DNA of 64,000 nucleotides. Source: Acinetobacter tianfuensis (GTDB lineage Bacteria > Pseudomonadota > Gammaproteobacteria > Pseudomonadales > Moraxellaceae). This document shows, piece by piece, positions 1-64,000 of the stretch. Location of the stretch: NCBI RefSeq assembly GCF_003611465.1, contig NZ_RAXV01000006.1:39945-103944 (forward strand), read 5' to 3'. The notes under the pieces are model-generated. The model made no database searches and was not told the DNA's origin. It saw nothing but the letters and a program-made list of their open reading frames with translations. The position numbers and the translations under genes are program-made. The stretch's first letter is position 1; every line of letters starts with the position of its first letter.

Positions 1-1
1 A

Positions 2-280
2 GCGCTTCAGATTAATCAATCTAGCTTTGTTGCCTTGCCATTTGATTTGGTAGAAGCAAAAGCTCGGCGCACATTCAAAGCTTCACTTTTCAATTCTAGA
101 AAAATGATTACAGCTGCAGGATTGCGTATACCCAAGCGAATTCAAAAATTAAGACGTAGACAGCCAAGCCCTATGACGCGTTTTAATTGCCCTGAGTGCG
201 GAAAAATCAACTGGCAGCATAATCCGTATGATTTTGAGGGATGTAATCACTGCTGTCATGGTTCAGGAGTTTATGCATGA
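2..280 (+). CDS. Partial mobile-element gene with C-terminal zinc ribbon (5' end outside window)
   Basis: The frame is open from the first bases of the window, so the gene begins to the left; a TTG at 35 is only an internal candidate. The basic middle part is rich in Arg and Lys. The C-terminus has CPEC about 20 residues before CNHCC, a likely zinc-binding ribbon. Its stop overlaps the next start (ATGA at 277-280), so it is translationally coupled to two further small genes. The compact overlapping arrangement resembles the accessory end of a prophage or integrative element. I do not recognise the family; a DNA-binding or replication role is inference only. Confidence 0.6.
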   Translation, partial: ALQINQSSFVALPFDLVEAKARRTFKASLFNSRKMITAAGLRIPKRIQKLRRRQPSPMTRFNCPECGKINWQHNPYDFEGCNHCCHGSGVYA

Positions 281-477
281 TTGAACTATCTCCCGCAGAA
301 ATCGAACTTCTAGAAGAGCTCCGTGAAGAGTTGGGCCCACGTGTTATTTCAAATGTTGGCTTACCCGCATATCTGCCAGCAGAATTGGTGCAAGTTCTTT
401 ATAAATTGGTTTGTGAAAAAGTGGCTGAAAATGAATTGCCAGCTGCAGTAAGAAAAAGTTTGAAGGAGGTGTCTTGA
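277..477 (+). CDS. Small hypothetical protein of a mobile element
   Basis: A 66-residue acidic protein, probably largely helical, whose N-terminal third is dense in Glu and Leu. The start overlaps the preceding stop as ATGA, and its TGA overlaps the next ATG (TGATG at 475-479). This makes it the middle member of a three-gene coupled unit. No cysteines suggest metal binding, and there is no signal peptide or membrane segment. I recognise no family. The real-gene call rests on the overlaps and the absence of competing frames on either strand. Confidence 0.6.
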   Translation: MIELSPAEIELLEELREELGPRVISNVGLPAYLPAELVQVLYKLVCEKVAENELPAAVRKSLKEVS

Positions 478-698
478 TGGGAGCTGCAATTGATTTAACA
501 AATGTTGAGCGTCGAATCTCAACTGGTGAATTTGCGCTTCGCATGAATATTTCAGAAAAAGAGTTGTATTCACGCATTAAAGATGGTCGCATTAAAACGC
601 CATCAAAAGATGGGCGAAAAAACTACTGGCTGAATAGCTATGTTTTAGAGTGTATTGTAAATCCGGATGGTGATAACATGGACACACTAAATGCATAA
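477..698 (+). CDS. Excisionase/AlpA-like helix-turn-helix protein
   Basis: A 73-residue protein. Start chosen at ATG 477, because AAGGAGGT at 463-470 lies six bases upstream and the ATG overlaps the previous stop. Residues about 13-50 look like a winged-helix DNA-binding domain of the MerR/AlpA/Xis kind: a helix-turn-helix with ISEKELYSRIKDGRI, followed by a basic wing ending in YWLNSYV. Such proteins control excision or integrase expression in prophages and islands. It is the last gene before a terminator and the presumed attachment junction, which suits an excisionase role. The exact function is inferred. Confidence 0.6.
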   Translation: MGAAIDLTNVERRISTGEFALRMNISEKELYSRIKDGRIKTPSKDGRKNYWLNSYVLECIVNPDGDNMDTLNA

Positions 699-715
699 AG
701 CACGCATTAAAAACA

Positions 716-740
716 GGTCGCATTTAGCGGCCTTTTTTTT
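716..740 (+). terminator. Rho-independent terminator of the mobile-element gene unit
   Basis: GGTCGC pairs with GCGGCC (one G-U pair) around a five-base loop and is followed by a run of eight T. It lies 18 bases past the stop of the excisionase-like gene. Confidence 0.8.
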
Positions 741-755
741 GCAATAAAATCAAAT

Positions 756-776
756 GTGAGTAATATTGTGAGTAAT
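756..776 (+). repeat. Direct repeat GTGAGTAAT, two copies 12 bases apart
   Basis: GTGAGTAAT occurs at 756-764 and 768-776 in an AT-rich gap between the mobile-element terminator and the truncated SRAP gene. Short tandem sites like this can be arm-type binding sites for a recombinase or excisionase near an attachment site. That role is inference; nothing else in the gap is distinctive. Confidence 0.35.
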
Positions 777-821
777 AAGTAGATAAAAATAACAGTTATA
801 ATTAAAATACAATAACTTACA

Positions 822-1280
822 TCAACAATGATGACTTGCATTCATCGTAATCATGGTTGCAGAACGGATTATTTCTTCGCTCTTTTGGCAAATCTCATAT
901 AACGCCGCGATATATGCGGGTTTTCCATCCTTACGCCTCACACCCCAGCGCTGCGGCTTATTGTCTATATATTTAGACTCATAAAACTCAGACACAGGTA
1001 TAACGCCAAATTTACATTTGCTGACTGCATTCACAAAACTGGCTTTTTGCAGCAAGGTTTCATTGCGGGCATTATAGGTTTTCAGCGCTATGGATTTATC
1101 TTCTGACCATTTGGGCACCATGCCAAAACCCACTTTTCGCCACTCTAACCCTTGTTCAGACTGAAACAACAGCGGTAAATCATAATTTGGATAGACCTCA
1201 TCAGGGTATTCAAAACTGATTTCAGGCAAGTTTTGAGACTTTAATTGCGCCAAGGTAATCGGTTTGAAGTTGGCACACAT
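822..1280 (-). pseudogene. SRAP-family (YedK/HMCES) protein, truncated at the C-terminus
   Basis: SRAP proteins protect abasic sites in single-stranded DNA by forming a crosslink with Cys2. I chose ATG 1280, giving Met-Cys-Ala-Asn-Phe and so exposing Cys2; the longer reading from 1298 would bury it. Asn70 of YNARNET and a Glu in EFYES near 101 match the other active-site residues. The protein ends at about residue 152, just after MITMNA, where relatives of this subgroup continue for roughly 40-50 residues including the catalytic His and an FHKPGDEKR-like stretch. The loss lies exactly next to the mobile-element end, so the gene was probably cut by integration. A residual function cannot be excluded. 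Confidence 0.7.
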
Positions 1281-1318
1281 ATTTGCCATAATCCACAAAA
1301 ATTCAATCTTTATAATAA

Positions 1319-2174
1319 ATGAAAAATCTAAATCAAAGGCGCTTTATCGTTTTAATTCTGAGTATGAACTTATACCCAATCATACATGCGGCAAAAGTCT
1401 CTGTACATACAGTTTCATTTTTACCTTTTAGTATCGAAGCGCTCTATCTCAATGAATATCCATTTAAACAAGACCTGATCAATGAGACCGAAAGATGGCG
1501 AGGCGATTAATGTCTCTGACTTTAAAATTACAGCTCCAGAAATGTTTCCTGAAATCCGTTTTGCAAAACGTGCTCAAAATAGTTATCGCTTAATGCAAAA
1601 TCAGCAAAGGCAACGAGATCAGTTTGGCGTGATTCTTCCTGGCGCAGATGAAGCCTACACGACAGAATTAGAACATAAATTTAGCTGGTTTACAGTGAAC
1701 TCAGATGAAGGACGTGTCAGGACAGATTGTACAGGCACGTTTAAAATCAATCCTCAGGACGCGCTGCCTTATTTCACCACTGCAAATTCAGCAATTCAGT
1801 TTAATTATCAACAAGGAAAACAAAAACATAGCGCATATTTAGAGTTTAAGGATAATAATCAATTTATTCCAATTGAAGATCGAAAAATTCATGCGGCAAC
1901 GGATTACAAAAATGGACTGAAATTTGATGTGTATATTAATGATATCCAAAGCATGAAAACCGAGTCTATTTCCGCCCATCATTCAATGTACAATTACAAA
2001 GTTCAGGTCAAGCTGTATATGACGGCCTATCAACGTAAACCCATGCTGTTGATGAATCACCAAATGCACTATCAAGACAATTGTTCAAGCAGGGGTATTG
2101 GCTCTGTTCTATATTACAAAACCCGCTGGAGCCGTTTTTGGGACTATATTCTTCCAGATATTTCATGGAAATAA
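1319..2174 (+). pseudogene. Putative secreted protein of unknown function, probable frameshift
   Basis: Two overlapping frames look like parts of one gene. The first (1319-1510) starts MKNLNQRR and has a hydrophobic signal peptide ending near HAA, then a short mature part ending at TAA 1508-1510. The second, one frame later, is open to 2174 and encodes about 230 residues beginning around 1482. That stretch lacks a convincing ribosome-binding site of its own. The two overlap by about 29 bases (1482-1510), so a single base change would join them into about 280 residues. The mature part is polar, with aromatic strands and two or three Cys. I do not recognise a domain. A real mutation and a sequencing error are both possible. 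Confidence 0.55.
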
Positions 2175-2252
2175 GCTAAAAAGATATGGGGCTCAATCTA
2201 ACCTGCTGCGAAGTCTATTTCACAAAATAAAATAGACTTCACTTTGTGTATT

Positions 2253-3722
2253 TTAAGCAGGGAAAGTCTGCCAATGGGTGCGGGTGAATTCCTCAAATAT
2301 CCATTCACCATTAAAACGCCCTAAACCTAAATTACGTTCGCCGCCAAAGGGCGCATTGGAATGATCCGCCACACTGATGCCATTGATATGTGTCATACCA
2401 ATATCCAGCTTGGCTGCAAATTCTCCGCCGCGCGCTAAGTTTGAGGTACATACGGCACTGGACAAACCAAAGCGGGTTGCATTTGCCAATTCAAGTGCAT
2501 GCGCTTCATCTCGCGCTTTTAATATCGGCAAAATTGGCCCAAAACTCTCTTCTAAAGCAATATCAGCGTGTGCATCCACATGCGTGAAAATATGCGGTGC
2601 AACCAATTGACCTTCGATACCGCCTGCATAGGCTAAAATGGCATCTTGCTGTACGGCATTTTGAATAATGGTTTTTAATTTATCGACCTGCGCATTGTTG
2701 ATGATTGGACCTATAAGGGTTTCAGCATCATTCGGATCACCAGCCACAATACTTTTCACACGTTTAATCAATTTGTCGACATAAGCATCGTGCAAGGATT
2801 CATCCACAATCACTCGATTAGTACTCATACAGATTTGTCCTTGATGCAAAAAACGCCCCATCACGGTCAGCTCAACGGCTAAATCTAAATCTGCATCATC
2901 TAAAATCACCAAAGGCGCATTACCGCCAAGCTCCAGCGCCAAACGCTTAATTCTAGAGCTTCCTAGCGCTTTGACACCTACCCGCTGACCGACTTCGGTT
3001 GAACCTGTAAATGAAATCATCTTAGGCACAGGATGCTCTACAAAATAGTCGCCGATTTCACTGCCGCTGCCAGCAACGACATTCAGCACACCCTGCGGCA
3101 ATCCTGCTTCCTCAAATAATTTAGCAAGCAATGTACCGCCTGTTACAGGCGTATCACTCGCAGGTTTCAGTACGATACTATTGCCGCAAGCAATAGCCGT
3201 CACCACTGAACGCATAGACAAGTGAAATGGGAAGTTCCAAGGGCTAATCACCGCAATCACGCCCAATGGTTTCCTCAGCACAAAACTTTTTCTGCTCAGG
3301 TCTTTACTCTCAAGCCGAACAGTTTGCATTTTTTCAGGAAAACTTAGTGATTCTTGGATAATGCCTAGAGATGCATCAACTTCAATATTGGCTTTTAAAC
3401 GTGTGCTTCCCGACTCATCAATCAGCCATTGAATGATTTCTTCTCTACGCTGCTGAATGACCGCACTTAAGTTCGTGATGACTTGCTTACGAATATCTAT
3501 TGACTTCGTGATTTCAGATTTAAAGGCAGCTTCTGCTGCATCATATGCACTATCTATATCGGCACAGCTGGCCGCCTGCAATTCAAAAATCAAGTCTTGG
3601 CTATAGGGATTGAAGTTCTTAATTTTGCGTATCGATGTCCCTGCCTTCCACTGTCCACCAATGTATTGCAAATCTAATGCGGTATATGCTGACATCCGTC
3701 CCATTCCATTTTTATCATTCAT
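2253..3722 (-). CDS. NAD(P)-dependent aldehyde dehydrogenase (aromatic/vanillin-type)
   Basis: A 489-residue member of the aldehyde dehydrogenase superfamily, which oxidises aldehydes to acids with NAD(P). The cofactor fold shows SPWNFPFHLSMRS and FTGSTEVGQRVG. The general base Glu is in LALELGGNAP, and the nucleophilic Cys, near residue 300, is in HQGQICMSTNR. The ending, with APFGGERNLGLGRFNG, resembles benzaldehyde and vanillin dehydrogenases, but the substrate cannot be read from sequence. ATG 3722 is used; an ATG at 3695 is a possible alternative start. The gene stands alone, with a decayed gene upstream and an unrelated gene downstream, so no pathway is implied by context. Confidence 0.85.
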   Translation of the reverse strand: MNDKNGMGRMSAYTALDLQYIGGQWKAGTSIRKIKNFNPYSQDLIFELQAASCADIDSAYDAAEAAFKSEITKSIDIRKQVITNLSAVIQQRREEIIQWLIDESGSTRLKANIEVDASLGIIQESLSFPEKMQTVRLESKDLSRKSFVLRKPLGVIAVISPWNFPFHLSMRSVVTAIACGNSIVLKPASDTPVTGGTLLAKLFEEAGLPQGVLNVVAGSGSEIGDYFVEHPVPKMISFTGSTEVGQRVGVKALGSSRIKRLALELGGNAPLVILDDADLDLAVELTVMGRFLHQGQICMSTNRVIVDESLHDAYVDKLIKRVKSIVAGDPNDAETLIGPIINNAQVDKLKTIIQNAVQQDAILAYAGGIEGQLVAPHIFTHVDAHADIALEESFGPILPILKARDEAHALELANATRFGLSSAVCTSNLARGGEFAAKLDIGMTHINGISVADHSNAPFGGERNLGLGRFNGEWIFEEFTRTHWQTFPA

Positions 3723-3807
3723 TCCAATGTAAAGGCTTCAGCATTGAAAAGCTATGAGAAAAACAGAATGAAACGTTAAGAAATAATTTCTTGCACAATT
3801 TCTAAAT

Positions 3808-4283
3808 TTAAACAGGCTGATTAATCTGCTGAATTGCTTTATAAATACGCCAATAGATATAACAGCTGACAAGCACTTCAAAACTGAGATCTTTTATTGT
3901 AGTTAAATGCTCAAGTGCAGCTTCATCCATGTGTACAGTCAACATGGATAACAGGACTTCGATGACAATGCCGATAGCCATAAAGAGGGCTAAACTCTGA
4001 ATAGTTACGGCAAATACAATGCGATAAAGCGTTTTAAAAAATCTCGGCCATGTTCGCCGCCATTGGCTTTAACGATGGCATTCACCCAGCTAATCAATAG
4101 CCCGATTTGTAAAATAAAGGAAGCCCATGCTTCGGCTGGCTTAGATTCAGGCATTAAGCTTAGGACTCAGCAGCTAAAGAAAATTAAAATTGAGCTGGCG
4201 ATGTAATAATTTTTATAATGGGTTTCAGAGACTTTATTTAAACGAATATCGTCTACAAGCCTATTCACATTCCAGAAATACAT
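3808..4283 (-). pseudogene. Decayed small membrane-protein gene
   Basis: Reading from ATG 4283 gives MYFWNVNRLVDDIRLNK and a hydrophobic segment ending IFFSC, then an in-frame TGA. The same frame continues with SFILQIGLLISWVNAIVKA. A shift of frame near 4040 is then needed to continue with VFAVTIQSLALFMAIGIVIE and LVSCYIYWRIYKAIQQ, ending at TAA 3808. Joined, this is about 158 residues with three or four membrane helices. One stop plus one frameshift mark it as a pseudogene. I do not recognise the family. It accounts for most of the gap 3723-4371. Confidence 0.55.
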
Positions 4284-4326
4284 TTTTAAGCGGCTCAACG
4301 TTTCTTTTAGATAAACTTTTATATAT

Positions 4327-4355
4327 GAAAAAAGCCTCCGAAGAGGCTTTTTTAG
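4327..4355 (-). terminator. Rho-independent terminator after glcB
   Basis: AAGCCTC and GAGGCTT form a stem with a four-base loop, flanked by A and T runs on both sides, so it can work in either direction. It lies just past the malate synthase stop. Confidence 0.85.
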
Positions 4356-4371
4356 TCAAATAGGCTAACGA

Positions 4372-6534
4372 TTAGTCACCTGTATAACCTTTTAACTTTA
4401 AACGGTAAGCATGAAGAAGCGGCTCTGTATAACCAGAAGGCTGCTCTGCACCTTTAAACACGAGGTCATACGCAGCTTGGTAAGCAAAACCGTCAAAACC
4501 AGGCGCCATTGCTGTATAAGCAGGATCATTCGCATTTTGTTCGTCGACGATTTTCGCCATACGCTTCATTACTTCTTCAACTTGAGCAGCAGTTACGATA
4601 CCGTGACGCAGCCAGTTCGCTACGTGCTGTGAAGAAATACGCAATGTTGCACGGTCTTCCATCAAACCAACGTTGTTGATGTCTGGAACTTTCGAACAGC
4701 CTACACCTAGGTCAACCCAACGCACAACATAACCCAAGATCCCTTGAAGGTTGTTTTCAAGCTCTTTGATTTTCTCTTCTTCAGTCCAGTTAGTCTCCGT
4801 CGCTAAAGGCGGCGTTAACAAGTCATCTAAAGACAGCGCTTCAGTTTTGAGAAGCTCTTGCTGACGAGCAGAAACGTTGCATTGGTGGTAGTGAATCGCG
4901 TGAATTACAGCGCCAGATGGAGACGGAACCCATGCACAGCTTGCGCCAGCTTCTGGATGCTCAATCTTAGTGTTGTACATATCAAGCAGCATATCCGGTT
5001 TTGGCCACATGCCTTTACCAATTTGCGCTTTACCGCGAAGGCCAGCTTGAAGGCCAATCATCACGTTACGGTTTTCGTACGCTGGGAACCAAATTTGAGA
5101 CTTCACTTCGCCTTTACGAACGAATGGGCCTGCTTCCATAAAGGTATGAATTTCATCGCCAGTACGGTCCATGAAACCTGTATTAATGAAGATCGTACGG
5201 TCTTTCGCTTGCGCGATACAGTTTTTCAAGTTTACAGATGTACGGCGTTCTTCATCCATAATACCGATTTTTAATGTTTTCGCAGGTAAGCCTAGTGCTT
5301 GCTCTGAACGTTCAAACAATTCAACTGCAAATGCAACTTCTTCTGGACCATGCATTTTTGGCTTCACGATGTACATAGAACCTTTACGCGAGTTCTTGTT
5401 TTCGTTCTCGCCTTTGATGTCTGCGAAAGTAAGCAATGGCGTGATCAATGCATCCATGATGCCTTCGTAGATCTCAGCGCCATCTACAAGGATTGCAGGG
5501 TTTGTCATTAAATGACCAACATTACGAAGAAGCATTAGTGAACGGCCATGAAGTTTCGTTTCACCGCCAATTAAGTTCTTGTGCGTACGGTCTTTATTCA
5601 GTGTACGTGTAATCGTTTTGCCGTTCTTCTCGATAGACTCAGAAAGCGTACCTTTCATTAAGCCTAACCAGTTACGGTAGCCTTCAACTTTCTCTTCAGC
5701 ATCTACTGCAGCGATCGAGTCTTCCAAGTCTTGAATTGTTGTTACAGCAGCTTCAAGAACAAGGTCTTTTACGCCAGCAGGGTCTGCTTGACCAATTGGG
5801 CTTGTCGCATCTACTTCAATAATGACATGCAAACCATTGTTCAATAGAACGATTTCTGTTGGCGCAGCTTCTTCGCCATTGAAACCTACAAATTGAGCTT
5901 CATGCGCTAAAGTTGTTTTAGAGCCGTCTTTTAACGTTACAGCTAATTTTTTAGCTTCTACAGCATACTGAGTTGCATCTGCGTGCGAACCGGCTGCAAG
6001 CGGGAAAATTTCATTTAAGAAGTTTTTAGCGAAAGCAATTACTTTTTCGCCGCGCACTGGGTTATAGCCCTTGCCTTTTTCCGCACCGCCTTCTTCAGAG
6101 ATCACGTCAAAGCCGTAAAGCGCGTCGTATAAAGAACCCCAGCGAGCGTTCGCTGCGTTCAAGCAGTAACGTGCATTACGCACTGGTACAACCAGCTGCG
6201 CGCCAGCAAGCAATGCGATTTCTTCATCTACATTTTCTGTGCTGATTTGGAAATCTTCTACTTCTGGTACCAAGTAGCCAATTTCAGTTAGGAAAGCTTT
6301 GTAAGCTTCGAGTTCAAATTTGTTGTTGCGGTGCCATTCATCAATTTTAGCTTGAATGTCATCACGCTTAGCCAATAGTGCTTTGTTCTTTGGGCTAAGA
6401 TCGACAACGACTTGTTCGAAGTTTTTCCAGTAAGTTTCACTGTCCAAACCTGAACCTGGAAGTGCTTCATTTTCGATGAAATCGTAAAGTTCTTTAGCAA
6501 TCGCTAACTTGCCTTTTTGAATACGTGCAGTCAT
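4372..6534 (-). CDS. glcB: Malate synthase G
   Basis: Condenses glyoxylate with acetyl-CoA to malate, the second step of the glyoxylate bypass and of glycolate use. At 720 residues it matches the monomeric G isoform (about 723) rather than the shorter A form. [13 protein letters not shown] around 329-341 supplies the catalytic Arg (337). [12 protein letters not shown] near 424-434 and [14 protein letters not shown] near 452-465 supply the magnesium ligands Glu428 and Asp456. [14 protein letters not shown] near 624 supplies the catalytic Asp627. The start is ATG 6534. It appears to be monocistronic: terminator downstream, 372-base gap upstream. No isocitrate lyase or glycolate genes are in this window. 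Confidence 0.97.
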
Positions 6535-6906
6535 TGTCTTTCCTGATATTGCTACTTTTTATAACAAGAGATTCCAGTATACCTATTTATACTTAGCTGA
6601 ATAGCACTATCACATTACTAAATAGTGATCATTTTTTAGCAAGTAAATACCCTCATTTTCTTGCCCAAAAAGTAGATCAGCAATGCAACATCACCAGCTT
6701 GAATGCTCTTTTACAGTTTATAAAGTTTTTGAAATGTCTAAATTAGACTTAAGTTCAGATTTTCGCTTTAAAATTAAGCAAAACCTCAAAATAAGCTAAA
6801 TTTACGCTCTTGATTAAGCCATGAATAACAATAAATGTCGATGAATTCAGCAGTTCAAATACATAAAAAAAGCGCCGATATTCGGCGCTTTTTTACACTG
6901 CTAGAA
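6535..6906. other. Intergenic gap upstream of glcB
   Basis: This AT-rich stretch must contain the glcB promoter on the minus strand, but I could not fix a convincing -35/-10 pair. The only clear structure is the zapE terminator at its left end. I see no open frame worth calling. Confidence 0.5.
6865..6895 (-). terminator. Rho-independent terminator after zapE
   Basis: AAAGCGCCGA and TCGGCGCTTT form a ten-base stem with a three-base loop, followed by T on either strand. It sits 12 bases beyond the zapE stop. Confidence 0.9.
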
Positions 6907-8061
6907 TTACTCAACGACTTCTTTAGATTGATCGGCCTGAATCTGTCTATGAGAAGAATGCAGGTAATCATCTGACTGCATTTCAAGCAAACGAGAACGC
7001 GTACGCTCAATTTCAAATGCGAGCTTCTCACCTTGATAAAGATCAATAATCGAATCTTCAGACGTTAAAATTAATTTAACACCGCGGTCATAAAATTCAT
7101 CGACCAAGTAAATAAAACGGCGCGTACCTTCTGACAAATAATCGGTCATATGCGGCACATTGCTGACCAATACCGTATTATAGACATTGGCAATTTCAAT
7201 GAAGTCTGCCGGGCTGCGCGGTTTTAAACAAAGATCCGAATATTCACACCAAAGCACATCTTCCGTGTGGCCAATAGTTTCTACAATGCGCTGGTTAATA
7301 ATAATCGGCTCTTGCGACTGTGTCTGACCTTGCGTTAATGCGCTGAAACGCTTTGCCATCCAAAGTTTATTTTCATGTGTCAGCGGCGACTTAAACAGCT
7401 GCGCCTGTTTCAGCACACGCAAGCGGTAATCTACGCCGGCATCCACATTTAAAACAACGCAATTCTTCTTCACCATTTCAATGGTTGGCAAGAAACGGTC
7501 ACGATGAATACCATTTTTATATAAACCGTCTGGCGCAATGTTTGAGGTTGCAACCAATGTAATGCCGCGAGTGAAAAGTTTTTGGAACAAATCACTCAGA
7601 ATCATGGCATCCGTAACGTTGGATACAAAAAACTCATCAAAACAAATCACCACGGCTTCTTTATAAATTTGATCTGCCACCAAATCTAATGGATTGCGCT
7701 GTCCAGATAGCTTGTTCAGCTCACGGTGCACATACTGCATAAAATGGTGAAAATGCATACGGGTTTTACGGCGAAATGGAATGGATTCATAGAACTGATC
7801 CATCAGCCATGTTTTACCGCGGCCTACACCGCCCCACATATAAACACCCTGCGGTGAACTTTGACGGCGGAAACGGCGGAATGCTTTTTTAGATGCTTTG
7901 AAACGCTGCAGCAGCTCTTGCCAAACACGATCAAGTTCATGCACTGCTTGCGCCTGTGCTTCATCTGGCAGAAATTGACCCGATGCCAATACTTGCGCAT
8001 AACGGTCTGCAGGTGAAATTGGGGAGAAAACCATGCTTTGCTGTGATTGAATGTCTGACAT
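6907..8061 (-). CDS. zapE: Cell division ATPase ZapE (AFG1 family)
   Basis: ZapE is a cytoplasmic P-loop ATPase that associates with the FtsZ ring and is related to mitochondrial AFG1. The 384 residues show the Walker A sequence MWGGVGRGKTWLMD near residue 75, Walker B VICFDEFFV near 140, and the sensor-like LVATSNIAPDGLYKNG near 175, all typical of AFG1 proteins. Length is normal. The start at ATG 8061 gives the polar N-terminus usual for the family. It precedes a strong terminator and follows a short gap after an unrelated regulator, so it is probably a single-gene unit. Confidence 0.93.
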   Translation of the reverse strand: MSDIQSQQSMVFSPISPADRYAQVLASGQFLPDEAQAQAVHELDRVWQELLQRFKASKKAFRRFRRQSSPQGVYMWGGVGRGKTWLMDQFYESIPFRRKTRMHFHHFMQYVHRELNKLSGQRNPLDLVADQIYKEAVVICFDEFFVSNVTDAMILSDLFQKLFTRGITLVATSNIAPDGLYKNGIHRDRFLPTIEMVKKNCVVLNVDAGVDYRLRVLKQAQLFKSPLTHENKLWMAKRFSALTQGQTQSQEPIIINQRIVETIGHTEDVLWCEYSDLCLKPRSPADFIEIANVYNTVLVSNVPHMTDYLSEGTRRFIYLVDEFYDRGVKLILTSEDSIIDLYQGEKLAFEIERTRSRLLEMQSDDYLHSSHRQIQADQSKEVVE

Positions 8062-8145
8062 AACTTTGAATACTACTTTGGGCTAATAAAATTATAGCGA
8101 AAATTGAAGCTGAATATATAACACTTTGGGATGACACTGCTTAGG

Positions 8146-9153
8146 CTATTTCATATATTGCCTCGGACTGCGTCCAAACCAGCGTTTAAATGCGTGATTA
8201 AACGCCGCTGGCTCCGAATAGCCCAGCAGCTCTGCAATAATTTCAATGGAATACTCATTGTATTCCATTAACCGCAGCGCTTTATCCTTAATAATATCCT
8301 CGCGGATTTGTTTATAACTGGTATTCAGCTGCAGCAGCTGATGACGCAGCGTACGTTCAGGCACATTCAGCGCAGACGCCGTTTCCGCCATGCTTGGCAT
8401 GCTGCCGCTTTGCAGCTCTAAATAATCCTGTACCCGCTGAATCAGCGATGGAACCGTTTCATCAGAGCTTAAGCGCTCTAGCTCAGCTATGCATTTTGCT
8501 TCATACAAATTAAAGGTAATAGAATCTGCAGAAGGAATTTTCACATCCAGCACAGAATCTTCAAACCAAAATGAAGCCAATGGCGCACCGAATTTCACAT
8601 TTGAACCATAATACTGATGATAAACCTGCAGCTGCTGCAGATCTTCAGGCTGTTCAAACGGCAATTCAACGTTAATATACGGTGATGAAAGTCCCATCAT
8701 CTTGTATAAATCACGAATAAATTTATAGGTCCCTGAAATTTCGGACTGCGCCAGCATCAAGCCCAGCTGTGTATTCATATTTTGCGGACGGTAACACAGC
8801 GCAGCCTCATGCACACTCAGCGCCATACCCAGCTGCCCAGTTAAATGAGTCAGGCGCTGAAAACGGATGCCTTGCTCCAGTACAGTCCGAATATTTTGAC
8901 ACGTGACCAACAGCATCAGCAAAGGCCCATAACCCGCCAGCGTATAATGCTGACCAATCCATAAACCCAGTTCTGGCTCTACATCCTGACCAATAACTTT
9001 TAATACGTCCCACTCCAAGCTTGGGTGAATCACCGAAGCTGGATCTAAGGCATCAATGCGCAAGCCTATGCTTTGCAGCTTTTGATCAACGTCTATGCCT
9101 GCCTTACGCATGCCTTGCACCAAATACATCAGGCTTAGAATAGATCGCTTCAT
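8146..9153 (-). CDS. AraC-family transcriptional regulator (OruR/arabinose-binding-like N-terminus)
   Basis: A 335-residue regulator; ATG 9153 is preferred over the in-frame GTG two codons earlier. The N-terminal two thirds look like the arabinose-binding-type ligand domain seen in OruR-like regulators. The C-terminal 100 residues hold two helix-turn-helix motifs, with PERTLRHQLLQLNTSYKQIR and the diagnostic IAELLGYSEPAAFNHAFKRW. It is divergent from the flavin monooxygenase at 9319, with 165 bases between them. It is therefore the obvious candidate to control that gene, and perhaps the exporter after it. The inducer is unknown. Confidence 0.88.
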   Translation of the reverse strand: MKRSILSLMYLVQGMRKAGIDVDQKLQSIGLRIDALDPASVIHPSLEWDVLKVIGQDVEPELGLWIGQHYTLAGYGPLLMLLVTCQNIRTVLEQGIRFQRLTHLTGQLGMALSVHEAALCYRPQNMNTQLGLMLAQSEISGTYKFIRDLYKMMGLSSPYINVELPFEQPEDLQQLQVYHQYYGSNVKFGAPLASFWFEDSVLDVKIPSADSITFNLYEAKCIAELERLSSDETVPSLIQRVQDYLELQSGSMPSMAETASALNVPERTLRHQLLQLNTSYKQIREDIIKDKALRLMEYNEYSIEIIAELLGYSEPAAFNHAFKRWFGRSPRQYMK

Positions 9154-9318
9154 AAACACCTAAAATTAAATCTAAATTCTTTTTCTATTACACTTTTACT
9201 ATAAAATTCGAGCAATGAACATTGCCGTTTTGATCAATCTTAGTGTCAGGCGAATCATTCCATTTCAATTTAATTTTGCTTTATGCTACTGCCATAATCA
9301 AAAAAAGAGTCAAATGGC

Positions 9319-10827
9319 ATGGTAAATCGCTCCATTCAAAATACACAAAACAATCGCGCCAAAATTGCAATTATCGGCGGCGGCTTCGGCGGTATCGCCA
9401 TCGCTATCCGCTTGCTGCAAAGCAATATTCAAGATTTTGTCATCTTAGAAAAATCCAGCGATTTTGGCGGTACATGGCGTGAAAACCAATATCCGGGCGC
9501 CGCTTGTGATGTTCAGTCACATATGTATTCGCTGTCTTTTGCGCCCAAAACAGACTGGTCAAAACGCTATGCCGAAGCGCCTGAAATTTTTGAATATATC
9601 CAAGGCCTCATTAAATCGCACGAATTAGAAACATGCACTGAATTAAACTGTGAGGTGCAAGCCATTCATTATGAAGAAGAAAGCTGCCAATGGCATTTAA
9701 GCTTAAATCATGAACGCATGCTCAGCGCACAATATGTTATTTTTGCCTCTGGCCCGCTGCATGTGCCGCAAATCCCTCATATACCCGGTATTGAAAAATT
9801 TAAAGGCAAAATCTTCCATTCTTCACAGTGGGATCACCAATTCAACTTAAATGATAAAAAAGTTGCTTCAATTGGCACTGGCGGAAGCGCTATTCAATAC
9901 ATCCCCGAAATTGCGCCGAAAGTACAAAAACTGTATGTCATGCAGCGTACTGCTGCTTGGGTGATTCCACGTGATGAACGGCGCTATCTGCCTATAGAAA
10001 AGAAACTTTTTGACCGCTTTGACTGGTTCAGAAAAATTCACCGCGCACGTTTATACTGGTCAAATGAATCCCGCGTTGTACCCATTGTTAAGCCTCAAGT
10101 CATGAAGTATGCTCAAAAATTGGCTGAAGCGTATATTCGTCACCAAGTGAAAGACAGCGCCACAGCAGAAAAACTGATTCCAAATTATATTATGGGCTGC
10201 AAACGCATATTGGTCTCCAATAAGTATTTCCGCAGCTTCAACTTACCTCATGTCGATTTAGTCACAGACGGTATTTTAGAAATAACTGAAGACAGCATCA
10301 TTACCAAAGATGGTCAAAAACGTGAAATTGACTGTCTGATTTATGGCACAGGATTTATTACTGACCCTCGTATTTACTTAAAATCATTCAGCTGTACAGG
10401 CCTCAACAACCTCGAACTCAAAGATGCATGGAAAGATGGTGCTGAAAGTTATTACGGCATCACCACCAAAGGCTTCCCTAACCTTTTTCAGCTGCTTGGA
10501 CCCAATACCGTCTTAGGCCACAACTCGGTTATTTTTATGATTGAGTCACAGGTCAATTATATTTTACAGCTGATCCAGCTCACGGAAAAAACACACAGCA
10601 AAGCTATTGTGGTGAAAGATGAGGTTCAAGACCGGTTTAATCTTGATTTGCAAAAAAACTTTCAAGGCACAATCTGGCAATCTGGCTGTGTCAGCTGGTA
10701 TCAGCAAGATGACGGCAAGAACTTTTCTTTGTGGCCAACCTACACTTGGAAATATTGGCTGAAAACCAATAAAGTGAATCCAGCTGACTACTTGCTGCTG
10801 CAGCCTTCACAAAATCATGCGGCTTAA
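9319..10827 (+). CDS. Flavin-containing monooxygenase, Baeyer-Villiger type
   Basis: A 502-residue class B flavoprotein monooxygenase that uses FAD, NADPH and O2. The FAD-binding glycine motif IIGGGFGGIAIAIRL is near residue 18. The Baeyer-Villiger fingerprint FKGKIFHSSQWD near 163-174 matches F-x-G-x3-H-x3-W-[PD]. The NADPH-binding glycine motif follows as IGTGGSAIQYIP. Such enzymes turn ketones into esters or lactones; some oxidise long-chain compounds in Acinetobacter. The substrate cannot be predicted. An AraC-type regulator is divergent and a LysO-like exporter follows 49 bases downstream on the same strand. Confidence 0.88.
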   Translation: MVNRSIQNTQNNRAKIAIIGGGFGGIAIAIRLLQSNIQDFVILEKSSDFGGTWRENQYPGAACDVQSHMYSLSFAPKTDWSKRYAEAPEIFEYIQGLIKSHELETCTELNCEVQAIHYEEESCQWHLSLNHERMLSAQYVIFASGPLHVPQIPHIPGIEKFKGKIFHSSQWDHQFNLNDKKVASIGTGGSAIQYIPEIAPKVQKLYVMQRTAAWVIPRDERRYLPIEKKLFDRFDWFRKIHRARLYWSNESRVVPIVKPQVMKYAQKLAEAYIRHQVKDSATAEKLIPNYIMGCKRILVSNKYFRSFNLPHVDLVTDGILEITEDSIITKDGQKREIDCLIYGTGFITDPRIYLKSFSCTGLNNLELKDAWKDGAESYYGITTKGFPNLFQLLGPNTVLGHNSVIFMIESQVNYILQLIQLTEKTHSKAIVVKDEVQDRFNLDLQKNFQGTIWQSGCVSWYQQDDGKNFSLWPTYTWKYWLKTNKVNPADYLLLQPSQNHAA

Positions 10828-10841
10828 ATATTAAACTGGCA

Positions 10842-10871
10842 TAATAGGCAGCTAATTCTTTACTGCCTATT
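10842..10871 (+). promoter_or_regulatory. Hairpin directly in front of lysO
   Basis: AATAGGCAG and CTGCCTATT form a nine-base stem that ends six bases before the lysO start codon. There is no T run, so it is a poor terminator. It occupies the place where the ribosome-binding site should be and could limit lysO translation. This is inference. Confidence 0.4.
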
Positions 10872-10876
10872 CTGTT

Positions 10877-11785
10877 ATGCAATCTCTTTGGCTGATTTTC
10901 CAGCTCCTCTTCTGTTTATTTATTGGATTTATACTTGCCCGCAAACTGCCAGAAAGACTTGAAAAACTCTGCTTTAAAATACTGCCTTACTTTACTTATT
11001 TATTACTCATAGCAATTGCCATCGAGTTTTCTCAGACCCTGCACAACTTAAGCAGTCCTGCACAAATTCTGTCCACAGCCGTACTGATTGCTTTGGGAAC
11101 GTCAATCGGCGCTTTCATCTGCTGCTATGTTCTATTCAAAGCCTTTGGCTACAAGCCTATGCAAGGCAAAGTCTCGGCAGACTTATTGCTTTCTTCACTG
11201 CTCAATATCAGCTATGCCTTTTTTGCATTAGCACTCGGATATGGCATGGCAGAACTATTCAGCTATTTTCAGCTCAATGTACACATCAGCACTTGGTATT
11301 TACTTTTAGTCTTTATGTTCCTAATTGGACTGGACCTCGCTTATTCACCTTTAGACCGCTCATGGCTAAACTGGAAAATTTTGCTCGTGCCGCTTGCCTG
11401 CATTGCGGGCTCATTACTTGGCGCAGTTGCAGTTTCTTATATGATTAGCAGCATCAGTCTGAAAGATTTGATTATGCTTTCCCAAGGTTATGGTTTTTAT
11501 TCAATGACCGGCATTGTTGTAACAGAACTAAAAAATGCACAGCTCGGCAGTATTGCGCTTATCAATGATTTATTCAGAGAAATTTTTGCCATTTTATTTA
11601 TGTACTTAATCGGCTGGCGCTATCCGCGCTCTGCAATTTCATCGGCTGGAGCAACAGCCATGGATGTGACTTTACCCATGGTAAAACAGTCATGCGGCAA
11701 TGATTTTATTCCGCATGCCATGGTCAGCGGATTTATTCTATCTGTATTAGCGCCAATTGCTGTCAGCATCTTAGCTGCGCTTTAA
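10877..11785 (+). CDS. lysO: LysO-family lysine exporter
   Basis: LysO (YbjE) exports L-lysine and toxic analogues such as thialysine across the inner membrane. The 302 residues contain about eight hydrophobic helices. The C-terminal half carries the family signature: GYGFYSMTGIVVTEL near 205, then LINDLFREIFAILFMY, and SAGATAMDVTLPMVKQSCG near 255, with the DVTLP aspartate conserved. The start at ATG 10877 lacks a good Shine-Dalgarno sequence and is preceded by a hairpin. It may be read through from the monooxygenase gene. Lysine as substrate is inferred from family membership. Confidence 0.85.
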   Translation: MQSLWLIFQLLFCLFIGFILARKLPERLEKLCFKILPYFTYLLLIAIAIEFSQTLHNLSSPAQILSTAVLIALGTSIGAFICCYVLFKAFGYKPMQGKVSADLLLSSLLNISYAFFALALGYGMAELFSYFQLNVHISTWYLLLVFMFLIGLDLAYSPLDRSWLNWKILLVPLACIAGSLLGAVAVSYMISSISLKDLIMLSQGYGFYSMTGIVVTELKNAQLGSIALINDLFREIFAILFMYLIGWRYPRSAISSAGATAMDVTLPMVKQSCGNDFIPHAMVSGFILSVLAPIAVSILAAL

Positions 11786-11800
11786 TCGCCTCTCCTATAC

Positions 11801-11846
11801 GCCAAAGTTCCTGCGCTATTCTATAAAGCAGAGCTTTGGCATGTTT
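11801..11846 (+). terminator. Possible terminator after lysO
   Basis: GCCAAAG and CTTTGGC pair over a long, partly paired loop that contains an inner CTGC/GCAG stem. Only a short T run follows. It lies 15 bases after the lysO stop. Confidence 0.5.
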
Positions 11847-11896
11847 TCCCCTATCATATCCAATTAAAATCCATACTTAGAAAGCTTAAATCCGAG

Positions 11897-12094
11897 TTAA
11901 AAACTGAGATCAATATCACCGATAAAATCACCAACAGCATCAATTGCATCTGAAGCAATTTCGATCACATCAAAATCAGGAATCCAATCTGAATGATTTA
12001 ACTGTTTTTGCTGCTCTTGTTCTTTATCTTTCTGAATTTCAGCTATATCTACATTTTGCAGCTCTACAGCAGCTTCAGTTTTTTCACTATCCAT
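11897..12094 (-). CDS. Small acidic hypothetical protein
   Basis: A 65-residue protein, very rich in Glu, Asp and Gln. A polar helical N-terminal half (KDKEQEQQKQ) is followed by WIPDFDVIEIASDAIDAVGD and a hydrophobic-acidic end. The start ATG 12094 is preceded by a modest AAGAGA site. It is separated from pyrF upstream by a strong terminator and meets lysO tail to tail, so it would have to be transcribed alone. I recognise no domain. The call rests on the start context and the unbroken frame in an otherwise empty gap. Confidence 0.45.
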   Translation of the reverse strand: MDSEKTEAAVELQNVDIAEIQKDKEQEQQKQLNHSDWIPDFDVIEIASDAIDAVGDFIGDIDLSF

Positions 12095-12132
12095 ATACTT
12101 ATCTCTTATTTTAATTTTTGATGTTCTAACAT

Positions 12133-12163
12133 AAAAGAGCCTTTCATTCGAAAGGCTCTTTAT
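12133..12163 (-). terminator. Rho-independent terminator after pyrF
   Basis: AAAGAGCCTTTC and GAAAGGCTCTTT form a long stem with a four-base loop, placed directly after the pyrF stop. Confidence 0.88.
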
Positions 12164-12168
12164 TGCAT

Positions 12169-12852
12169 TTATGACATGGATGCCAAAATATCTTTTAAAG
12201 TTTGACGCGGGTTTTCAGACTTGGTAATTGGACGCCCAATGACCAAGTGTGTTGAACCGTCTAACATTGCCTGCTTCGGTGTCACAATGCGCTTTTGATC
12301 ATCCGCATTTGAACCTGCTGGACGAATGCCAGGGGTTACCAATGAGAAATCCTGACCAAGCGTTTCTCGAAGCATTTTCGCTTCTTGTGCAGAACAGACC
12401 ACACCATCTAACCCGCTGTCTTTAGTCAGCTGAGCAAGGCGTTTTACATGCTCAAACGGCTCTGCATCTAAACCCAGATCAGCCAAATCTTCACGGCCCA
12501 TTGAAGTTAAAACCGTAACAGCGATCAGCTGCGTACTATAATTCCCAGCCTTCAAGCGTTCAACACATGTTTCCATCATCTTGCGGCCGCCGGATGCATG
12601 TACATTGACCATCCAAACGCCCATATCTGCCGCTGCGCATACAGCCTGAGCAGTCGTGTTTGGAATATCATGAAATTTTAAATCTAAGAAGACTTCAAAG
12701 CCTTTATCATGCAGCGCTTTAACCACACTTGGGCCTTCATGGGTAAACAGCTCTTTACCAACTTTAACGCGGCACAATGCAGGATCAAGCTGCTCAGCAA
12801 TTGTTAATGCGTCATATTGGCTTTTAGCATCGAGTGCAACAACAATACTCAA
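12169..12852 (-). CDS. pyrF: Orotidine 5'-phosphate decarboxylase
   Basis: Catalyses the last step of UMP synthesis, decarboxylation of OMP. The TIM-barrel motifs are clear: IVVALDAKS at the N-terminus, [12 protein letters not shown], and the catalytic charged network [17 protein letters not shown] and the phosphate-binding VIGRPIT are near the end. The open frame reaches back to ATG 12915. I place the start at TTG 12852 because AAGGG lies seven bases upstream and the protein then begins directly before IVVALDA, giving 227 residues as usual for the family. The longer version would add 21 unlikely residues. It appears to be monocistronic with its own terminator. Confidence 0.93.
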
Positions 12853-12992
12853 GAGACTACCCTTTATATAATCAAGACAAATCGACTGCATTATAAAGCT
12901 ATTCCTTTTGCGCAACCAAGCTTAAATCTGGAATATATTACAAAGCTTTTCTTATTCAACTCAAAGGCTGCTTTTATTTAAAGCTCAGTAAA

Positions 12993-13027
12993 GAAAAAAC
13001 TCCTTAAGGAAAAAATCTTTAAGGAGC
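12993..13027 (-). terminator. Rho-independent terminator of the ihfB-lapA unit
   Basis: Read on the minus strand, CTCCTTAA and TTAAGGAG enclose an 11-base loop and are followed by a T run. It lies about 60 bases after the lapA stop. Confidence 0.75.
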
Positions 13028-13086
13028 CTAAATATATATTGCTTGATTTATCTGGCTTCAAACAAATATTTTATTTCAATTTCACA

Positions 13087-13452
13087 TTAAAGCGGATTTG
13101 AAGAGCGGTCTTCTGGATGAATATCCATCACCGTCTTCTCATGCCGAGTGGTTGCCGCAGCTTCAGAAGCAGCCAATTGTGCAGCTTGGATTTGCTCCTT
13201 ACGCAATCGATCAATATCTTTACGAAGACGTTTAATTTCCCAATTGTTTTGGAATACTCGGAAAATTTGTACACCTAGCAGTAAACCCAATACAACACCT
13301 AAAGCCAAGGTCAGCAATAGAAGCAAGCCTAAACGCATTGCAGGTACTTGAGTAAACAGCAAATCTACAGAAAGTTCCGTACTATTTTGCAAAACCAAAA
13401 ATAGTGAGTAACCAAAAAGCAAAATTAAAATTATTGCGAGTACGTAGCGCAT
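13087..13452 (-). CDS. lapA: LapA-family inner-membrane protein (lipopolysaccharide assembly)
   Basis: LapA-type (DUF1049) proteins take part in controlling LPS synthesis in enterobacteria. The 121 residues have two hydrophobic helices, about 3-21 and 42-65, with LQNSTELSVDLLF between them. A coiled-coil-like basic tail includes EIKRLRKDIDRLRKEQ. ATG 13452 is chosen over the GTG two codons upstream because AGGGG sits six bases before it. It directly follows ihfB (15-base gap), the usual arrangement. A partner lapB is not in this window. Confidence 0.85.
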   Translation of the reverse strand: MRYVLAIILILLFGYSLFLVLQNSTELSVDLLFTQVPAMRLGLLLLLTLALGVVLGLLLGVQIFRVFQNNWEIKRLRKDIDRLRKEQIQAAQLAASEAAATTRHEKTVMDIHPEDRSSNPL

Positions 13453-13467
13453 AGGCACCCCTAAATA

Positions 13468-13773
13468 TTATTTGCCTGCTGACTCGTTAACAGCATCACG
13501 CAAGGCTTTACCCGGTTTAAAGTGAGGAACTGCCTTTGCCGCCACTTCTACTGATTTACCAGTTTTAGGGTTACGGCCAACACGAGGCTCACGGTGATGA
13601 AGTGCGAAACTTCCAAAACCACGGATTTCAATACGATTGTCTGATGAAAGAGCTTCAATCATCTGATCAATCATAATTTTAACAGCTTCTTCAACAAGCG
13701 GTTCTGCTAAATGAGGATTCTTAAGAGAAATACGCTCTATTAAGTCAGACTTATTAAGTGCTTCAGTAGTCAT
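13468..13773 (-). CDS. ihfB: Integration host factor subunit beta
   Basis: Forms with IhfA the heterodimer that sharply bends DNA in replication, recombination and transcription. The 101 residues match the HU/IHF fold. The DNA-intercalating beta arm is seen in [20 protein letters not shown] with the conserved Pro, and IEIRGFGSF marks the body. The N-terminal [11 protein letters not shown] is typical of the beta subunit. It lies between rpsA and lapA in the conserved cmk-rpsA-ihfB-lapA order. The terminator-like hairpin after rpsA suggests it may also have its own promoter in the 165-base gap upstream. Confidence 0.95.
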
Positions 13774-13838
13774 CTGCGACCTCTTTAATTATCAAGCTAC
13801 TTGGAATCTATTTGCAGATAATAACCTGTTTAAATACA

Positions 13839-13876
13839 AAACGGTAGCGCAATAATGACTTACTGCGCTACCGTTT
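13839..13876 (-). terminator. Rho-independent terminator after rpsA
   Basis: AAACGGTAGCGCA and TGCGCTACCGTTT give a 13-base perfect stem with an 11-base loop. On the minus strand it is followed by a T-rich stretch. It separates rpsA from ihfB. Confidence 0.85.
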
Positions 13877-13938
13877 ACAGTATTTGTATAAAAAGTATTA
13901 GTTAACTTACATTAAACTAACACAATTTAATCATTTAC

Positions 13939-15618
13939 TTAGTTGCCCATTTGAGCTTTGATCAAATCACCAATAGTCTTAGGACCATTGTCTGAAGTTG
14001 CTGTAGCTGTCTTGTTCAAGTTAGCTACTGCTTCTTTCTCTTCAGCTTCGTCTTTCGCTTTAACTGACAAGTTAATAGTGCGAGACTTGCGGTCTACATT
14101 GATGATCTTAGCTTCAACTTCTTGACCAACTTCTAGGAACTTAGTCGCATCTTCAACGCGGTCACGGTTAATTTCAGAAGCTTTCAACTGAGCTTCAACT
14201 TCGTCAGCTAACTTAACAGTTGCGCCGCGAGCGTCAACAGCAGTTACAGTACCTTTAACCAAAGCACCGCGTTCGTTAGCAGCAAGGAAGTCGTTGAACG
14301 GATCGCTGTTCATTTGTTTGATGCCAAGGCTGATACGGTTGCCTTCAGCGTCTACTGAAAGGATAACCGCTTCAACTGTGTCACCTTTCTTGTAACGACG
14401 GATAGCTTCTTCGCCTTGTTCGTTCCAAGAAATGTCAGACAAGTGAACTAGACCATCGATGCCGCCTGGCAAACCGATGAAGATACCGAAGTCAGTGATA
14501 GACTTGATCGTACCTGAAACTTTTTCACCTTTGTCGTGGTTCTTAGCAAACTCTTCCCATGGGTTAGCACGAGTTTGTTTGATACCAAGAGAGATACGAC
14601 GGCGTTCTTCGTCAACTTCAAGAACCATAACATCAACTTCGTCACCGATCTGAACAACTTTAGACGGGTGGATGTTTTTGTTAGTGTGGTCCATTTCAGA
14701 AACGTGTACTAGACCTTCAACGCCTTCAGCGATTTCTGCGAAACAGCCGTAGTCAGTTAGGTTAGTTACGCGCGCTTTAACGATAGAACCTTTAGGGTAA
14801 CGGCTCATGATCGCTAACCATGGATCTTCGCCTAATTGTTTAAGGCCTAAAGATACGCGGTTACGTTCGCGGTCGAATTTAAGTACTTTAACAGTAACTT
14901 CTTGACCAACTTCAACAACTTCTGATGGGTGCTTGATACGTTTCCAAGCCATGTCAGTGATGTGAAGAAGACCGTCGATACCGCCAAGGTCAACGAACGC
15001 GCCGTAGTCAGTAAGGTTTTTGATCGTACCAGTAACTGTTTGACCTTCTTCAAGCTGAGCAAGAAGAGCTTCACGGTCAGCTGAAGATTCAGCTTCCATA
15101 ACAGCACGGCGAGAAACAACAACGTTGTTACGCTTAGCGTCAAGTTTGATTACTTTGAATTCTAACTCTTTGCCTTCCAAGTGAGTAGTATCACGGATAG
15201 GACGAGTGTCAACTAAAGAACCAGGAAGGAACGCACGTACTGGACCGATGTCAACAGTGAAACCGCCTTTAACCTTACCAGAGATAACACCAGTAACGAT
15301 TTCGCCGTCTTCAAAGATTTTTTCAAGTTTAGTCCAAGTTTCAGCGCGTTTAGCTTTTTCGCGAGAAAGAACTGTTTGACCCATACCGTTGTCAAGAGCT
15401 TCAACAACAACGTCTACAGTATCGCCAACTTGAACTTCAAGTTCACGTTGTTCATTCAAGAATTCAGCGCGGTCAACAACGCCTTCAGATTTAAGGCCAG
15501 TGTCAACAGTAACCCAGTCAGAGTCGATGCTTACTACAACGCCTTGGATGACAGCACCCTTTTCAACGTTGAGGTTTAATTCGCTTTCTTCAAAGAGGGC
15601 TGCAAAAGATTCGGTCAT
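13939..15618 (-). CDS. rpsA: 30S ribosomal protein S1
   Basis: S1 binds mRNA on the 30S subunit and helps unfold structured or weakly led messages. The 559 residues contain six S1 repeats. The first two are the divergent ribosome-binding type: [22 protein letters not shown] near 25, and [16 protein letters not shown] near 110. Four canonical RNA-binding repeats follow, with [60 protein letters not shown] and a last, shorter one. Length matches the E. coli protein (557). It lies downstream of cmk with a 108-base gap, and a strong terminator follows. Codon use looks highly biased, as expected for a ribosomal protein. Confidence 0.98.
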
Positions 15619-15726
15619 GATATACCTGATAAAGTCAGCGGTCTTGGATCAGACAAGGCCGGTTTAATTAAGCGTCTACATAGTCCATATAAAACTGATC
15701 AAGCTATGCTTCTGCTGAAAAATAAG

Positions 15727-16410
15727 TTATTTAGCGAATTGCTGATCTGCATACGCAGTCATCAACTCAAATACTTCATCAATATTCAATTCAGAACTAT
15801 CAATGATGTACGCATCTTCCGCTGGCTTAAGGGGGGCAACTGTACGTTCCATATCCCGCTTATCACGCGCTTCGATATTAGCTAAAATGTCGTTTATTTT
15901 AACATCCAAGCCCATAGCCTGCAACTGGTTTACACGGCGCTGAGCTCGAGATTCAGCCGAAGCTGTCAAATAAATCTTCACTTGAGCCTGCGGAAAGATG
16001 GAAGTTGCCATATCGCGGCCATCTGCAACCAAGCCCGGCGCTTGCGCAAATGCATGCTGACGCGCAAGCAGCGCTTGTCTAAGCTCTGGAATAGCCGCTA
16101 CTTTTGATGCAAATTCACCCACACGCTCGGTACGGATGGTTTGACTCACATCTTCGCCTTTCAGCAAAATTTGAATACCGTCTTCAGTGCCAATAAATTC
16201 GATATCTAAATTTGCAGCAATTTTTGTACACGCATCCAATTTAGTTTCCAATGCATCAAGCAGCCCGTCTTGATGCAATGACAAGCCGAGCAAACGGTAC
16301 AGCGCGCCAGAATCCAGCAAATGAAATTGATAATGCGCCGCCAGCTTAGAGGCCAAAGTACCCTTGCCTGAGCCGCTTGGGCCATCGATGGTAATAATTC
16401 GAACAGTCAT
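15727..16410 (-). CDS. cmk: Cytidylate kinase
   Basis: Phosphorylates CMP and dCMP to the diphosphates using ATP. The 227 residues begin with the P-loop [26 protein letters not shown] near 33-41 forms the nucleotide-monophosphate pocket. Further on are [13 protein letters not shown], the substrate-binding RDMAT motif, and [18 protein letters not shown] in the lid. It lies immediately upstream of rpsA, the conserved bacterial order, and 17 bases downstream of an SRPBCC gene. Confidence 0.96.
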
Positions 16411-16427
16411 TGCTTTTCCGCTGTGTT

Positions 16428-16859
16428 TTAGACAGTTTTCGCGAGTTTAGAAAACCCCATTTTAATCGCTGCTTTCAACTGAGCAAGGATTAATTTACTC
16501 ACAAAAGGCGCACGCGCCTGTAATTCAATTGTATATGTCACTAAAGTTTTCGCATCATCAACAGGCTGAAACTGAATGATGCCCAGATGATGCTTTACCA
16601 ATGGATTTTTAATAATCTTATATTCAATACGCTCATTCAGCTCAAGCACAATAATCTGCTCCTGCAGCGGCTTGACTGGACCGAAGCCCATACGGCGCAC
16701 CGAACCCACACCATCTGGACGCTCAGGATCAGCTGAATCTTTCACACGCACGACTTGTACTGGTGCAAAAGCAACATTATAAGTCGCATGTTTAGACAAC
16801 AATTCGAATACCTGTTCTACAGGCGCATGAAATTCTTTTTGTATGGTAATCGAGTTCAT
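16428..16859 (-). CDS. SRPBCC-fold (START-like) polyketide cyclase/lipid-binding family protein
   Basis: A 143-residue cytoplasmic protein of the SRPBCC (Bet v1-like) fold, which forms a deep hydrophobic pocket. The start [19 protein letters not shown] is the usual strand and V-shaped helix pair. Later strands include [11 protein letters not shown] and [15 protein letters not shown]. The C-terminal helix is [19 protein letters not shown]. Its ligand is unknown. It lies between tadA and cmk, 17 bases from cmk, so it may be co-transcribed with cmk. Confidence 0.8.
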
Positions 16860-16915
16860 AGATAGATCCTGAAAGTTATTGTGCTGTTTTTATGAAATAG
16901 CAAATATCATACGCT

Positions 16916-17434
16916 TTAGCCCTGATCATTTAAGGCCTTTTCTTGTAATTTTTGCTGTTTTTTTTGCTCACGGCGCATCTTAAAAAACAGGCTGAGCTGC
17001 TCCGAACATGCCGCATGCAAAGCGCTTTGTTCAAAGTCAAAAATATGATTATAGTAACCCGTTTCAAAAAGTTTACGCGCACTGACCAATGAGCCGGCTT
17101 TGGGCTCAAATGCGCCATAAACAACCCGTGAAATACGTGAATGCACCAATGCGCCCACACACATGGTGCATGGTTCTAAGGTAACATACAGCACAGCATC
17201 TGCTGGCATGCGATAATTTTCAAGCTGGGCGCAAGCTTGGCGGATTGCTTGAATTTCAGCATGAGCAGTCGGGTCATGCAAAGAAATTGGCGCATTATAA
17301 CCTGCGCCAATAATTTGATTTTCACTGACGATAATTGCGCCGACCGGTATTTCACCCTGTCCCGCAGCAGATGCAGCCTGCTCCATCGCCAGCTGCATCC
17401 AGTATTCATCACTGAATTTTTCAACAGCACTCAT
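16916..17434 (-). CDS. tadA: tRNA-specific adenosine deaminase
   Basis: Converts adenosine-34 of tRNA-Arg(ACG) to inosine. The 172 residues have the zinc deaminase signature: HAEIQAIRQA, where His binds zinc and Glu is the proton shuttle, near residue 58. It is followed by PCTMCVGALVHSRISRVVYG with the two Cys ligands near 88-91. The basic C-terminal helix with MRREQKKQQKLQ is common in TadA. The start ATG 17434 lies three bases after the stop of the upstream hydratase-family gene, implying co-transcription with that gene and ung. Confidence 0.95.
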   Translation of the reverse strand: MSAVEKFSDEYWMQLAMEQAASAAGQGEIPVGAIIVSENQIIGAGYNAPISLHDPTAHAEIQAIRQACAQLENYRMPADAVLYVTLEPCTMCVGALVHSRISRVVYGAFEPKAGSLVSARKLFETGYYNHIFDFEQSALHAACSEQLSLFFKMRREQKKQQKLQEKALNDQG

Positions 17435-17437
17435 GTA

Positions 17438-18565
17438 TTAACTGATTACACCATAATGTTTCAGCAACTCATTCCAGCTTTGATTAGAAATGACTGGCGG
17501 ATTTGCACCTAAAATACCCTTAAGCGACATATCTGCGCCTTTTTCCCAGTCTGGCGCTAAGTCTTTATCGACCAAGCGCGCACGCACACCTTCAACGAAG
17601 TCGGCATGACGAATTTTCCACTCTGAAATTTGAGTTTCTAATTCAAAGACTTCATTCCAAGAATGTATTTTCTTGCCCCACTGCCACAACAGCCACGTTA
17701 ATGCTGCCGTCGCGGGTGAACCTTTTTGCAAGTTTTCGCTCGCTTGACGCAGCCAATCGCTGCGGGCATCACTTAAACCGACAATCGCCTCATAATCATG
17801 TTCAAAATTTACGCCGCGGCATACACTTTGAATAACATCTAAAGAGTTTTGCAGCGGACCAGGCCCAACTGGACGATGCATACTGTTTAATGTGTCATCA
17901 ATCGCACGAAAATCGCCTGCTGGATAATGATCCCAATGAATATTGACCACTTTATCTAAGACATTATCACGCTGCGCATCACAAATATGTGTCGCCCAGC
18001 CAATCCCGTAAGCGCCGGCAGCAGTCATAATTGAACCAGTCAAACCTGTAAACAGCCCAACCGCGCCGCGATCCGCCAAGAAGCGGGTTGCCCCTACATC
18101 TGGATATAAACCAATATTAATTTCAGGCATTGCCAGACGCGAATACGGTGTAACTAAACGAAAAGGCGCCGCCATAAACAAGCCCAAACCGCCGCCCATC
18201 ACATAACCTTCACCCCAAACCAATACAGGTTTAGCATAGTTATGCAGCAGCAGGTCTAATGCATACTCCTGTTCAAAAAACTTATTGGCTGCGCTTGCTT
18301 CATCATTAATGACCAATTGACGCAGCTTACGCACATCACCGCCTGCACAGAAAGCTTTAGGTGTCGTTGAATCCAGCCAAATTGCTTTAACATTGTCATC
18401 GGCATGAAAATCCTGAAAGACCTCAAGCAGCGCAGTGACAATAGACTCATCTAAAGCATGCAGCGATTTAGGGCGGTTCAGACGAACAATGCGCCAGCCG
18501 TTTTTCACTTCCTCTACAATTAAGTCCGGATGATAGTTTTTTGAAACAGGAGAATAAGTTGTCAT
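17438..18565 (-). CDS. Enoyl-CoA hydratase/isomerase family, 3-hydroxyisobutyryl-CoA hydrolase-like
   Basis: A 375-residue crotonase-fold protein of the longer HIBYL-CoA hydrolase group. [10 protein letters not shown] near 85-94 forms the oxyanion hole. [19 protein letters not shown] and [17 protein letters not shown] carry the active-site Glu and Asp region. The C-terminal [19 protein letters not shown] fits valine-catabolism hydrolases. ATG 18565 is chosen because it overlaps the ung stop as ATGA; a start at 18580 would overlap ung further. Other valine-degradation genes are absent here, so the reaction is a family-based inference. Confidence 0.82.
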
Positions 18566-19275
18566 GCGTCCAGCTGCCAATCAATAGGCTCAATGCCATT
18601 TTGTTTAAGATAATTATTAGATTTTGAAAAAACCTTACAACCAAAAAAACCGCCTCGGTTGGCCGCCAATGGAGATGGATGCGCAGCTTTTAAAACCAAA
18701 TGCCTATTTTGATCGATTCGTTGTCCTTTACGCTGCGCATATGCTCCCCAGAGAATAAAAACAATATGCTCGCGCTGTTCATTCAATACATCAATCACAT
18801 GGTCGGTAAAATCTTCCCAGCCGCGTTTTTGATGCGATGTAGGCTGTCCCGCCTCTACCGTTAAAACCGCATTTAAAAGCAAAACACCTTGTTCTGCCCA
18901 GCGGGTTAAATCACCATGTTTGGGCGCAGTAATGCCTAAATCACTTTGCAGCTCATGATAAATATTGCGTAAAGATGGCGGCAAAGGCACACCTTTCTGC
19001 ACGGAAAAACTTAAGCCATGCGCCTGATTTGGACCATGGTATGGATCTTGCCCTAAAATAACCACTTTGACATTTTCCAAAGGGGTCGTATTCAGCGCAT
19101 TGAAAATCAATGCATTTGGAGGATAGATGACTTTATCCGCTTGAATTTCCCGCACAAGAAAGTCTTTTAACTCATCCATTTTCGGGCTAAGCAAAAATTC
19201 ACTCAGTCCAATTTTCCAGCCTGCATCAAGCTGCACTTTATTCAGCTTAGCTTGCTGCTCTTCCGTAAAAGACAT
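18562..19275 (-). CDS. ung: Uracil-DNA glycosylase (family 1)
   Basis: Removes uracil from DNA to start base-excision repair. The 237 residues show the water-activating motif [18 protein letters not shown] near 65-82 and the DNA-intercalation motif [14 protein letters not shown] near 190. [17 protein letters not shown] and [12 protein letters not shown] are also family blocks. Length is normal. It is the first gene of a likely ung-hydratase-tadA transcription unit. The gap to the QueD-like gene upstream is 40 bases. Confidence 0.97.
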
Positions 19276-19319
19276 ACCTGTGTCCGATCCTTCTTACAAT
19301 ATATCCGTTAAACGCTGCA

Positions 19320-19916
19320 TTAGAGTTTAACTTGCAATTCTACCTGCGGGTTTTGAAATTTAATGCCTTGTTTCAGCTGTTCAAACATTTGCGGATTTGA
19401 CCACTCAGACTGAATCTGTTCTGAAAATTCAATCTGATCCAGCGAAAGCATACCCATTTGTTCGTTAAGAATATCTTCTAAAAAGCTTTGTGCATAGCCC
19501 GTATCGGTCTCATGCACAATCACTGAGTAGACTTCTACATCACCTTCGCCATTTTGAGTTTCAGTTGATGCAAGCACCTGCTGCGCCAAATGAAAAAAGA
19601 TACGTGAAAACTGTTCTGCTGACGGTGAAACAGGCAAAGATACCCAGCGTGCACTAAAGGTTTTGCATGCTTGAATATATTCAGCACTGTCTTGATTCCA
19701 AAAGCATATTGCATGGTCAAAACTGTCGTATAAGTCTTTGATTACGCCTTTCAGCAGTCCGAAGTCATATACCATTTGGCCATGATCGAGCTTGGATGCC
19801 TTCAACAGCAGCTCAACTTTATAACTATGCCCATGAATAGAACGCTTACAGCGGTCAGATGTGCAGTTCCGCACAATATGAGCATTTTCAAACTTAAATA
19901 ACTTACGAATTATCAT
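19320..19916 (-). CDS. 6-pyruvoyltetrahydropterin synthase/QueD family protein
   Basis: QueD-type enzymes convert dihydroneopterin triphosphate to 6-carboxytetrahydropterin in queuosine synthesis. The 198 residues contain the zinc-ligand His in FENAHIV and in the HGHSYKVELL motif, with nearby Cys in NCTSDRCKRSIHGH. DFGLLKGVIKDLYDSFDHA and VHETDTGYA carry the acidic active-site residues. It is longer than classical QueD (about 120) because of an insert and a C-terminal extension, so a divergent role is possible. ATG 19916 is used; the frame also allows TTG 19934. No other queuosine genes are nearby. Confidence 0.8.
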   Translation of the reverse strand: MIIRKLFKFENAHIVRNCTSDRCKRSIHGHSYKVELLLKASKLDHGQMVYDFGLLKGVIKDLYDSFDHAICFWNQDSAEYIQACKTFSARWVSLPVSPSAEQFSRIFFHLAQQVLASTETQNGEGDVEVYSVIVHETDTGYAQSFLEDILNEQMGMLSLDQIEFSEQIQSEWSNPQMFEQLKQGIKFQNPQVELQVKL

Positions 19917-20037
19917 ATGCCGTAATGCAATCAATATCTCTAGATGAACTTGGATTATAAAGCAAAAGTAAAACCTTGAGCATTAATTTTACTGCTCAGC
20001 CCCATTGACAAAACACATTAAACAAAATGGCGGGCTT

Positions 20038-20997
20038 TTAAAAGGGCTTCATACTGCGGTAAGCCACATAGACTGTTTTTTCTTTTCGAACCATTTCTGA
20101 GCTGAACTGACGTTTCCTGCCGCCAAGCTCCACATGTATTTTAGCCTTAAACTGAGCAGACTGTACACCTAAAAAATCATTAACTGCGTCACGTTTTTCA
20201 GCGGCAGCTTCTGAAAATGGCGATAAGGCCCAAAGGTCATTGACCGATTCAAAATACTCAAGCTTAGCTTGCTTTTGCTCTAAGGCTTGTTTGACGCTAT
20301 TAATATCCAGCGACTCATCTATACTGGCCAGCAAAAATGGCGATGCTGTATTAATATTAACTTTCGCATCTCGGCTGTTCAGGGCTGATACATAAGGCGC
20401 AATCAGCTTATCTTTGCCATTTTCAAAACCGCGCACGGCTTTCAGCTCATCTACATCATGAAATTTAGTGTTTGGCGGCACTGCCGAATTTTGTAAACCG
20501 CGGTAGTAACTGCTTTCAGCCCCCATTGAACCCGCAGTTTCATCATCCTCATCCTGCCAATCAATCACTGCTTCACTCAGCTGAGCCGGCAAGCCAGCAC
20601 GCACTAAAATTTTCTCAAACCACTTTTTAGCATTTTCATTCACAGCCCCCTCATTATTTATCAGGCTGTTCAAGTTAAATTTCCCTGATTGATCTTCCAG
20701 CGTACCAGACACAAAGCCATCCTCGACTGGAAAAGCTGGCATCGGTTTCGCCCAATTTTCCTGCAAATGATCGACTTGCCCTGCATTCTCAGCATCATCT
20801 TTCAGCAGTTCTGCAAAAAAAGCTTCTGCACTTTTTGCATACATAAGCGACTGATTTTGACGCATCAAATAAGCTGTATTTTCAGCGGTATTTGCCTGCT
20901 GCTGCGCAATGCCGGCAGCTAAAATTGTGGCTAACGCCACCATCACTAAAATCGTTAACAGCGCAACACCGCGTTCAGAACGTGCATATTTATGCAT
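20038..20997 (-). CDS. gspK: Type II secretion minor pseudopilin GspK
   Basis: GspK caps the tip of the periplasmic pseudopilus with GspI and GspJ. The 319 residues start with a short basic leader and the prepilin-like hydrophobic segment RGVALLTILVMVALATILAA, lacking the Glu at +5 as is normal for GspK. The large soluble domain includes GKFNLNSLIN and AVIDWQDEDDETAG, the helical insertion and calcium-binding region typical of GspK. It is the last gene of gspHIJK and overlaps gspJ by one base. Confidence 0.93.
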   Translation of the reverse strand: MHKYARSERGVALLTILVMVALATILAAGIAQQQANTAENTAYLMRQNQSLMYAKSAEAFFAELLKDDAENAGQVDHLQENWAKPMPAFPVEDGFVSGTLEDQSGKFNLNSLINNEGAVNENAKKWFEKILVRAGLPAQLSEAVIDWQDEDDETAGSMGAESSYYRGLQNSAVPPNTKFHDVDELKAVRGFENGKDKLIAPYVSALNSRDAKVNINTASPFLLASIDESLDINSVKQALEQKQAKLEYFESVNDLWALSPFSEAAAEKRDAVNDFLGVQSAQFKAKIHVELGGRKRQFSSEMVRKEKTVYVAYRSMKPF

Positions 20998-21638
20998 CAG
21001 GATGTCCCGCCATTATTGCTATCGGTTAAAAAATCAGTGTTCAGCAAACTATAAATCCACTCATAGCCCACACCATCTACTGTTAAAGCTATTTTTATGC
21101 CGCGCGGCAAGCGCTGTTTCTCTGCAGCCTGATTTAAATCGACAGATGCATCTGGCCAAGCAGTCAGCTCATTCGGATTAAGCACCGTAATTTGATACTG
21201 CTCTACCCCCTCTAGCAGCACACTGGAATCAGGCTGATCTTGTCCAGCTTGATTAATATTAGCGTATTTTAAACGATAAAGTTTTTGCTCATCTTGACGA
21301 TATTGATATTCAATACGCTCATCTGGTGCTATCCCCTGATTTAACGGGTCAGCTACACCCGTTTTACTAAAACTTAAATGACCATTTTGCAGCACCAAAG
21401 CAGGCTGGATATTATTATTAATATTTGCTGTTAAAGGCACAGCCTGCACAGTATCACGTAAAATTTGCTGATAAGTTTCCTGCAGCTGGCTTAGTTTGGC
21501 TTCGTGCATAGCATTTTGGGTTTTAACTTTGCCAATATAATCAAAAACCTTCCAGCCCAAAGCTGAAAGCACGGCAAAAATTGCAATTGCAACCAGCAGC
21601 TCAACCAAAGTAAAACCTAAACTGGCGTGTCTCTTCAT
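20997..21638 (-). CDS. gspJ: Type II secretion minor pseudopilin GspJ
   Basis: A tip component of the type II secretion pseudopilus. The 213 residues begin MKRHASLGFTLVELLVAIAI, with the prepilin peptidase site after Gly8 and Glu at mature position 5. A periplasmic domain follows with ILRDTVQAVPL and RLPRGIKIALTVDG. The start overlaps the gspI stop as ATGA at 21635-21638. Confidence 0.93.
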   Translation of the reverse strand: MKRHASLGFTLVELLVAIAIFAVLSALGWKVFDYIGKVKTQNAMHEAKLSQLQETYQQILRDTVQAVPLTANINNNIQPALVLQNGHLSFSKTGVADPLNQGIAPDERIEYQYRQDEQKLYRLKYANINQAGQDQPDSSVLLEGVEQYQITVLNPNELTAWPDASVDLNQAAEKQRLPRGIKIALTVDGVGYEWIYSLLNTDFLTDSNNGGTS

Positions 21639-22015
21639 GGACTTTCTACCCGGTGATTAAAAAACACCAAATTGGTTATACCCGCTTCAACCTGACCCGC
21701 TTCGTTATTATACAAACTGACTTGCACATCAATCCGCTGCACATTCGGGCTAATAGTTTGCTGTGCTGATTTATCTATTTGCCAAGTTTCACCCTGCTGC
21801 GCTGTCTGCTTTGATGAAGTACCGCTCAGCCATTCTTTATTAATTTCCATCAATGCAATTTCATTTAAAGCGGTAAATTGCGCTTTAGTCCGAAGCACCG
21901 CATTTGATGTCGCTTGAGTATATTGACGGGCAACATTCGTTAAGGAAACCGCTGCCACAGCAAATATTGCCAAAGCCACCATCACTTCAAGCAGTGTAAA
22001 TCCCTTAGCTTTCAT
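21635..22015 (-). CDS. gspI: Type II secretion minor pseudopilin GspI
   Basis: Initiates assembly of the pseudopilus tip with GspJ and GspK. The 126 residues begin MKAKGFTLLEVMVALAIFAV, with cleavage expected after Gly5 and Glu at mature +5. A short periplasmic domain follows, including FTALNEIALMEINKEW, typical of GspI. It overlaps gspH by 11 bases and gspJ by four, showing a tight operon. Confidence 0.92.
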   Translation of the reverse strand: MKAKGFTLLEVMVALAIFAVAAVSLTNVARQYTQATSNAVLRTKAQFTALNEIALMEINKEWLSGTSSKQTAQQGETWQIDKSAQQTISPNVQRIDVQVSLYNNEAGQVEAGITNLVFFNHRVESP

Positions 22016-22559
22016 TGGCTATTTTACCCAAATGATCAATTCTTATTTCTTCACCCACTGGACGGTCTTCTAAATAAAACTGCACACGTACAGGTTTTGC
22101 TTCGCCATTGCCAAGCCAAATCAATTTTGGCGCATTCTGCTGCAATAATTCTGAATTTCTTGCATTTGCATACTGGTGCTCTAAGGGCTGCACATCAAAA
22201 GATACATGATCTGGCAATACGCGCACCTTAAAATCATTGAAGGGCTTCCATGTATTATTTTGACTGATCAGCGCTGTATTCTGCTGCTGCGGCAAATACT
22301 CTACGGCACTGTATTGAAAATTGGCAACATCGGTTGCTATTTGCGGATTTAGCGCAAGAATGCGCGATTGATCGTTGGCGGTGCGCAGCATTTTGCGCAT
22401 ATCCATAATAAACACTTCACGCGCCTGCATGGCCTTGCGCTGATCCATTCCGCCAATATTCATCAGCAGTAATGAAGCTAAAATACTCATGATGACAATG
22501 ACCACCATCAGCTCGACCAGTGTAAAACCGCGCGTTGATGATGATCCTTGCTTAATCAT
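22005..22559 (-). CDS. gspH: Type II secretion minor pseudopilin GspH
   Basis: A minor pseudopilin placed between the major pilin and the tip complex. The 184 residues have a basic leader and RGFTLVELMVVIVIMSILAS, with cleavage after the Gly and Glu at mature +5. ARNSELLQQNAPKLIWLGNG and a C-terminal IRIDHLGK segment fit the GspH fold. It is the first of the four gsp genes and begins eight bases after the TetR-type gene stop, so it may be read with that regulator. Confidence 0.9.
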   Translation of the reverse strand: MIKQGSSSTRGFTLVELMVVIVIMSILASLLLMNIGGMDQRKAMQAREVFIMDMRKMLRTANDQSRILALNPQIATDVANFQYSAVEYLPQQQNTALISQNNTWKPFNDFKVRVLPDHVSFDVQPLEHQYANARNSELLQQNAPKLIWLGNGEAKPVRVQFYLEDRPVGEEIRIDHLGKIANES

Positions 22560-22567
22560 GACCTGCC

Positions 22568-23182
22568 TTATGCAAACTGAGGTATATGATGTGTCAGCTT
22601 CGGCATTGCCAAAGCCTGATCAATATAAGCGACACGCAACGTATCACGTGAGCCTAAATAACGCTGGTAGAAGCTAGAATTAAGAATAGCAGCTGCGCCA
22701 TGCGTTAAAGCCCAAATAGATGCCAGATAATCACGCACAGCCATATGGCTTTCAATAGAAGCCAAATACGTCTCTGTCATACGGATAATCAAACGCAGTC
22801 TTTGCTTGCGCACCTGATAAAGTTCACTGAATAAATGCTGAATACCCGCTCCTGTTGTAGACAGCCGTTCTTCAATTTGATGAAACAGCACGGTACGTTC
22901 AGGATGGTGCAAATGATGCAGCATAAAGAATGCCAAATGCTCAGGGAACTGCTTATCTGTATCTTTAATCATTTCCAGCAGCATGCGCTCATTACGAATA
23001 ATCAGCAGCATGTACAGCTCATCTTTACTTTGAAAGTGTTTATACAGAGTGCCCTTGGCTAAATCCAGTTCCGCTGCCAACGCATCCAGCGTCATTCCAG
23101 CTTCACCATTTTCAAGCAGAAGCTGCTCTGCAACTTGAAAAATTAAAGCTTCTCTTGCTCTGAACTGAGCCTGACGATCCAT
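22568..23182 (-). CDS. TetR/AcrR-family transcriptional regulator
   Basis: A 204-residue regulator, ATG 23182, preceded closely by AGGGTGAAG; a GTG two codons earlier is less likely. The N-terminal helix-turn-helix is standard: AEQLLLENGEAGMTLDALAA followed by LDLAKGTLYKHFQSKDELY near 44-62. The rest is the ligand and dimerisation domain with no recognisable ligand signature. It stands eight bases before gspH on the same strand, which is unusual, since secretion genes are not commonly led by a TetR gene. The target is unknown. Confidence 0.9.
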   Translation of the reverse strand: MDRQAQFRAREALIFQVAEQLLLENGEAGMTLDALAAELDLAKGTLYKHFQSKDELYMLLIIRNERMLLEMIKDTDKQFPEHLAFFMLHHLHHPERTVLFHQIEERLSTTGAGIQHLFSELYQVRKQRLRLIIRMTETYLASIESHMAVRDYLASIWALTHGAAAILNSSFYQRYLGSRDTLRVAYIDQALAMPKLTHHIPQFA

Positions 23183-23226
23183 CTTCACCCTAATAACTCT
23201 CTTCTGCTCTTATATGATTTCAATTT

Positions 23227-24000
23227 TTACTTCTGATTAAGCAGATTCTCGAAATTTTGCATCGTAATTCGAGCAATCTCCTCAACTGGCTTATCATATA
23301 CATCACTTAATGTTTTGGCTACATAAGGCACATATTTTGGCTCATTAGACTTTCCTCTATATGGCATTGGCGCCAAATAAGGACTGTCTGTTTCAATGAG
23401 CACACGGTCTAGCGGCACTTGCTTCAAAACATCACGCAGGTCTTGCGCATTTTTAAATGAAACAATACCCGAAAATGAAATGTAATAACCGCAGTCCAGT
23501 ACCGCTTTTGCAGTTTCCCAATCTTCTGTAAAACAATGCAAAATGCCGTGTGTCGATTTCTCTGCGCGAATAATATCTACCGTATCATTTTTTGCAGAAC
23601 GCGTATGCACCACGACTGGTTTTTTTACGGCTTGTGACGCATGGATATGACGGGCAAAACAGTCTTTCTGCTCTGCAACAAAATCAGTACTATGATAATA
23701 ATCCAGACCCGTCTCACCCAGCGCCCAAACCTTTTCAGGCTGCGCCAGCTCAATCAGATATTCAGTCGTTGCACGCGCCATTGTTGCAGCATCTTCACAA
23801 GGATGCACCCCAACGGTATAACCGACATCTGCATGCCGCGCTGCAATTTTTGACAGCGCGATATGATCATCCAGATCAACTGAGATACTCATAAACTTTG
23901 AAACACCCACTTCACGGGCTTGGGCCAAAGCCAGATCCAAATCACCGTTATAAGGAGCCAAATCCAGCATTATTAAATGGCAATGCGTATCTACAAACAC
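23227..24000 (-). CDS. TatD-family metal-dependent DNase
   Basis: TatD hydrolases are TIM-barrel nucleases linked to DNA repair and fragmentation. The 257 residues begin MFVDTHCHL with the two metal-binding His. ALGETGLDYYH carries the Glu ligand near 97. PVVVHTRSAKND, GILHCFTEDW and the final Asp in LIETDSPYLAP complete the metal site. The start is GTG 24000, directly before FVDTHCH, with AGGT eight bases upstream. It sits downstream of pilZ and holB in the usual holB-pilZ-tatD order. Being a TatD paralogue of the YcfH type is likely, given holB context. Confidence 0.92.
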   Translation of the reverse strand: MFVDTHCHLIMLDLAPYNGDLDLALAQAREVGVSKFMSISVDLDDHIALSKIAARHADVGYTVGVHPCEDAATMARATTEYLIELAQPEKVWALGETGLDYYHSTDFVAEQKDCFARHIHASQAVKKPVVVHTRSAKNDTVDIIRAEKSTHGILHCFTEDWETAKAVLDCGYYISFSGIVSFKNAQDLRDVLKQVPLDRVLIETDSPYLAPMPYRGKSNEPKYVPYVAKTLSDVYDKPVEEIARITMQNFENLLNQK

Positions 24001-24031
24001 AATGAGTACCTGCTAAGCGTAAAATTAAACA

Positions 24032-24376
24032 CTACATAGTGTAACTTCTGCGTCCTTCAGTTTTAAGACCTGCAAGCAAACGTTCTGCTTCAGAACGGAA
24101 ATAAATCCCTTTTTCACCGCTTAATTGAATACCGAAGCCTTGAGGCTTGATGCCATTTTGCTTTTGTGAAATCCAAATCACCTTACCCGTTAAAGGCACT
24201 TTTTGTGTCTGTTCCGGCAAAGTCGCCAAAATAAAAACCTCATCGCCCATTTTTACTGACTGACTAGACGGCACAAATAAACCGCCGCCTGCAACATACG
24301 GCATATAGCAAGCAAATAGCGTATCCATGTCTGGGATATTCGCTTGAATAATTCCGCCCATACGTGGCTGCATCAT
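24032..24376 (-). CDS. pilZ: PilZ-domain protein (type IV pilus assembly)
   Basis: A 114-residue single PilZ-domain protein of the kind needed for type IV pilus biogenesis and twitching. It begins MMQPRMGGIIQANIPDMD, like the pilus-type PilZ that lacks the RxxxR c-di-GMP motif; I see no such motif. KMGDEVFILATLPEQTQKVP and GFGIQLSGEKG are the domain's strands. The start is placed at ATG 24376, after the holB stop, with AAGGGGAA directly upstream, rather than 12 codons earlier inside holB. Its position between holB and tatD is conserved in Pseudomonas and relatives. Confidence 0.92.
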   Translation of the reverse strand: MMQPRMGGIIQANIPDMDTLFACYMPYVAGGGLFVPSSQSVKMGDEVFILATLPEQTQKVPLTGKVIWISQKQNGIKPQGFGIQLSGEKGIYFRSEAERLLAGLKTEGRRSYTM

Positions 24377-24387
24377 GTTCCCCTTTT

Positions 24388-25371
24388 TTATATATTCATC
24401 AATTTGATGCACAGCTGATCAAGTACAAGATTCGTTTGTACATTTTGTTCAATAAACCGCTTAGAGTCTTGAAAATCAGCATAAATGCTGAATAAAGCCT
24501 CTAAAGAATACTGTTCTGGCAAATCACTGTAGTTCAAATCAATATTTTTAATAGATTGATTTAGCTTGACACAAATTATATCGGACAACAAGTATTCAAA
24601 CATTTGACTAAATTCACTAAAATTCAGCGCTTTATTCCACTTGGTCGCAATTGCCATAGGCATATTTTTTTGTTTGATTAATTTTTGCCAGTCATTGATA
24701 AAATCTTGACGCAAATTCAGCCATTCACTCTGCGCCAGCTCAACAGCACGTAGCGGCATTTGGTTCGACAGGTTCATCAGCAAACCATGCGGCAGCATAG
24801 TATCAGCGGGCAAATGCGCCTTAAGATATTGTTCTGACTGTTCAGCAGAAATACGGTCTAAAGCGAAATGCTGCAAACGGCTTCGAATGGTCGCAGGCAA
24901 TTTTAAATAATGATCCGCCAGCAGAATAATGACAATCCGCTCACCCGGCTCTTCCAAAGTTTTAAGCAGCGCATTGGCAGAAGCGGTATTTAAGGCTTCT
25001 GCCGGCTCAATCACAATGACACGCCAGCCATCTACCGTTTGCTGTACAAAAGGCAAAAGTTCTCGAATTTTTTCGATTTTAATTTTTGCATTTTGCTTCT
25101 TGTTGTCATCATCGGTAGAAATATGCACATAATTTGGATGAGTGTCCGCTTTTAGCCATTGGCAGCTGCCGCATTCACCGCATGGCCTATTATTCACATG
25201 ACGGTTCTGACATAAAATCCATACTAAAAAAGTCTGCGCGAATGCTTCTTTGCCGCAGCCCGCTTTACCGTAAAACAGCAAACCATGGCCAAGCTGCGGA
25301 AAACGGCTGGTCAGTGTTCGCCAAATAGTTTCCTGCCACGGGTATACTTGCGCCGTCACATCATTCTGCAT
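24388..25371 (-). CDS. holB: DNA polymerase III subunit delta'
   Basis: Part of the clamp-loader complex that places the sliding clamp on DNA. The 327 residues show a P-loop-like GHGLLFYGKAGCGKEAF near 27-43 and a four-Cys zinc module, CQNRHVNNRPCGECGSCQWL, near 54-73. ALLKTLEEPGERIVIILLAD and TIRSRLQHF include the SRC-like motif, here SRLQ. The C-terminal third is helical and divergent, as is usual. It overlaps nothing and lies 12 bases after kdsB. Confidence 0.93.
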   Translation of the reverse strand: MQNDVTAQVYPWQETIWRTLTSRFPQLGHGLLFYGKAGCGKEAFAQTFLVWILCQNRHVNNRPCGECGSCQWLKADTHPNYVHISTDDDNKKQNAKIKIEKIRELLPFVQQTVDGWRVIVIEPAEALNTASANALLKTLEEPGERIVIILLADHYLKLPATIRSRLQHFALDRISAEQSEQYLKAHLPADTMLPHGLLMNLSNQMPLRAVELAQSEWLNLRQDFINDWQKLIKQKNMPMAIATKWNKALNFSEFSQMFEYLLSDIICVKLNQSIKNIDLNYSDLPEQYSLEALFSIYADFQDSKRFIEQNVQTNLVLDQLCIKLMNI

Positions 25372-25383
25372 GCATTATTGCCC

Positions 25384-26145
25384 TTACTGAAAATTCGACA
25401 CATCCATTTGATTTAAACGGTCTAAATCCTCTTGCGTATCTACACCTGGCGGCAGATTTGCCTCTGCAATATCAATCGCAATACGGTGACCATTTTCAAG
25501 CACGCGCAGCTGTTCCAAACTTTCTAATTTTTCCAGCATGCCCATATCCCAAGTCACGTACTCTTGCAGCAGCTGAACACGGTATGCATAGAGGCCTAAA
25601 TGACGATAAGCCTGATTATGCAGCTTTTGTTCAGCCAATTTTGCACCGTCACGGTCATACGGAATGGTTGCACGGCTGAAGTACAGCGCTTGCTTATGTT
25701 TAGACATCACCACTTTTACAATACTGTCGCGTTTAAACTCATCCAAGCGATGAATTGGCTCACAAAGCGTAGACATTGAGCTTTCTGGCTGATCTTGCAG
25801 CAGCTGCGCAACCTGCTTCACCAGCTGTGCAGGCAACAGCGGCTCATCACCCTGCACATTCACAATAATGTCTTCACTTGCCCAGCCTTTAATACGCGCG
25901 ACCTCACTTAGACGGTCTGTACCTGACGGATGATCAGCCGATGTCAGCACAACATCTATACCTTCCGCACGGCATACGGCAGCAATGCGCTCATCATCTG
26001 TCGCCACACACAAATCATCGAAGCCTTGCACTTTTTTCGCCTGATCAACCACACGCAAAATCATTGGGCGGCCATGAATTTCAAGCAATGGTTTTCCCGG
26101 TAAACGTGAACTGGAAAAACGGGCTGGAATGACAATATGTTTCAT
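25384..26145 (-). CDS. kdsB: 3-deoxy-manno-octulosonate cytidylyltransferase (CMP-Kdo synthetase)
   Basis: Activates Kdo with CTP for addition to lipid A. The 253 residues begin with the nucleotide-binding [28 protein letters not shown] and [16 protein letters not shown] follow, and [10 protein letters not shown] near 97 carries the metal-binding Asp. The C-terminal [11 protein letters not shown] is typical. The start overlaps the lpxK stop as ATGA (26142-26145), so the two are translationally coupled. Together with lpxK and msbA it forms a lipid A/LPS core synthesis group. Confidence 0.96.
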
Positions 26146-27161
26146 AGAGATGTGCCTTCAGGAAGTGGTATGCCAAGCTGTTTTAACTGCTGATACAGTG
26201 TGCTGTAGCATTCCGCTGACAGCACTGCATCCACAGGAACAACCCAAATTTCACGCCGCATATCTGGATTTTGTTTCAGCAGCGGCAATATTTTAACTGC
26301 GTCTTTTTCTGTCGTAATCATCGGATTGCTGTCTTCAAACTGCAAATCCGTAATTTCATAATCATGGTGATCTGGAAATTCATGACATTGAAACTGCTTT
26401 ATCCCCATGTTTTCCAAAGTATTGTAAAAACGCTGAGGAAAACCGATACCCACCACAGCATAAAAAACAGCATCTGGATTAAATGACTGAGCCGATGCGC
26501 CATTCAGCAAATACGGTTCAGCTGCAGCCAAATGCATATGCAATGCAGTTTCTGGCTCAGCCGCATGCTCAATGACTGTACCCGACTGCAAACGGCTTTT
26601 CGGCTCACGTAAATAACCCTCAGGCAGTATTTTCTCATTACCCAAACCGCGGTTATTGTCCAGCACAATCCATTCCAGCTGGCGGTTTAACGCCAAATGC
26701 TGCAGACCATCATCACAAATAATCAAATCCAGCGCATGTTTTTGCAGCAGCAGTTCAATACTTTTTTGACGGTTTGGCCCAACAGCCATCGGAACACCTG
26801 TTGACTGTACAATCAAAGCAGGCTCATCACCAACAGCCTCAGCCTCTGCATTCACATCAACATATGCTGGAAATGGACCTTTTCCGCCATAGCCGCGGCT
26901 GATCACGCCAACACGGACATCTAAACTTTGCAAATAGTTTACTAAGTGAATCAGCAGCGGTGTTTTACCGCTGCCGCCAACCGTAATATTACCAATAACC
27001 ATAACTGGAATTGGCGCCGTATAGCTGGTTTTAATACCAAGCTGATACAGCTTTTTATTCAGCAAAAAACCGCCGCGATAGAGCCACGATAAGGGCCTAA
27101 ACACAATTAGCCACTTTGCTTGTTTATTCCAAGCATCCTGAATTAATTGCGCTGCGGACAT
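26142..27161 (-). CDS. lpxK: Tetraacyldisaccharide 4'-kinase
   Basis: Phosphorylates the 4' position of the lipid A disaccharide at the inner membrane. The 339 residues have a hydrophobic N-terminus ([17 protein letters not shown]) and a P-loop [18 protein letters not shown] near 57-74. VGDEPALIV and [11 protein letters not shown], with the conserved DDGLQ, follow. ITTEKDAVK near 300 is a C-terminal family motif. It lies two bases downstream of msbA and overlaps kdsB. Confidence 0.96.
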
Positions 27162-27163
27162 GC

Positions 27164-28891
27164 TTAGTGTTCCTCAAAATTGCGCTGGTGCAGCTGGAAA
27201 TAAGCGCCTTGTTTCGCAAGCAACTCACTGTGCGTACCATGCTCAACAATTAAGCCTTTATCCATTACTACAATACGGTCAGCATTTTCAATCGTAGACA
27301 AGCGGTGCGCAATCACAATTGTTGTACGGTCTTGCATCGCCGCATCAAATGCCTGCTGAATGAAGTATTCAGATTCATTATCCAAGGCACTGGTCGCTTC
27401 GTCTAGAATTAAAATCGGCGCATTTTTCAAAATCGCGCGGGCAATCGCAATACGCTGACGCTGACCGCCCGATAGATTCAACCCCTGCGCGCCGAGTTCT
27501 GTATCATAACCCTGCGGCAAGCTCATAATAAAATCATGTGCATAAGCTGCTTTCGCCGCCGCAATAACATCGTCATCAGAAGCGCCTTCCAGCTGACCGT
27601 AAGCAATATTTTCACGTACAGTGCGGTTAAACAGAATCACCTGCTGATTTACCATTGAAATTTGCTGACGTAAAGCATTCAGCTCAATCTCATGAATATC
27701 AAGCTGATCAATTTTCAGCGCACCAGAACTGATTTCCTGATAACGCGGCAGCAGATTAACCAATGAGGTTTTACCTGCACCCGAACGCCCAACTAAAGCA
27801 ACCGTTTCACCAGCCTTCACTTTTAATGTAAAGTCAGTCAGCGCTTGGTAGCCATCTGAATACACCAAATTGACATGATCAAACTCGATATCACCCTTAA
27901 TTTTTGGTGTTTTCGTACCTTTATTTTCTTCTTCTGGCAAGTCCAGCAATTCAAATACTGAATATGCCGCAGCCATACCGCGCTGAATTTTTTCATTAAT
28001 ATCTGTTAATGAACGGATTGGTTTTGCCAGCATGCCGGCAGCTGTAATATAAGCAACGAACTGGCCAGCAGAAGTATCCTGCAAAATTTCTGGACGCAGC
28101 GCGATATACATAATGATAGCTAAAGAAATCGACATGATCAGCTGTACAACCGGGCTGTTCAGCTGCTGTACAACAACCATTTTTAATCCGCGGCGCAGGT
28201 TTTCCATAGAACTGTCATGAAAACGCTTCTGCTCATAGGCTTGACCCGAAAAACCCTTCACTACCATATTGCCATTTACAGTCTCCTGCACAATATGGTT
28301 AACATCACCCATTGTGTTTTGCACTTGCTCGGAAAGCTTGCGCATACGCTTAGCCGCTTTGCGGATCAGCAGACCAATTAATGGGCCAAAAATCAAAATA
28401 ATCAGCGTCAAGCGCCAGTTGGTATAAATCAAATATCCCAGCAGCGCCAAAGTAATCAAACCTTGCTGAACAAGCGTTTTAAGCGATTCCGTAGAAGCAG
28501 CGGTTAACTGCTCTACGTTGTACATGATTTTTGCTGTGATGTGACCGCTTGAATTATCTAAATAATATTGCGAAGGCAAACGCATCAGCTTGGCGAACAC
28601 TTCCTGACGGATATTAAAAATTAAATTACGCGATACAACTGCCGTAAAATAACCGCCCATAAATAAGCCTAAACCGCGGAAGAACATCAGTACAACAACC
28701 AGCACAGGAAATAATGCCGTGAAGCTTTGGTCTTTTTGCTGAATCGCATTAATGATTCTTTCCAATAGCTTTGCTACAGAAACCTCAGTTGCTGCATTAA
28801 TTGCAAAACCGAGGACGATCAGCAATGCGATACCCCAGAACTGCTTTAAGTAGCTTAATAGGCGCAAATAGACCTTAAAATCGTGCTTCAC
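27164..28891 (-). CDS. msbA: Lipid A export ATP-binding/permease MsbA
   Basis: Flips lipid A-core across the inner membrane using ATP. The 575 residues combine six membrane helices (about 15-310) with a C-terminal ABC domain. Walker A is GRSGAGKTSLVNLL near 370, the signature is LSGGQRQRIAIARAI, Walker B is ILILDEATSALDNES, and the switch is IVIAHRLSTI. The start is GTG 28891, one base overlapping the exbD TAG. A place directly before lpxK and kdsB supports the lipid A role over a generic drug exporter. Confidence 0.95.
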   Translation of the reverse strand: MKHDFKVYLRLLSYLKQFWGIALLIVLGFAINAATEVSVAKLLERIINAIQQKDQSFTALFPVLVVVLMFFRGLGLFMGGYFTAVVSRNLIFNIRQEVFAKLMRLPSQYYLDNSSGHITAKIMYNVEQLTAASTESLKTLVQQGLITLALLGYLIYTNWRLTLIILIFGPLIGLLIRKAAKRMRKLSEQVQNTMGDVNHIVQETVNGNMVVKGFSGQAYEQKRFHDSSMENLRRGLKMVVVQQLNSPVVQLIMSISLAIIMYIALRPEILQDTSAGQFVAYITAAGMLAKPIRSLTDINEKIQRGMAAAYSVFELLDLPEEENKGTKTPKIKGDIEFDHVNLVYSDGYQALTDFTLKVKAGETVALVGRSGAGKTSLVNLLPRYQEISSGALKIDQLDIHEIELNALRQQISMVNQQVILFNRTVRENIAYGQLEGASDDDVIAAAKAAYAHDFIMSLPQGYDTELGAQGLNLSGGQRQRIAIARAILKNAPILILDEATSALDNESEYFIQQAFDAAMQDRTTIVIAHRLSTIENADRIVVMDKGLIVEHGTHSELLAKQGAYFQLHQRNFEEH

Positions 28892-29313
28892 TAATAACCT
28901 CGAGTAGGTACTTTGGTACTGATATTCACGTTGACAAAACCAAGCTGCCCCGCAACATCCATAACGCGTATAACGTCTTGATGAGCGGCCTTAGCATCAG
29001 CGGCAATCACAAACATTAAATCACGGCGATCCTGTGAAATCTGTTTAATTACAGTATTTAAGTCTACTGCTTCTTTACTTTCCACAGACTGGCCATTTAC
29101 AGCATAGTGCCCTGAGGCATCTACTGTAACTTCAATTTTTTTATCAAACTGTTTTGGCGGCACACCTTGCGCATCAGGCAAAGTTAAATTCATGCGGCTC
29201 ATTTGATTAAACGAAGTTGATAAAAGCAAAAACACCAAGATGAACAGCAGACAGTCAATCATTGGCGTTAAATTAATATGAACATCTTCCACTTGGCGGC
29301 GTCTGAATTTCAT
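28891..29313 (-). CDS. exbD: ExbD/TolR-family proton-channel subunit
   Basis: With an ExbB/TolQ partner, ExbD forms a proton-driven motor that energises outer-membrane processes. The 140 residues have one membrane helix with the essential Asp in HINLTPMIDCLLFILVFLLL near 12-31. A periplasmic domain follows, with VTVDASGHYAVNGQ and VIAADAKAAHQDVIRVMDVA. It lies eight bases after exbB and overlaps the msbA start. No tonB is adjacent, so this pair may serve envelope or LPS functions rather than siderophore uptake; that is inference. Confidence 0.9.
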   Translation of the reverse strand: MKFRRRQVEDVHINLTPMIDCLLFILVFLLLSTSFNQMSRMNLTLPDAQGVPPKQFDKKIEVTVDASGHYAVNGQSVESKEAVDLNTVIKQISQDRRDLMFVIAADAKAAHQDVIRVMDVAGQLGFVNVNISTKVPTRGY

Positions 29314-29321
29314 TCTTCGCC

Positions 29322-29963
29322 TCAGCTTGCTTGTTTCAAATCTTGCTGCGCTTCTGCAGTTTCTGCCTGATAGAACAGCGCCGCATGAAATAGCGTTGCC
29401 TGCTGCTCAAGCTGTGCAGTATATTCTTGCACCAAACGCTGGAAATAGCGATGTGCAAATAAAGCTGGAATTGCAATCACCATACCTGCCGCTGTGGTAA
29501 TCAAAGCTTTCGAAATACCTGGCATCATCATCGCAGCGTCACCGCTTGCACCGATATCCACCATTAGGAAAGATTCGATAATCCCAACAACTGTTCCCAG
29601 CAAACCCAGCAAAGGAGCAACTGCGCTCAGCGTTCCCAGAAAGTTAATATTTCTTTCTAGATAGCCAATTTCCTGAGAAGCAGTCACTTCCATTTGAGCA
29701 CTGGCAAACTGCTGCGATTGATGCTTGCTGTCATAGCCCGCCGAAAAAACACGGCCCAACGTGCTGGTTTGCAGCTTTTGGTCCTGACGCAATTTTTGCA
29801 TCACTTGATCAACACTTTGATGCTTATTCATCAAAAGAGCAGATGGCAATACCGCCGCCTTTTTTAAACGGATAAAACGCTCAATCGCGATCGCTGCCGT
29901 AAAAATAGAGCACAGCAATAAAGGCAGCATCAGCCACCCGCCTGCTTTGACTAATTCCCACAT
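29322..29963 (-). CDS. exbB: ExbB/TolQ/MotA-family proton-channel protein
   Basis: The partner of ExbD in a proton-conducting inner-membrane motor. The 213 residues have an N-terminal helix (GWLMLPLLLCSIFTAAIAIE) and a cytoplasmic loop. Two more helices follow: FLGTLSAVAPLLGLLGTVVGIIE near 108-130, carrying the conserved Thr and the GTV motif, and ALITTAAGMVIAIPALFAH near 155. TolQ is the other possibility; the neighbouring genes (ExbD, MsbA, LpxK, KdsB), rather than tolA/tolB/pal, favour the ExbB-like lipid A-linked cluster also found in Pseudomonas. Confidence 0.9.
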   Translation of the reverse strand: MWELVKAGGWLMLPLLLCSIFTAAIAIERFIRLKKAAVLPSALLMNKHQSVDQVMQKLRQDQKLQTSTLGRVFSAGYDSKHQSQQFASAQMEVTASQEIGYLERNINFLGTLSAVAPLLGLLGTVVGIIESFLMVDIGASGDAAMMMPGISKALITTAAGMVIAIPALFAHRYFQRLVQEYTAQLEQQATLFHAALFYQAETAEAQQDLKQAS

Positions 29964-29994
29964 TTGATTTTCCCCAATAAATCGAAATACAAAA

Positions 29995-30882
29995 TTAATC
30001 AGCTAAGCAAATATTTAAAATACCATCCAACTCTTCTAATGAATGGTAATTAATTACCAGCTTGCCTTTTCCTTGCTTGTTATGATCAATTTTCACATCT
30101 GCGCCAAAACGGTCAGACAGACGCTGTGACAATTGCTGAATATCTGCTGCAACTGCAGGTTTTTCTTTTGCTTGCTTAGGTGCATTCATTTCACGAACCA
30201 GCTGCTCGGTTTGACGCACAGACAAACTTTTTTCAATCACCAGTTCTGCAACTTTCAGCTGATCTTTAGCTTTTAGTGTCAAAATTGCGCGCGCATGCCC
30301 CATATCCAGCAAGCCTTGCTGCATAAAGTCTTTCACAGACTCAGCCAGAGTCAGCAAACGCAATAAGTTACTGACTGTTGTACGCGCTTTGCCTACCGTA
30401 TCCGCTATTTCTTGATGGCTAAGGCCAAATTCTTCATGAAAACGCTGCAGCGCCATCGCCTGATCAATTGGGTTTAAATCTTGACGCTGAATATTTTCAA
30501 TCAGCGCCAATGCAATCGCAACCTGATCCGTCAAATCTCGAACAATAGCCGGTACTTCAGTTAAACCTGCCAGCTGAGCTGCACGCCAGCGGCGCTCACC
30601 TGCAATAATTTCATAGGGATGTTTTTCATCATCGATTGGACGAATCACAATCGGCTGCATCACACCATGTTTTTCAATCGATGCTGCCAGCTCTTGCAAA
30701 TCTTGCTCATTAATAAAACGGCGCGGCTGATATTCACCGCGCTGCAATAAATGAACATTAATTTGTTTCAGCTGGCCATGATCCAAAGACTGCGCTTCTA
30801 GCTGCAATTTCTCTTTTTGGATGGAACCAAGCAAAGCATCTAAACCACGGCCTTTAGCTAATCCGCGTTTTTTGGTCGTCAT
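29995..30882 (-). CDS. parB: Chromosome-partitioning protein ParB
   Basis: Binds parS sites and spreads on DNA to segregate the origin region. The 295 residues have the N-terminal KKRGLAKGRGLDALLG, the ParB/Srx nucleotide-binding domain with QPRRFINEQDLQELAASI, and the CTPase motif GERRWRAAQLAGL near 95-107. The DNA-binding helix-turn-helix has SHQEIADTVGKARTTVSNLL near 155-174, and a short C-terminal dimer domain follows. The start overlaps the parA stop as ATGA. Confidence 0.95.
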   Translation of the reverse strand: MTTKKRGLAKGRGLDALLGSIQKEKLQLEAQSLDHGQLKQINVHLLQRGEYQPRRFINEQDLQELAASIEKHGVMQPIVIRPIDDEKHPYEIIAGERRWRAAQLAGLTEVPAIVRDLTDQVAIALALIENIQRQDLNPIDQAMALQRFHEEFGLSHQEIADTVGKARTTVSNLLRLLTLAESVKDFMQQGLLDMGHARAILTLKAKDQLKVAELVIEKSLSVRQTEQLVREMNAPKQAKEKPAVAADIQQLSQRLSDRFGADVKIDHNKQGKGKLVINYHSLEELDGILNICLAD

Positions 30883-31661
30883 GCTTTAATTCCTTTTTTT
30901 ACTTTGCTTTTTTTTAACATTTCAGCAGCTAAATTTAAGTAAGCCACTGCACCCTTTGAGCTTTTTTCGAAATAAATCACTGGCAGACCATGTGCCGGCG
31001 CTTCCGCTAAACGGATATTTCGCGGAATCACGGTGTCATACAGCTTTTTGCCAAAATACTGTTCCAACTCTGCAGAAACATCACGTGTTAAAGCATTACG
31101 CGCATCATACATTGTACGCAGCACACCAATAATCTGCAGATCAGGATTCAACGCCTGCTGAATGCGGTCAATCGTCTGCGTTAAATCAGCCAACCCTTCC
31201 AATGCATAGTATTCACACTGCATTGGAATCATCACACCATCGACAGCAGCCAAAGCATTCACCGTAATCAAGCTCAGACTCGGCGCACAGTCTACAATGA
31301 TATAATCAAATTTACCGTCAATTTCTTTTAACGCTTCGCGCAAAATAAACTCACGGCCCGGCTGTTCTGCAATTGCAAGTTCCACACCCGCTAAATCACG
31401 GTTCGCGCCAAGCACTTTATAGCCAACTTCAGCTTTAGTAATCGCTGTTTCAATCGGCACTTCGCCTAGCAGCACATCTGTTACCGAATACAGCAGATCA
31501 TTTTTCTGGATGCCTGAGCCCATCGTCGCATTGCCTTGCGAATCCATATCCACCAGCAAAACACGCTTTTTTAATACGGCTAATGATGCAGCCAAATTTA
31601 CTGCGGTTGTAGTTTTACCGACACCACCTTTCTGGTTCGCAATCGCAATAATCTGTGCCAT
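30879..31661 (-). CDS. parA: Chromosome-partitioning ATPase ParA (Soj-like)
   Basis: A Walker-type ATPase that works with ParB in chromosome segregation. The 260 residues start MAQIIAIANQKGGVGKTTTA, the deviant Walker A with the signature Lys. VLLVDMDSQGNAT follows near 35, and YIIVDCAPSLSLITVNAL near 115. The short N-terminus, without an extra helix-turn-helix, marks the chromosomal Soj type rather than plasmid type Ia. It lies 26 bases downstream of rsmG (gidB), the classical order. Confidence 0.96.
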   Translation of the reverse strand: MAQIIAIANQKGGVGKTTTAVNLAASLAVLKKRVLLVDMDSQGNATMGSGIQKNDLLYSVTDVLLGEVPIETAITKAEVGYKVLGANRDLAGVELAIAEQPGREFILREALKEIDGKFDYIIVDCAPSLSLITVNALAAVDGVMIPMQCEYYALEGLADLTQTIDRIQQALNPDLQIIGVLRTMYDARNALTRDVSAELEQYFGKKLYDTVIPRNIRLAEAPAHGLPVIYFEKSSKGAVAYLNLAAEMLKKSKVKKGIKA

Positions 31662-31687
31662 GGTAACCCCAAATCCTTTGAAAAAAA

Positions 31688-32320
31688 TTAAATACGCTTC
31701 AATAGAAGCAAGTGACGCTGTTCATCCAGACGCGGTACTTTCAGCTCTACAATATCGCAGCTGAATTGATCTTTAAACTCTTCAACTTCTTCACTTGGGA
31801 TCAAGCCTTTCATTGAAGCAATAATGCTTTGTTCATGCATAAATGGAATTGAAGCATGAATAAAGTCAGTTAAAGATGCAAATGCGCGGCTGGTGATCAC
31901 ATCAAATTTGCCTAACTCTTGAATACTTTCTTCATTTTCGACACGCGTCTGCACCGCAATCACATTGCTGAGCTTTAAGTCTGCAATAAACTGCTTTAAG
32001 AAACGAATTTTTTTACCGTTTGAATCGAGCAGCACACACTGGCGCTCAGGCTGGCACAGCGCAATAATCATACCCGGCATGCCGCCGCCAGTACCAATAT
32101 CTAAAAGCCTGCCCGCAGGCAAGTCTTTTAAAATGCTCAAACTGTCCAGCAAATGCTTGACTAGCATCTCTTTCGGGTCACGGATCGCAGTCAAGTTATA
32201 TGCCTTATTCCATAACACCAAAGCATCTTGGTACTTGAGTAATAAATTTAAAGCTTCATCGCTTAAGCTTAAACCTAAAGCTTGACTACCCTGCTTAAGT
32301 TCTTGAAAAAAAGTATGCAT
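31688..32320 (-). CDS. rsmG: 16S rRNA (guanine-527-N7)-methyltransferase
   Basis: Methylates G527 of 16S rRNA using S-adenosylmethionine; loss gives low-level streptomycin resistance. The 210 residues contain YNLTAIRDPKEMLVKHLLDS near 41-60, the SAM-binding LLDIGTGGGMPGMIIAL near 71, and the catalytic-side TSRAFASLTDFI near 140. It heads the rsmG-parA-parB group. The usual upstream partner mnmG (gidA) is missing here, replaced by murU-amgK. Confidence 0.96.
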   Translation of the reverse strand: MHTFFQELKQGSQALGLSLSDEALNLLLKYQDALVLWNKAYNLTAIRDPKEMLVKHLLDSLSILKDLPAGRLLDIGTGGGMPGMIIALCQPERQCVLLDSNGKKIRFLKQFIADLKLSNVIAVQTRVENEESIQELGKFDVITSRAFASLTDFIHASIPFMHEQSIIASMKGLIPSEEVEEFKDQFSCDIVELKVPRLDEQRHLLLLKRI

Positions 32321-32406
32321 AAACGATTTACGTCTCGAAAAAGTTAGATGGAAGTATAACGATTTATCCTGCCCGTCACAGCAGGATGTGTTTAGTGAAT
32401 ATGCAC

Positions 32407-33096
32407 TTAAACGTACATACCTTGACGAATTTGCAAATCTAAAGCGGTTAAACGCTCTGGCGTGCCCACATCAACCCAAGCCGCCTGCATTTTTTCAGCT
32501 GAAACCTTACCCTCAAGCATTGCTTCTTTCAGCAATGGCGCAAGCGGGCGCTTACCAGCATCCAAGCCATCAAACATTTTTGGATTTATGACTGCGATGC
32601 CGCTATAAGTCAAATTTTCACCTGCATGCGCTTGATCAAAGGTATATGCGCGGCCAGCATACAAAGTAAAATCACCTTTAGGATGCTGCTCTGGATTTTG
32701 TACAAACACCAAATGTGCCAAATCATCATTCAGCTGAACATCCAGCAAGACATTAAAATCAAATGTCGTCCAAACATCACCATTGACTAAAATAAAAGGT
32801 TCTTCACCTAACAGCGGCATTGCATTAATAATACCGCCTGCAGTTTCTAAACCTTCAGCTTCACGCGTCCAGCGGATATCTACACCAAATTGAGAACCAT
32901 CGCCCAATTCGCCAATTAAAATATCAGCCAGCCAAGCAGAGTTGATCACAATTTCTGTAACACCAATGGCTTTTAATTTTTCAATATGCCAAATAATTAG
33001 CGCTTTACCGCCCACTTCCAGCAAAGGCTTTGGCTTATAAAGCGTTAAAGGACGCATTCGGTTGCCTAGGCCAGCCGCTAAAATCATGGCTTTCAT
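32407..33096 (-). CDS. murU: N-acetylmuramate alpha-1-phosphate uridylyltransferase MurU
   Basis: Part of the peptidoglycan recycling route that makes UDP-MurNAc directly and bypasses de novo synthesis (and so fosfomycin). The 229 residues are a nucleotidyltransferase with AAGLGNRMRPLTLYKPKPLL near 7-26, INSAWLADIL, and the metal-binding VNGDVWT near 105. AAWVDVGTPERL is near the end. The start overlaps the amgK stop by one base, the pairing that distinguishes MurU from generic sugar-nucleotide enzymes. Confidence 0.93.
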   Translation of the reverse strand: MKAMILAAGLGNRMRPLTLYKPKPLLEVGGKALIIWHIEKLKAIGVTEIVINSAWLADILIGELGDGSQFGVDIRWTREAEGLETAGGIINAMPLLGEEPFILVNGDVWTTFDFNVLLDVQLNDDLAHLVFVQNPEQHPKGDFTLYAGRAYTFDQAHAGENLTYSGIAVINPKMFDGLDAGKRPLAPLLKEAMLEGKVSAEKMQAAWVDVGTPERLTALDLQIRQGMYV

Positions 33097-34109
33097 TATG
33101 CTTCAACCTCGTATTTGCCATATTTTTCTTCAAATGCCGGCAATACTTTATCGTATATAAACTGCATAAACGGCTGCAATTCTGCATAAGGCTTGCTTTC
33201 TTCAAGTAAATACCACATTACACGCGGTAAGTCTTTCAAATAACCCGACTTGCCGTCACGCTCAAATAAACGGACAAAAATACCTAAAATTTTAATATGG
33301 CGCTGAATCGCCATCATGTCTGCGTCTTGTTTAAACTGATCAAGGCTGCGGCCTTCTTTAGCCGCTGCTGGAAGCAAGTTATAGAAAGTTTCAAACCAGC
33401 TATAAACACGCGCAGGATTCCACTGCACATAAGCATCACGGGTAATAGAGATCAAGTCATAAGTATCCGCACCAATGACTGCATCTTGAAAGTCAATGAC
33501 TCCTTGCTCCTGCTCTCCTTCCAGCACCATCAAATTACGGCTATGAAAATCACGGTGCACAATCACTTGCGGCTGAGCTAAAGCTGCATTGGCTAAAATA
33601 GCAAAAGTACGTTTAATCAGCGCGCTTTCCGCCTCTGTCGGCTGGGTTTTCAAAGACGGCAGCAGCCAATCGGTCAACAACTCCATCTCTGAAATTAACT
33701 TTTCATACGAATATGCTGGGAAATGGCCTGCACCATCAACCGCTTGCAATTCGATCAACTGTTTAAAGCTTTGCGTATAATGAGCATCTACTGTTTCATC
33801 ATTCAGCAAGGTCGAAAGTAGCACATCGCCAAAATCTTCCAGCAATAAAAAACCTTGGTCCAAGTCTTTTGCCACAATATGCGGCACGCGCACACCATGC
33901 GCATCAAAAAATTCATCAATCGACACAAAAGGACCACAATCTTCTTTTTCTGGTGGTGCATCCATCAGCATAAATGTTTTATTATTCAATTTGATTCGTG
34001 CATAACGACGGAAGCTCGCATCGCCTGCTAAAAAATGAGTTTCAAACTGATCTGACTTGAGTACAGATGTAATCCATGATTGTATCAATTGTTCACGTTG
34101 TGTATTCAT
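33096..34109 (-). CDS. amgK: N-acetylmuramate/N-acetylglucosamine 1-kinase AmgK
   Basis: Phosphorylates recovered MurNAc (and GlcNAc) at the anomeric position, the step before MurU. The 337 residues have an aminoglycoside phosphotransferase-like kinase fold: FLAGDASFRRYARI near 27, the catalytic VIVHRDFHSRNLMVLEG near 185, and the metal-binding GVIDFQDAVIGADTYDL just after. ATG 34109 is chosen over an in-frame TTG two codons upstream. It is divergent from lptD, as in Pseudomonas. Confidence 0.92.
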   Translation of the reverse strand: MNTQREQLIQSWITSVLKSDQFETHFLAGDASFRRYARIKLNNKTFMLMDAPPEKEDCGPFVSIDEFFDAHGVRVPHIVAKDLDQGFLLLEDFGDVLLSTLLNDETVDAHYTQSFKQLIELQAVDGAGHFPAYSYEKLISEMELLTDWLLPSLKTQPTEAESALIKRTFAILANAALAQPQVIVHRDFHSRNLMVLEGEQEQGVIDFQDAVIGADTYDLISITRDAYVQWNPARVYSWFETFYNLLPAAAKEGRSLDQFKQDADMMAIQRHIKILGIFVRLFERDGKSGYLKDLPRVMWYLLEESKPYAELQPFMQFIYDKVLPAFEEKYGKYEVEA

Positions 34110-34229
34110 TTGCAATAAATTCTAATACAGGCTGACTTTTTAAAGTGCTAAGTGTAGCTACTTATCAACTTTTTCTCTATGATGCGACAATAATTAATTG
34201 CGATTAAGCACTCTTGGTTAATGAGACAA

Positions 34230-36716
34230 ATGAAGCATCAGTTTAAATTTAATCCTTTAGCGACTGCGATCTTAACGCTGCTGTGCGGCAGCTCTTTGTC
34301 AAGCCATGCTGCTGACCAGACTGCTTCGTCTGTAAACAATGAAAAGTTAAAACAAAGCATTTCTGAAGCCTATCCTGGCCAACATTTTTTTGAACAATAT
34401 TATGTAGACAAAACCTCACCTGAAGCGCAGCAGCGCCAAGGCACACAAATGAGTTCTGCATACTGCCAAGGCGCATGGATTACTCCAATTGCTTCGAACA
34501 GCAAAGCGCCTGCTCCTTCAGACACAACATCAACCATTACTGCAGATTACGGTCATTTTGATCCGAATGGCGATTCCATTCTTGAAGGCAATGTTTTAAT
34601 TGACCAGCAAGGCCGTCAAATTCGTGCAGATCAAATTAAAATTGACAAAACACAAACCTATGCCAATGCTTCCGGCAATGTACAAATGGCGCAGGCTGGG
34701 CTTATCTCACAAAGTGACAGCATCAATTACAACCTGAAAACACAGCAAGGTGATTTAAGCAATAGTCTTTATATTGCTGAAGAGCAGCATGCGCATGGCC
34801 GTGCAGAAAAAATTGCCCGCACATCAACCAATACAATTGAGCTTTCACAAGCCACGTATACAACGTGTCCGCCTAATGAAAAACCGACATGGAAAATTCA
34901 GGCGAATCACATTAACTTAAATCAGGAAACTGGCCGCGGTGAAACCAAAAGCACTAAACTTTATATCAAAGATGTGCCCGTTATAGCCGTGCCTTACTTC
35001 AATTTCCCAATTGATGACCGCCGTACAACAGGCCTGCTGACACCAAGTTTCGGCTTAACCAATGATGGCGGCATTGAATTTGCTGTTCCTGTTTACTTAA
35101 ATCTAGCGCCAAATTACGACGCAACCATTGCGCCGCGCTACATTGCCGACCGCGGTGCAATGTTAGAGGCTGAATTCCGCTTCTTAACCAAAAATTTTGG
35201 TGAAGGTTTAATTTATGGCGGCGTTTTACCTTCAGATAACGAATATAGCAGCGAAGACCGTAAATCGCTGCACGCAGAACACAAATGGCAAATTAATAAT
35301 CAATTCAGCACCAACTTTGAATACAATTATGCATCTGACAAAGACTATTTCTCAGATTTAAATAATAATCCAAATTCCAAGACTGACCTCAATCTGCGCC
35401 GCGCTTGGGAATTGAATTATAAAAACGGTATTCCTGGCCTAAAAGCACAGCTGAAAGTTGAAGACTTCCAAACACTGGATAAAACCGTTAAAGATGAAGA
35501 CCGCCCTTATGCCCGTCTTCCGCAATTTTTACTGAATTACACAGCTGGAAACCCGCTCGGCTTACAGTACGAATTCAATCACGATACTGCTTATTTCAAA
35601 AAAGATATTGATGATTATTCAGCCTATTCAGCGGCAAATATCAATTCATTTGAACCAAGCGGCACCCGTATTTATAACGATTTTTCTGTACGCTATAATT
35701 TCCGCACTCCTTATGCTTTTGCAATCCCCGAAGCGACTGTGCGTAACGTCAATACATTCTTTGATAAAAACACCGTCGACTTCTATAACAATGGCGGCGC
35801 CAGCAGCACGCAAACCAGCTCATCTAACGAAACAAAGTCGATTGTCGTACCCCAGTTCACGTTAGATACAGGCTTGATTTTTGAAAAGCAAGGCGAATAC
35901 CTGCAGACATTTACACCGCGTGTATTTTACGCATACTCACCTTACCGCAACCAAGACAGCCACCCGAACTTCGACTCTGCAACTGCCTCTATCAGCTATG
36001 ACCAGCTATTCAACCCATACCGTTTTTATGGCCATGACCGCTTAGAAGACAACAACTTTGCATCTGTCGGCCTCAGCTACAGTATTTTTGACCAAATTGG
36101 CTTGGAACGCTTAAAAGCAAGTATCGGACAAAGCTACTACTTCGAAGACCGCCGCGTAAGTTTAAACAGCCGCAGTGACGAATTTGACCGCGAACGCCAC
36201 ACTGGTCCAGTGATCAGCTTAACCAGCCAGCTTTCAGAGCGCTTCACCGTCAATGCAAACGGTGCGTGGATGGCCAATGGCGATAATGCTCAGCACGATA
36301 TTCAGGCCTACTACACCGGCGACAAAGGCAATCTTTACAACTTAGGCTATTTTAAGCGTAAAAATATTCCAAACCGCCAAGATGCCTACGATCAAGCTGT
36401 AGCTTCCTTTATTCAGCCCGTCAGCAACAATTGGCGGATCATTGGTCATGCGCAATATGATTTGGATAACAGCGTGGCGCGCGAATATTTACTTGGCGTG
36501 AACTATGAGTCATGCTGCTGGGGCTTATCAGTATATGGCCGCTCTTACTATAACGACCTAGACAACGTTAAGGATGACGGCGTCAATCCTAAACGCGCCA
36601 TTATGGCGGAGTTTACACTCAAAGGCCTAGGCGGATTTAATAATAAGCTTTCATCATTGCTTGAAAACCGTATTTTAGGTTTTAACAATATCAATCAGAC
36701 TTGGACAGAACGTTAA
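34230..36716 (+). CDS. lptD: LPS-assembly protein LptD
   Basis: The outer-membrane beta-barrel that, with LptE, inserts LPS into the outer leaflet. About 828 residues: signal peptide to about SSHA, an N-terminal jellyroll (roughly 100-250) with ADYGHFDPNGDSILEGNVLI, then a large barrel. Cys residues lie in SSAYCQGAW and YTTCPPNEKP, with a pair in YESCCWGLSVYG. They suit the interlocked disulfides of LptD, although one Cys of each pair is spaced differently from E. coli. The start is ATG 34230; ATG 34221 is three codons earlier and has no better leader. The barrel ends NQTWTER. Its stop overlaps the surA start. Confidence 0.96.
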   Translation: MKHQFKFNPLATAILTLLCGSSLSSHAADQTASSVNNEKLKQSISEAYPGQHFFEQYYVDKTSPEAQQRQGTQMSSAYCQGAWITPIASNSKAPAPSDTTSTITADYGHFDPNGDSILEGNVLIDQQGRQIRADQIKIDKTQTYANASGNVQMAQAGLISQSDSINYNLKTQQGDLSNSLYIAEEQHAHGRAEKIARTSTNTIELSQATYTTCPPNEKPTWKIQANHINLNQETGRGETKSTKLYIKDVPVIAVPYFNFPIDDRRTTGLLTPSFGLTNDGGIEFAVPVYLNLAPNYDATIAPRYIADRGAMLEAEFRFLTKNFGEGLIYGGVLPSDNEYSSEDRKSLHAEHKWQINNQFSTNFEYNYASDKDYFSDLNNNPNSKTDLNLRRAWELNYKNGIPGLKAQLKVEDFQTLDKTVKDEDRPYARLPQFLLNYTAGNPLGLQYEFNHDTAYFKKDIDDYSAYSAANINSFEPSGTRIYNDFSVRYNFRTPYAFAIPEATVRNVNTFFDKNTVDFYNNGGASSTQTSSSNETKSIVVPQFTLDTGLIFEKQGEYLQTFTPRVFYAYSPYRNQDSHPNFDSATASISYDQLFNPYRFYGHDRLEDNNFASVGLSYSIFDQIGLERLKASIGQSYYFEDRRVSLNSRSDEFDRERHTGPVISLTSQLSERFTVNANGAWMANGDNAQHDIQAYYTGDKGNLYNLGYFKRKNIPNRQDAYDQAVASFIQPVSNNWRIIGHAQYDLDNSVAREYLLGVNYESCCWGLSVYGRSYYNDLDNVKDDGVNPKRAIMAEFTLKGLGGFNNKLSSLLENRILGFNNINQTWTER

Positions 36717-38035
36717 TGAAGACAACACAGCTAAAAAAAGTTTTCAAAGCAACCGCTCTTGCTCTTTGCTTGAGCGCAACCCTGCCTGCCTTCGCTGCAG
36801 GACAAACCAAAGATGAAGTTGTTGCTGTTGTCGACAATAGTGTCATTCTGCGCAGCGATTTAGCGCAAAGCGTTGCTGAAATCAGCCACCAGCTGCAAGC
36901 GCAAAAGAAAACTGTACCTGCTGAAAAATATCTAGAGCAGCAAGCACTAGAACAGCTGATTACCCGCCAAGCACAGCTGGAACAGGTCAAACGCTACAAT
37001 ATCAAGCCTGATGAAAAAGCGCTGAATGAAGCTGTGTTAAAAGTTGCCAAAGACTCAGGCACAGCAAGCTTAGAAGCATTTCAACAGCGCTTAGATGCAA
37101 TGGCGCCAGGCACATATGCAAGCCTGCGCAGCCGTATAGCAGAAGACATCGCCATTGGCCGCTTACGTCAGCAAGTTGTCACTTCACGCATTCAAATTTC
37201 AGACTCTGACGTGAAGAACTTCCTAAACTCACCTCAAGGACAAGCAGCGATCGGCAGTCAAGCGCATGTATTGCACGTCCGTATTTCAGGTGAAAATCAA
37301 GCGGATGTAGAAAAAGCAGCAAAGCAAGTGAAAGAAGAACTTGGCAGCAGCAATGACATCAAATCTATCGATAAAAAATACTCTACCAGCAGCATTAAAG
37401 TAGAAGGTGCAGACATGGGCTTCCGCAGCCTTTCTGACATCCCATCAGAACTTGCTGCCCGCGTAAGCACATTGCAGGAAGGCCAAACTACAGAGCTGAT
37501 CCCTGTACGTGACGGCGTCCATGTCTTAAAACTGATTGAGCGCAAAGTTGCAGATCAAAAAGCGATTGTATCTCAATTTAAAACACGCCACATTCTGATC
37601 CAGCCATCTGAAGTGGTTAGCCCAGAAGATGCAAAACAGCAAGCTGACAGCTTATATAGCCGCATCAAAAAAGGGGAAGACTTTGCAGTATTGGCCGCAA
37701 CCTTCTCTAACGACCCAGGTTCTGCACGTGATGGCGGCAGCCTAGGCTGGGTATCTCCAGGCATGATGGTTCCAGAATTTGATGCAAAAATGAAAAGCAC
37801 TCCTGCAGGTGAAGTTACAGAACCATTCCAAACTCAATTTGGCTGGCATATCCTGCAAGTAACTGAAACCCGCCAGCAAGATATGACTAAAGAATACCAA
37901 GAACGCATGGCGCGCCAGCTTCTAGGCGAACGTCAATTTGATGCTGAATTAGACAGCTGGATCCGAGAAATCCGCAACAATGCCTTTGTTGACATTAAAG
38001 ATCCAAGCTTAGACCGTAAAAAAAATAACTCTTAA
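36716..38035 (+). CDS. surA: Periplasmic peptidyl-prolyl isomerase/chaperone SurA
   Basis: Escorts outer-membrane proteins, LptD included, through the periplasm. About 439 residues; ATG 36716 overlaps the lptD stop as TAATG and leads straight into a signal peptide ending AFAAG. The N-terminal chaperone domain includes DEVVAVVDNSVILRSDLAQS. The first parvulin-like domain (about 165-270) is degenerate. The second (about 280-380) is canonical, with RHILIQPSE, DPGSARDGGSLGWV and QFGWHILQV. Coupling to lptD matches other gammaproteobacteria. Confidence 0.95.
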   Translation: MKTTQLKKVFKATALALCLSATLPAFAAGQTKDEVVAVVDNSVILRSDLAQSVAEISHQLQAQKKTVPAEKYLEQQALEQLITRQAQLEQVKRYNIKPDEKALNEAVLKVAKDSGTASLEAFQQRLDAMAPGTYASLRSRIAEDIAIGRLRQQVVTSRIQISDSDVKNFLNSPQGQAAIGSQAHVLHVRISGENQADVEKAAKQVKEELGSSNDIKSIDKKYSTSSIKVEGADMGFRSLSDIPSELAARVSTLQEGQTTELIPVRDGVHVLKLIERKVADQKAIVSQFKTRHILIQPSEVVSPEDAKQQADSLYSRIKKGEDFAVLAATFSNDPGSARDGGSLGWVSPGMMVPEFDAKMKSTPAGEVTEPFQTQFGWHILQVTETRQQDMTKEYQERMARQLLGERQFDAELDSWIREIRNNAFVDIKDPSLDRKKNNS

Positions 38036-38044
38036 GCTAAAATT

Positions 38045-38070
38045 AAAGCCAGCATCTATTGCTGGCTTTA
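38045..38070 (+). terminator. Hairpin after surA, probable terminator
   Basis: AAAGCCAGCA and TGCTGGCTTT form a ten-base stem just past the surA stop, with only a short T run. A second, weaker stem (GGTCAAA/TTTGACC) lies at 38081-38108. Confidence 0.65.
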
Positions 38071-38110
38071 CACCAATACTGGTCAAACTTTTAAGTAAAA
38101 ATTTGACCAT

Positions 38111-38142
38111 AAAAAAGCCTCCCATTTGGGAGGCTTTTTTAA
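38111..38142 (-). terminator. Rho-independent terminator after hfq
   Basis: AAGCCTCCCA and TGGGAGGCTT, flanked by A and T runs, form a strong stem usable from both sides. It lies directly beyond the hfq stop and can also stop any surA read-through. Confidence 0.88.
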
Positions 38143-38150
38143 TTCATCAA

Positions 38151-38669
38151 TTAACGATTATTTTCGTCTTCTTGAGAATCTTCAAATTTTGATTCGCCAT
38201 CAAAACCGCCTTGACCGCCGAAGCCGCCTTGACCGCCGAAGCCGCCGCCCTGACCGCCGAAGCCGCCCTGACCGCCGAAGCCGCCTTGACCGCCGAAGCC
38301 GCCCTGACCGCCGAAGCCGCCTTGACCGCCGAAGCCGCCGCCTTGACCGCCGAAGCCGCCCTGACCGCCGAAGCCGCCTTGAGCTTGACCGCCGAAGCCG
38401 CCTTGAGCTTGACCGCCGCCGAAGCCGCCAGCACCTTGAGCACCAGCAGGAGCGCCAGCAGGACGCGGATTACGTGCTGGAACAACAGTAGAGATTGCAT
38501 GCTTGTAAACCATTTGGCTTACAGTATTCTTAAGTAAAACCACATATTGGTCGAAAGATTCAATGTGACCTTGCAGCTTAATACCGTTAACAAGGAAGAT
38601 TGAAACAGGAATACGTTCCTTACGGAGAGAATTCAAGAACGGATCTTGTAAGGTTTGACCTTTAGACAT
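38151..38669 (-). CDS. hfq: RNA chaperone Hfq with long glycine-rich C-terminal tail
   Basis: Hexameric Sm-like protein that pairs small RNAs with mRNAs. Residues 1-66 are a normal Hfq core: [20 protein letters not shown], then [20 protein letters not shown] (Sm1) and [14 protein letters not shown] (Sm2). After [15 protein letters not shown], the tail of roughly 80 residues is built of [13 protein letters not shown] and FGGQAQGG units and ends with an acidic [11 protein letters not shown]. Total length 172, against about 100 in E. coli. Such an enlarged tail is known from Acinetobacter and Moraxella Hfq. It lies downstream of miaA with a 92-base gap, the classic miaA-hfq order. Confidence 0.96.
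38205..38415 (-). repeat. Tandem glycine-codon repeat encoding the Hfq tail
   Basis: Units of 18-21 bases based on CCGAAGCCGCCTTGACCG (plus strand) are repeated about eleven times with small third-base changes (CCCTGA/CCTTGA) and a few CCG additions. They encode Phe-Gly-Gly-Gln-Gly-Gly. Copy number is likely to vary by slippage or recombination. The same repeat creates long spurious frames on the plus strand. Confidence 0.9.
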
Positions 38670-38761
38670 GTTATAACTCCAAAAAATATAAAAATCAGCG
38701 CAAAAACTACCTTTGATTTTTCAATTAAAAATTATAAAAAAGGCAGTAACTAAATTTTGCT

Positions 38762-39706
38762 TTATCCGTAACAGTTTCGCAAGTCTTCTTGAGCCTGCTT
38801 AATCGTAAAATATGTTGTAAATTTATGCGCTTCTTGCAACGATCTTAACCACGTGTATTGACGTTTAGCAAGTTGTCGTGTTGCAAACAGAGCCTTATCT
38901 TCCATTTCTTTACGATTTACGATACTTTTATCACTATTTCTTAAAAATTCTACAGCTTGTCGATAGCCAACAGAGCGCATTGAGGGTAAATTCCCATCTA
39001 AATCGTATTTTATCATGAGTTCTTCGACTTCATTTAAAAAACCGATTTCCCACATTATTTCAAGGCGCTTTTCTATTCGCTTATGCAATTCTAATCGATC
39101 TGGCATGAGGGCGTAATTATGAAATGTGTATCGGTATGGTAAATTTTTCGGCTGTTCTGCCTGCAGCTGTGTAATCGGCTTGCCAGTTAATTTATACACT
39201 TCCAGCGCACGGATGATCCGCTGCTTATCGCTGACTTTAAATTTTTGCCCTGCCAGCGGATCAACAGCACAAAGTTCTGCATAGACAGCTTCCCAGCCTT
39301 CAGCCCCACCTTTGGCCTCAATTACCTCACGGACTGCATAATCCGCACTTGGTAAATTCGACGACAAGCCCTCAAGCAATGCTTTAAAATACAGCATCGT
39401 ACCGCCGACCAATATCGGAATCTTACCTCTGCTGTGCATGTCATCAATTAACGCGCCCGCATCCTCCACAAAATTTGCAGCCGAATACACCTCTAATGGC
39501 GAAATAATATCAATCAGATGATGCGGATACTGCTCTAATTCAGCTTTAGTCGGCTTGGCCGTACCAATATCCATATCGCGGTAAACCAGCGCAGAATCGA
39601 CAGAAATAAGCTCGAATTTACCTTGCTCATAAAGCTCGCATGCCAAAGCAGTTTTTCCGCTTGCAGTAGGCCCCATTAAATTGATGACCGGCAATTGATT
39701 TGACAT
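38762..39706 (-). CDS. miaA: tRNA dimethylallyltransferase
   Basis: Adds a dimethylallyl group to A37 of tRNAs that read UNN codons. The 314 residues show the P-loop [14 protein letters not shown] near 12-25, then [19 protein letters not shown] near 34, HHLIDIISP and [18 protein letters not shown] near 100. [15 protein letters not shown], near the end, is the tRNA-contacting region. It lies between mutL and hfq in the conserved mutL-miaA-hfq order, six bases after mutL. Confidence 0.96.
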
Positions 39707-39712
39707 GTACAG

Positions 39713-41725
39713 CTACTCTCCTCGAGCAAAAAGTTTATCTAGTTGAGCCAATGGAAAAGCGCGCCATGTTGGACGGCCATGATTGCACTGGCTGGCAAAT
39801 TCAGTTTGTTCCATCTGGCGCAGCAGCGCATTCATTTCTGAAAGGCTTAAAATTCGGTGTGCGCGTACAGCGCCATGACAAGCCATACCCGCTAAAATCT
39901 GATCGCGTTTTTGCAGCAAGCCTTGCACCTGATCGCTAAGATCTAAATCATTTAAAAGTTCAGGAATAAGAGCATCGAAATCAGCTTTATGCAATATAGC
40001 TGGCACGCCGCGCACAATCACTTGCTCATCGCCATACTGATCTATCTCCAAGCCTAATCTAGCCAGCTGATCACGCAAATCATCCACACGCATCGCCTGC
40101 ATGCGGCTAATTGGTACAACTTTTGGAATCAGCAATTGCTGAGACATCCAAAATTCAGGCTTGTCCCATGCTTCTTTCATTTGCTGCAGCACAATACGCT
40201 CATGCGCTGCATGCATATCGACAATAATCAGACCTTCTGTATTTTGCGCCAATATGTAAATACCATGCAGCTGTGCAATTGCAATACCTAAAGGATGCTC
40301 ATCTACTTTAGCTGCAATATGCGCCTGCAAAGACTGATCTGCATCTTGGACAACTGAATTTTGATCGCTGCCGCGCAATGGCGCTAAATAACTCTGCAAT
40401 GCATTATTTAAGCGCGCAGAACCCGCTTGCTGCGAATTATAGCCGCTGCTATAGCCTTGATAAGCATGCGTTTCTGCTGGAGACGTGTAGCTGACACTTT
40501 GCGGCTGTACTGAAGCAAAATCCCTTAAACCCTCACCGTCAGTCACGTTCGCTGCAGACTCATACGATTGCATCGTCCCTGCACTGGCTTGCATCTGTTT
40601 ATGCAAATCAAATTGTTCCTGATAGCGCGGCTGATGCAAAACAGGTGCTGACTGAGCTTCTGCTGGCTCTGTTTTCATTGCCGATGCCAATTCAGCACTG
40701 GCTGTTTGGAACTGCGCTAACGTTTCTTTAGCATAATGACGGACAAATTCATGCACTTCACGCTGATTTAAAAAGCGGATTTCATGCTTAGTTGGATGTA
40801 CATTGACATCAATATTTTCAGGGTCAACTTCTAAAAACAATAAATAACCCGCATGCTGATGACCGTGTAAAATACCGTCATAAGCCATGCGCAGCGCATG
40901 CGAGATGGTTTTATCTTTTACAATACGGCCATTTACATAAACATATTGCAAATCCGCTTGCGCCCGCGCATCAGATGGATGGCCCAGCCAGCCGCTTAAG
41001 CGCATATTGATGCTGTCTGCATCAATCCAATAAGCATTTTCAGTAAACTGACGGCCAAGCAGCTGCTGTACACGCTGAAACCGCAGCGCGCCGCTATCCG
41101 CAAGAGGTAAATTCAGTTTAATACTGCCATTATGTTCCAGTACAAAACGGATATCAAAATGTGTCAGCGCTAAGCGCCGTACAATCTCTTCAATATGTCC
41201 AAACTCTGTACTCGGTTTTTTTAAAAATTTACGGCGGGCAGGCACATTAAAAAATAAATCTTGCACACGGATATGCGTACCGCGAGGCGCAGCGACAGCT
41301 TGTATTTCCTGATGATCGAATGCTGTGCCGTTTACTTCAACCTGATAGCCAACACCCTCATCAGTCTGGCTGCTGGTCAGCGTTAAACGTGACACCGCGG
41401 CGATAGATGCCAAAGCTTCACCGCGGAACCCCAAACTGACAATCGCCTGTAAATCTTCTGCTGACTGAATTTTACTGGTGGCATGACGCATCACCGCCAA
41501 AGGTAAATCTTCTGGGTGAATCCCGCGGCCATTATCTATAATTTCAATGAGTGTGCTGCCGCCTTGTTCTATACGGACAATCAGCTCTGCTGTGCCTGCA
41601 TCAATCGCATTTTCCAGCAATTCCTTCACCACCGATGCAGGGCGTTCAATCACCTCACCGGCAGCAATCTGGTTAGCTAAAGCGGGTTCAAGCGCCCGAA
41701 TACGGCGCACACTCAAATCACTCAT
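39713..41725 (-). CDS. mutL: DNA mismatch repair protein MutL
   Basis: The ATPase that links MutS to downstream repair. The 670 residues have the GHKL ATPase motifs ELLENAIDAGTAELIV near 34, DNGRGIHPED near 63 and LGFRGEALASIAAVS near 98. A variable linker runs from about 345 to 470, and a C-terminal dimerisation domain follows. The C-terminal endonuclease motif is nearly complete, DMHAAHERIVLQ, but the last Glu is Gln. ACHGAVRAH and CNHGRPTW, the other metal-site motifs, are present. The start overlaps the tsaE stop as ATGA. Confidence 0.96.
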   Translation of the reverse strand: MSDLSVRRIRALEPALANQIAAGEVIERPASVVKELLENAIDAGTAELIVRIEQGGSTLIEIIDNGRGIHPEDLPLAVMRHATSKIQSAEDLQAIVSLGFRGEALASIAAVSRLTLTSSQTDEGVGYQVEVNGTAFDHQEIQAVAAPRGTHIRVQDLFFNVPARRKFLKKPSTEFGHIEEIVRRLALTHFDIRFVLEHNGSIKLNLPLADSGALRFQRVQQLLGRQFTENAYWIDADSINMRLSGWLGHPSDARAQADLQYVYVNGRIVKDKTISHALRMAYDGILHGHQHAGYLLFLEVDPENIDVNVHPTKHEIRFLNQREVHEFVRHYAKETLAQFQTASAELASAMKTEPAEAQSAPVLHQPRYQEQFDLHKQMQASAGTMQSYESAANVTDGEGLRDFASVQPQSVSYTSPAETHAYQGYSSGYNSQQAGSARLNNALQSYLAPLRGSDQNSVVQDADQSLQAHIAAKVDEHPLGIAIAQLHGIYILAQNTEGLIIVDMHAAHERIVLQQMKEAWDKPEFWMSQQLLIPKVVPISRMQAMRVDDLRDQLARLGLEIDQYGDEQVIVRGVPAILHKADFDALIPELLNDLDLSDQVQGLLQKRDQILAGMACHGAVRAHRILSLSEMNALLRQMEQTEFASQCNHGRPTWRAFPLAQLDKLFARGE

Positions 41726-42192
41726 GCAAAACGCGCCTCTAGGGCTTGTTTTAAGGCTGCATCATCAAAAGACAATGCTGCATGACGGGTCATTTCATCT
41801 TCTGATTTTTCGATATTAATCATCAATTCAGGCGCTGGAATTTCATCACCGCCTTTCGATGGCCATTCGAAAATAAATAGCGCATTTTCTGTTTCTAAAT
41901 AATCACGGATACCCATCAGCTCAAGCTCATAGGGATCGTTTAAGCGGTATAAGTCAAAATGAAAGATATCTTTGCCTTGTACGTTATACGGCTCAACCAA
42001 GGTATATGTTGGGCTTTTTACAGCCCCTTTATGACCAAGCGACTGCAATAAAAAGCGGCTCAGCGTGGTTTTGCCTGCGCCTAAATCACCAATCAAGTGA
42101 ATCACTCCAGAGTTAAAATGCTGCGCCAAAACTTGAGCTAAGTTTTGTGTATCTTCTTCATTGTTTAAAGCTAAATTAAATGAATACTGCAT
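41722..42192 (-). CDS. tsaE: tRNA threonylcarbamoyladenosine biosynthesis ATPase TsaE
   Basis: Works with TsaB and TsaD to make t6A37 in tRNAs. About 156 residues from ATG 42192 (MQYSFNLALNNEED); the frame extends upstream to 42261 but that part is hydrophobic and not typical. The P-loop is LIGDLGAGKTTLSRFLL near 34-50. VKSPTYTLVEPY and FHFDLYRLNDPYELELMGI, with the Walker B-like Asp, follow, then ALFIFEWPSKG. It is translationally coupled to mutL. Confidence 0.93.
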   Translation of the reverse strand: MQYSFNLALNNEEDTQNLAQVLAQHFNSGVIHLIGDLGAGKTTLSRFLLQSLGHKGAVKSPTYTLVEPYNVQGKDIFHFDLYRLNDPYELELMGIRDYLETENALFIFEWPSKGGDEIPAPELMINIEKSEDEMTRHAALSFDDAALKQALEARFA

Positions 42193-42325
42193 AATACTCA
42201 CGACATGAACCAAAAGAACAATTATGATAGCATCGCAAGGCTTTAAAAACCTATGACCCATATTCAGTTTGTGTAAAATTTCACGGCTTGAAGCCTATCC
42301 ATTTACCTGATTCATTCATATTTTC

Positions 42326-43231
42326 ATGCAGCTGTCCGATTTCACTCCCCCTATGCTCAATGGCGTCAGCGCCAGCAAAGTTTTCCTAAAACCTCTAAAG
42401 CCTCAGCCTGACAGTGTCTATGCTTATTTATGCAGTGAGTTTGCACATATAGGTTCAGAAGAATGGGCTCAACGTTTTGCAGATGGCTTGGTATATGACG
42501 CACAGGGGAAGCAACTGCATATTCACTCACCGTTTCATGCTAACAGTCATGTGTTTTATTACCGTTTTTTAGCGCATGAAATCCATGTGCCTTTTGAGCA
42601 CCGTATTCTTTTTGAAAATGACCACTTCATCGCTGCAGATAAACCGCACTTTCTGACCATTAGCCCTACAGGTCAATATGTGCAGGAAACTTTACTGGTA
42701 CGCCTAAAAAAGCAAACAGGCAATGAACAGCTCACACCGATTCACCGTTTAGACCGTGAAACTGCGGGTGTGGTGTTATTTTCAAAACGTGCCGAAACTC
42801 GCGGGGCATATCAGCAAATGTTTGCTGAACGTACAGTACAAAAAACCTATCATGCCATTGCGCCATTTCAGCCTGAACTGATTTTCCCTCAGACAGTGCG
42901 CCTGCGCATGGAAAAAGGCAATCCCTTCTATACGATGACCAGTGTTTGCGGTGAAGCAAACAGCGAAACACATATACAGCTGCTGGAACATAATTCGAAC
43001 TGGGCAAAATACCTCTTAAAACCGCATACAGGCAAACAGCATCAGCTGCGGGTGCACCTCAGCCACCTTGGTATTCCAATACAGAATGATCCGTTTTACC
43101 CGCAAGTAAATCATAAGGCTGACGATGACTTTGCAGCGCCATTACAGCTGCTTGCAAAACACATTGCCTTCCAAGATCCCATTTCAAAGCAGCACTTTTC
43201 AATTAATTCAGAATTTGATCTGACACTGTAA
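42326..43231 (+). CDS. RluA-family 23S rRNA/tRNA pseudouridine synthase
   Basis: Isomerises specific uridines in RNA. The 301 residues contain the catalytic motif TPIHRLDRETAGVVLFSK near 136-153, with the Asp nucleophile in RLDRET. FENDHFIAADKPHFLTISPT precedes it, and LLKPHTGKQHQLRVHLSHLG near 227 is the C-terminal family block. No N-terminal S4 domain is obvious, so it resembles the smaller RluA-type enzymes. The target site cannot be read from sequence. It is divergent from tsaE, 133 bases from that start. Confidence 0.88.
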   Translation: MQLSDFTPPMLNGVSASKVFLKPLKPQPDSVYAYLCSEFAHIGSEEWAQRFADGLVYDAQGKQLHIHSPFHANSHVFYYRFLAHEIHVPFEHRILFENDHFIAADKPHFLTISPTGQYVQETLLVRLKKQTGNEQLTPIHRLDRETAGVVLFSKRAETRGAYQQMFAERTVQKTYHAIAPFQPELIFPQTVRLRMEKGNPFYTMTSVCGEANSETHIQLLEHNSNWAKYLLKPHTGKQHQLRVHLSHLGIPIQNDPFYPQVNHKADDDFAAPLQLLAKHIAFQDPISKQHFSINSEFDLTL

Positions 43232-43342
43232 TATGTTTGTCATTACAAATAAGTGATATTTTCTGAACAGAAATATTGTAATTGCCGTGTAATGGATTAG
43301 AATAAATGCGAAAAGTTAAGTATTTTAAAGCTTTCTAAAATT

Positions 43343-43681
43343 ATGAGAAAAACTGAAGTCTATCAAATCCGCTTGGATTCCCAAGAGAAAAAACAGGCCT
43401 TTGCTGTATTTAAGCAATTGGGGATTACGCCTGCTCAAGCTGTACGCCTATTTTTCAAGCAGGTTGTACTCACTAAGTCCATTCCCTTCTCAATTGAAAA
43501 TCAAAGCATTAATTTGGAACAGCTGATTAAGCTGCGTAAATTAAAACAGGACAGCAAAGCTTTAAATGGTGATGCCCATCATTCAGATCCTGTTTCCGCT
43601 GCAGATTTAGAGCTGGACGATGATCATATTGATCTTTTTGAAGAGCTGAATGCCATTTTAGGCGAAAGTGACAAAACTTAA
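43343..43681 (+). CDS. RelB/DinJ-family antitoxin-like protein, no toxin alongside
   Basis: A 112-residue protein whose first 50 residues match the RelB/DinJ ribbon-helix-helix type: YQIRLDSQEKKQAFAVFKQL and GITPAQAVRLFFKQVVLTKSIPF. The second half is charged, with the acidic end LELDDDHIDLFEELNAILG. Antitoxins of this group normally precede a RelE/YafQ toxin. Here the next gene (93 bases on) is a GNAT acetyltransferase without RelE features, so the gene is either solitary, a regulator, or paired atypically. The start ATG 43343 is in AT-rich DNA with no strong ribosome site. Confidence 0.75.
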   Translation: MRKTEVYQIRLDSQEKKQAFAVFKQLGITPAQAVRLFFKQVVLTKSIPFSIENQSINLEQLIKLRKLKQDSKALNGDAHHSDPVSAADLELDDDHIDLFEELNAILGESDKT

Positions 43682-43774
43682 CACTGTTGCATTTTCAAAC
43701 AATTTAAAAATCAATCATTTTCAGTTTTTCGTTATGCTTCAAGCAAACATGATAATTGCAGCTTGGAGCGCAGA

Positions 43775-44218
43775 ATGATTGTAAGAAGAGCCCGCGAAGA
43801 AGATTTAAACCAGCTTGCCGTATTATTTGATGAGTACCGCCAATTTTATGGCGCTTCCTCAAATCTTGATCTTTCCTATCATTTCTTAAAACAGCGCTTT
43901 ACCAATAAAGAAAGTGTCATTTTTATTCATGTCAAAGACCATGTTTTTACTGGCTTTGTTCTGCTTTATTTGAGTTTTTCATCAGTTGCCTGCTCAACCT
44001 ATTATATTTTAGATGATGTATACGTCACCCCGGCATACCGCCGTCAAGGTTCTGCCAAGCAGCTGATTGACACAGCTATTTTATTCGCCCGTCAAGAAAA
44101 TGCCCTCCGTATTAGCCTTGAAACCCAAAAAAGCAATTACCAGTCCCACCAGCTCTACGAAACAATGGGTTTTGTAAAAGATGATGAGTTTCAAACCTAT
44201 CACTGTTTCTTAAAGTAA
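43775..44218 (+). CDS. GNAT-family N-acetyltransferase
   Basis: Transfers an acetyl group from acetyl-CoA to an amine. The 147 residues start MIVRRAREEDLNQLAVLFDE (ATG 43775, GGAG six bases upstream; TTG 43763 is less likely). ILDDVYVTPAYRRQGSAKQL near 86-105 carries the pyrophosphate-binding [RQ]xxGxA motif, and YETMGFVKDDEFQTY is the usual end. Such small GNATs may act on small molecules or proteins. An association with the RelB-like gene upstream is possible but unproven: TacT-type GNAT toxins are shorter and pair with DUF1778 antitoxins. Confidence 0.88.
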   Translation: MIVRRAREEDLNQLAVLFDEYRQFYGASSNLDLSYHFLKQRFTNKESVIFIHVKDHVFTGFVLLYLSFSSVACSTYYILDDVYVTPAYRRQGSAKQLIDTAILFARQENALRISLETQKSNYQSHQLYETMGFVKDDEFQTYHCFLK

Positions 44219-44252
44219 GTTACTTACATATACATATTTAAAATACGATTCA

Positions 44253-44279
44253 GCAGTCCACGATAAATTTCAGGACTGC
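44253..44279. terminator. Weak inverted repeat between convergent genes
   Basis: GCAGTCC and GGACTGC enclose a 13-base loop between the GNAT and pseudouridine synthase genes. There is no clear T run, so it is only a possible terminator. Confidence 0.35.
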
Positions 44280-44294
44280 CCTTAAAAACGCGTA

Positions 44295-45011
44295 TTAAAC
44301 TTCACGAAACTTCGCCATCTCAATCTGCGCTGCCGAAAGGTAAGTCCATTCTCCCTCCTGCAAGCCAGATAAGTCCGTCAAACCAAGTTTGCCAATCTGC
44401 TTCCTATGCAGCTGTTCAACTTTATTGCCGACTGCCGCCAACATACGTTTCACTTGGTGATATACCCCCTGATGAACAGTCATTTGCAGCTGGTATTCAG
44501 CCAAGCGCTGCACATTGGTCGCTGCAAATATGCCGCTTTCATTACGCAGCTCTACCCCTTGTTCTAATTGCGCCATTTGCTCCGTTGTGACAGGGTCTGC
44601 CGTATTCATACAGTACACTTTAGCTACATGCTTTTTGGGATGTGTCAGCGCCTGTAAAAACTGCCCATCATCCGTCAGCAGCAGCAAGCCTGTAGTATCC
44701 TGATCCAAGCGCCCCACACATTGAATCCCTCTGTTCATCAGCGCGTCATCAAACAAGTCAAATACACTGAAATGATGGGTTGCCTGATGCGAACACTCAT
44801 AGCCTCTGGGCTTGTTCAGCGCAATATAAACTTTTTCACGGTACTGATAAGTTTCACCGTGTACAGTAAATTCCAGATTATTTAAATTCAGCTTATGTTT
44901 TGGATTTATGAGAGTTTCCCCATCTATGCTGACTGCGCCATTTTTAATCAGCAGCTGGCAATGCTTACGCGAGCCTAAACCTTGTGACTGCAGCATTTTT
45001 TCCAAAAACAT
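44295..45011 (-). CDS. RsuA-family 16S/23S rRNA pseudouridine synthase
   Basis: About 238 residues from ATG 45011; the frame extends to 45059 but MFLEKMLQSQGLGSRKHCQL is the normal S4-domain beginning. The S4 RNA-binding domain covers about 1-50. The catalytic Asp is in CVGRLDQDTTGLLLLTDDGQ near 102. YHQVKRMLAAVGNKVEQLHR near 195 is the RsuA/RluB/E/F C-terminal motif. RsuA (U516 of 16S rRNA) is most likely, given the length, but RluE or RluF cannot be excluded. Confidence 0.88.
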   Translation of the reverse strand: MFLEKMLQSQGLGSRKHCQLLIKNGAVSIDGETLINPKHKLNLNNLEFTVHGETYQYREKVYIALNKPRGYECSHQATHHFSVFDLFDDALMNRGIQCVGRLDQDTTGLLLLTDDGQFLQALTHPKKHVAKVYCMNTADPVTTEQMAQLEQGVELRNESGIFAATNVQRLAEYQLQMTVHQGVYHQVKRMLAAVGNKVEQLHRKQIGKLGLTDLSGLQEGEWTYLSAAQIEMAKFREV

Positions 45012-45242
45012 AAATATACCCCATTTTCTAAGTACATATATTCTAAATGAACAGACCAAGAAAACCCAACTTGCTGTTTATATAACATCATCTACTGCAG
45101 AAAAATCACACGTTCCTCTCAGCATTTTATACTTACGCAAATTTTAGAATCCATGCCATATCAGCAGCGCATTTCTGCTGCGCAAATCACTGCCTGCAAT
45201 TCAGGTATAATGCTTCATATTTCAAACTTCTCCCTACGTGTT

Positions 45243-45704
45243 ATGTCTCTGACCAGCCTAGATTTAAACCTAATGGTTTTAATTGTTCTTTTAGCTTGCG
45301 GCATTTTCAGCCATAACAGCGCTATTACGATTGCAGCGGGTGTACTGATTGTTTTCCGCATTACGCCTTTAAGCGAGTTTTTTCCTTATTTACAGCAGCA
45401 CGGCTTAAATATTGGTGTAATTATTTTAACCATTGGCGTACTGACACCGATTGCCAGCGGTAAAATTCCAGGCGCAGAAATTTTAAAATCCTTTATGCAT
45501 TGGAAATCTATTTTAGCCATCGCTATAGGCGTATTTGTGGCTTGGCTTGGCGGCCGCGGCGTGCAGCTGATGAGCAATCAGCCTAATATTGTTGCTGGGT
45601 TACTCATTGGCACTGTTGCCGGTGTAGCCGTTTTACGCGGCGTACCTGTGGGTCCGCTCATCGCAGCAGGCATCTTGTCGCTCCTCATTGGCATAGGACA
45701 ATAA
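45243..45704 (+). CDS. DUF441-family inner-membrane protein (YeaL-like)
   Basis: A 153-residue membrane protein with four hydrophobic helices. The start is ATG 45243 ([20 protein letters not shown]), dropping an implausible 30-residue extension of the open frame. Family features are [20 protein letters not shown] and [11 protein letters not shown] near 62-72, and a Gly-rich last helix region with GGRGVQLM and [20 protein letters not shown]. The function of DUF441 proteins is unknown. It stands alone between a pseudouridine synthase and an MFS transporter. Confidence 0.88.
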
Positions 45705-45716
45705 TCTTTAAACCAT

Positions 45717-45748
45717 AAAAACCTATGCAAAACTCATGCATAGGTTTC
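45717..45748 (-). terminator. Terminator between DUF441 and MFS genes
   Basis: AAACCTATGCA and TGCATAGGTTT form an 11-base stem with a short loop. The better T run is on the minus strand, suiting the MFS gene, but it also follows the DUF441 gene closely. Confidence 0.65.
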
Positions 45749-45803
45749 AAAATCAAATCATTCACAAAGCTGATGCGGTATCTATCCAGATGTTCTAAAT
45801 AAC

Positions 45804-46994
45804 TTATACTGTTTGAATAAATGTTTTTGTAAATAAGTGCTGAGTAAACCAAATACCGAAGAGCGAAAGCACACTCATTACAACACCAGCCCATAACCAC
45901 GTGCCCGTGAGAGATACCAGCCATGCAATACATGGCGGCAATACAAACTGTGACAATGCAGAAAACTGTAAAATCAAACCGATCGTCGTGCTGATTGCAC
46001 TCGGACTTGGCGCAAAGTGCAGCGCTTGAGAAAAAATACTGGCAGCAACCAAACCGCCAAAGAGCGAAAAGCTAAATACAGAAGCATACTGAAGTACAAA
46101 TGGCATCTGCGTCTTAAAGGCATAAAAACTAAATGCACAAAAAATTAAAATTGCAAAACCGGATTGCATTAATTTTTTTGCATTCAGCCCCCGCTGCAGC
46201 ATGATTCCGCATGCGAAAGTCCCTACAGCATTTGCAATAGACACACCAGCTGTCAGCATACCCGAAACTGCTGGCGCAATCTGGTTCTGTTCATAAATAG
46301 TCGGCATAAAACCCACTAAAGCAAACCATTGCCCTGCATAGGTGCCAAAGATACAAGCCAACAGCCAAGCCGGCGGATGTCTTAAGGTCATCCGTATTAA
46401 GCTTCGCATCTGTACAGGCTGGGTCACTGGTACAGGCTTAGGAATCATCAGCGCAATCATTACCAGAAAGAAAAAGGTCACTGCGGAAAAACCAAACCAG
46501 ATCGCAGGCCATGACCACTGCTGCATCAATAGCGGCGCAGCCATTAAGGCAATCCCCATACCGCCGCCCATATATGCCGTCCACAGCCCCATTTTCATCG
46601 GCAAGCTATGTGCTGGCGCCAATTCACGTATTAATGCAGGCCCGCTGAGCGTAACCAGCAAAAAGCCAAAACCCTCTATTGTACGCATAACAAACAATGA
46701 CAGCACAGACTGCATTAATCCGGCACAGATACTTGCCGCCGTCAGCAATGCCAAACCTAAAAGCACACAGCGTTTTAAACCTAGCTTTGCAGTATAGCTC
46801 CCCAACAACAGCGCAAAACACATCCCTGCACACTGAATAAATGACAGCAGCAAGCCTGACTGAACCAGAGTCAGGCCAAGCTCCGCTTGCAGCACTGGAA
46901 TAGCGACTGGCAATTTTCCTATATGCATCGCTGCAGCAAAGCCTGCTCCGATAACCCACAGGTCTTTACCCAGCCATTGAATCCGATAAGACAT
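45804..46994 (-). CDS. Major facilitator superfamily transporter (CynX/NimT-like)
   Basis: A 396-residue inner-membrane transporter with about twelve hydrophobic helices. The loop after helix 2 has LGSYTAKLGLKRCVLLG, the degenerate motif A. GFMPTIYEQNQIAPAVSGML in the second half and GLILQFSALSQFVLPPCIAW near the end resemble the cyanate/nitroimidazole transporter group. The substrate is unknown. It is a single gene, flanked by a terminator downstream and a 170-base gap to the next terminator upstream. Confidence 0.85.
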   Translation of the reverse strand: MSYRIQWLGKDLWVIGAGFAAAMHIGKLPVAIPVLQAELGLTLVQSGLLLSFIQCAGMCFALLLGSYTAKLGLKRCVLLGLALLTAASICAGLMQSVLSLFVMRTIEGFGFLLVTLSGPALIRELAPAHSLPMKMGLWTAYMGGGMGIALMAAPLLMQQWSWPAIWFGFSAVTFFFLVMIALMIPKPVPVTQPVQMRSLIRMTLRHPPAWLLACIFGTYAGQWFALVGFMPTIYEQNQIAPAVSGMLTAGVSIANAVGTFACGIMLQRGLNAKKLMQSGFAILIFCAFSFYAFKTQMPFVLQYASVFSFSLFGGLVAASIFSQALHFAPSPSAISTTIGLILQFSALSQFVLPPCIAWLVSLTGTWLWAGVVMSVLSLFGIWFTQHLFTKTFIQTV

Positions 46995-47167
46995 TTAGTT
47001 GAATATTCCAGTTTTATAACACACCAATAATATCAAAGCTTTAGCATATAGCCCATCCATACAAAGTATGAATAAATCTCTATTTTTCTGGAAAATATTG
47101 AAATATTGATGCAGCTGAAACGATTCAGTTCTGCTTAAAACTCACACTGCGCCATAATTGCATAAAT

Positions 47168-47207
47168 AAAAAAATGCCGTCATTTTAATTATGACGGCAT
47201 TTTTTTA
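47168..47207 (-). terminator. Rho-independent terminator after the GGCT gene
   Basis: ATGCCGTCAT and ATGACGGCAT form a ten-base stem with A and T runs on the two sides, 20 bases beyond the stop at 47229. Confidence 0.88.
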
Positions 47208-47228
47208 TTTATACAGTGTATAAGCAGT

Positions 47229-47555
47229 TTAAGGCTTAAGCACATAAGCCTGACTTTTCATACTGTCGCCATTTTCCAAATAAACAGTCACATTTGTACG
47301 CTCATATTCAGCACCTTCAAATTCATCCAATGCAGACCAATGCGAAGCTAAATTTTCAGATTGAAATACATAACCGCTCACCTCATCACCTTGAGAACTT
47401 AAGCGGATACCAGGACTGCCCAAAGCAGCACCCCAGCCGCTATTTTCCAAATGACCAAGAATATAGCCCTGCAGCCAAGTCCCGCCAATACCCTCCATTA
47501 CATGCGCATTCGGCTGCCCTAAACGCAAAGTGCCATATACAAATAAACTTTGCAT
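47229..47555 (-). CDS. Gamma-glutamylcyclotransferase-fold (AIG2/YtfP-like) protein
   Basis: A 108-residue protein of the GGCT-like fold. The signature loop is FVYGTLRLGQPNAHVM near 5-20. The likely catalytic Glu is in ALDEFEGAEYERTNVTVYLE near 76-95. The small size matches YtfP-type members, whose substrate is mostly unknown. ATG 47555 is chosen over GTG 47558 because AAGGGGA lies seven bases upstream. It begins 15 bases after the stop of the MetR-like gene and so is probably co-transcribed with it. Confidence 0.87.
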   Translation of the reverse strand: MQSLFVYGTLRLGQPNAHVMEGIGGTWLQGYILGHLENSGWGAALGSPGIRLSSQGDEVSGYVFQSENLASHWSALDEFEGAEYERTNVTVYLENGDSMKSQAYVLKP

Positions 47556-47569
47556 CACATAATCCCCTT

Positions 47570-48490
47570 TTATGCCGAATAATAACTATGACGCTTTTGC
47601 GAGAACTTCTCTAATTGCTTTAAGAAGCCTTCAAAATAACTTTTGTCACGCTCTTCAATACGAAAACCTGCATATAAAGTTCTGCGCAGTCCTTGTTCAG
47701 ACACACAATTTAGACGGCGTGATGTTACCCAGCCTTTTTGCTCATATTCATTCACGACCCAATCCGGCAGTGCGCCTATGCCGCGTCCGCTTGCAACAAG
47801 CTGAATCAGCATTTGCGTCAAGTCTGTAGTGCGGATAGATTTAGGTAAAATATTCGCAGGGATAAATAATTTCGCCATAATATCTAAACGGTGTTTATCC
47901 ACCGGATAGGTAATTAATGTTTCTTCTGCCAAGTCCTGCACAGTAATACTGTCCGCCCGCACCAATGGATGCGTATTCGACAGCACCAGTCTTGACTCAT
48001 ATTCAAAAATTGGGAAATATTCTATGCCCTTAAGCGCGATTGGATCTGCGGTAATCAGCAAGTCAAACTCGCCATTTTGCAAAAGCTCATGCGGGTTTGC
48101 TTCAAAACCTGAGGCAAAATCCAAATCCACATCAGGGTATTGCTGGCGGTAGACATTCAGCAAAGGCATCAGCCAGTCAAAACAGCTATGGCATTCTGAA
48201 GAAAATGTAATACGGCCTGTTTGCCCATGCACTATGCGGGTAATATCACTTTGTGCAATTTGCACCTGCGGCAGCACCTCATCGGCCAATTTCAGCAAAC
48301 GCTGCCCCGCATTAGAAAAAGTAACAGGGCGCGTACGGCGGTTAACCACCTCCACACCATACCAATGGTCTAATTCTTTCAATTGATGAGAAATAGCCGA
48401 CGGCGTTAAGCACAAATCATTAGCAGCCAAAACCAATGAACCATGCTCTCTCAGCGCTGTTAAAGTTTTTAAATGACGTATTTCCAACAT
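47570..48490 (-). CDS. metR: LysR-family regulator, MetR-like
   Basis: MetR activates methionine and one-carbon genes with homocysteine as co-regulator. About 306 residues from ATG 48490 (MLEIRHLKTLTALREHGSLV). The N-terminal helix-turn-helix is AANDLCLTPSAISHQLKELD near 23-42. The effector domain follows, with FSSECHSCFDWLMPLLNVYR near 96, which is characteristic of MetR. FDLLITADP and a C-terminal region with SGRGIGALPDWVV also fit. The 250-base gap upstream holds no recognisable methionine gene, so the regulon target is not visible. The symbol rests on similarity from memory. Confidence 0.8.
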   Translation of the reverse strand: MLEIRHLKTLTALREHGSLVLAANDLCLTPSAISHQLKELDHWYGVEVVNRRTRPVTFSNAGQRLLKLADEVLPQVQIAQSDITRIVHGQTGRITFSSECHSCFDWLMPLLNVYRQQYPDVDLDFASGFEANPHELLQNGEFDLLITADPIALKGIEYFPIFEYESRLVLSNTHPLVRADSITVQDLAEETLITYPVDKHRLDIMAKLFIPANILPKSIRTTDLTQMLIQLVASGRGIGALPDWVVNEYEQKGWVTSRRLNCVSEQGLRRTLYAGFRIEERDKSYFEGFLKQLEKFSQKRHSYYSA

Positions 48491-48746
48491 AATGGCTCGT
48501 TCCCGCACTACGATAAGTAATTAAAAAAGGCCTATGAATGGCCTCTCTAATTGTCAATACTGAATATTACTCATCTTAACATATATTAAAATAATTATAT
48601 TCAGCATTAAATTTACAACGCTGAAAAATACAACAGCCCCCTAATGTGAAGAAAAAATGCCGCAAATATAAACAGCAAAACCACCGTCTTCAAAAACGGT
48701 GATACCCCAGCACATCGGAAATGCCCCCACAGCCAAAGTATAAAAA

Positions 48747-49733
48747 CTAAAGCTCTGGCAGTTTCTTTCCGCAGTGCGGGCAATATTCATATTGCTCACG
48801 CTCCCGTTTCAGCGCCTCCTCTCTCTGCTCACGCATCAGCTGCAGTAAAATATTCTGCGTTTGCTCTTTATTCAGCCCAACGTCTTTTCGGATTTCTTCA
48901 ATTTTGTCTTGATCAATAGCCAAATCAATTTCAGAATGAAGCAGCAGTTCCCTAAACCGCAACTCCATAAATTGCTTGCGCTGTTCCAGCTCGTTCGCCA
49001 AACCATTGGCCAAAATACCCGCTGGAAGCGCCGCCAGTCCAACACCTAAAATCGTAATCAGCGCCCCTAAAAAACGCCCTAATGGCGTAATTGGCGTGAC
49101 ATCTCCATAGCCTACAGTGGTTAACGTAACCACAGCCCACCACATCGCAGCAGGAATAGAGGTAAAAACTTGCGGCTGCGCTTTACTTTCCACTACATAA
49201 ATGCAGGCTGCAGCCATCACAATCATAATACTAAGAATAAAAATAACAGCTTGAAATGAGCCCTTCTCACGTTCAATAACCCTGAGCAAAATTTGCAGTG
49301 AAATAAAATAGCGCGTGAGTTTCAGCAGCCTTAATAAGCGCAAAATTCGTAAAAAGCGTAAATCTATAGGTACAAAGAAGTTGATATATGCTGGCAGAAT
49401 AGCTAACAAATCAATTACTGCACCGCCGCTTTTAATCCATTTCAGCCGATTTTTCCAGCCAGATTCAAAAGGTTCTTTTTCAGCAATCGACCAAAAACGC
49501 AGCAGATATTCTGCACTGAAGATAATGATGGAAATGTGTTCAAAGGTATCAAAGAAAAAACGGTAAGATTGATAAATATCATTAACTGATTCCAGCAATA
49601 CCGCAGCAGCATTGCCTAAAATCAACAGAATCAGAAAATAATTGACCGCCCGGCTAAAAGCCGTTTCATAGTCGTCATTATGTAAATTATTGTAGACAAA
49701 CTTTCGCAGCGTATACCAAGCTGTCAATGCCAT
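48747..49733 (-). CDS. Voltage-gated-type potassium channel (ion transporter)
   Basis: A 328-residue six-helix channel subunit. An S4-like segment with regularly spaced Arg, DLRFLRILRLLRLLKLTRYF, is near 120-140. The pore loop has the K+ selectivity filter in VVTLTTVGYGDVTPITPLGR near 200-220. The cytoplasmic C-terminus is a charged coiled-coil-like region with KEQTQNILLQLMREQREEAL, ending in YCPHCGKKLPEL, a CxxC half zinc knuckle. ATG 49733 is used; the frame extends three codons to a TTG. It appears solitary. Confidence 0.9.
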   Translation of the reverse strand: MALTAWYTLRKFVYNNLHNDDYETAFSRAVNYFLILLILGNAAAVLLESVNDIYQSYRFFFDTFEHISIIIFSAEYLLRFWSIAEKEPFESGWKNRLKWIKSGGAVIDLLAILPAYINFFVPIDLRFLRILRLLRLLKLTRYFISLQILLRVIEREKGSFQAVIFILSIMIVMAAACIYVVESKAQPQVFTSIPAAMWWAVVTLTTVGYGDVTPITPLGRFLGALITILGVGLAALPAGILANGLANELEQRKQFMELRFRELLLHSEIDLAIDQDKIEEIRKDVGLNKEQTQNILLQLMREQREEALKREREQYEYCPHCGKKLPEL

Positions 49734-49836
49734 AGCAGTCAAATTTATATGAGAAATGATGCATCAGTTTAACTGATGCATCATCAAAATAAATCCAGCA
49801 GCCTCAGCATTTATCTCATTTATGCAGCGCCTCAAA

Positions 49837-51552
49837 TCACTCTACAAACAGCAGCGCCAGCCGCACTTGATCATATCCCATACGCGGGGCAGTCAGCTCA
49901 ACAATTGGACGCAGTTTAATGCTGCCGTCATCATTGAAATTTTCAGCATCATTGCGCTTGGTTAAACGCTTATAAATTTTGCGTACTTGCTCTACCGTTT
50001 CCTCACCTGGATTTGCTACAGAAATATCCAAGCCTTGTTCCTTTTGCAAGCGGCCCAAATGATTAATAATTGTAGCAGGCGTTAAACCGCGTTCAACAGC
50101 AATGTCTGAAATTTCATAACCCTCTTCAAATAAAGCGCGGGTTTCATCTAAGGTTGCAGATGCATAGTTTTGCTTCCCGCCGCTTCTCGCAATTTTCTTT
50201 TCATTGCGCTCAATTTCATATTCATTCAGCGTGCCGCCGCAGTGACGGATAAATGCTTTATGCTGCGCCGTTAAATCAATATCTGCAAATTGATTTTCTG
50301 CTTCTGCAGACAACTCTTGAAAGCGGCGGTCTGCTTTAATCGCTAAACTATCCAGCTCAAGCGCCTGCTCATTAAAACCTAGCAGACGTAAGCCCTGCAG
50401 CGCTTTTAAGCGTGACAGCGCCACATAGCCCTGACCTTTTTCAAAAGTATGCGACAGATTAATTTCTGCAGCTTCCAAAGTCATGCCTTGTGATTTATGA
50501 ATGGTGATTGCCCATGCCAAACGAAGCGGAATTTGCTGAAAACTGGCAATAGTTTTGCCTTCATCATTATCGACCGACCACGTTTCAGGTTCAACAATTA
50601 AGGTCGTGCCATCTGTCAGTTTGACCTTCGGCAAGATGCCAAATTCATCATCTTCCTCAAAACCAATTACTTCGCCAAGACTGCCGTTGATATAACCCAT
50701 ATCAAAATTGTTTTTTACAAACATGACTTTGGCATTTTTCTTCAAACTTAAAGTTTCAGGCGCGCGTACAGAAGATTTTAAAGTTTCAATCAATTTGTCA
50801 TTGCCGTCACACTGCGCATCAAATTGTTTAGTTTCCTGCTCAATTTCATTTAAGTGCTTAAAGTTAATGCTGTCCACATCCATATTATGGGTGTACAAAC
50901 GGGTAAATGTGTCGCCAATGTCCTGATTGCGCGTATTGCGCAGCGCCTGCATATGCTCTTCAGTGATACTTTGCGCGCGAATGGCATTTAAAATATCATT
51001 CAGATAGTCATTGCCCTGACGGTGTTGTTCCGTCAAGTAACACACGCGGAATTTTGCTTCGACCCATGCTTCTGACATAAAGCAGAATTTGTCACGGTTA
51101 CGCTCTTCATTGCGCCCAACTGGCGGCAGCTGAAAAAAATCACCGGCTGCAATCACTTGCACCCCGCCAAAAGCCTCATCACTTTCTTTAAAATATTTTA
51201 GAACCTTATTCACCAAATTCAGCTGCTTGGCATGCAGCATTGAAATTTCATCAATGATCAGCACTTGGGCATTTTCTAAATGCTCTTTTAAGTATTTACG
51301 CTCTTTCATGCGTTTCAGTTCATCTTCTGAAATCGCATCTTTAATACCGATACCCGCCCATGTATGAATAGTCATGCCGTTCATATGCGTTGCTGCAATA
51401 CCCGTTGAAGCGGTAATAGCAACCGTGACTTTGCGTGCCTTCAGGTAGTTAATATACTGATTGAGCGTATAAGTTTTACCCGCACCTGCCGAACCTGTTA
51501 AAAATACATTTTCGCCAGCTTTTAATAACTTGAGTGCGGTTTCCTGCTTCAT
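49837..51552 (-). CDS. PIF1/RecD-like SF1 DNA helicase with C-terminal helix-turn-helix region
   Basis: A 571-residue helicase. Motif I is FLTGSAGAGKTYTLNQYI near 17-34, motif II VLIIDEISMLHAK near 95, motif III AAGDFFQLPPVG near 130. The C-terminal UvrD-like motifs are IPLRLAWAITIHKSQGMTLE and QGYVALSRLKALQGLRLLGF near 340-395. PIF1-type helicases unwind DNA 5' to 3' and help with replication stress. After residue about 430 there is an extra region with ATLDETRALFEEGYEISDIA and ERGLTPATIINHLGRLQ, a helix-turn-helix resembling the HTH_40 domain joined to some helicases. It is 87 bases downstream of the PcfJ-like gene. Confidence 0.87.
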   Translation of the reverse strand: MKQETALKLLKAGENVFLTGSAGAGKTYTLNQYINYLKARKVTVAITASTGIAATHMNGMTIHTWAGIGIKDAISEDELKRMKERKYLKEHLENAQVLIIDEISMLHAKQLNLVNKVLKYFKESDEAFGGVQVIAAGDFFQLPPVGRNEERNRDKFCFMSEAWVEAKFRVCYLTEQHRQGNDYLNDILNAIRAQSITEEHMQALRNTRNQDIGDTFTRLYTHNMDVDSINFKHLNEIEQETKQFDAQCDGNDKLIETLKSSVRAPETLSLKKNAKVMFVKNNFDMGYINGSLGEVIGFEEDDEFGILPKVKLTDGTTLIVEPETWSVDNDEGKTIASFQQIPLRLAWAITIHKSQGMTLEAAEINLSHTFEKGQGYVALSRLKALQGLRLLGFNEQALELDSLAIKADRRFQELSAEAENQFADIDLTAQHKAFIRHCGGTLNEYEIERNEKKIARSGGKQNYASATLDETRALFEEGYEISDIAVERGLTPATIINHLGRLQKEQGLDISVANPGEETVEQVRKIYKRLTKRNDAENFNDDGSIKLRPIVELTAPRMGYDQVRLALLFVE

Positions 51553-51638
51553 AAGACCTATACCATTAAAGAACCGCTATAGCCTACCGAGTTTTAAGCC
51601 AAAAGTTAAGCTTCATCCTCCAGAGTCTGACGCGCATC

Positions 51639-53666
51639 TTACAAATCAAGCCGTTTTTTTCGTTTTTGGTTTTGCCAGAAAATAAATCTTTTCGCCCGCT
51701 CAATTGCTTGAGCCTCTGCTTTTTCATTGTTAGGATATTCCAGCTGATCATAATACAGCTCTCCGCCAAGCAGCATACAGCCAAGAGTCATTTGCGCAGC
51801 CGAACCTCGGGTAACATGAAATGCAGTATAATCACCTTCCACAATTCGATGAGCATAGCTGGCTGCTAAACAATGCCTGAATATTTTCGACTCTTCTATA
51901 ATGCGGTCGATTGATACCAGCTCTTCAAAATACCAGCCTTCAAAATCAATAAGACCATCTTCAGTGACCGCCTGCCATTGCTCACTAGCGCAGTCACGGC
52001 GCAGCTTAGACATAATCTCTTCTTTTTGAATATCATCATGCCAACGTGTTGCCTGCTGAAATAACCCTGCCCATGTTACCGTTTTTGGTACAGGTTTATT
52101 TTCTGCAAAATAAGCGCCCAAGTAATCCCGCACATAAGCATCGTAAATAGATTCCCTTACACGCTCATATTGCAAATAGAACAGCTGCCGAAAATCATCC
52201 AGCTGAATCCGATGGCGGCGCAATGTAAGATGAAAGTCGCGGTTTTGCTGATTTTCGACCCGTATAAAAGCCATAAGATCTGCAGGCAAATCCCTGCACA
52301 CCTTTTCTAAATGCTGCAAATAAGCCTGTATCACACGGCTTAAATTTAAGTACACACGCTTAAATGCTGTTTCATCTTCCGTGGCAATACTGCGCAGCAG
52401 CGCCATCCACTCATCCAAATATAAAATCGAATGGCTAATCGCAATACGGTTATCATCAATAGATTGTTTAGTACCTTGCAGCACAGCATGCGCATTTACA
52501 GGCCGGTCAAACCAGTGTTCCTGTATGGCTAGATCATGGCAACGGTATATAAACATACGCGCCGCAACATATTGAAAATACTGCAAAGCAGCCAATATCA
52601 TTTGCGGATGCTGCCGGCTGCTGTCAATAAAGCTCATAGCCGTGATGGCCACACGCACACTGCTGTGCTGTATATTTTCACTTACCCAGTCCGCAACTTC
52701 TGCAGATTGCCGATAAAGCCAATTCACAGCGCGTGTATTATCAAATAGCGGCAGCTTCGCAGCTTTTTTCTGCCAGACTTGCGTATTTGGCTGCAAAAAA
52801 TTTTGCTTATTTAAAATACTCTGCTGAGGCCAAACCTCACGGTGCATAATGCGCAAAAAGCCAAGCAAAGCAGGCTGGCCTGCAGCATGCGGAAACATCA
52901 ATAAAATATCATCACGATGCTCCTGCAATTCATGCAAATTAAAGCGCTCTTCAAAACACAGCGCCATAATACGGTAGACTTTTATATCTAAAAATTGCAC
53001 TGCCGTATAACAGAATTCATCCAAGCTTTCCATTAGCGGCTGTATGGGCAAAAACTCACCGTCAATCAGCAGCTCAAATTTAAACATTTGCTTAAACAGC
53101 TCTTTTACTTCTTCAGGCAAGGGTTTCGCCTGCCGTAAAAACTGCTGCAGCACGGGCGTTTTATACAGCTTTGCTTTTATCATCAAATGATCAGTAATTT
53201 CAGCCTGAACCTGCGTAATGCCCTGCAAAAAAGCCTCCGCACGGACTTCAACACAGCACCATTGATAAATTTGGTCGACAAGAAGCTGACGAATCTGCTG
53301 TGCTTTACTGCGCAGCAGCAAAGAATGCTGCGGCTTGCGGTCTCCCGTTAAAAAATACAGTTCATGCAGAAAAAAATCTTCCAAGGCTTCAGCATGCTGC
53401 CCTTCATGCATAAAGTTGAGCTGCATCAACGGCTGCGCAAGTATGGCTTTAAAGCCTTCAAACTTCGGAGTATTAAATTGAATGAAAAATAAATCGCCAG
53501 CCAAGCTAATACGCTGCAAGCTTTGATCAATCTTGAACATATTTTGAGTTGTGATATGGCTGACCAGCGCCAGCTGATCTGCATACAGCTGGTTTAAACT
53601 ATTTGAAATACGCAGCAGCTGCTTGGCAATCACACATAATGCGGCTGTATTTTGCTGATGATCCAT
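51639..53666 (-). CDS. Large protein with PcfJ-like C-terminal region
   Basis: A 675-residue protein, start ATG 53666 with GGAGG five bases before it. Most of the chain is helical, rich in Gln, Leu and aromatic residues, with no signal peptide or membrane helix. The last 110 residues, with RIIEESKIFRHCLAASYAHR and GDYTAFHVTRGSAAQMTLG, look like the PcfJ-like domain (first named from a conjugative plasmid protein), whose core is a conserved H-C pair before Y and a strand-rich end. The function of that domain is not known. The next gene on the same strand is a PIF1-like helicase, so a DNA-related role is conceivable. Moderate confidence in the domain call. Confidence 0.7.
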   Translation of the reverse strand: MDHQQNTAALCVIAKQLLRISNSLNQLYADQLALVSHITTQNMFKIDQSLQRISLAGDLFFIQFNTPKFEGFKAILAQPLMQLNFMHEGQHAEALEDFFLHELYFLTGDRKPQHSLLLRSKAQQIRQLLVDQIYQWCCVEVRAEAFLQGITQVQAEITDHLMIKAKLYKTPVLQQFLRQAKPLPEEVKELFKQMFKFELLIDGEFLPIQPLMESLDEFCYTAVQFLDIKVYRIMALCFEERFNLHELQEHRDDILLMFPHAAGQPALLGFLRIMHREVWPQQSILNKQNFLQPNTQVWQKKAAKLPLFDNTRAVNWLYRQSAEVADWVSENIQHSSVRVAITAMSFIDSSRQHPQMILAALQYFQYVAARMFIYRCHDLAIQEHWFDRPVNAHAVLQGTKQSIDDNRIAISHSILYLDEWMALLRSIATEDETAFKRVYLNLSRVIQAYLQHLEKVCRDLPADLMAFIRVENQQNRDFHLTLRRHRIQLDDFRQLFYLQYERVRESIYDAYVRDYLGAYFAENKPVPKTVTWAGLFQQATRWHDDIQKEEIMSKLRRDCASEQWQAVTEDGLIDFEGWYFEELVSIDRIIEESKIFRHCLAASYAHRIVEGDYTAFHVTRGSAAQMTLGCMLLGGELYYDQLEYPNNEKAEAQAIERAKRFIFWQNQKRKKRLDL

Positions 53667-53894
53667 CACTGCCTCCGCCTGCGTTATTCAAAAAAACCTA
53701 GGGGCTAAAATCCAATATAATAAATATTTTTCAAACGCTCCAGCAGTTTCGTTCCATCCATGAAGCAGATAAAATTAATAAATAAAAAATATGCACAAAA
53801 TATTGTTTAGCAAAATTATTTTTATAATTAAAAACTTAAAAACCAGTTTAAGAAAAATTAAAAATATGATTTATGAATACAAAAAGATTTGAAC

Positions 53895-54656
53895 TCACAT
53901 CCCATGATGCTGCTGACGGATTTCCCTCAGCAAATCTAAACCCTGATAAATGTCCTGTTGGATCTGCGTTCGAAAATTCTGCATTTGCTCAATATTTTCG
54001 ATCTGCATAATGCTTTGACGCGGCATAAACTGAAAATAAAACGGTACACGTTTAGGAATAGGCCGTTTAGGCAATGAAGGAATGACCTCACCATGACGCA
54101 GCAGCTTATCCAGCTTTGGCACTTTCAGTAAAGCCTGAAATGCTTTGCTGTTCACAATCGTGCTGGCATCAAAAGCAATGTCAAAAGCCTCATCACCGCC
54201 TAATGCGGCAAAAGGTACAATATCATACTGAAACTCTTGCGCCAGCTTTAAAAAACCATAACGCTGCTTCCAAATCAGCTGATAAGCCTCACCTTTGCGT
54301 TTTAGCACTTCACGGCCGCCACCCGGAAAAACCAATATAGAATAGCCCTGCTGCATCACACTGCGGACATATTCCTGCACCCCATCTACAGCGCCAAATT
54401 TTTTCACAATTTCACGCCAGAGCGGCAAATAAAAGTGGCTATGGTCCGCAATGCTGACCACAGCCACTTTATGTTCGTTATATAGATAATCAATAATCAT
54501 CGGCGCATCCAATACACCATAGATTGTATGATTGCCTACATACATTGCAGGTTTTGATACCTCGATATATTCCGTACCTAAAAAAGTAGGCGTGAAATAC
54601 ATTTTGGACAAAGCGCTAATGCGCTTTATCCATTTTGCATCATGCTCAACCTGCAA
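53895..54656 (-). CDS. Lysophospholipid acyltransferase-family protein
   Basis: Transfers acyl groups to a lysophospholipid or similar acceptor at the membrane. The 253 residues show the catalytic block as YVGNHTIYGVLDAPMI near 38-53, where H is followed after four residues by D only loosely (HTIYGVLD), so the HX4D motif is non-standard. The acceptor-binding FPGGGREVLKRKGEAY near 117 is well kept. It starts with TTG 54656, with TAAGG nine bases upstream, 12 bases after the FabH-like stop. That implies co-translation and a possible shared lipid pathway. The acceptor is unknown. Confidence 0.82.
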   Translation of the reverse strand: MQVEHDAKWIKRISALSKMYFTPTFLGTEYIEVSKPAMYVGNHTIYGVLDAPMIIDYLYNEHKVAVVSIADHSHFYLPLWREIVKKFGAVDGVQEYVRSVMQQGYSILVFPGGGREVLKRKGEAYQLIWKQRYGFLKLAQEFQYDIVPFAALGGDEAFDIAFDASTIVNSKAFQALLKVPKLDKLLRHGEVIPSLPKRPIPKRVPFYFQFMPRQSIMQIENIEQMQNFRTQIQQDIYQGLDLLREIRQQHHGM

Positions 54657-54667
54657 ATATGCTGGCC

Positions 54668-55783
54668 TTAAGCAGCATCATGCTTTTGCACAAGTATAGA
54701 ACCTACTGAATAGCCTGCGCCGAATGAGCAAAGCACGCCATACTCGCCATGGTTCACTTCGTTCGCTGTACGGTGTAATGCAATCATTACACCTGCAGAT
54801 GAGGTATTGGCAAATTCATCAAGAATAATTGGCACTAAATCAGGAGTTGCATGCTCCTTACCAACAACCAGCTTAAGAATCAATTCATTCATGCTGGCAT
54901 TGGCTTGATGTAACCAAAAACGCTTCACATCCGTTGCTGCAATTTTGTTGTCTTCCAATTGTTTCGTGATCATTTTCGCGACTAATGGACAAACTTCTTT
55001 AAATACTTTACGGCCGTCTTGACGGAAACGGTTGTTGTCGATGTCTGCATCGACTTCACTCATATTTAAGTAACCGAAGTTGTTACGAATGTTGTTTGAG
55101 AACTGTGTAAACAGATCAATATCTAACACTTCAAAACCAGCTTTGGTTTCAGTTTCTTCAATAATCGATGCAGTTGCAACATCACCAAAAATGAAGTGGC
55201 AGTCACGCATACGGAAATCTGTGTGGCCAGACGTAATCTCAACGTTAACCAATAACACACGGCGGGCGCCTGATTTGATCGCATCATACGCTTGTTTGAT
55301 ACCGAAAGTTGCAGCTGAACATGCAACATTCATGTCATATGCATAGCCTTGAATACCCAATGCTGTTTGGATTTCAATCGCTACAGCAGGATAAGCCCGC
55401 TGAATATTTGAACATGACAAAATCACCACATCAATGTCTTCTGCAGTCACGCCTGCATTTTCCATCGCTTGTTTAGCTGCAGCAACACCCCATTCCGCTT
55501 GAAGAGAAATTTCATCATTTGGACGTTCATGAAGCACTGGGCGTAAACGGTTTGGATCTAGAATACCTCTTTTTTCAGCAACATAACGCGCTTTTACGCC
55601 CGATGCTTTTTCGATAAATTCGGCACTTGAACCACGAAGCGCTTCTAGCTCGCCTGCTTCAATTTTTTCAGCATTGTCGCTGTTGTACTGTTCCACATAA
55701 GCATTTAAAGCTTCAACTAACTCTTCGTTAGTAATTACGTCTTCTGGATGATAAAGACCTGTACCCGTAATGCGGATGCCCAT
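54668..55783 (-). CDS. Beta-ketoacyl-ACP synthase III-like (FabH-family) enzyme
   Basis: A 371-residue thiolase-fold condensing enzyme. The triad is Cys155 (in [11 protein letters not shown]), His292 (in [12 protein letters not shown]) and Asn326 (in [11 protein letters not shown]). It is longer than canonical FabH (about 317), with an N-terminal insertion around residues 30-85 ([20 protein letters not shown]). It therefore belongs to a side branch that may take acyl-CoA primers for fatty acid or other lipid synthesis. AAGGAG lies six bases before ATG 55783. It is paired with an acyltransferase downstream. I leave the symbol empty because the true fabH is usually in the fab cluster. Confidence 0.88.
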
Positions 55784-55813
55784 GTAAAACTCCTTTTTGA
55801 AATTACCTATATA

Positions 55814-58800
55814 TTAACTGATCCCAAGCTTTTCCCATAGTTTTTGCAAACGGGATGGAGAAATTGGCATCTTGGTTTTCATCGGCTGAGAAAATAATGA
55901 GATGCGCAATTCCTCAACCATGAAATACAGTTCTTTCAGGCGAATATCGTTTTTGAACTTAAATAATTTTTCCATCCATGGGTCAACTTGATCAATGGCA
56001 GAATTATCCCTTTGCAGATTATTTGGTAAGCGCTCCAAACGCAACACCAGAGCCTTTAAATAGCGTGGAAATTCTTGCCAAATATCAGCAGATTTTACAT
56101 ATACAAAATCCGACAAACTCATCAAATCCAGCTGATCTTCAATGTCATCAATATTTTTTCCAAACACAGAATCGTCTAAAACCAATAGTTTCCGACGTAT
56201 ATCCTGCCATTGAATGTAAATTTCACTCAGCATAGACAAAGCATGCTGACCATGCATCAAGAAAGATTTCTTTACATTTAAAACGAGGTTTTGATACTCT
56301 TGCTCATTGACAGGAAGCTCATTTATTGAAAGCTGAAGTGTGGCATAAACTAACATTTGCTCTAGTTTGGCTTTGTCACCTAGCGGTGAATAAGCCAATG
56401 CCAAGGGTTTAGAAATCTGTTTTTTCAGCTGACGAACCAAGTCACCCAGCTGCATATGCACAAGACGAATCACACCTTCGCGGTGCTGACGGACAGCCTC
56501 TGTCTGATCATTAAATGTCTGAATAACCACACCAGATGCATCTTTTTGCTCAAGCAGCGCAAAGTTTTTAGCCGGCACCAAAGCCTGATACTGTTTCACC
56601 ACCACACCAGTGACTTTTTGTGAGGCTTCAAACACAAAAGTTTCAGGAAAATTGTTAAATTCTCCTTTCAGCTGTTTGACAGGGCTGTGTGTTTCTGTAC
56701 GGCAACGGGCTTTGAGTTCTTCCAAATCACGGCCCTGCTCAATCACACGGCCCTTTTCATCAATCACTTTGATCAGCGGCAATAAATACTGTTCCACCCG
56801 CTCCCAAGAAAAATCTTTTCCTGTAATTTGCTCTCCGCGGAGCTGGAATGCCAAGAAACTGAAAATATGCTCCCGCAGATGCACCGCATCAACACGATCC
56901 ATTAATTTACGGGCTGTATCAGGTATCGGTACTAAATGACGGCGTTTATCTTTTGGTAATGCTTTAAGTAAAGCTTCTATCAGCTCTTGGCGCCAGCCTG
57001 GTATCCCCCATGACCAAATATTTTCATCCACTTGCGGCAAAGCCTGAATTGGAATTTTGACTGTTGCCCCATCCTCATCATGACTTGGATCAAAACGGTA
57101 GCTGGCAGCCAAACGGAGTTCACCATTACGCAAGAAATCAGGTAATTGCTGCGTCGTTGGGCGGTCATTCATCCATAATGCATCATCATCAATAAATAAA
57201 TGACGCGGATCCTTCGGTTCAACTGTTGCGCGCCAGTCTTCAAAACTGCGGCGGCTTGCCACCTCTTCAGGCACTTTAGAGGCATAAAATTGATAAATCG
57301 TTTCTTCATCCACCACCAAATCACGGCGGCGAAGTTTATCCTCTACGCGCTCAACCTCCTCAAGCTTAAGTAAATTATGCTTTAAAAATGGCGGGGTCGT
57401 ACCTAAATTACCCGTAGTTAAAGCATCGCGCAGGAAAATTTCATGCGCAGCAGGCTGATCAACCTTTTCATAATTAATCGGACGCTTAGGCTCAATAATG
57501 AGGCCAAATAAAGAAATTTGGTCATAAGCATTGACCACACCTGCCTTTTTCGACCAATGCGGCTCAAAGTAATGATGCTTCAGCAAATCGCCCGCAGCCA
57601 ATAAAATCCACTCAGGTTCAATTTTCGCCAGCGTTCGAATATATACCTGAGAGGTTTCGACCATTTCAAAGGCTATTACCCAAGGCGTATTGGTTTTATG
57701 CAAAGTCGATGCTGGGAAAATACGCGCTTTTTGCTGACGTACTGCCATAAACACATTGCGCTCATCTGTTTTATTCGCAATGAAGGACAGCAAGCCAGTT
57801 AATAATGCCCGATGCAGATTTTCATAATTGGCTTTCTTTTCATTAAAAGACAGTTTTAGGCCTTGCGCTAAATCGACCAATTGCTCATGGGTTTTCTTCC
57901 ACTCACGTAAACGCAGCCAGCTGAGAAAATGATTACGTGCAAACGTCCTGCGCTTGTTTTCGCTCATCCCCTTATTTTCTGTCAAGGTTTCCCATAACTT
58001 AATATAAAACAAAAAGTCCGAATCAGCTTCACGGAACAGCGCATGTTTTTGGTCTGCCTGCATTTGTTTGTCTGCAGGACGCTCACGCGGATCTTGCACC
58101 GCAAGAGCCGCTACAACCACAAGCACTTCGTTTAAAGCGCCAAAGTGCGCGCCGCCCAAAATCATCCGTGCGAGGCGCGGGTCGATTGGCATTTTTGCCA
58201 TCTGTTGACCGATTTTGGTTAAGGAATCTCCCCCAACCCCTCTTTTAGAAAGAGGGACTTTTTCAGCTCCCCCTTTTCCAACAGATGAGGCGTTGTTTGC
58301 CGCAAGAGGAGGATTTGATTTACGTTCAGAGAGCGCCCCAAGCTCAATTAACAGCTTACGGGCATCATTCACCAAACGATGATCTGGCGGCTCAATAAAA
58401 TCAAAGTCTTCTAATTCACCAAAGCCCAAACTTTGCATTTGCAAAATAACCGAAGCCAAGTTGGTGCGCTTAATTTCAGGTTCAGTAAACTCTGGGCGGC
58501 TTTGAAAATCTTCTTCGCTGTATAAACGAATACACACACCCGGCGCAATACGGCCGCAGCGGCCTTTACGCTGATTGGCCGCTGCTTGTGACACCGCTTC
58601 AATTGGCAAACGCTGTACACGGGAACGATAGTTATAACGTGAAAGACGGGCAAAACCGCTATCAATCACATAACGGATATTCGGAACAGTTAATGCCGTT
58701 TCCGCCACGTTCGTGGCAATAATAATGCGCCGTCCGCCACCTGACGGATTGAAGATTTTTTGCTGCTCACTCAAAGCCAGACGCGCATACAGCGGCAGCA

Positions 58801-59782
58801 CTTCAGTATGCCGCGGACCATGCTTTTGCAATGTTTCTTGCAATTCACGAATTTCTTGTTCGGTGCTGGCAAAAATCAAAATGTCGGCATGTTCAGGATG
58901 GCCTTTTTCCTGCGCATCTTGAAAACACTCTTCTACTGCTGAAACCACAGCCCGCGGCAAGTTTTCTTCAAAGTCATCAAATTCATCATCATCACTGCCG
59001 CCAATACTGAGTTCTGAAATTGGGCGGTAACGAAGCTCCACAGGAAAACTTCGTCCTTCGACTTCAAAAATCGGCGCGCCATTAAAGTAATTGCTGAAAC
59101 GGTTTACATCTAAAGTTGCGGAAGTAATGATAACTTTTAAGTCTTTGCGGCGCGGTAAAAGCTGTTTCAGATACCCCATGATGAAGTCAATATTCAGTGA
59201 ACGCTCATGCGCTTCATCAATAATAATCGTATCGTATTTATTTAAAAAACGGTCATTGGCCAATTCCGCCAGTAAAATACCGTCTGTCATCAAACGCACG
59301 ATCGAGTCTTGCGAACCTTGTTCATTAAAACGGACTTTAAAGGAAATCGACTCCCCCAGTTTTTCACCGACTTCTTCGGCAATACGCTGTGACACGCTGC
59401 GCGCAGCCAAACGGCGCGGCTGAGTATGTCCAATAAGGCCAGTTAAGCCGCGTCCAGCCAGCATCGCAATTTGCGGCAGCTGCGTGGTTTTACCCGAACC
59501 TGTTTCGCCTGCAACAATAATCACTTGATGCTGCTGAATCGCTTCAATTAATTTATCTGCATACTGAGTTACAGGTAAATCTTGATTCAGTTTAATATTT
59601 GGAATTTTAGAAATGCGCTCACGCACTTTGGCATTTGATTTCTCAAACAGCTCTTGGTACTGCGTCTCATTAGCATCTTTCCCTTTTTTGAGGCGACTTA
59701 AACGATGACGGTCACGGACCATCACCAGCTGTTCTGCATGAAAAGGACGCTGCACTGAGAAAATACCCGTAAGAAAAATCAA
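55814..59782 (-). CDS. hrpA: ATP-dependent RNA helicase HrpA
   Basis: A DEAH-box RNA helicase, which in E. coli helps resolve stalled ribosomes. The 1322 residues have motif I VAGETGSGKTTQLPQ near 93-107, motif II IIIDEAHERSLN near 187, and motif VI AANQRKGRCGRIAPG near 400. The winged-helix and helicase-associated domains follow, with LTKIGQQMAKMPIDPRLARM near 520, and a long C-terminal extension runs to 1322. The open frame begins at TTG 59782; GTG 59755 and ATG 59722 are alternatives, and the LVMVRDRHRLSR block favours an upstream one. A stretch of about 31 residues near 489-519 is foreign: it is encoded by a palindromic repeat (see that entry). Confidence 0.93.
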   Translation of the reverse strand: MIFLTGIFSVQRPFHAEQLVMVRDRHRLSRLKKGKDANETQYQELFEKSNAKVRERISKIPNIKLNQDLPVTQYADKLIEAIQQHQVIIVAGETGSGKTTQLPQIAMLAGRGLTGLIGHTQPRRLAARSVSQRIAEEVGEKLGESISFKVRFNEQGSQDSIVRLMTDGILLAELANDRFLNKYDTIIIDEAHERSLNIDFIMGYLKQLLPRRKDLKVIITSATLDVNRFSNYFNGAPIFEVEGRSFPVELRYRPISELSIGGSDDDEFDDFEENLPRAVVSAVEECFQDAQEKGHPEHADILIFASTEQEIRELQETLQKHGPRHTEVLPLYARLALSEQQKIFNPSGGGRRIIIATNVAETALTVPNIRYVIDSGFARLSRYNYRSRVQRLPIEAVSQAAANQRKGRCGRIAPGVCIRLYSEEDFQSRPEFTEPEIKRTNLASVILQMQSLGFGELEDFDFIEPPDHRLVNDARKLLIELGALSERKSNPPLAANNASSVGKGGAEKVPLSKRGVGGDSLTKIGQQMAKMPIDPRLARMILGGAHFGALNEVLVVVAALAVQDPRERPADKQMQADQKHALFREADSDFLFYIKLWETLTENKGMSENKRRTFARNHFLSWLRLREWKKTHEQLVDLAQGLKLSFNEKKANYENLHRALLTGLLSFIANKTDERNVFMAVRQQKARIFPASTLHKTNTPWVIAFEMVETSQVYIRTLAKIEPEWILLAAGDLLKHHYFEPHWSKKAGVVNAYDQISLFGLIIEPKRPINYEKVDQPAAHEIFLRDALTTGNLGTTPPFLKHNLLKLEEVERVEDKLRRRDLVVDEETIYQFYASKVPEEVASRRSFEDWRATVEPKDPRHLFIDDDALWMNDRPTTQQLPDFLRNGELRLAASYRFDPSHDEDGATVKIPIQALPQVDENIWSWGIPGWRQELIEALLKALPKDKRRHLVPIPDTARKLMDRVDAVHLREHIFSFLAFQLRGEQITGKDFSWERVEQYLLPLIKVIDEKGRVIEQGRDLEELKARCRTETHSPVKQLKGEFNNFPETFVFEASQKVTGVVVKQYQALVPAKNFALLEQKDASGVVIQTFNDQTEAVRQHREGVIRLVHMQLGDLVRQLKKQISKPLALAYSPLGDKAKLEQMLVYATLQLSINELPVNEQEYQNLVLNVKKSFLMHGQHALSMLSEIYIQWQDIRRKLLVLDDSVFGKNIDDIEDQLDLMSLSDFVYVKSADIWQEFPRYLKALVLRLERLPNNLQRDNSAIDQVDPWMEKLFKFKNDIRLKELYFMVEELRISLFSQPMKTKMPISPSRLQKLWEKLGIS
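58225..58316 (-). repeat. Palindromic repeat element inserted in-frame in hrpA
   Basis: About 92 bases that begin AATCTCCCCC and end GGAGGATTT (imperfect terminal inverted repeat), with an internal stem CCCTCTT/AAGAGGG. It encodes a Gly/Ser/Asn/Lys-rich peptide containing KVPLSKRGVGGDS between HrpA blocks that are adjacent in relatives (LIELGALSE and LTKIGQQMAK). The reading frame is kept. It looks like a miniature dispersed repeat of the CCCCCTAACCCC type, but no second full copy lies in this window. Confidence 0.7.
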
Positions 59783-60214
59783 TTCGATATTTTACGTGCT
59801 TCATGAGTGAAGCGGTAGCTATTTTACGCTCCAGAGTATAGAAATACTGCAAATACATTTGATTAGGCTTTACAGTAAAGTAGTTATATTTCACATAATC
59901 ATTCCATCTATAATTTTTATTTCCCGTTTTTTCATCGCGTTTTTAGAAAAAATTTACTTTTTTTCAATTCAGCCTTGAATTTTAAAGGCATAAACACCAT
60001 GTTGAATACGGGACAAAAACAAAGATGATTTTGTCATCTAGCCATCATATTGCTGATGCTAAATGAACAGAATGATTTGATGGAAATGGCTTGCACTGCA
60101 GCTAATTCGGTTTTTCCGATTTTTGTAATGTAAAAATACCATTTCAGCAATCGCTTAAAATTCGATAGTCTTTATTCCGAAAATTAAATACTTACCTCAA
60201 TCATGGAGACAATG
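59783..60214. other. Divergent promoter region of hrpA and ahpC
   Basis: An AT-rich gap that must hold the ahpC promoter. Visible structure is an inverted repeat AGATGA/TCATCT at 60023-60039 and a GGAG ribosome site at 60205-60208. A GATAG motif near 60162 is too little to call an OxyR site. No further open frame is convincing. Confidence 0.5.
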
Positions 60215-60778
60215 ATGAGCTTGATTAATACTGAAGTTAAACCGTTCAAAACTACAGCATTCCAAAATGGTCAATTTATCGAAGTAACTGAAGCTGACCT
60301 TAAAGGCAAATGGTCAGTAGTTTTCTTCTACCCAGCTGACTTCACTTTTGTATGCCCAACTGAACTTGGTGACCTTGCTGACAACTACGCTGAATTCCAA
60401 AAATTAGGCGTAGAAATCTACTCAGTTTCTACTGACACGCACTTCACGCATAAAGCTTGGCACGATTCTTCAGAAGAAATCAAAAAAATCCAATACGTAA
60501 TGGTTGGTGATGCAAACTGGACTCTTGCTAAAAACTTTGACGTACTAATTGAATCTGCTGGTCTTGCTGACCGCGGTACTTTCGTTATCGATCCTGAAGG
60601 CAAAATCCAAATCGTTGAAATCAATGCTGGCGGTATTGGCCGTGACGCTCAAGAACTTCTTCGTAAAGTTAAAGCTGCTCAATACGTACACGCTCACCCA
60701 GGCGAAGTTTGCCCAGCTAAATGGAAAGAAGGCGATGCTACTCTAGCTCCTTCAATCGACCTAGTTGGTAAAATCTAA
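60215..60778 (+). CDS. ahpC: Alkyl hydroperoxide reductase subunit C (2-Cys peroxiredoxin)
   Basis: Reduces hydrogen peroxide and organic hydroperoxides. The start is ATG 60215 ([10 protein letters not shown]), six bases after GGAG; two upstream ATG codons are in the same frame but do not fit. The resulting 187 residues equal the E. coli length. The peroxidatic Cys47 is in [13 protein letters not shown] and the resolving Cys166 is in [27 protein letters not shown] is the C-terminal tail. The codons are strongly biased, as for an abundant protein. The reductase partner ahpF is not next to it. It is monocistronic, with a strong terminator. Confidence 0.97.
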
Positions 60779-60801
60779 TCTGTATTAGATTGAACTGATT
60801 C

Positions 60802-60834
60802 AAAAAAACCGTGCTTATAGCACGGTTTTTTTTG
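60802..60834 (+). terminator. Rho-independent terminator after ahpC
   Basis: AAACCGTGCT and AGCACGGTTT form a ten-base stem with a four-base loop and a run of eight T, 23 bases past the ahpC stop. Confidence 0.93.
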
Positions 60835-60892
60835 CTTAATAATAAAGTAAGGCGTTTACCGAACACGGCTGCGTCCGTGATTCCTCTTTACA

Positions 60893-61939
60893 TTAACTAA
60901 TGCCTAAAAATACAAAAGGCTTCGTTTCAACAAAAGATGCCGTTGCATCGCCTGCATAAGTACTGCTTTGATCTTTGCCTAAATTCAGCTTCTTGGTTTT
61001 ACCGTCTTTAAAATTGATCTTGTTTAAATCAACCCAAAATACATTCGGCGAAACCGCAGATTCGAAGAAATAAAGATGACGCTTATGGTCCACTACCGTT
61101 CGCCAGCGGGTAGATGAAATATTCGGCTCTTCTTCCGTGTTCAGGCCGAATGGAACGGAAACATTGCGGATTACACTGAATACGCTGGCTAGACTGCTGT
61201 TGGAATCGGCTTTATTTGGAATGGCTTGAATATAAAAAGAAGCGCGCGCAAAACGGTCAGCCGCACGATTTGTTCCCGGAAGGAAGGTTGTGCCGCCAAT
61301 TTGTTTCCAATATTGATTTAATGCCAGCTGCTGGTCAAAAGTCGGAGAGTTGGTCATAACCTGATACGTTTTGCTGTGATGAATCACCTGCTTGCCGCCG
61401 ATATATTCAACAATTGCACTATCGCCGCTTTTATCTGAGATAGATAAATGCAGTGCAGCTAAGCGGCTTTCCCCAGGAACTTGATCTGTAATCACATCAA
61501 AGGGTTCTTTTTGCAAAAATTTAACAGCCTCATCTACGGTTGAAAAATTATCCAAAACATACTGAGCCCATAAAGAAATACTCAATTTTGGTTTTTTTGA
61601 CTTTTCAGCCTGCGGATATTCAGATTCGACCAGCCATAGTAAATTTGCATTTAAACCGGCTTCATTTACACCATCCGTCGTTGAAATATCATAGCCCGTT
61701 GCCACAACGCTGCCGTATTTCGCCGTCCAGCTTGCAGATTGAGGCCCTGCCTGTCCAGCCCGCTTTACACCGCTTGGCAAAATCCAAAGATTCGTCCCCA
61801 CATCAGATTTCCAATCCATAGAGCGGGCGGTCATCACATTATTATTTTCGCCATGAAAAACCACACGCGTACACGCTTCAGCCAATGAGGACAGCATAAT
61901 TCCAGAAGCAGCCAATACGCATAAAATCGTCTTTTTCAT
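60893..61939 (-). CDS. Secreted linear amide C-N hydrolase (choloylglycine hydrolase/penicillin V acylase family)
   Basis: An N-terminal nucleophile hydrolase. About 348 residues from ATG 61939 (MKKTILCVLAASG). The signal peptide ends LAEA and the next residue is Cys23, so cleavage exposes CTRVVFHGENN, the Ntn nucleophile. The catalytic Arg is in MTARSMDWKSD and Asp is in the same stretch. Asn in NEAGLNANLLWL and in a later loop (LALNQYW), and Arg in SSTRWRTVVDHKRHLYFFE, agree with the family. Such enzymes cleave amides of bile acids, penicillin V or acyl-homoserine lactones; the natural substrate is not predictable. The gene stands alone. Confidence 0.88.
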   Translation of the reverse strand: MKKTILCVLAASGIMLSSLAEACTRVVFHGENNNVMTARSMDWKSDVGTNLWILPSGVKRAGQAGPQSASWTAKYGSVVATGYDISTTDGVNEAGLNANLLWLVESEYPQAEKSKKPKLSISLWAQYVLDNFSTVDEAVKFLQKEPFDVITDQVPGESRLAALHLSISDKSGDSAIVEYIGGKQVIHHSKTYQVMTNSPTFDQQLALNQYWKQIGGTTFLPGTNRAADRFARASFYIQAIPNKADSNSSLASVFSVIRNVSVPFGLNTEEEPNISSTRWRTVVDHKRHLYFFESAVSPNVFWVDLNKINFKDGKTKKLNLGKDQSSTYAGDATASFVETKPFVFLGIS

Positions 61940-62406
61940 ACATAACACCTCTATAAAATCTAAAAAATTAAAATTTGTTTTAAAGTTTATTCATGTAAAA
62001 TATATAAAACGGCACATCGGTTTTATCAGGCACAAAAAGTCAAAAAAATCTCACCCCCCTCTCCAGCGACCACCTAAAAATAACTAAAACCCAGCTATTA
62101 GAATTAGGCCTTTACCCAAGCATAAAGTGATTATTTTTCACCCGTATTAACTATTAACCTTATAACACGCTCTGTACAAAATTAATAATCTGTTAAACTT
62201 CTCAAAATATTTGATAATTCATTTTATGATCAAGTAAAAATACCAAAATGCAAAATTATAAAAAGTGTTTAGCAGCACACAAACATTTAAATATTCGCTT
62301 TATTTTTACAATTCTGCTACATCGTCCCGTCCAAATTTATCATAAGTTCAAATAAAGCCTGCAGCAGTTTAGCAGCTGAAACATAATAATTTTAAGGGGG
62401 TTGCTT
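61940..62406. other. AT-rich gap between the Ntn hydrolase and KTSC genes
   Basis: Contains an imperfect inverted repeat ATAAAAC/GTTTTAT at 62004-62026, about 65 bases upstream of the hydrolase start, and a Shine-Dalgarno AAGGGGG at 62394-62400 for the next gene. A CT-rich patch at 62047-62065 vaguely recalls the hrpA repeat but is too short. No open frame is supported. Confidence 0.5.
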
Positions 62407-62613
62407 ATGGGAACACCGCTTGCTGTAAAAACATGGAAATACAGCGCTTCTTCACGTTATCTAAAAATTTTTTATACCAATGGGACAGGTGATTTATTCC
62501 ACCCGGTACCTGAGTTTATTTATAACAATATGATGAGATGCAGCGACAAAACTGCATTTGTGCATAAATATTTAGAATATGATTTACACTTTACCCGGAT
62601 TTCTATTCAGTAA
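62407..62613 (+). CDS. KTSC-domain small protein
   Basis: A 68-residue protein with the single KTSC domain: VKTWKYSASSRYLKIFYTNG, then a strand and FHPVPEFIYNNMMRCSDKTA, and FVHKYLEYDL near the end. The domain name comes from its conserved Lys-Thr-Ser-Cys residues; here the Cys is MRCSD. The role is unknown; related domains are found beside RNA-processing or phage genes. ATG 62407 is chosen because AAGGGGG lies six bases upstream. The frame also allows TTG 62401. A terminator follows directly. Confidence 0.72.
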   Translation: MGTPLAVKTWKYSASSRYLKIFYTNGTGDLFHPVPEFIYNNMMRCSDKTAFVHKYLEYDLHFTRISIQ

Positions 62614-62620
62614 GACTCTA

Positions 62621-62663
62621 AGAAGCAATCAAATATATTTCGATTGCTTCTATTCTTCTTTTT
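62621..62663 (+). terminator. Rho-independent terminator after the KTSC gene
   Basis: AGAAGCAATC and GATTGCTTCT form a ten-base stem followed by a T-rich stretch, eight bases past the stop. Confidence 0.85.
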
Positions 62664-62697
62664 AAGAAAAAAAGCGCTGACGTTATGCCAGCGCTTC
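62664..62697 (-). terminator. Rho-independent terminator for the DUF1653 gene
   Basis: On the minus strand, AAGCGCTG and CAGCGCTT are followed by a run of T. It lies about 85 bases after the stop of the DUF1653 gene. Confidence 0.8.
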
Positions 62698-62782
62698 AAT
62701 CTTTCTTACAGCAGAAAATAATTCTTCAACTATTCCATTTGAACAATAAGAAAGCATAACCTTGATTTTACTTCAGCATCTA

Positions 62783-62998
62783 TTATGCAACTTCTTGAAT
62801 TAACCTAAAACGGGGCACTTCACGGTCATCTTCCAAGCAAACACTTTCATTAAACATAGCAAATGGGCGGACCCAAATAGAATAATCACCATATAAACAC
62901 TGGTAAACCACTAATTTTTCTTCTGTTTCACTGTGCGTTGCTGTATGCAGCACCTGATATAACTGACCTTTATAATGCTGGTATATGCCCTTTTTCAT
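62783..62998 (-). CDS. DUF1653-domain protein
   Basis: A 71-residue protein of the DUF1653 family, with GIYQHYKGQLYQVLHTATHS at the start, EEKLVVYQCLYGDYSIWVRP in the middle, and a final VPRFRLIQE. Proteins of this family form a small beta fold of unknown role. ATG 62998 is used. It is convergent with the KTSC gene, each having its own terminator. No pathway is suggested. Confidence 0.87.
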   Translation of the reverse strand: MKKGIYQHYKGQLYQVLHTATHSETEEKLVVYQCLYGDYSIWVRPFAMFNESVCLEDDREVPRFRLIQEVA

Positions 62999-63141
62999 TC
63001 CATTTCTCTAAACATCAAATAGGCAAAAGCATAGCATGTAAAATCTGCAAACTGAGTATTACTCATAAGTGAATCCCCTTTTAACAATGATTAACAGTTA
63101 AATATTGCACATGCTTTACTTCATTGCATTATAGCCCTCAT

Positions 63142-63666
63142 CTACAGACGCACTTCCTGCAATGCAATTAAAGTTTCGACCATCATCAATACATCATCTT
63201 TTTCACGGGCATCCACGGTAAAAAGCGGATACTGGCAATTATTTTGCATCAGCCAATCACGGTAAATTTTCAACACTTGGCTATTGCGCAAATCAAGATG
63301 TGTAATACCAATCACAATATTATTGCTGTATTGTTCAAATGTCCGCAGATAGAACTCTAGGCTTTTTAAGCGCTCCACATGCATATGATCAATCAACAGC
63401 ACAATACCAATAGAGTCCTGACATATTTTTGGCCATATAAAATCGCAGCTCTCATGTCCCGGCGTCCCATACAGTCCTACATGCGCGCCGTCATTTAAGC
63501 TCATTTCCCCGTAAACGATATCCAGCTTCTGCTTCGTATTTTCAGCTTCGTCAAAATTTGAGGCATCTAGCTTTTTAAGCGGAATATCCGAAAGCAGCTT
63601 AATGGCTGCAGACTTGCCAGCGCCAATTTTGCCGCCAAATACAATTTTGTATTGCTGCAATAGCAT
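63142..63666 (-). CDS. Small Ras-like GTPase-family protein
   Basis: A 174-residue P-loop GTPase related to the MglA/Roadblock-associated GTPases, judging from its motifs. ATG 63666 has AAGGTGAG four bases upstream; the frame runs on to 63726 with no better start. G1 is VFGGKIGAGKSAAIKLLSD near 10-28. G3 is HVGLYGTPGHESCDF, where the usual Asp before xxG is Gly. G4 is ITHLDLRNSQ (THLD, in place of TKxD) near 122. A roadblock or sensor partner is usual for this group but the window ends 334 bases upstream. Nucleotide binding is probable, the role unknown. Confidence 0.75.
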   Translation of the reverse strand: MLLQQYKIVFGGKIGAGKSAAIKLLSDIPLKKLDASNFDEAENTKQKLDIVYGEMSLNDGAHVGLYGTPGHESCDFIWPKICQDSIGIVLLIDHMHVERLKSLEFYLRTFEQYSNNIVIGITHLDLRNSQVLKIYRDWLMQNNCQYPLFTVDAREKDDVLMMVETLIALQEVRL

Positions 63667-64000
63667 ACAACTCACCTTCACCCATGTTTTGTAGATGCAA
63701 ATCACATTTTTAGCTGAATTTAGCATAAATGTTTACATTTTGTAATATTCTTTACCTATTAAAGAATTTTTTAAGCATTCTCAGATATCTCTTTCAAAGC
63801 TTTGACAGCAACAGCTTGAAGCTAAAATCGATTATTGCTTTTTTATATAAGCTCTCAGTTTAGTTTTTAAAACATCATTTTTTTCTTACACTTAACACGC
63901 TAAAAACATTACAAATCCAGAAAACCGATCATTACTATAAAAACAAACTGTTTTAACTATTTTTATATATTTCGTATTATTCTCTTATCAAATAAACATT
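63667..64000. other. Gap at the right end of the window
   Basis: Very AT-rich sequence upstream of the GTPase gene. I see no open frame, hairpin with a T run or repeat that I can support. The GTPase promoter must lie here or further right. Confidence 0.5.

Follow-up and report, generated by a model that had tools for sequence, protein, structure and literature searches.

The window analysed here is a 64,000-nucleotide stretch of the Acinetobacter tianfuensis genome, and its minus strand carries at 55814–59782 the gene hrpA for the ATP-dependent RNA helicase HrpA, listed with a TTG start and a product of 1322 aa. Within the HA2_N winged-helix domain of this protein, an in-frame stretch bracketed by the motifs ELGAL and LTKIG forms an expanded loop of 36 residues (HrpA residues 485–520; 58223–58330, minus strand). 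This position is occupied by 6 residues in 39 of the 81 rows of the HrpA comparison, and in the E. coli HrpA chain by 7 residues between the same aligned blocks (chain 477 to 485; query 486 to 520). An initial annotation had described here an in-frame palindrome that lies between adjacent HrpA motifs and adds about 31 residues. The inverted ends, the inner hairpin and the open hrpA frame bear out the insertion, while its size is corrected to a net gain of 30 residues over the common 6-residue form.

The palindromic element itself spans 91 nt (58225–58315; C73:98169-98259 in the genome), and the minus strand, the coding strand of hrpA, gives the best score. Its inverted ends are AATCTCCCCC (from 58225) and GGAGGATT (to 58315). 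The hairpin of its second half, CCCTCTTT-TAG-AAAGAGGG, is read directly from the letters at 58238–58256, with no strand assigned; allowing up to two mismatches, it occurs once in the window, compared with a mean of 0.00 in 100 shuffles. The first half has a variant tip of the form CTTGCG-hairpin-CTCA, with a 3-bp stem GGC/GCC (58286–58306, minus strand). The same tip, nested in a half-element, is also seen at loci L012, L059, L103, L159, L163, L177, and L259. The sequence of its inner stem changes and pairing is often kept: the stem has at least 3 bp in 12 of 24 matches to a pattern that also picked up unrelated sequence.

When the 95-nt hrpA stretch is folded alone, the result is mildly unusual (z of −1.8, with 10 of 200 shuffles folding equally well), so the case for the element is carried by its further copies, not by folding energy. 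From 19 other copies, a set without the window copy, a covariance model was built, and its sole match in the window was exactly 58225–58315 (37 bits, E = 3.8e-8). Identity with a known RNA family was considered and rejected, the best Rfam match having an E-value of 8.4.

A two-hairpin repeat family

Copies in the window genome and in its relatives follow a common plan, in which a head of AATC and a C-run is followed by hairpin 1, a spacer of variable length, hairpin 2, and a tail of a G-run and GATT. The full element is about 70 bp long, and examples of the two enclosed hairpins are TCCCCCTTT-n3-AAAGGGGGA and CCCCTCTTT-n3-AAAGAGGGG. In its hrpA form the element has one open frame that gives a hydrophilic peptide such as NPPKSPFDKGALQKAPLSKRGVGGDS (L011). 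The 19 copies aligned for the model were picked as complete and short-spacered, not at random; four of them are hrpA copies of other species, two are smc copies, and three come from the window genome. In this alignment 93.3% of cells are paired (88% in the outer helix, 96% and 97% in the two hairpins). Double-change cells number 16 versus 6.4 in shuffles, with none of 500 shuffles as high; pairs with a double change show no excess (5 versus 4.2), and further pair types are below the shuffles (17 versus 20.1). The hairpins of the element are plain, and the support from covariation is moderate.

The model has 31 matches in the window genome at E ≤ 0.01, which represent 17 places because the palindrome matches on both strands. 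An E-value below 1e-4 is reached at twelve of these places, and the other five hold half-elements or degenerate copies; three of the 17 are also among the copies used in the model. According to the open reading frames, 16 places are intergenic and the remaining one is that in hrpA; one of the intergenic copies, upstream of purD, is overlapped by an antisense ORF only. The element is thus a multi-copy palindrome that also resides outside genes, and the further copies that the initial annotation proposed to look for do exist.

Across Acinetobacter, matches occur in 49 of 59 genomes, with 1 to 59 per genome when both strands are counted, and the element is an Acinetobacter repeat family. Some intergenic sites are filled in several species, with the same flanking sequence beside an element in either orientation; shared sites are found at L136, L144, L149, L156, L219, L222, and L226 near position 1501, and also at L137, L145, and L155. 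These shared copies are either old insertions or further hot spots. Beyond the genus, the 26-aa peptide of the element matched none of 273 other genomes of the class at E ≤ 0.01. Look-alike in-frame peptides (e.g. NPPQSPFTKGGNSPLFKRGVRGDF), known from protein sequence alone, are present in NuoG-like P0004, UvrC-like P0006, and DnaX P0007, and they suggest that related coding palindromes may occur outside Acinetobacter.

We infer active mobility of the element. Target-site duplications at its edges, which the initial annotation had suggested looking for, are not above chance: duplications of at least 5 bp were found in 4 of 47 flank pairs, compared with a shuffled mean of 2.3 and a largest value of 8, the 47 pairs excluding the window copy, which did not fit the pattern used. 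In this respect the element differs from a transposase-mobilised MITE. The Y1/RAYT transposase (Y1_Tnp) was also rejected as the mover, since none is present in the window genome and high copy number is reached elsewhere without one; it is over the cut-off in 9 of 59 Acinetobacter genomes and absent from seven of the eight genomes with at least 50 element matches.

The HrpA loop and a second host gene

The HrpA comparison comprises the window and the best 80 of 419 relatives. The loop has exactly 6 residues in the 39 short rows and 15–96 in the other 42, and it is the only large internal block of length variation, apart from length differences in the N-terminal part and gaps of one and four columns. 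A conserved gene thus stays open over its 1322 codons with the element in place, and 39 of the 81 orthologue rows are without it. The expectation that most orthologues would lack the insert is met in part by the short rows; the 42 longer ones mean that it is not specific to a strain. Neither a segment common to all orthologues nor a genome with a single copy, the two outcomes named at the outset as speaking against the palindrome, was observed.

At E ≤ 0.01, the model recognizes the element inside the loop of 15 of 41 long-loop loci and of the window (16/42), with the loops of L011, L015, and L051 also being among the 19 copies of the model. None of the 39 short loops matches at this threshold, and nor do 26 of the 42 long ones. 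The motif AATCYYY is present in 22 of the 42 long loops, with 42 occurrences altogether. Of these, 28 begin at a codon start, 13 correspond to the inner arm, which lies 10 nt later, and one to a degenerate inner arm. Neither head nor tail of the element is found in 18 long loops, which weighs against an origin from the element as far as those 18 are concerned. The longest loop, with 96 residues in HrpA of A. piscicola (L037), contains two model matches plus, by eye, part of a third copy; the linkers GNAKEQ and DSAKEQ are similar, and the arrangement resembles a tandem duplication within hrpA. The median number of element matches per genome is 29 in 34 long-loop genomes versus 3.5 in 24 short-loop genomes, uncorrected for kinship and with genomes classed by whether a single tblastn match spanned the insert; such a difference is predicted from element supply alone.

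The structure of HrpA residues 420–650 was predicted with AlphaFold2, using an alignment of 44 of the 81 rows. The mean pLDDT is 67.6, and values below 50 are found for the insert residues 489–518 and also for model residues 1–4, 7–15, and 145–167; in a moderate model with low values elsewhere too, the low confidence is a weak indication of disorder. For the insert, the prediction is a disordered, floppy loop exposed on the surface. The best Foldseek matches to the model are E. coli HrpA structures, with a TM-score of up to 0.56 and a disome-bound structure among them.

Two reading frames of the element were searched as peptides in 38 genomes, and in-frame copies were found only in hrpA and smc. 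The forward peptide has 94 matches in 17 of the 38 genomes, of which 11 fall within long stop-free frames, nine in hrpA (eight genomes, assigned by position) and two in smc. The reverse-frame peptide has 140 matches, likewise in 17 of 38 genomes. Apparent reverse-frame coding copies in long frames of G012, G023, and G014 and in a 167-aa frame of G009 were rejected, as the element precedes the apparent gene start; a further match (G011:C2:3008) lies in a frame of 446 aa at an E-value of 0.9.

The second host gene answers the suggestion of the initial annotation that other proteins might carry the element, although neither this gene nor the recurrence at one site had been foreseen. At least nine of 149 Acinetobacter genomes have copies that fall in a variable SMC segment, a lower bound from 30 examined loci of 148 that matched. 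The element replaces about 15 residues of this segment and gives 26–38. By model score, six copies are forward, two reverse, and one undecided, two of the forward ones being among the 19 in the model. Both orientations and chimeras are seen at smc loci L162, L163, L175-L183, L241-L245, and L247. The smc tree requires seven changes. Between L245 and L249, flank identity is 66% in the last 50 nt and 94–97% further out, whereas the flanks of L162 and L246 stay alike; such shifts indicate that tracts were moved by recombination in some pairs, which explains part of the pattern. Recombination can spread filled alleles, as in smc.

Origin of the HrpA insert

With a probability of roughly 0.8, we conclude that 58225–58315 is an in-frame copy of the 17-place two-hairpin repeat, which was likely inserted into an hrpA loop that was probably filled several times in related species; its predicted translation product is a disordered segment of about 30 residues. 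The nearest neighbour in the tree, A. gandensis (L009), carries a loop of 29 residues in which no element can be recognised, and this counts against any firm dating of when the window copy arrived. It is highly improbable that the loop is a low-complexity tract grown by slippage that resembles the palindrome by chance. The long loops have many S, K, G, N, and P residues and several have no trace of the element, but the complete loop elements of L011, L015, L051, and L037 match intergenic copies with E-values no weaker than 1e-17, the window copy reaches 3.8e-8, and slippage is refuted for the 16 recognisable loops.

Repeated filling was assessed on a quick maximum-likelihood tree of HrpA, made with the loop excluded and costed for gains and losses on a midpoint root. 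At least eight gains or losses are needed, six of them forced by well-supported branches, and a single gain requires 17 losses. If each gain is charged as three losses, a long loop at the root comes out slightly cheaper (14 versus 15), so it is likely, and not proven, that the hrpA loop was hit repeatedly by the element. The best fresh gain is L059, whose long loop is nested in a clade of short loops. In the 100 nt that flank it on either side, the six most similar rows are all short-loop, and identity in the left flank falls to 78–86% in the last 50 nt. L049/L051 is a less clear case with an ambiguous left flank. Among other genomes of the order, 52 have a match and not one of these aligns across the insert, and the short loop therefore looks ancestral.

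A single old insertion in the Acinetobacter ancestor, followed by repeated losses and interspecies recombination with no hot spot, is an account that we consider unlikely, if worth weighing. It draws on the cheaper long-loop root, the recombined smc tracts of L245 and L249, the ambiguous flank of L049/L051, and the orthologous intergenic sites that retain copies in several species. It would have to accommodate 17 losses, each back to exactly 6 residues, in 39 rows, as well as the ancestral appearance of the short loop in the order and the flanks of L059, which follow short-loop relatives. Recruitment of the insert, with selection maintaining it and with an effect on how HrpA binds RNA or the ribosome, is improbable: its peptide lacks conservation, loop sequences drift until they are unrelated, and the 39 short rows do without it, even though it lies in a winged-helix domain, a disome-bound structure is among the best fold matches, and long loops persist through whole clades.

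Returning to repeated insertion, the proposed course begins with what would be a selfish, non-autonomous palindrome that resides mostly between genes and likely enters the hrpA loop in frame. Frame-keeping insertions in the winged-helix domain would probably survive because the loop appears to be unconstrained. The inserted sequence then likely drifts, leaving mainly extra length and a hydrophilic loop, as the 26 unmatched long loops suggest. We read the element as selfish DNA that supplies raw loop sequence, with no benefit to HrpA implied. More tentatively, and at somewhat short of even odds, the wing loop may be a true hot spot that captures the element repeatedly, with recognisable copies in the same frame; mobile DNA would then be a standing source of a fast-evolving loop, and the near-symmetric element would code both ways, as in smc.

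Relation to known palindromic repeats

Protein-coding palindromes are best known from Rickettsia. Acinetobacter, a genus that is not obligately intracellular, shows the same in dozens of named species: one gene has both occupied and empty sites, copies range over every stage of decay, and a second gene holds the element in either orientation. How selfish DNA becomes protein sequence, and why a single loop accepts it time after time, can thus be tested by comparison and in laboratory strains. A literature search, with most subscription journals outside its reach, turned up neither a description of the element nor one of palindromes in hrpA or smc of Acinetobacter, in agreement with the initial annotation, which knew of none for hrpA in this genus.

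Among small repeats, REPs are described as sequences of 20–40 bp tagged GTAG or CGTC and reported within replication and repair genes (PMC3733652). The element shares with them small, G + C-rich hairpins in chiefly intergenic locations; it differs in its ends, AATC...GATT, with no GTAG or CGTC tag in the 19 aligned copies by eye, and from RAYT-mobilised REPs in the absence of Y1_Tnp from the window genome. MITEAba12 is 111–114 bp long with ISAba12-like ends and 9-bp target duplications (PMC6382973). The likeness to it and to other Acinetobacter MITEs is that of a small, non-autonomous repeat with inverted ends, whereas the present element has about 70 bp and no target duplication above chance.

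The parallel proposed at the outset was that of the Rickettsia palindromic elements (RPEs); a multi-copy palindrome family, its in-frame HrpA copy, RPE-like behaviour, and the absence of the insert from many orthologues are all supported. RPEs are described as long stem-loops of 105–146 bp that fall into several families, and 19 reading frames are reported to carry them in frame (PMC2229807, PMC10969869). The Acinetobacter element is set apart by its length of about 70 bp, its two hairpins, and its mostly intergenic copies, when compared with the size and plan of RPEs as described there. What the two systems have in common is a palindromic repeat that lies both between genes and in frame within conserved genes, where it is read through, with translation in Acinetobacter being predicted only.
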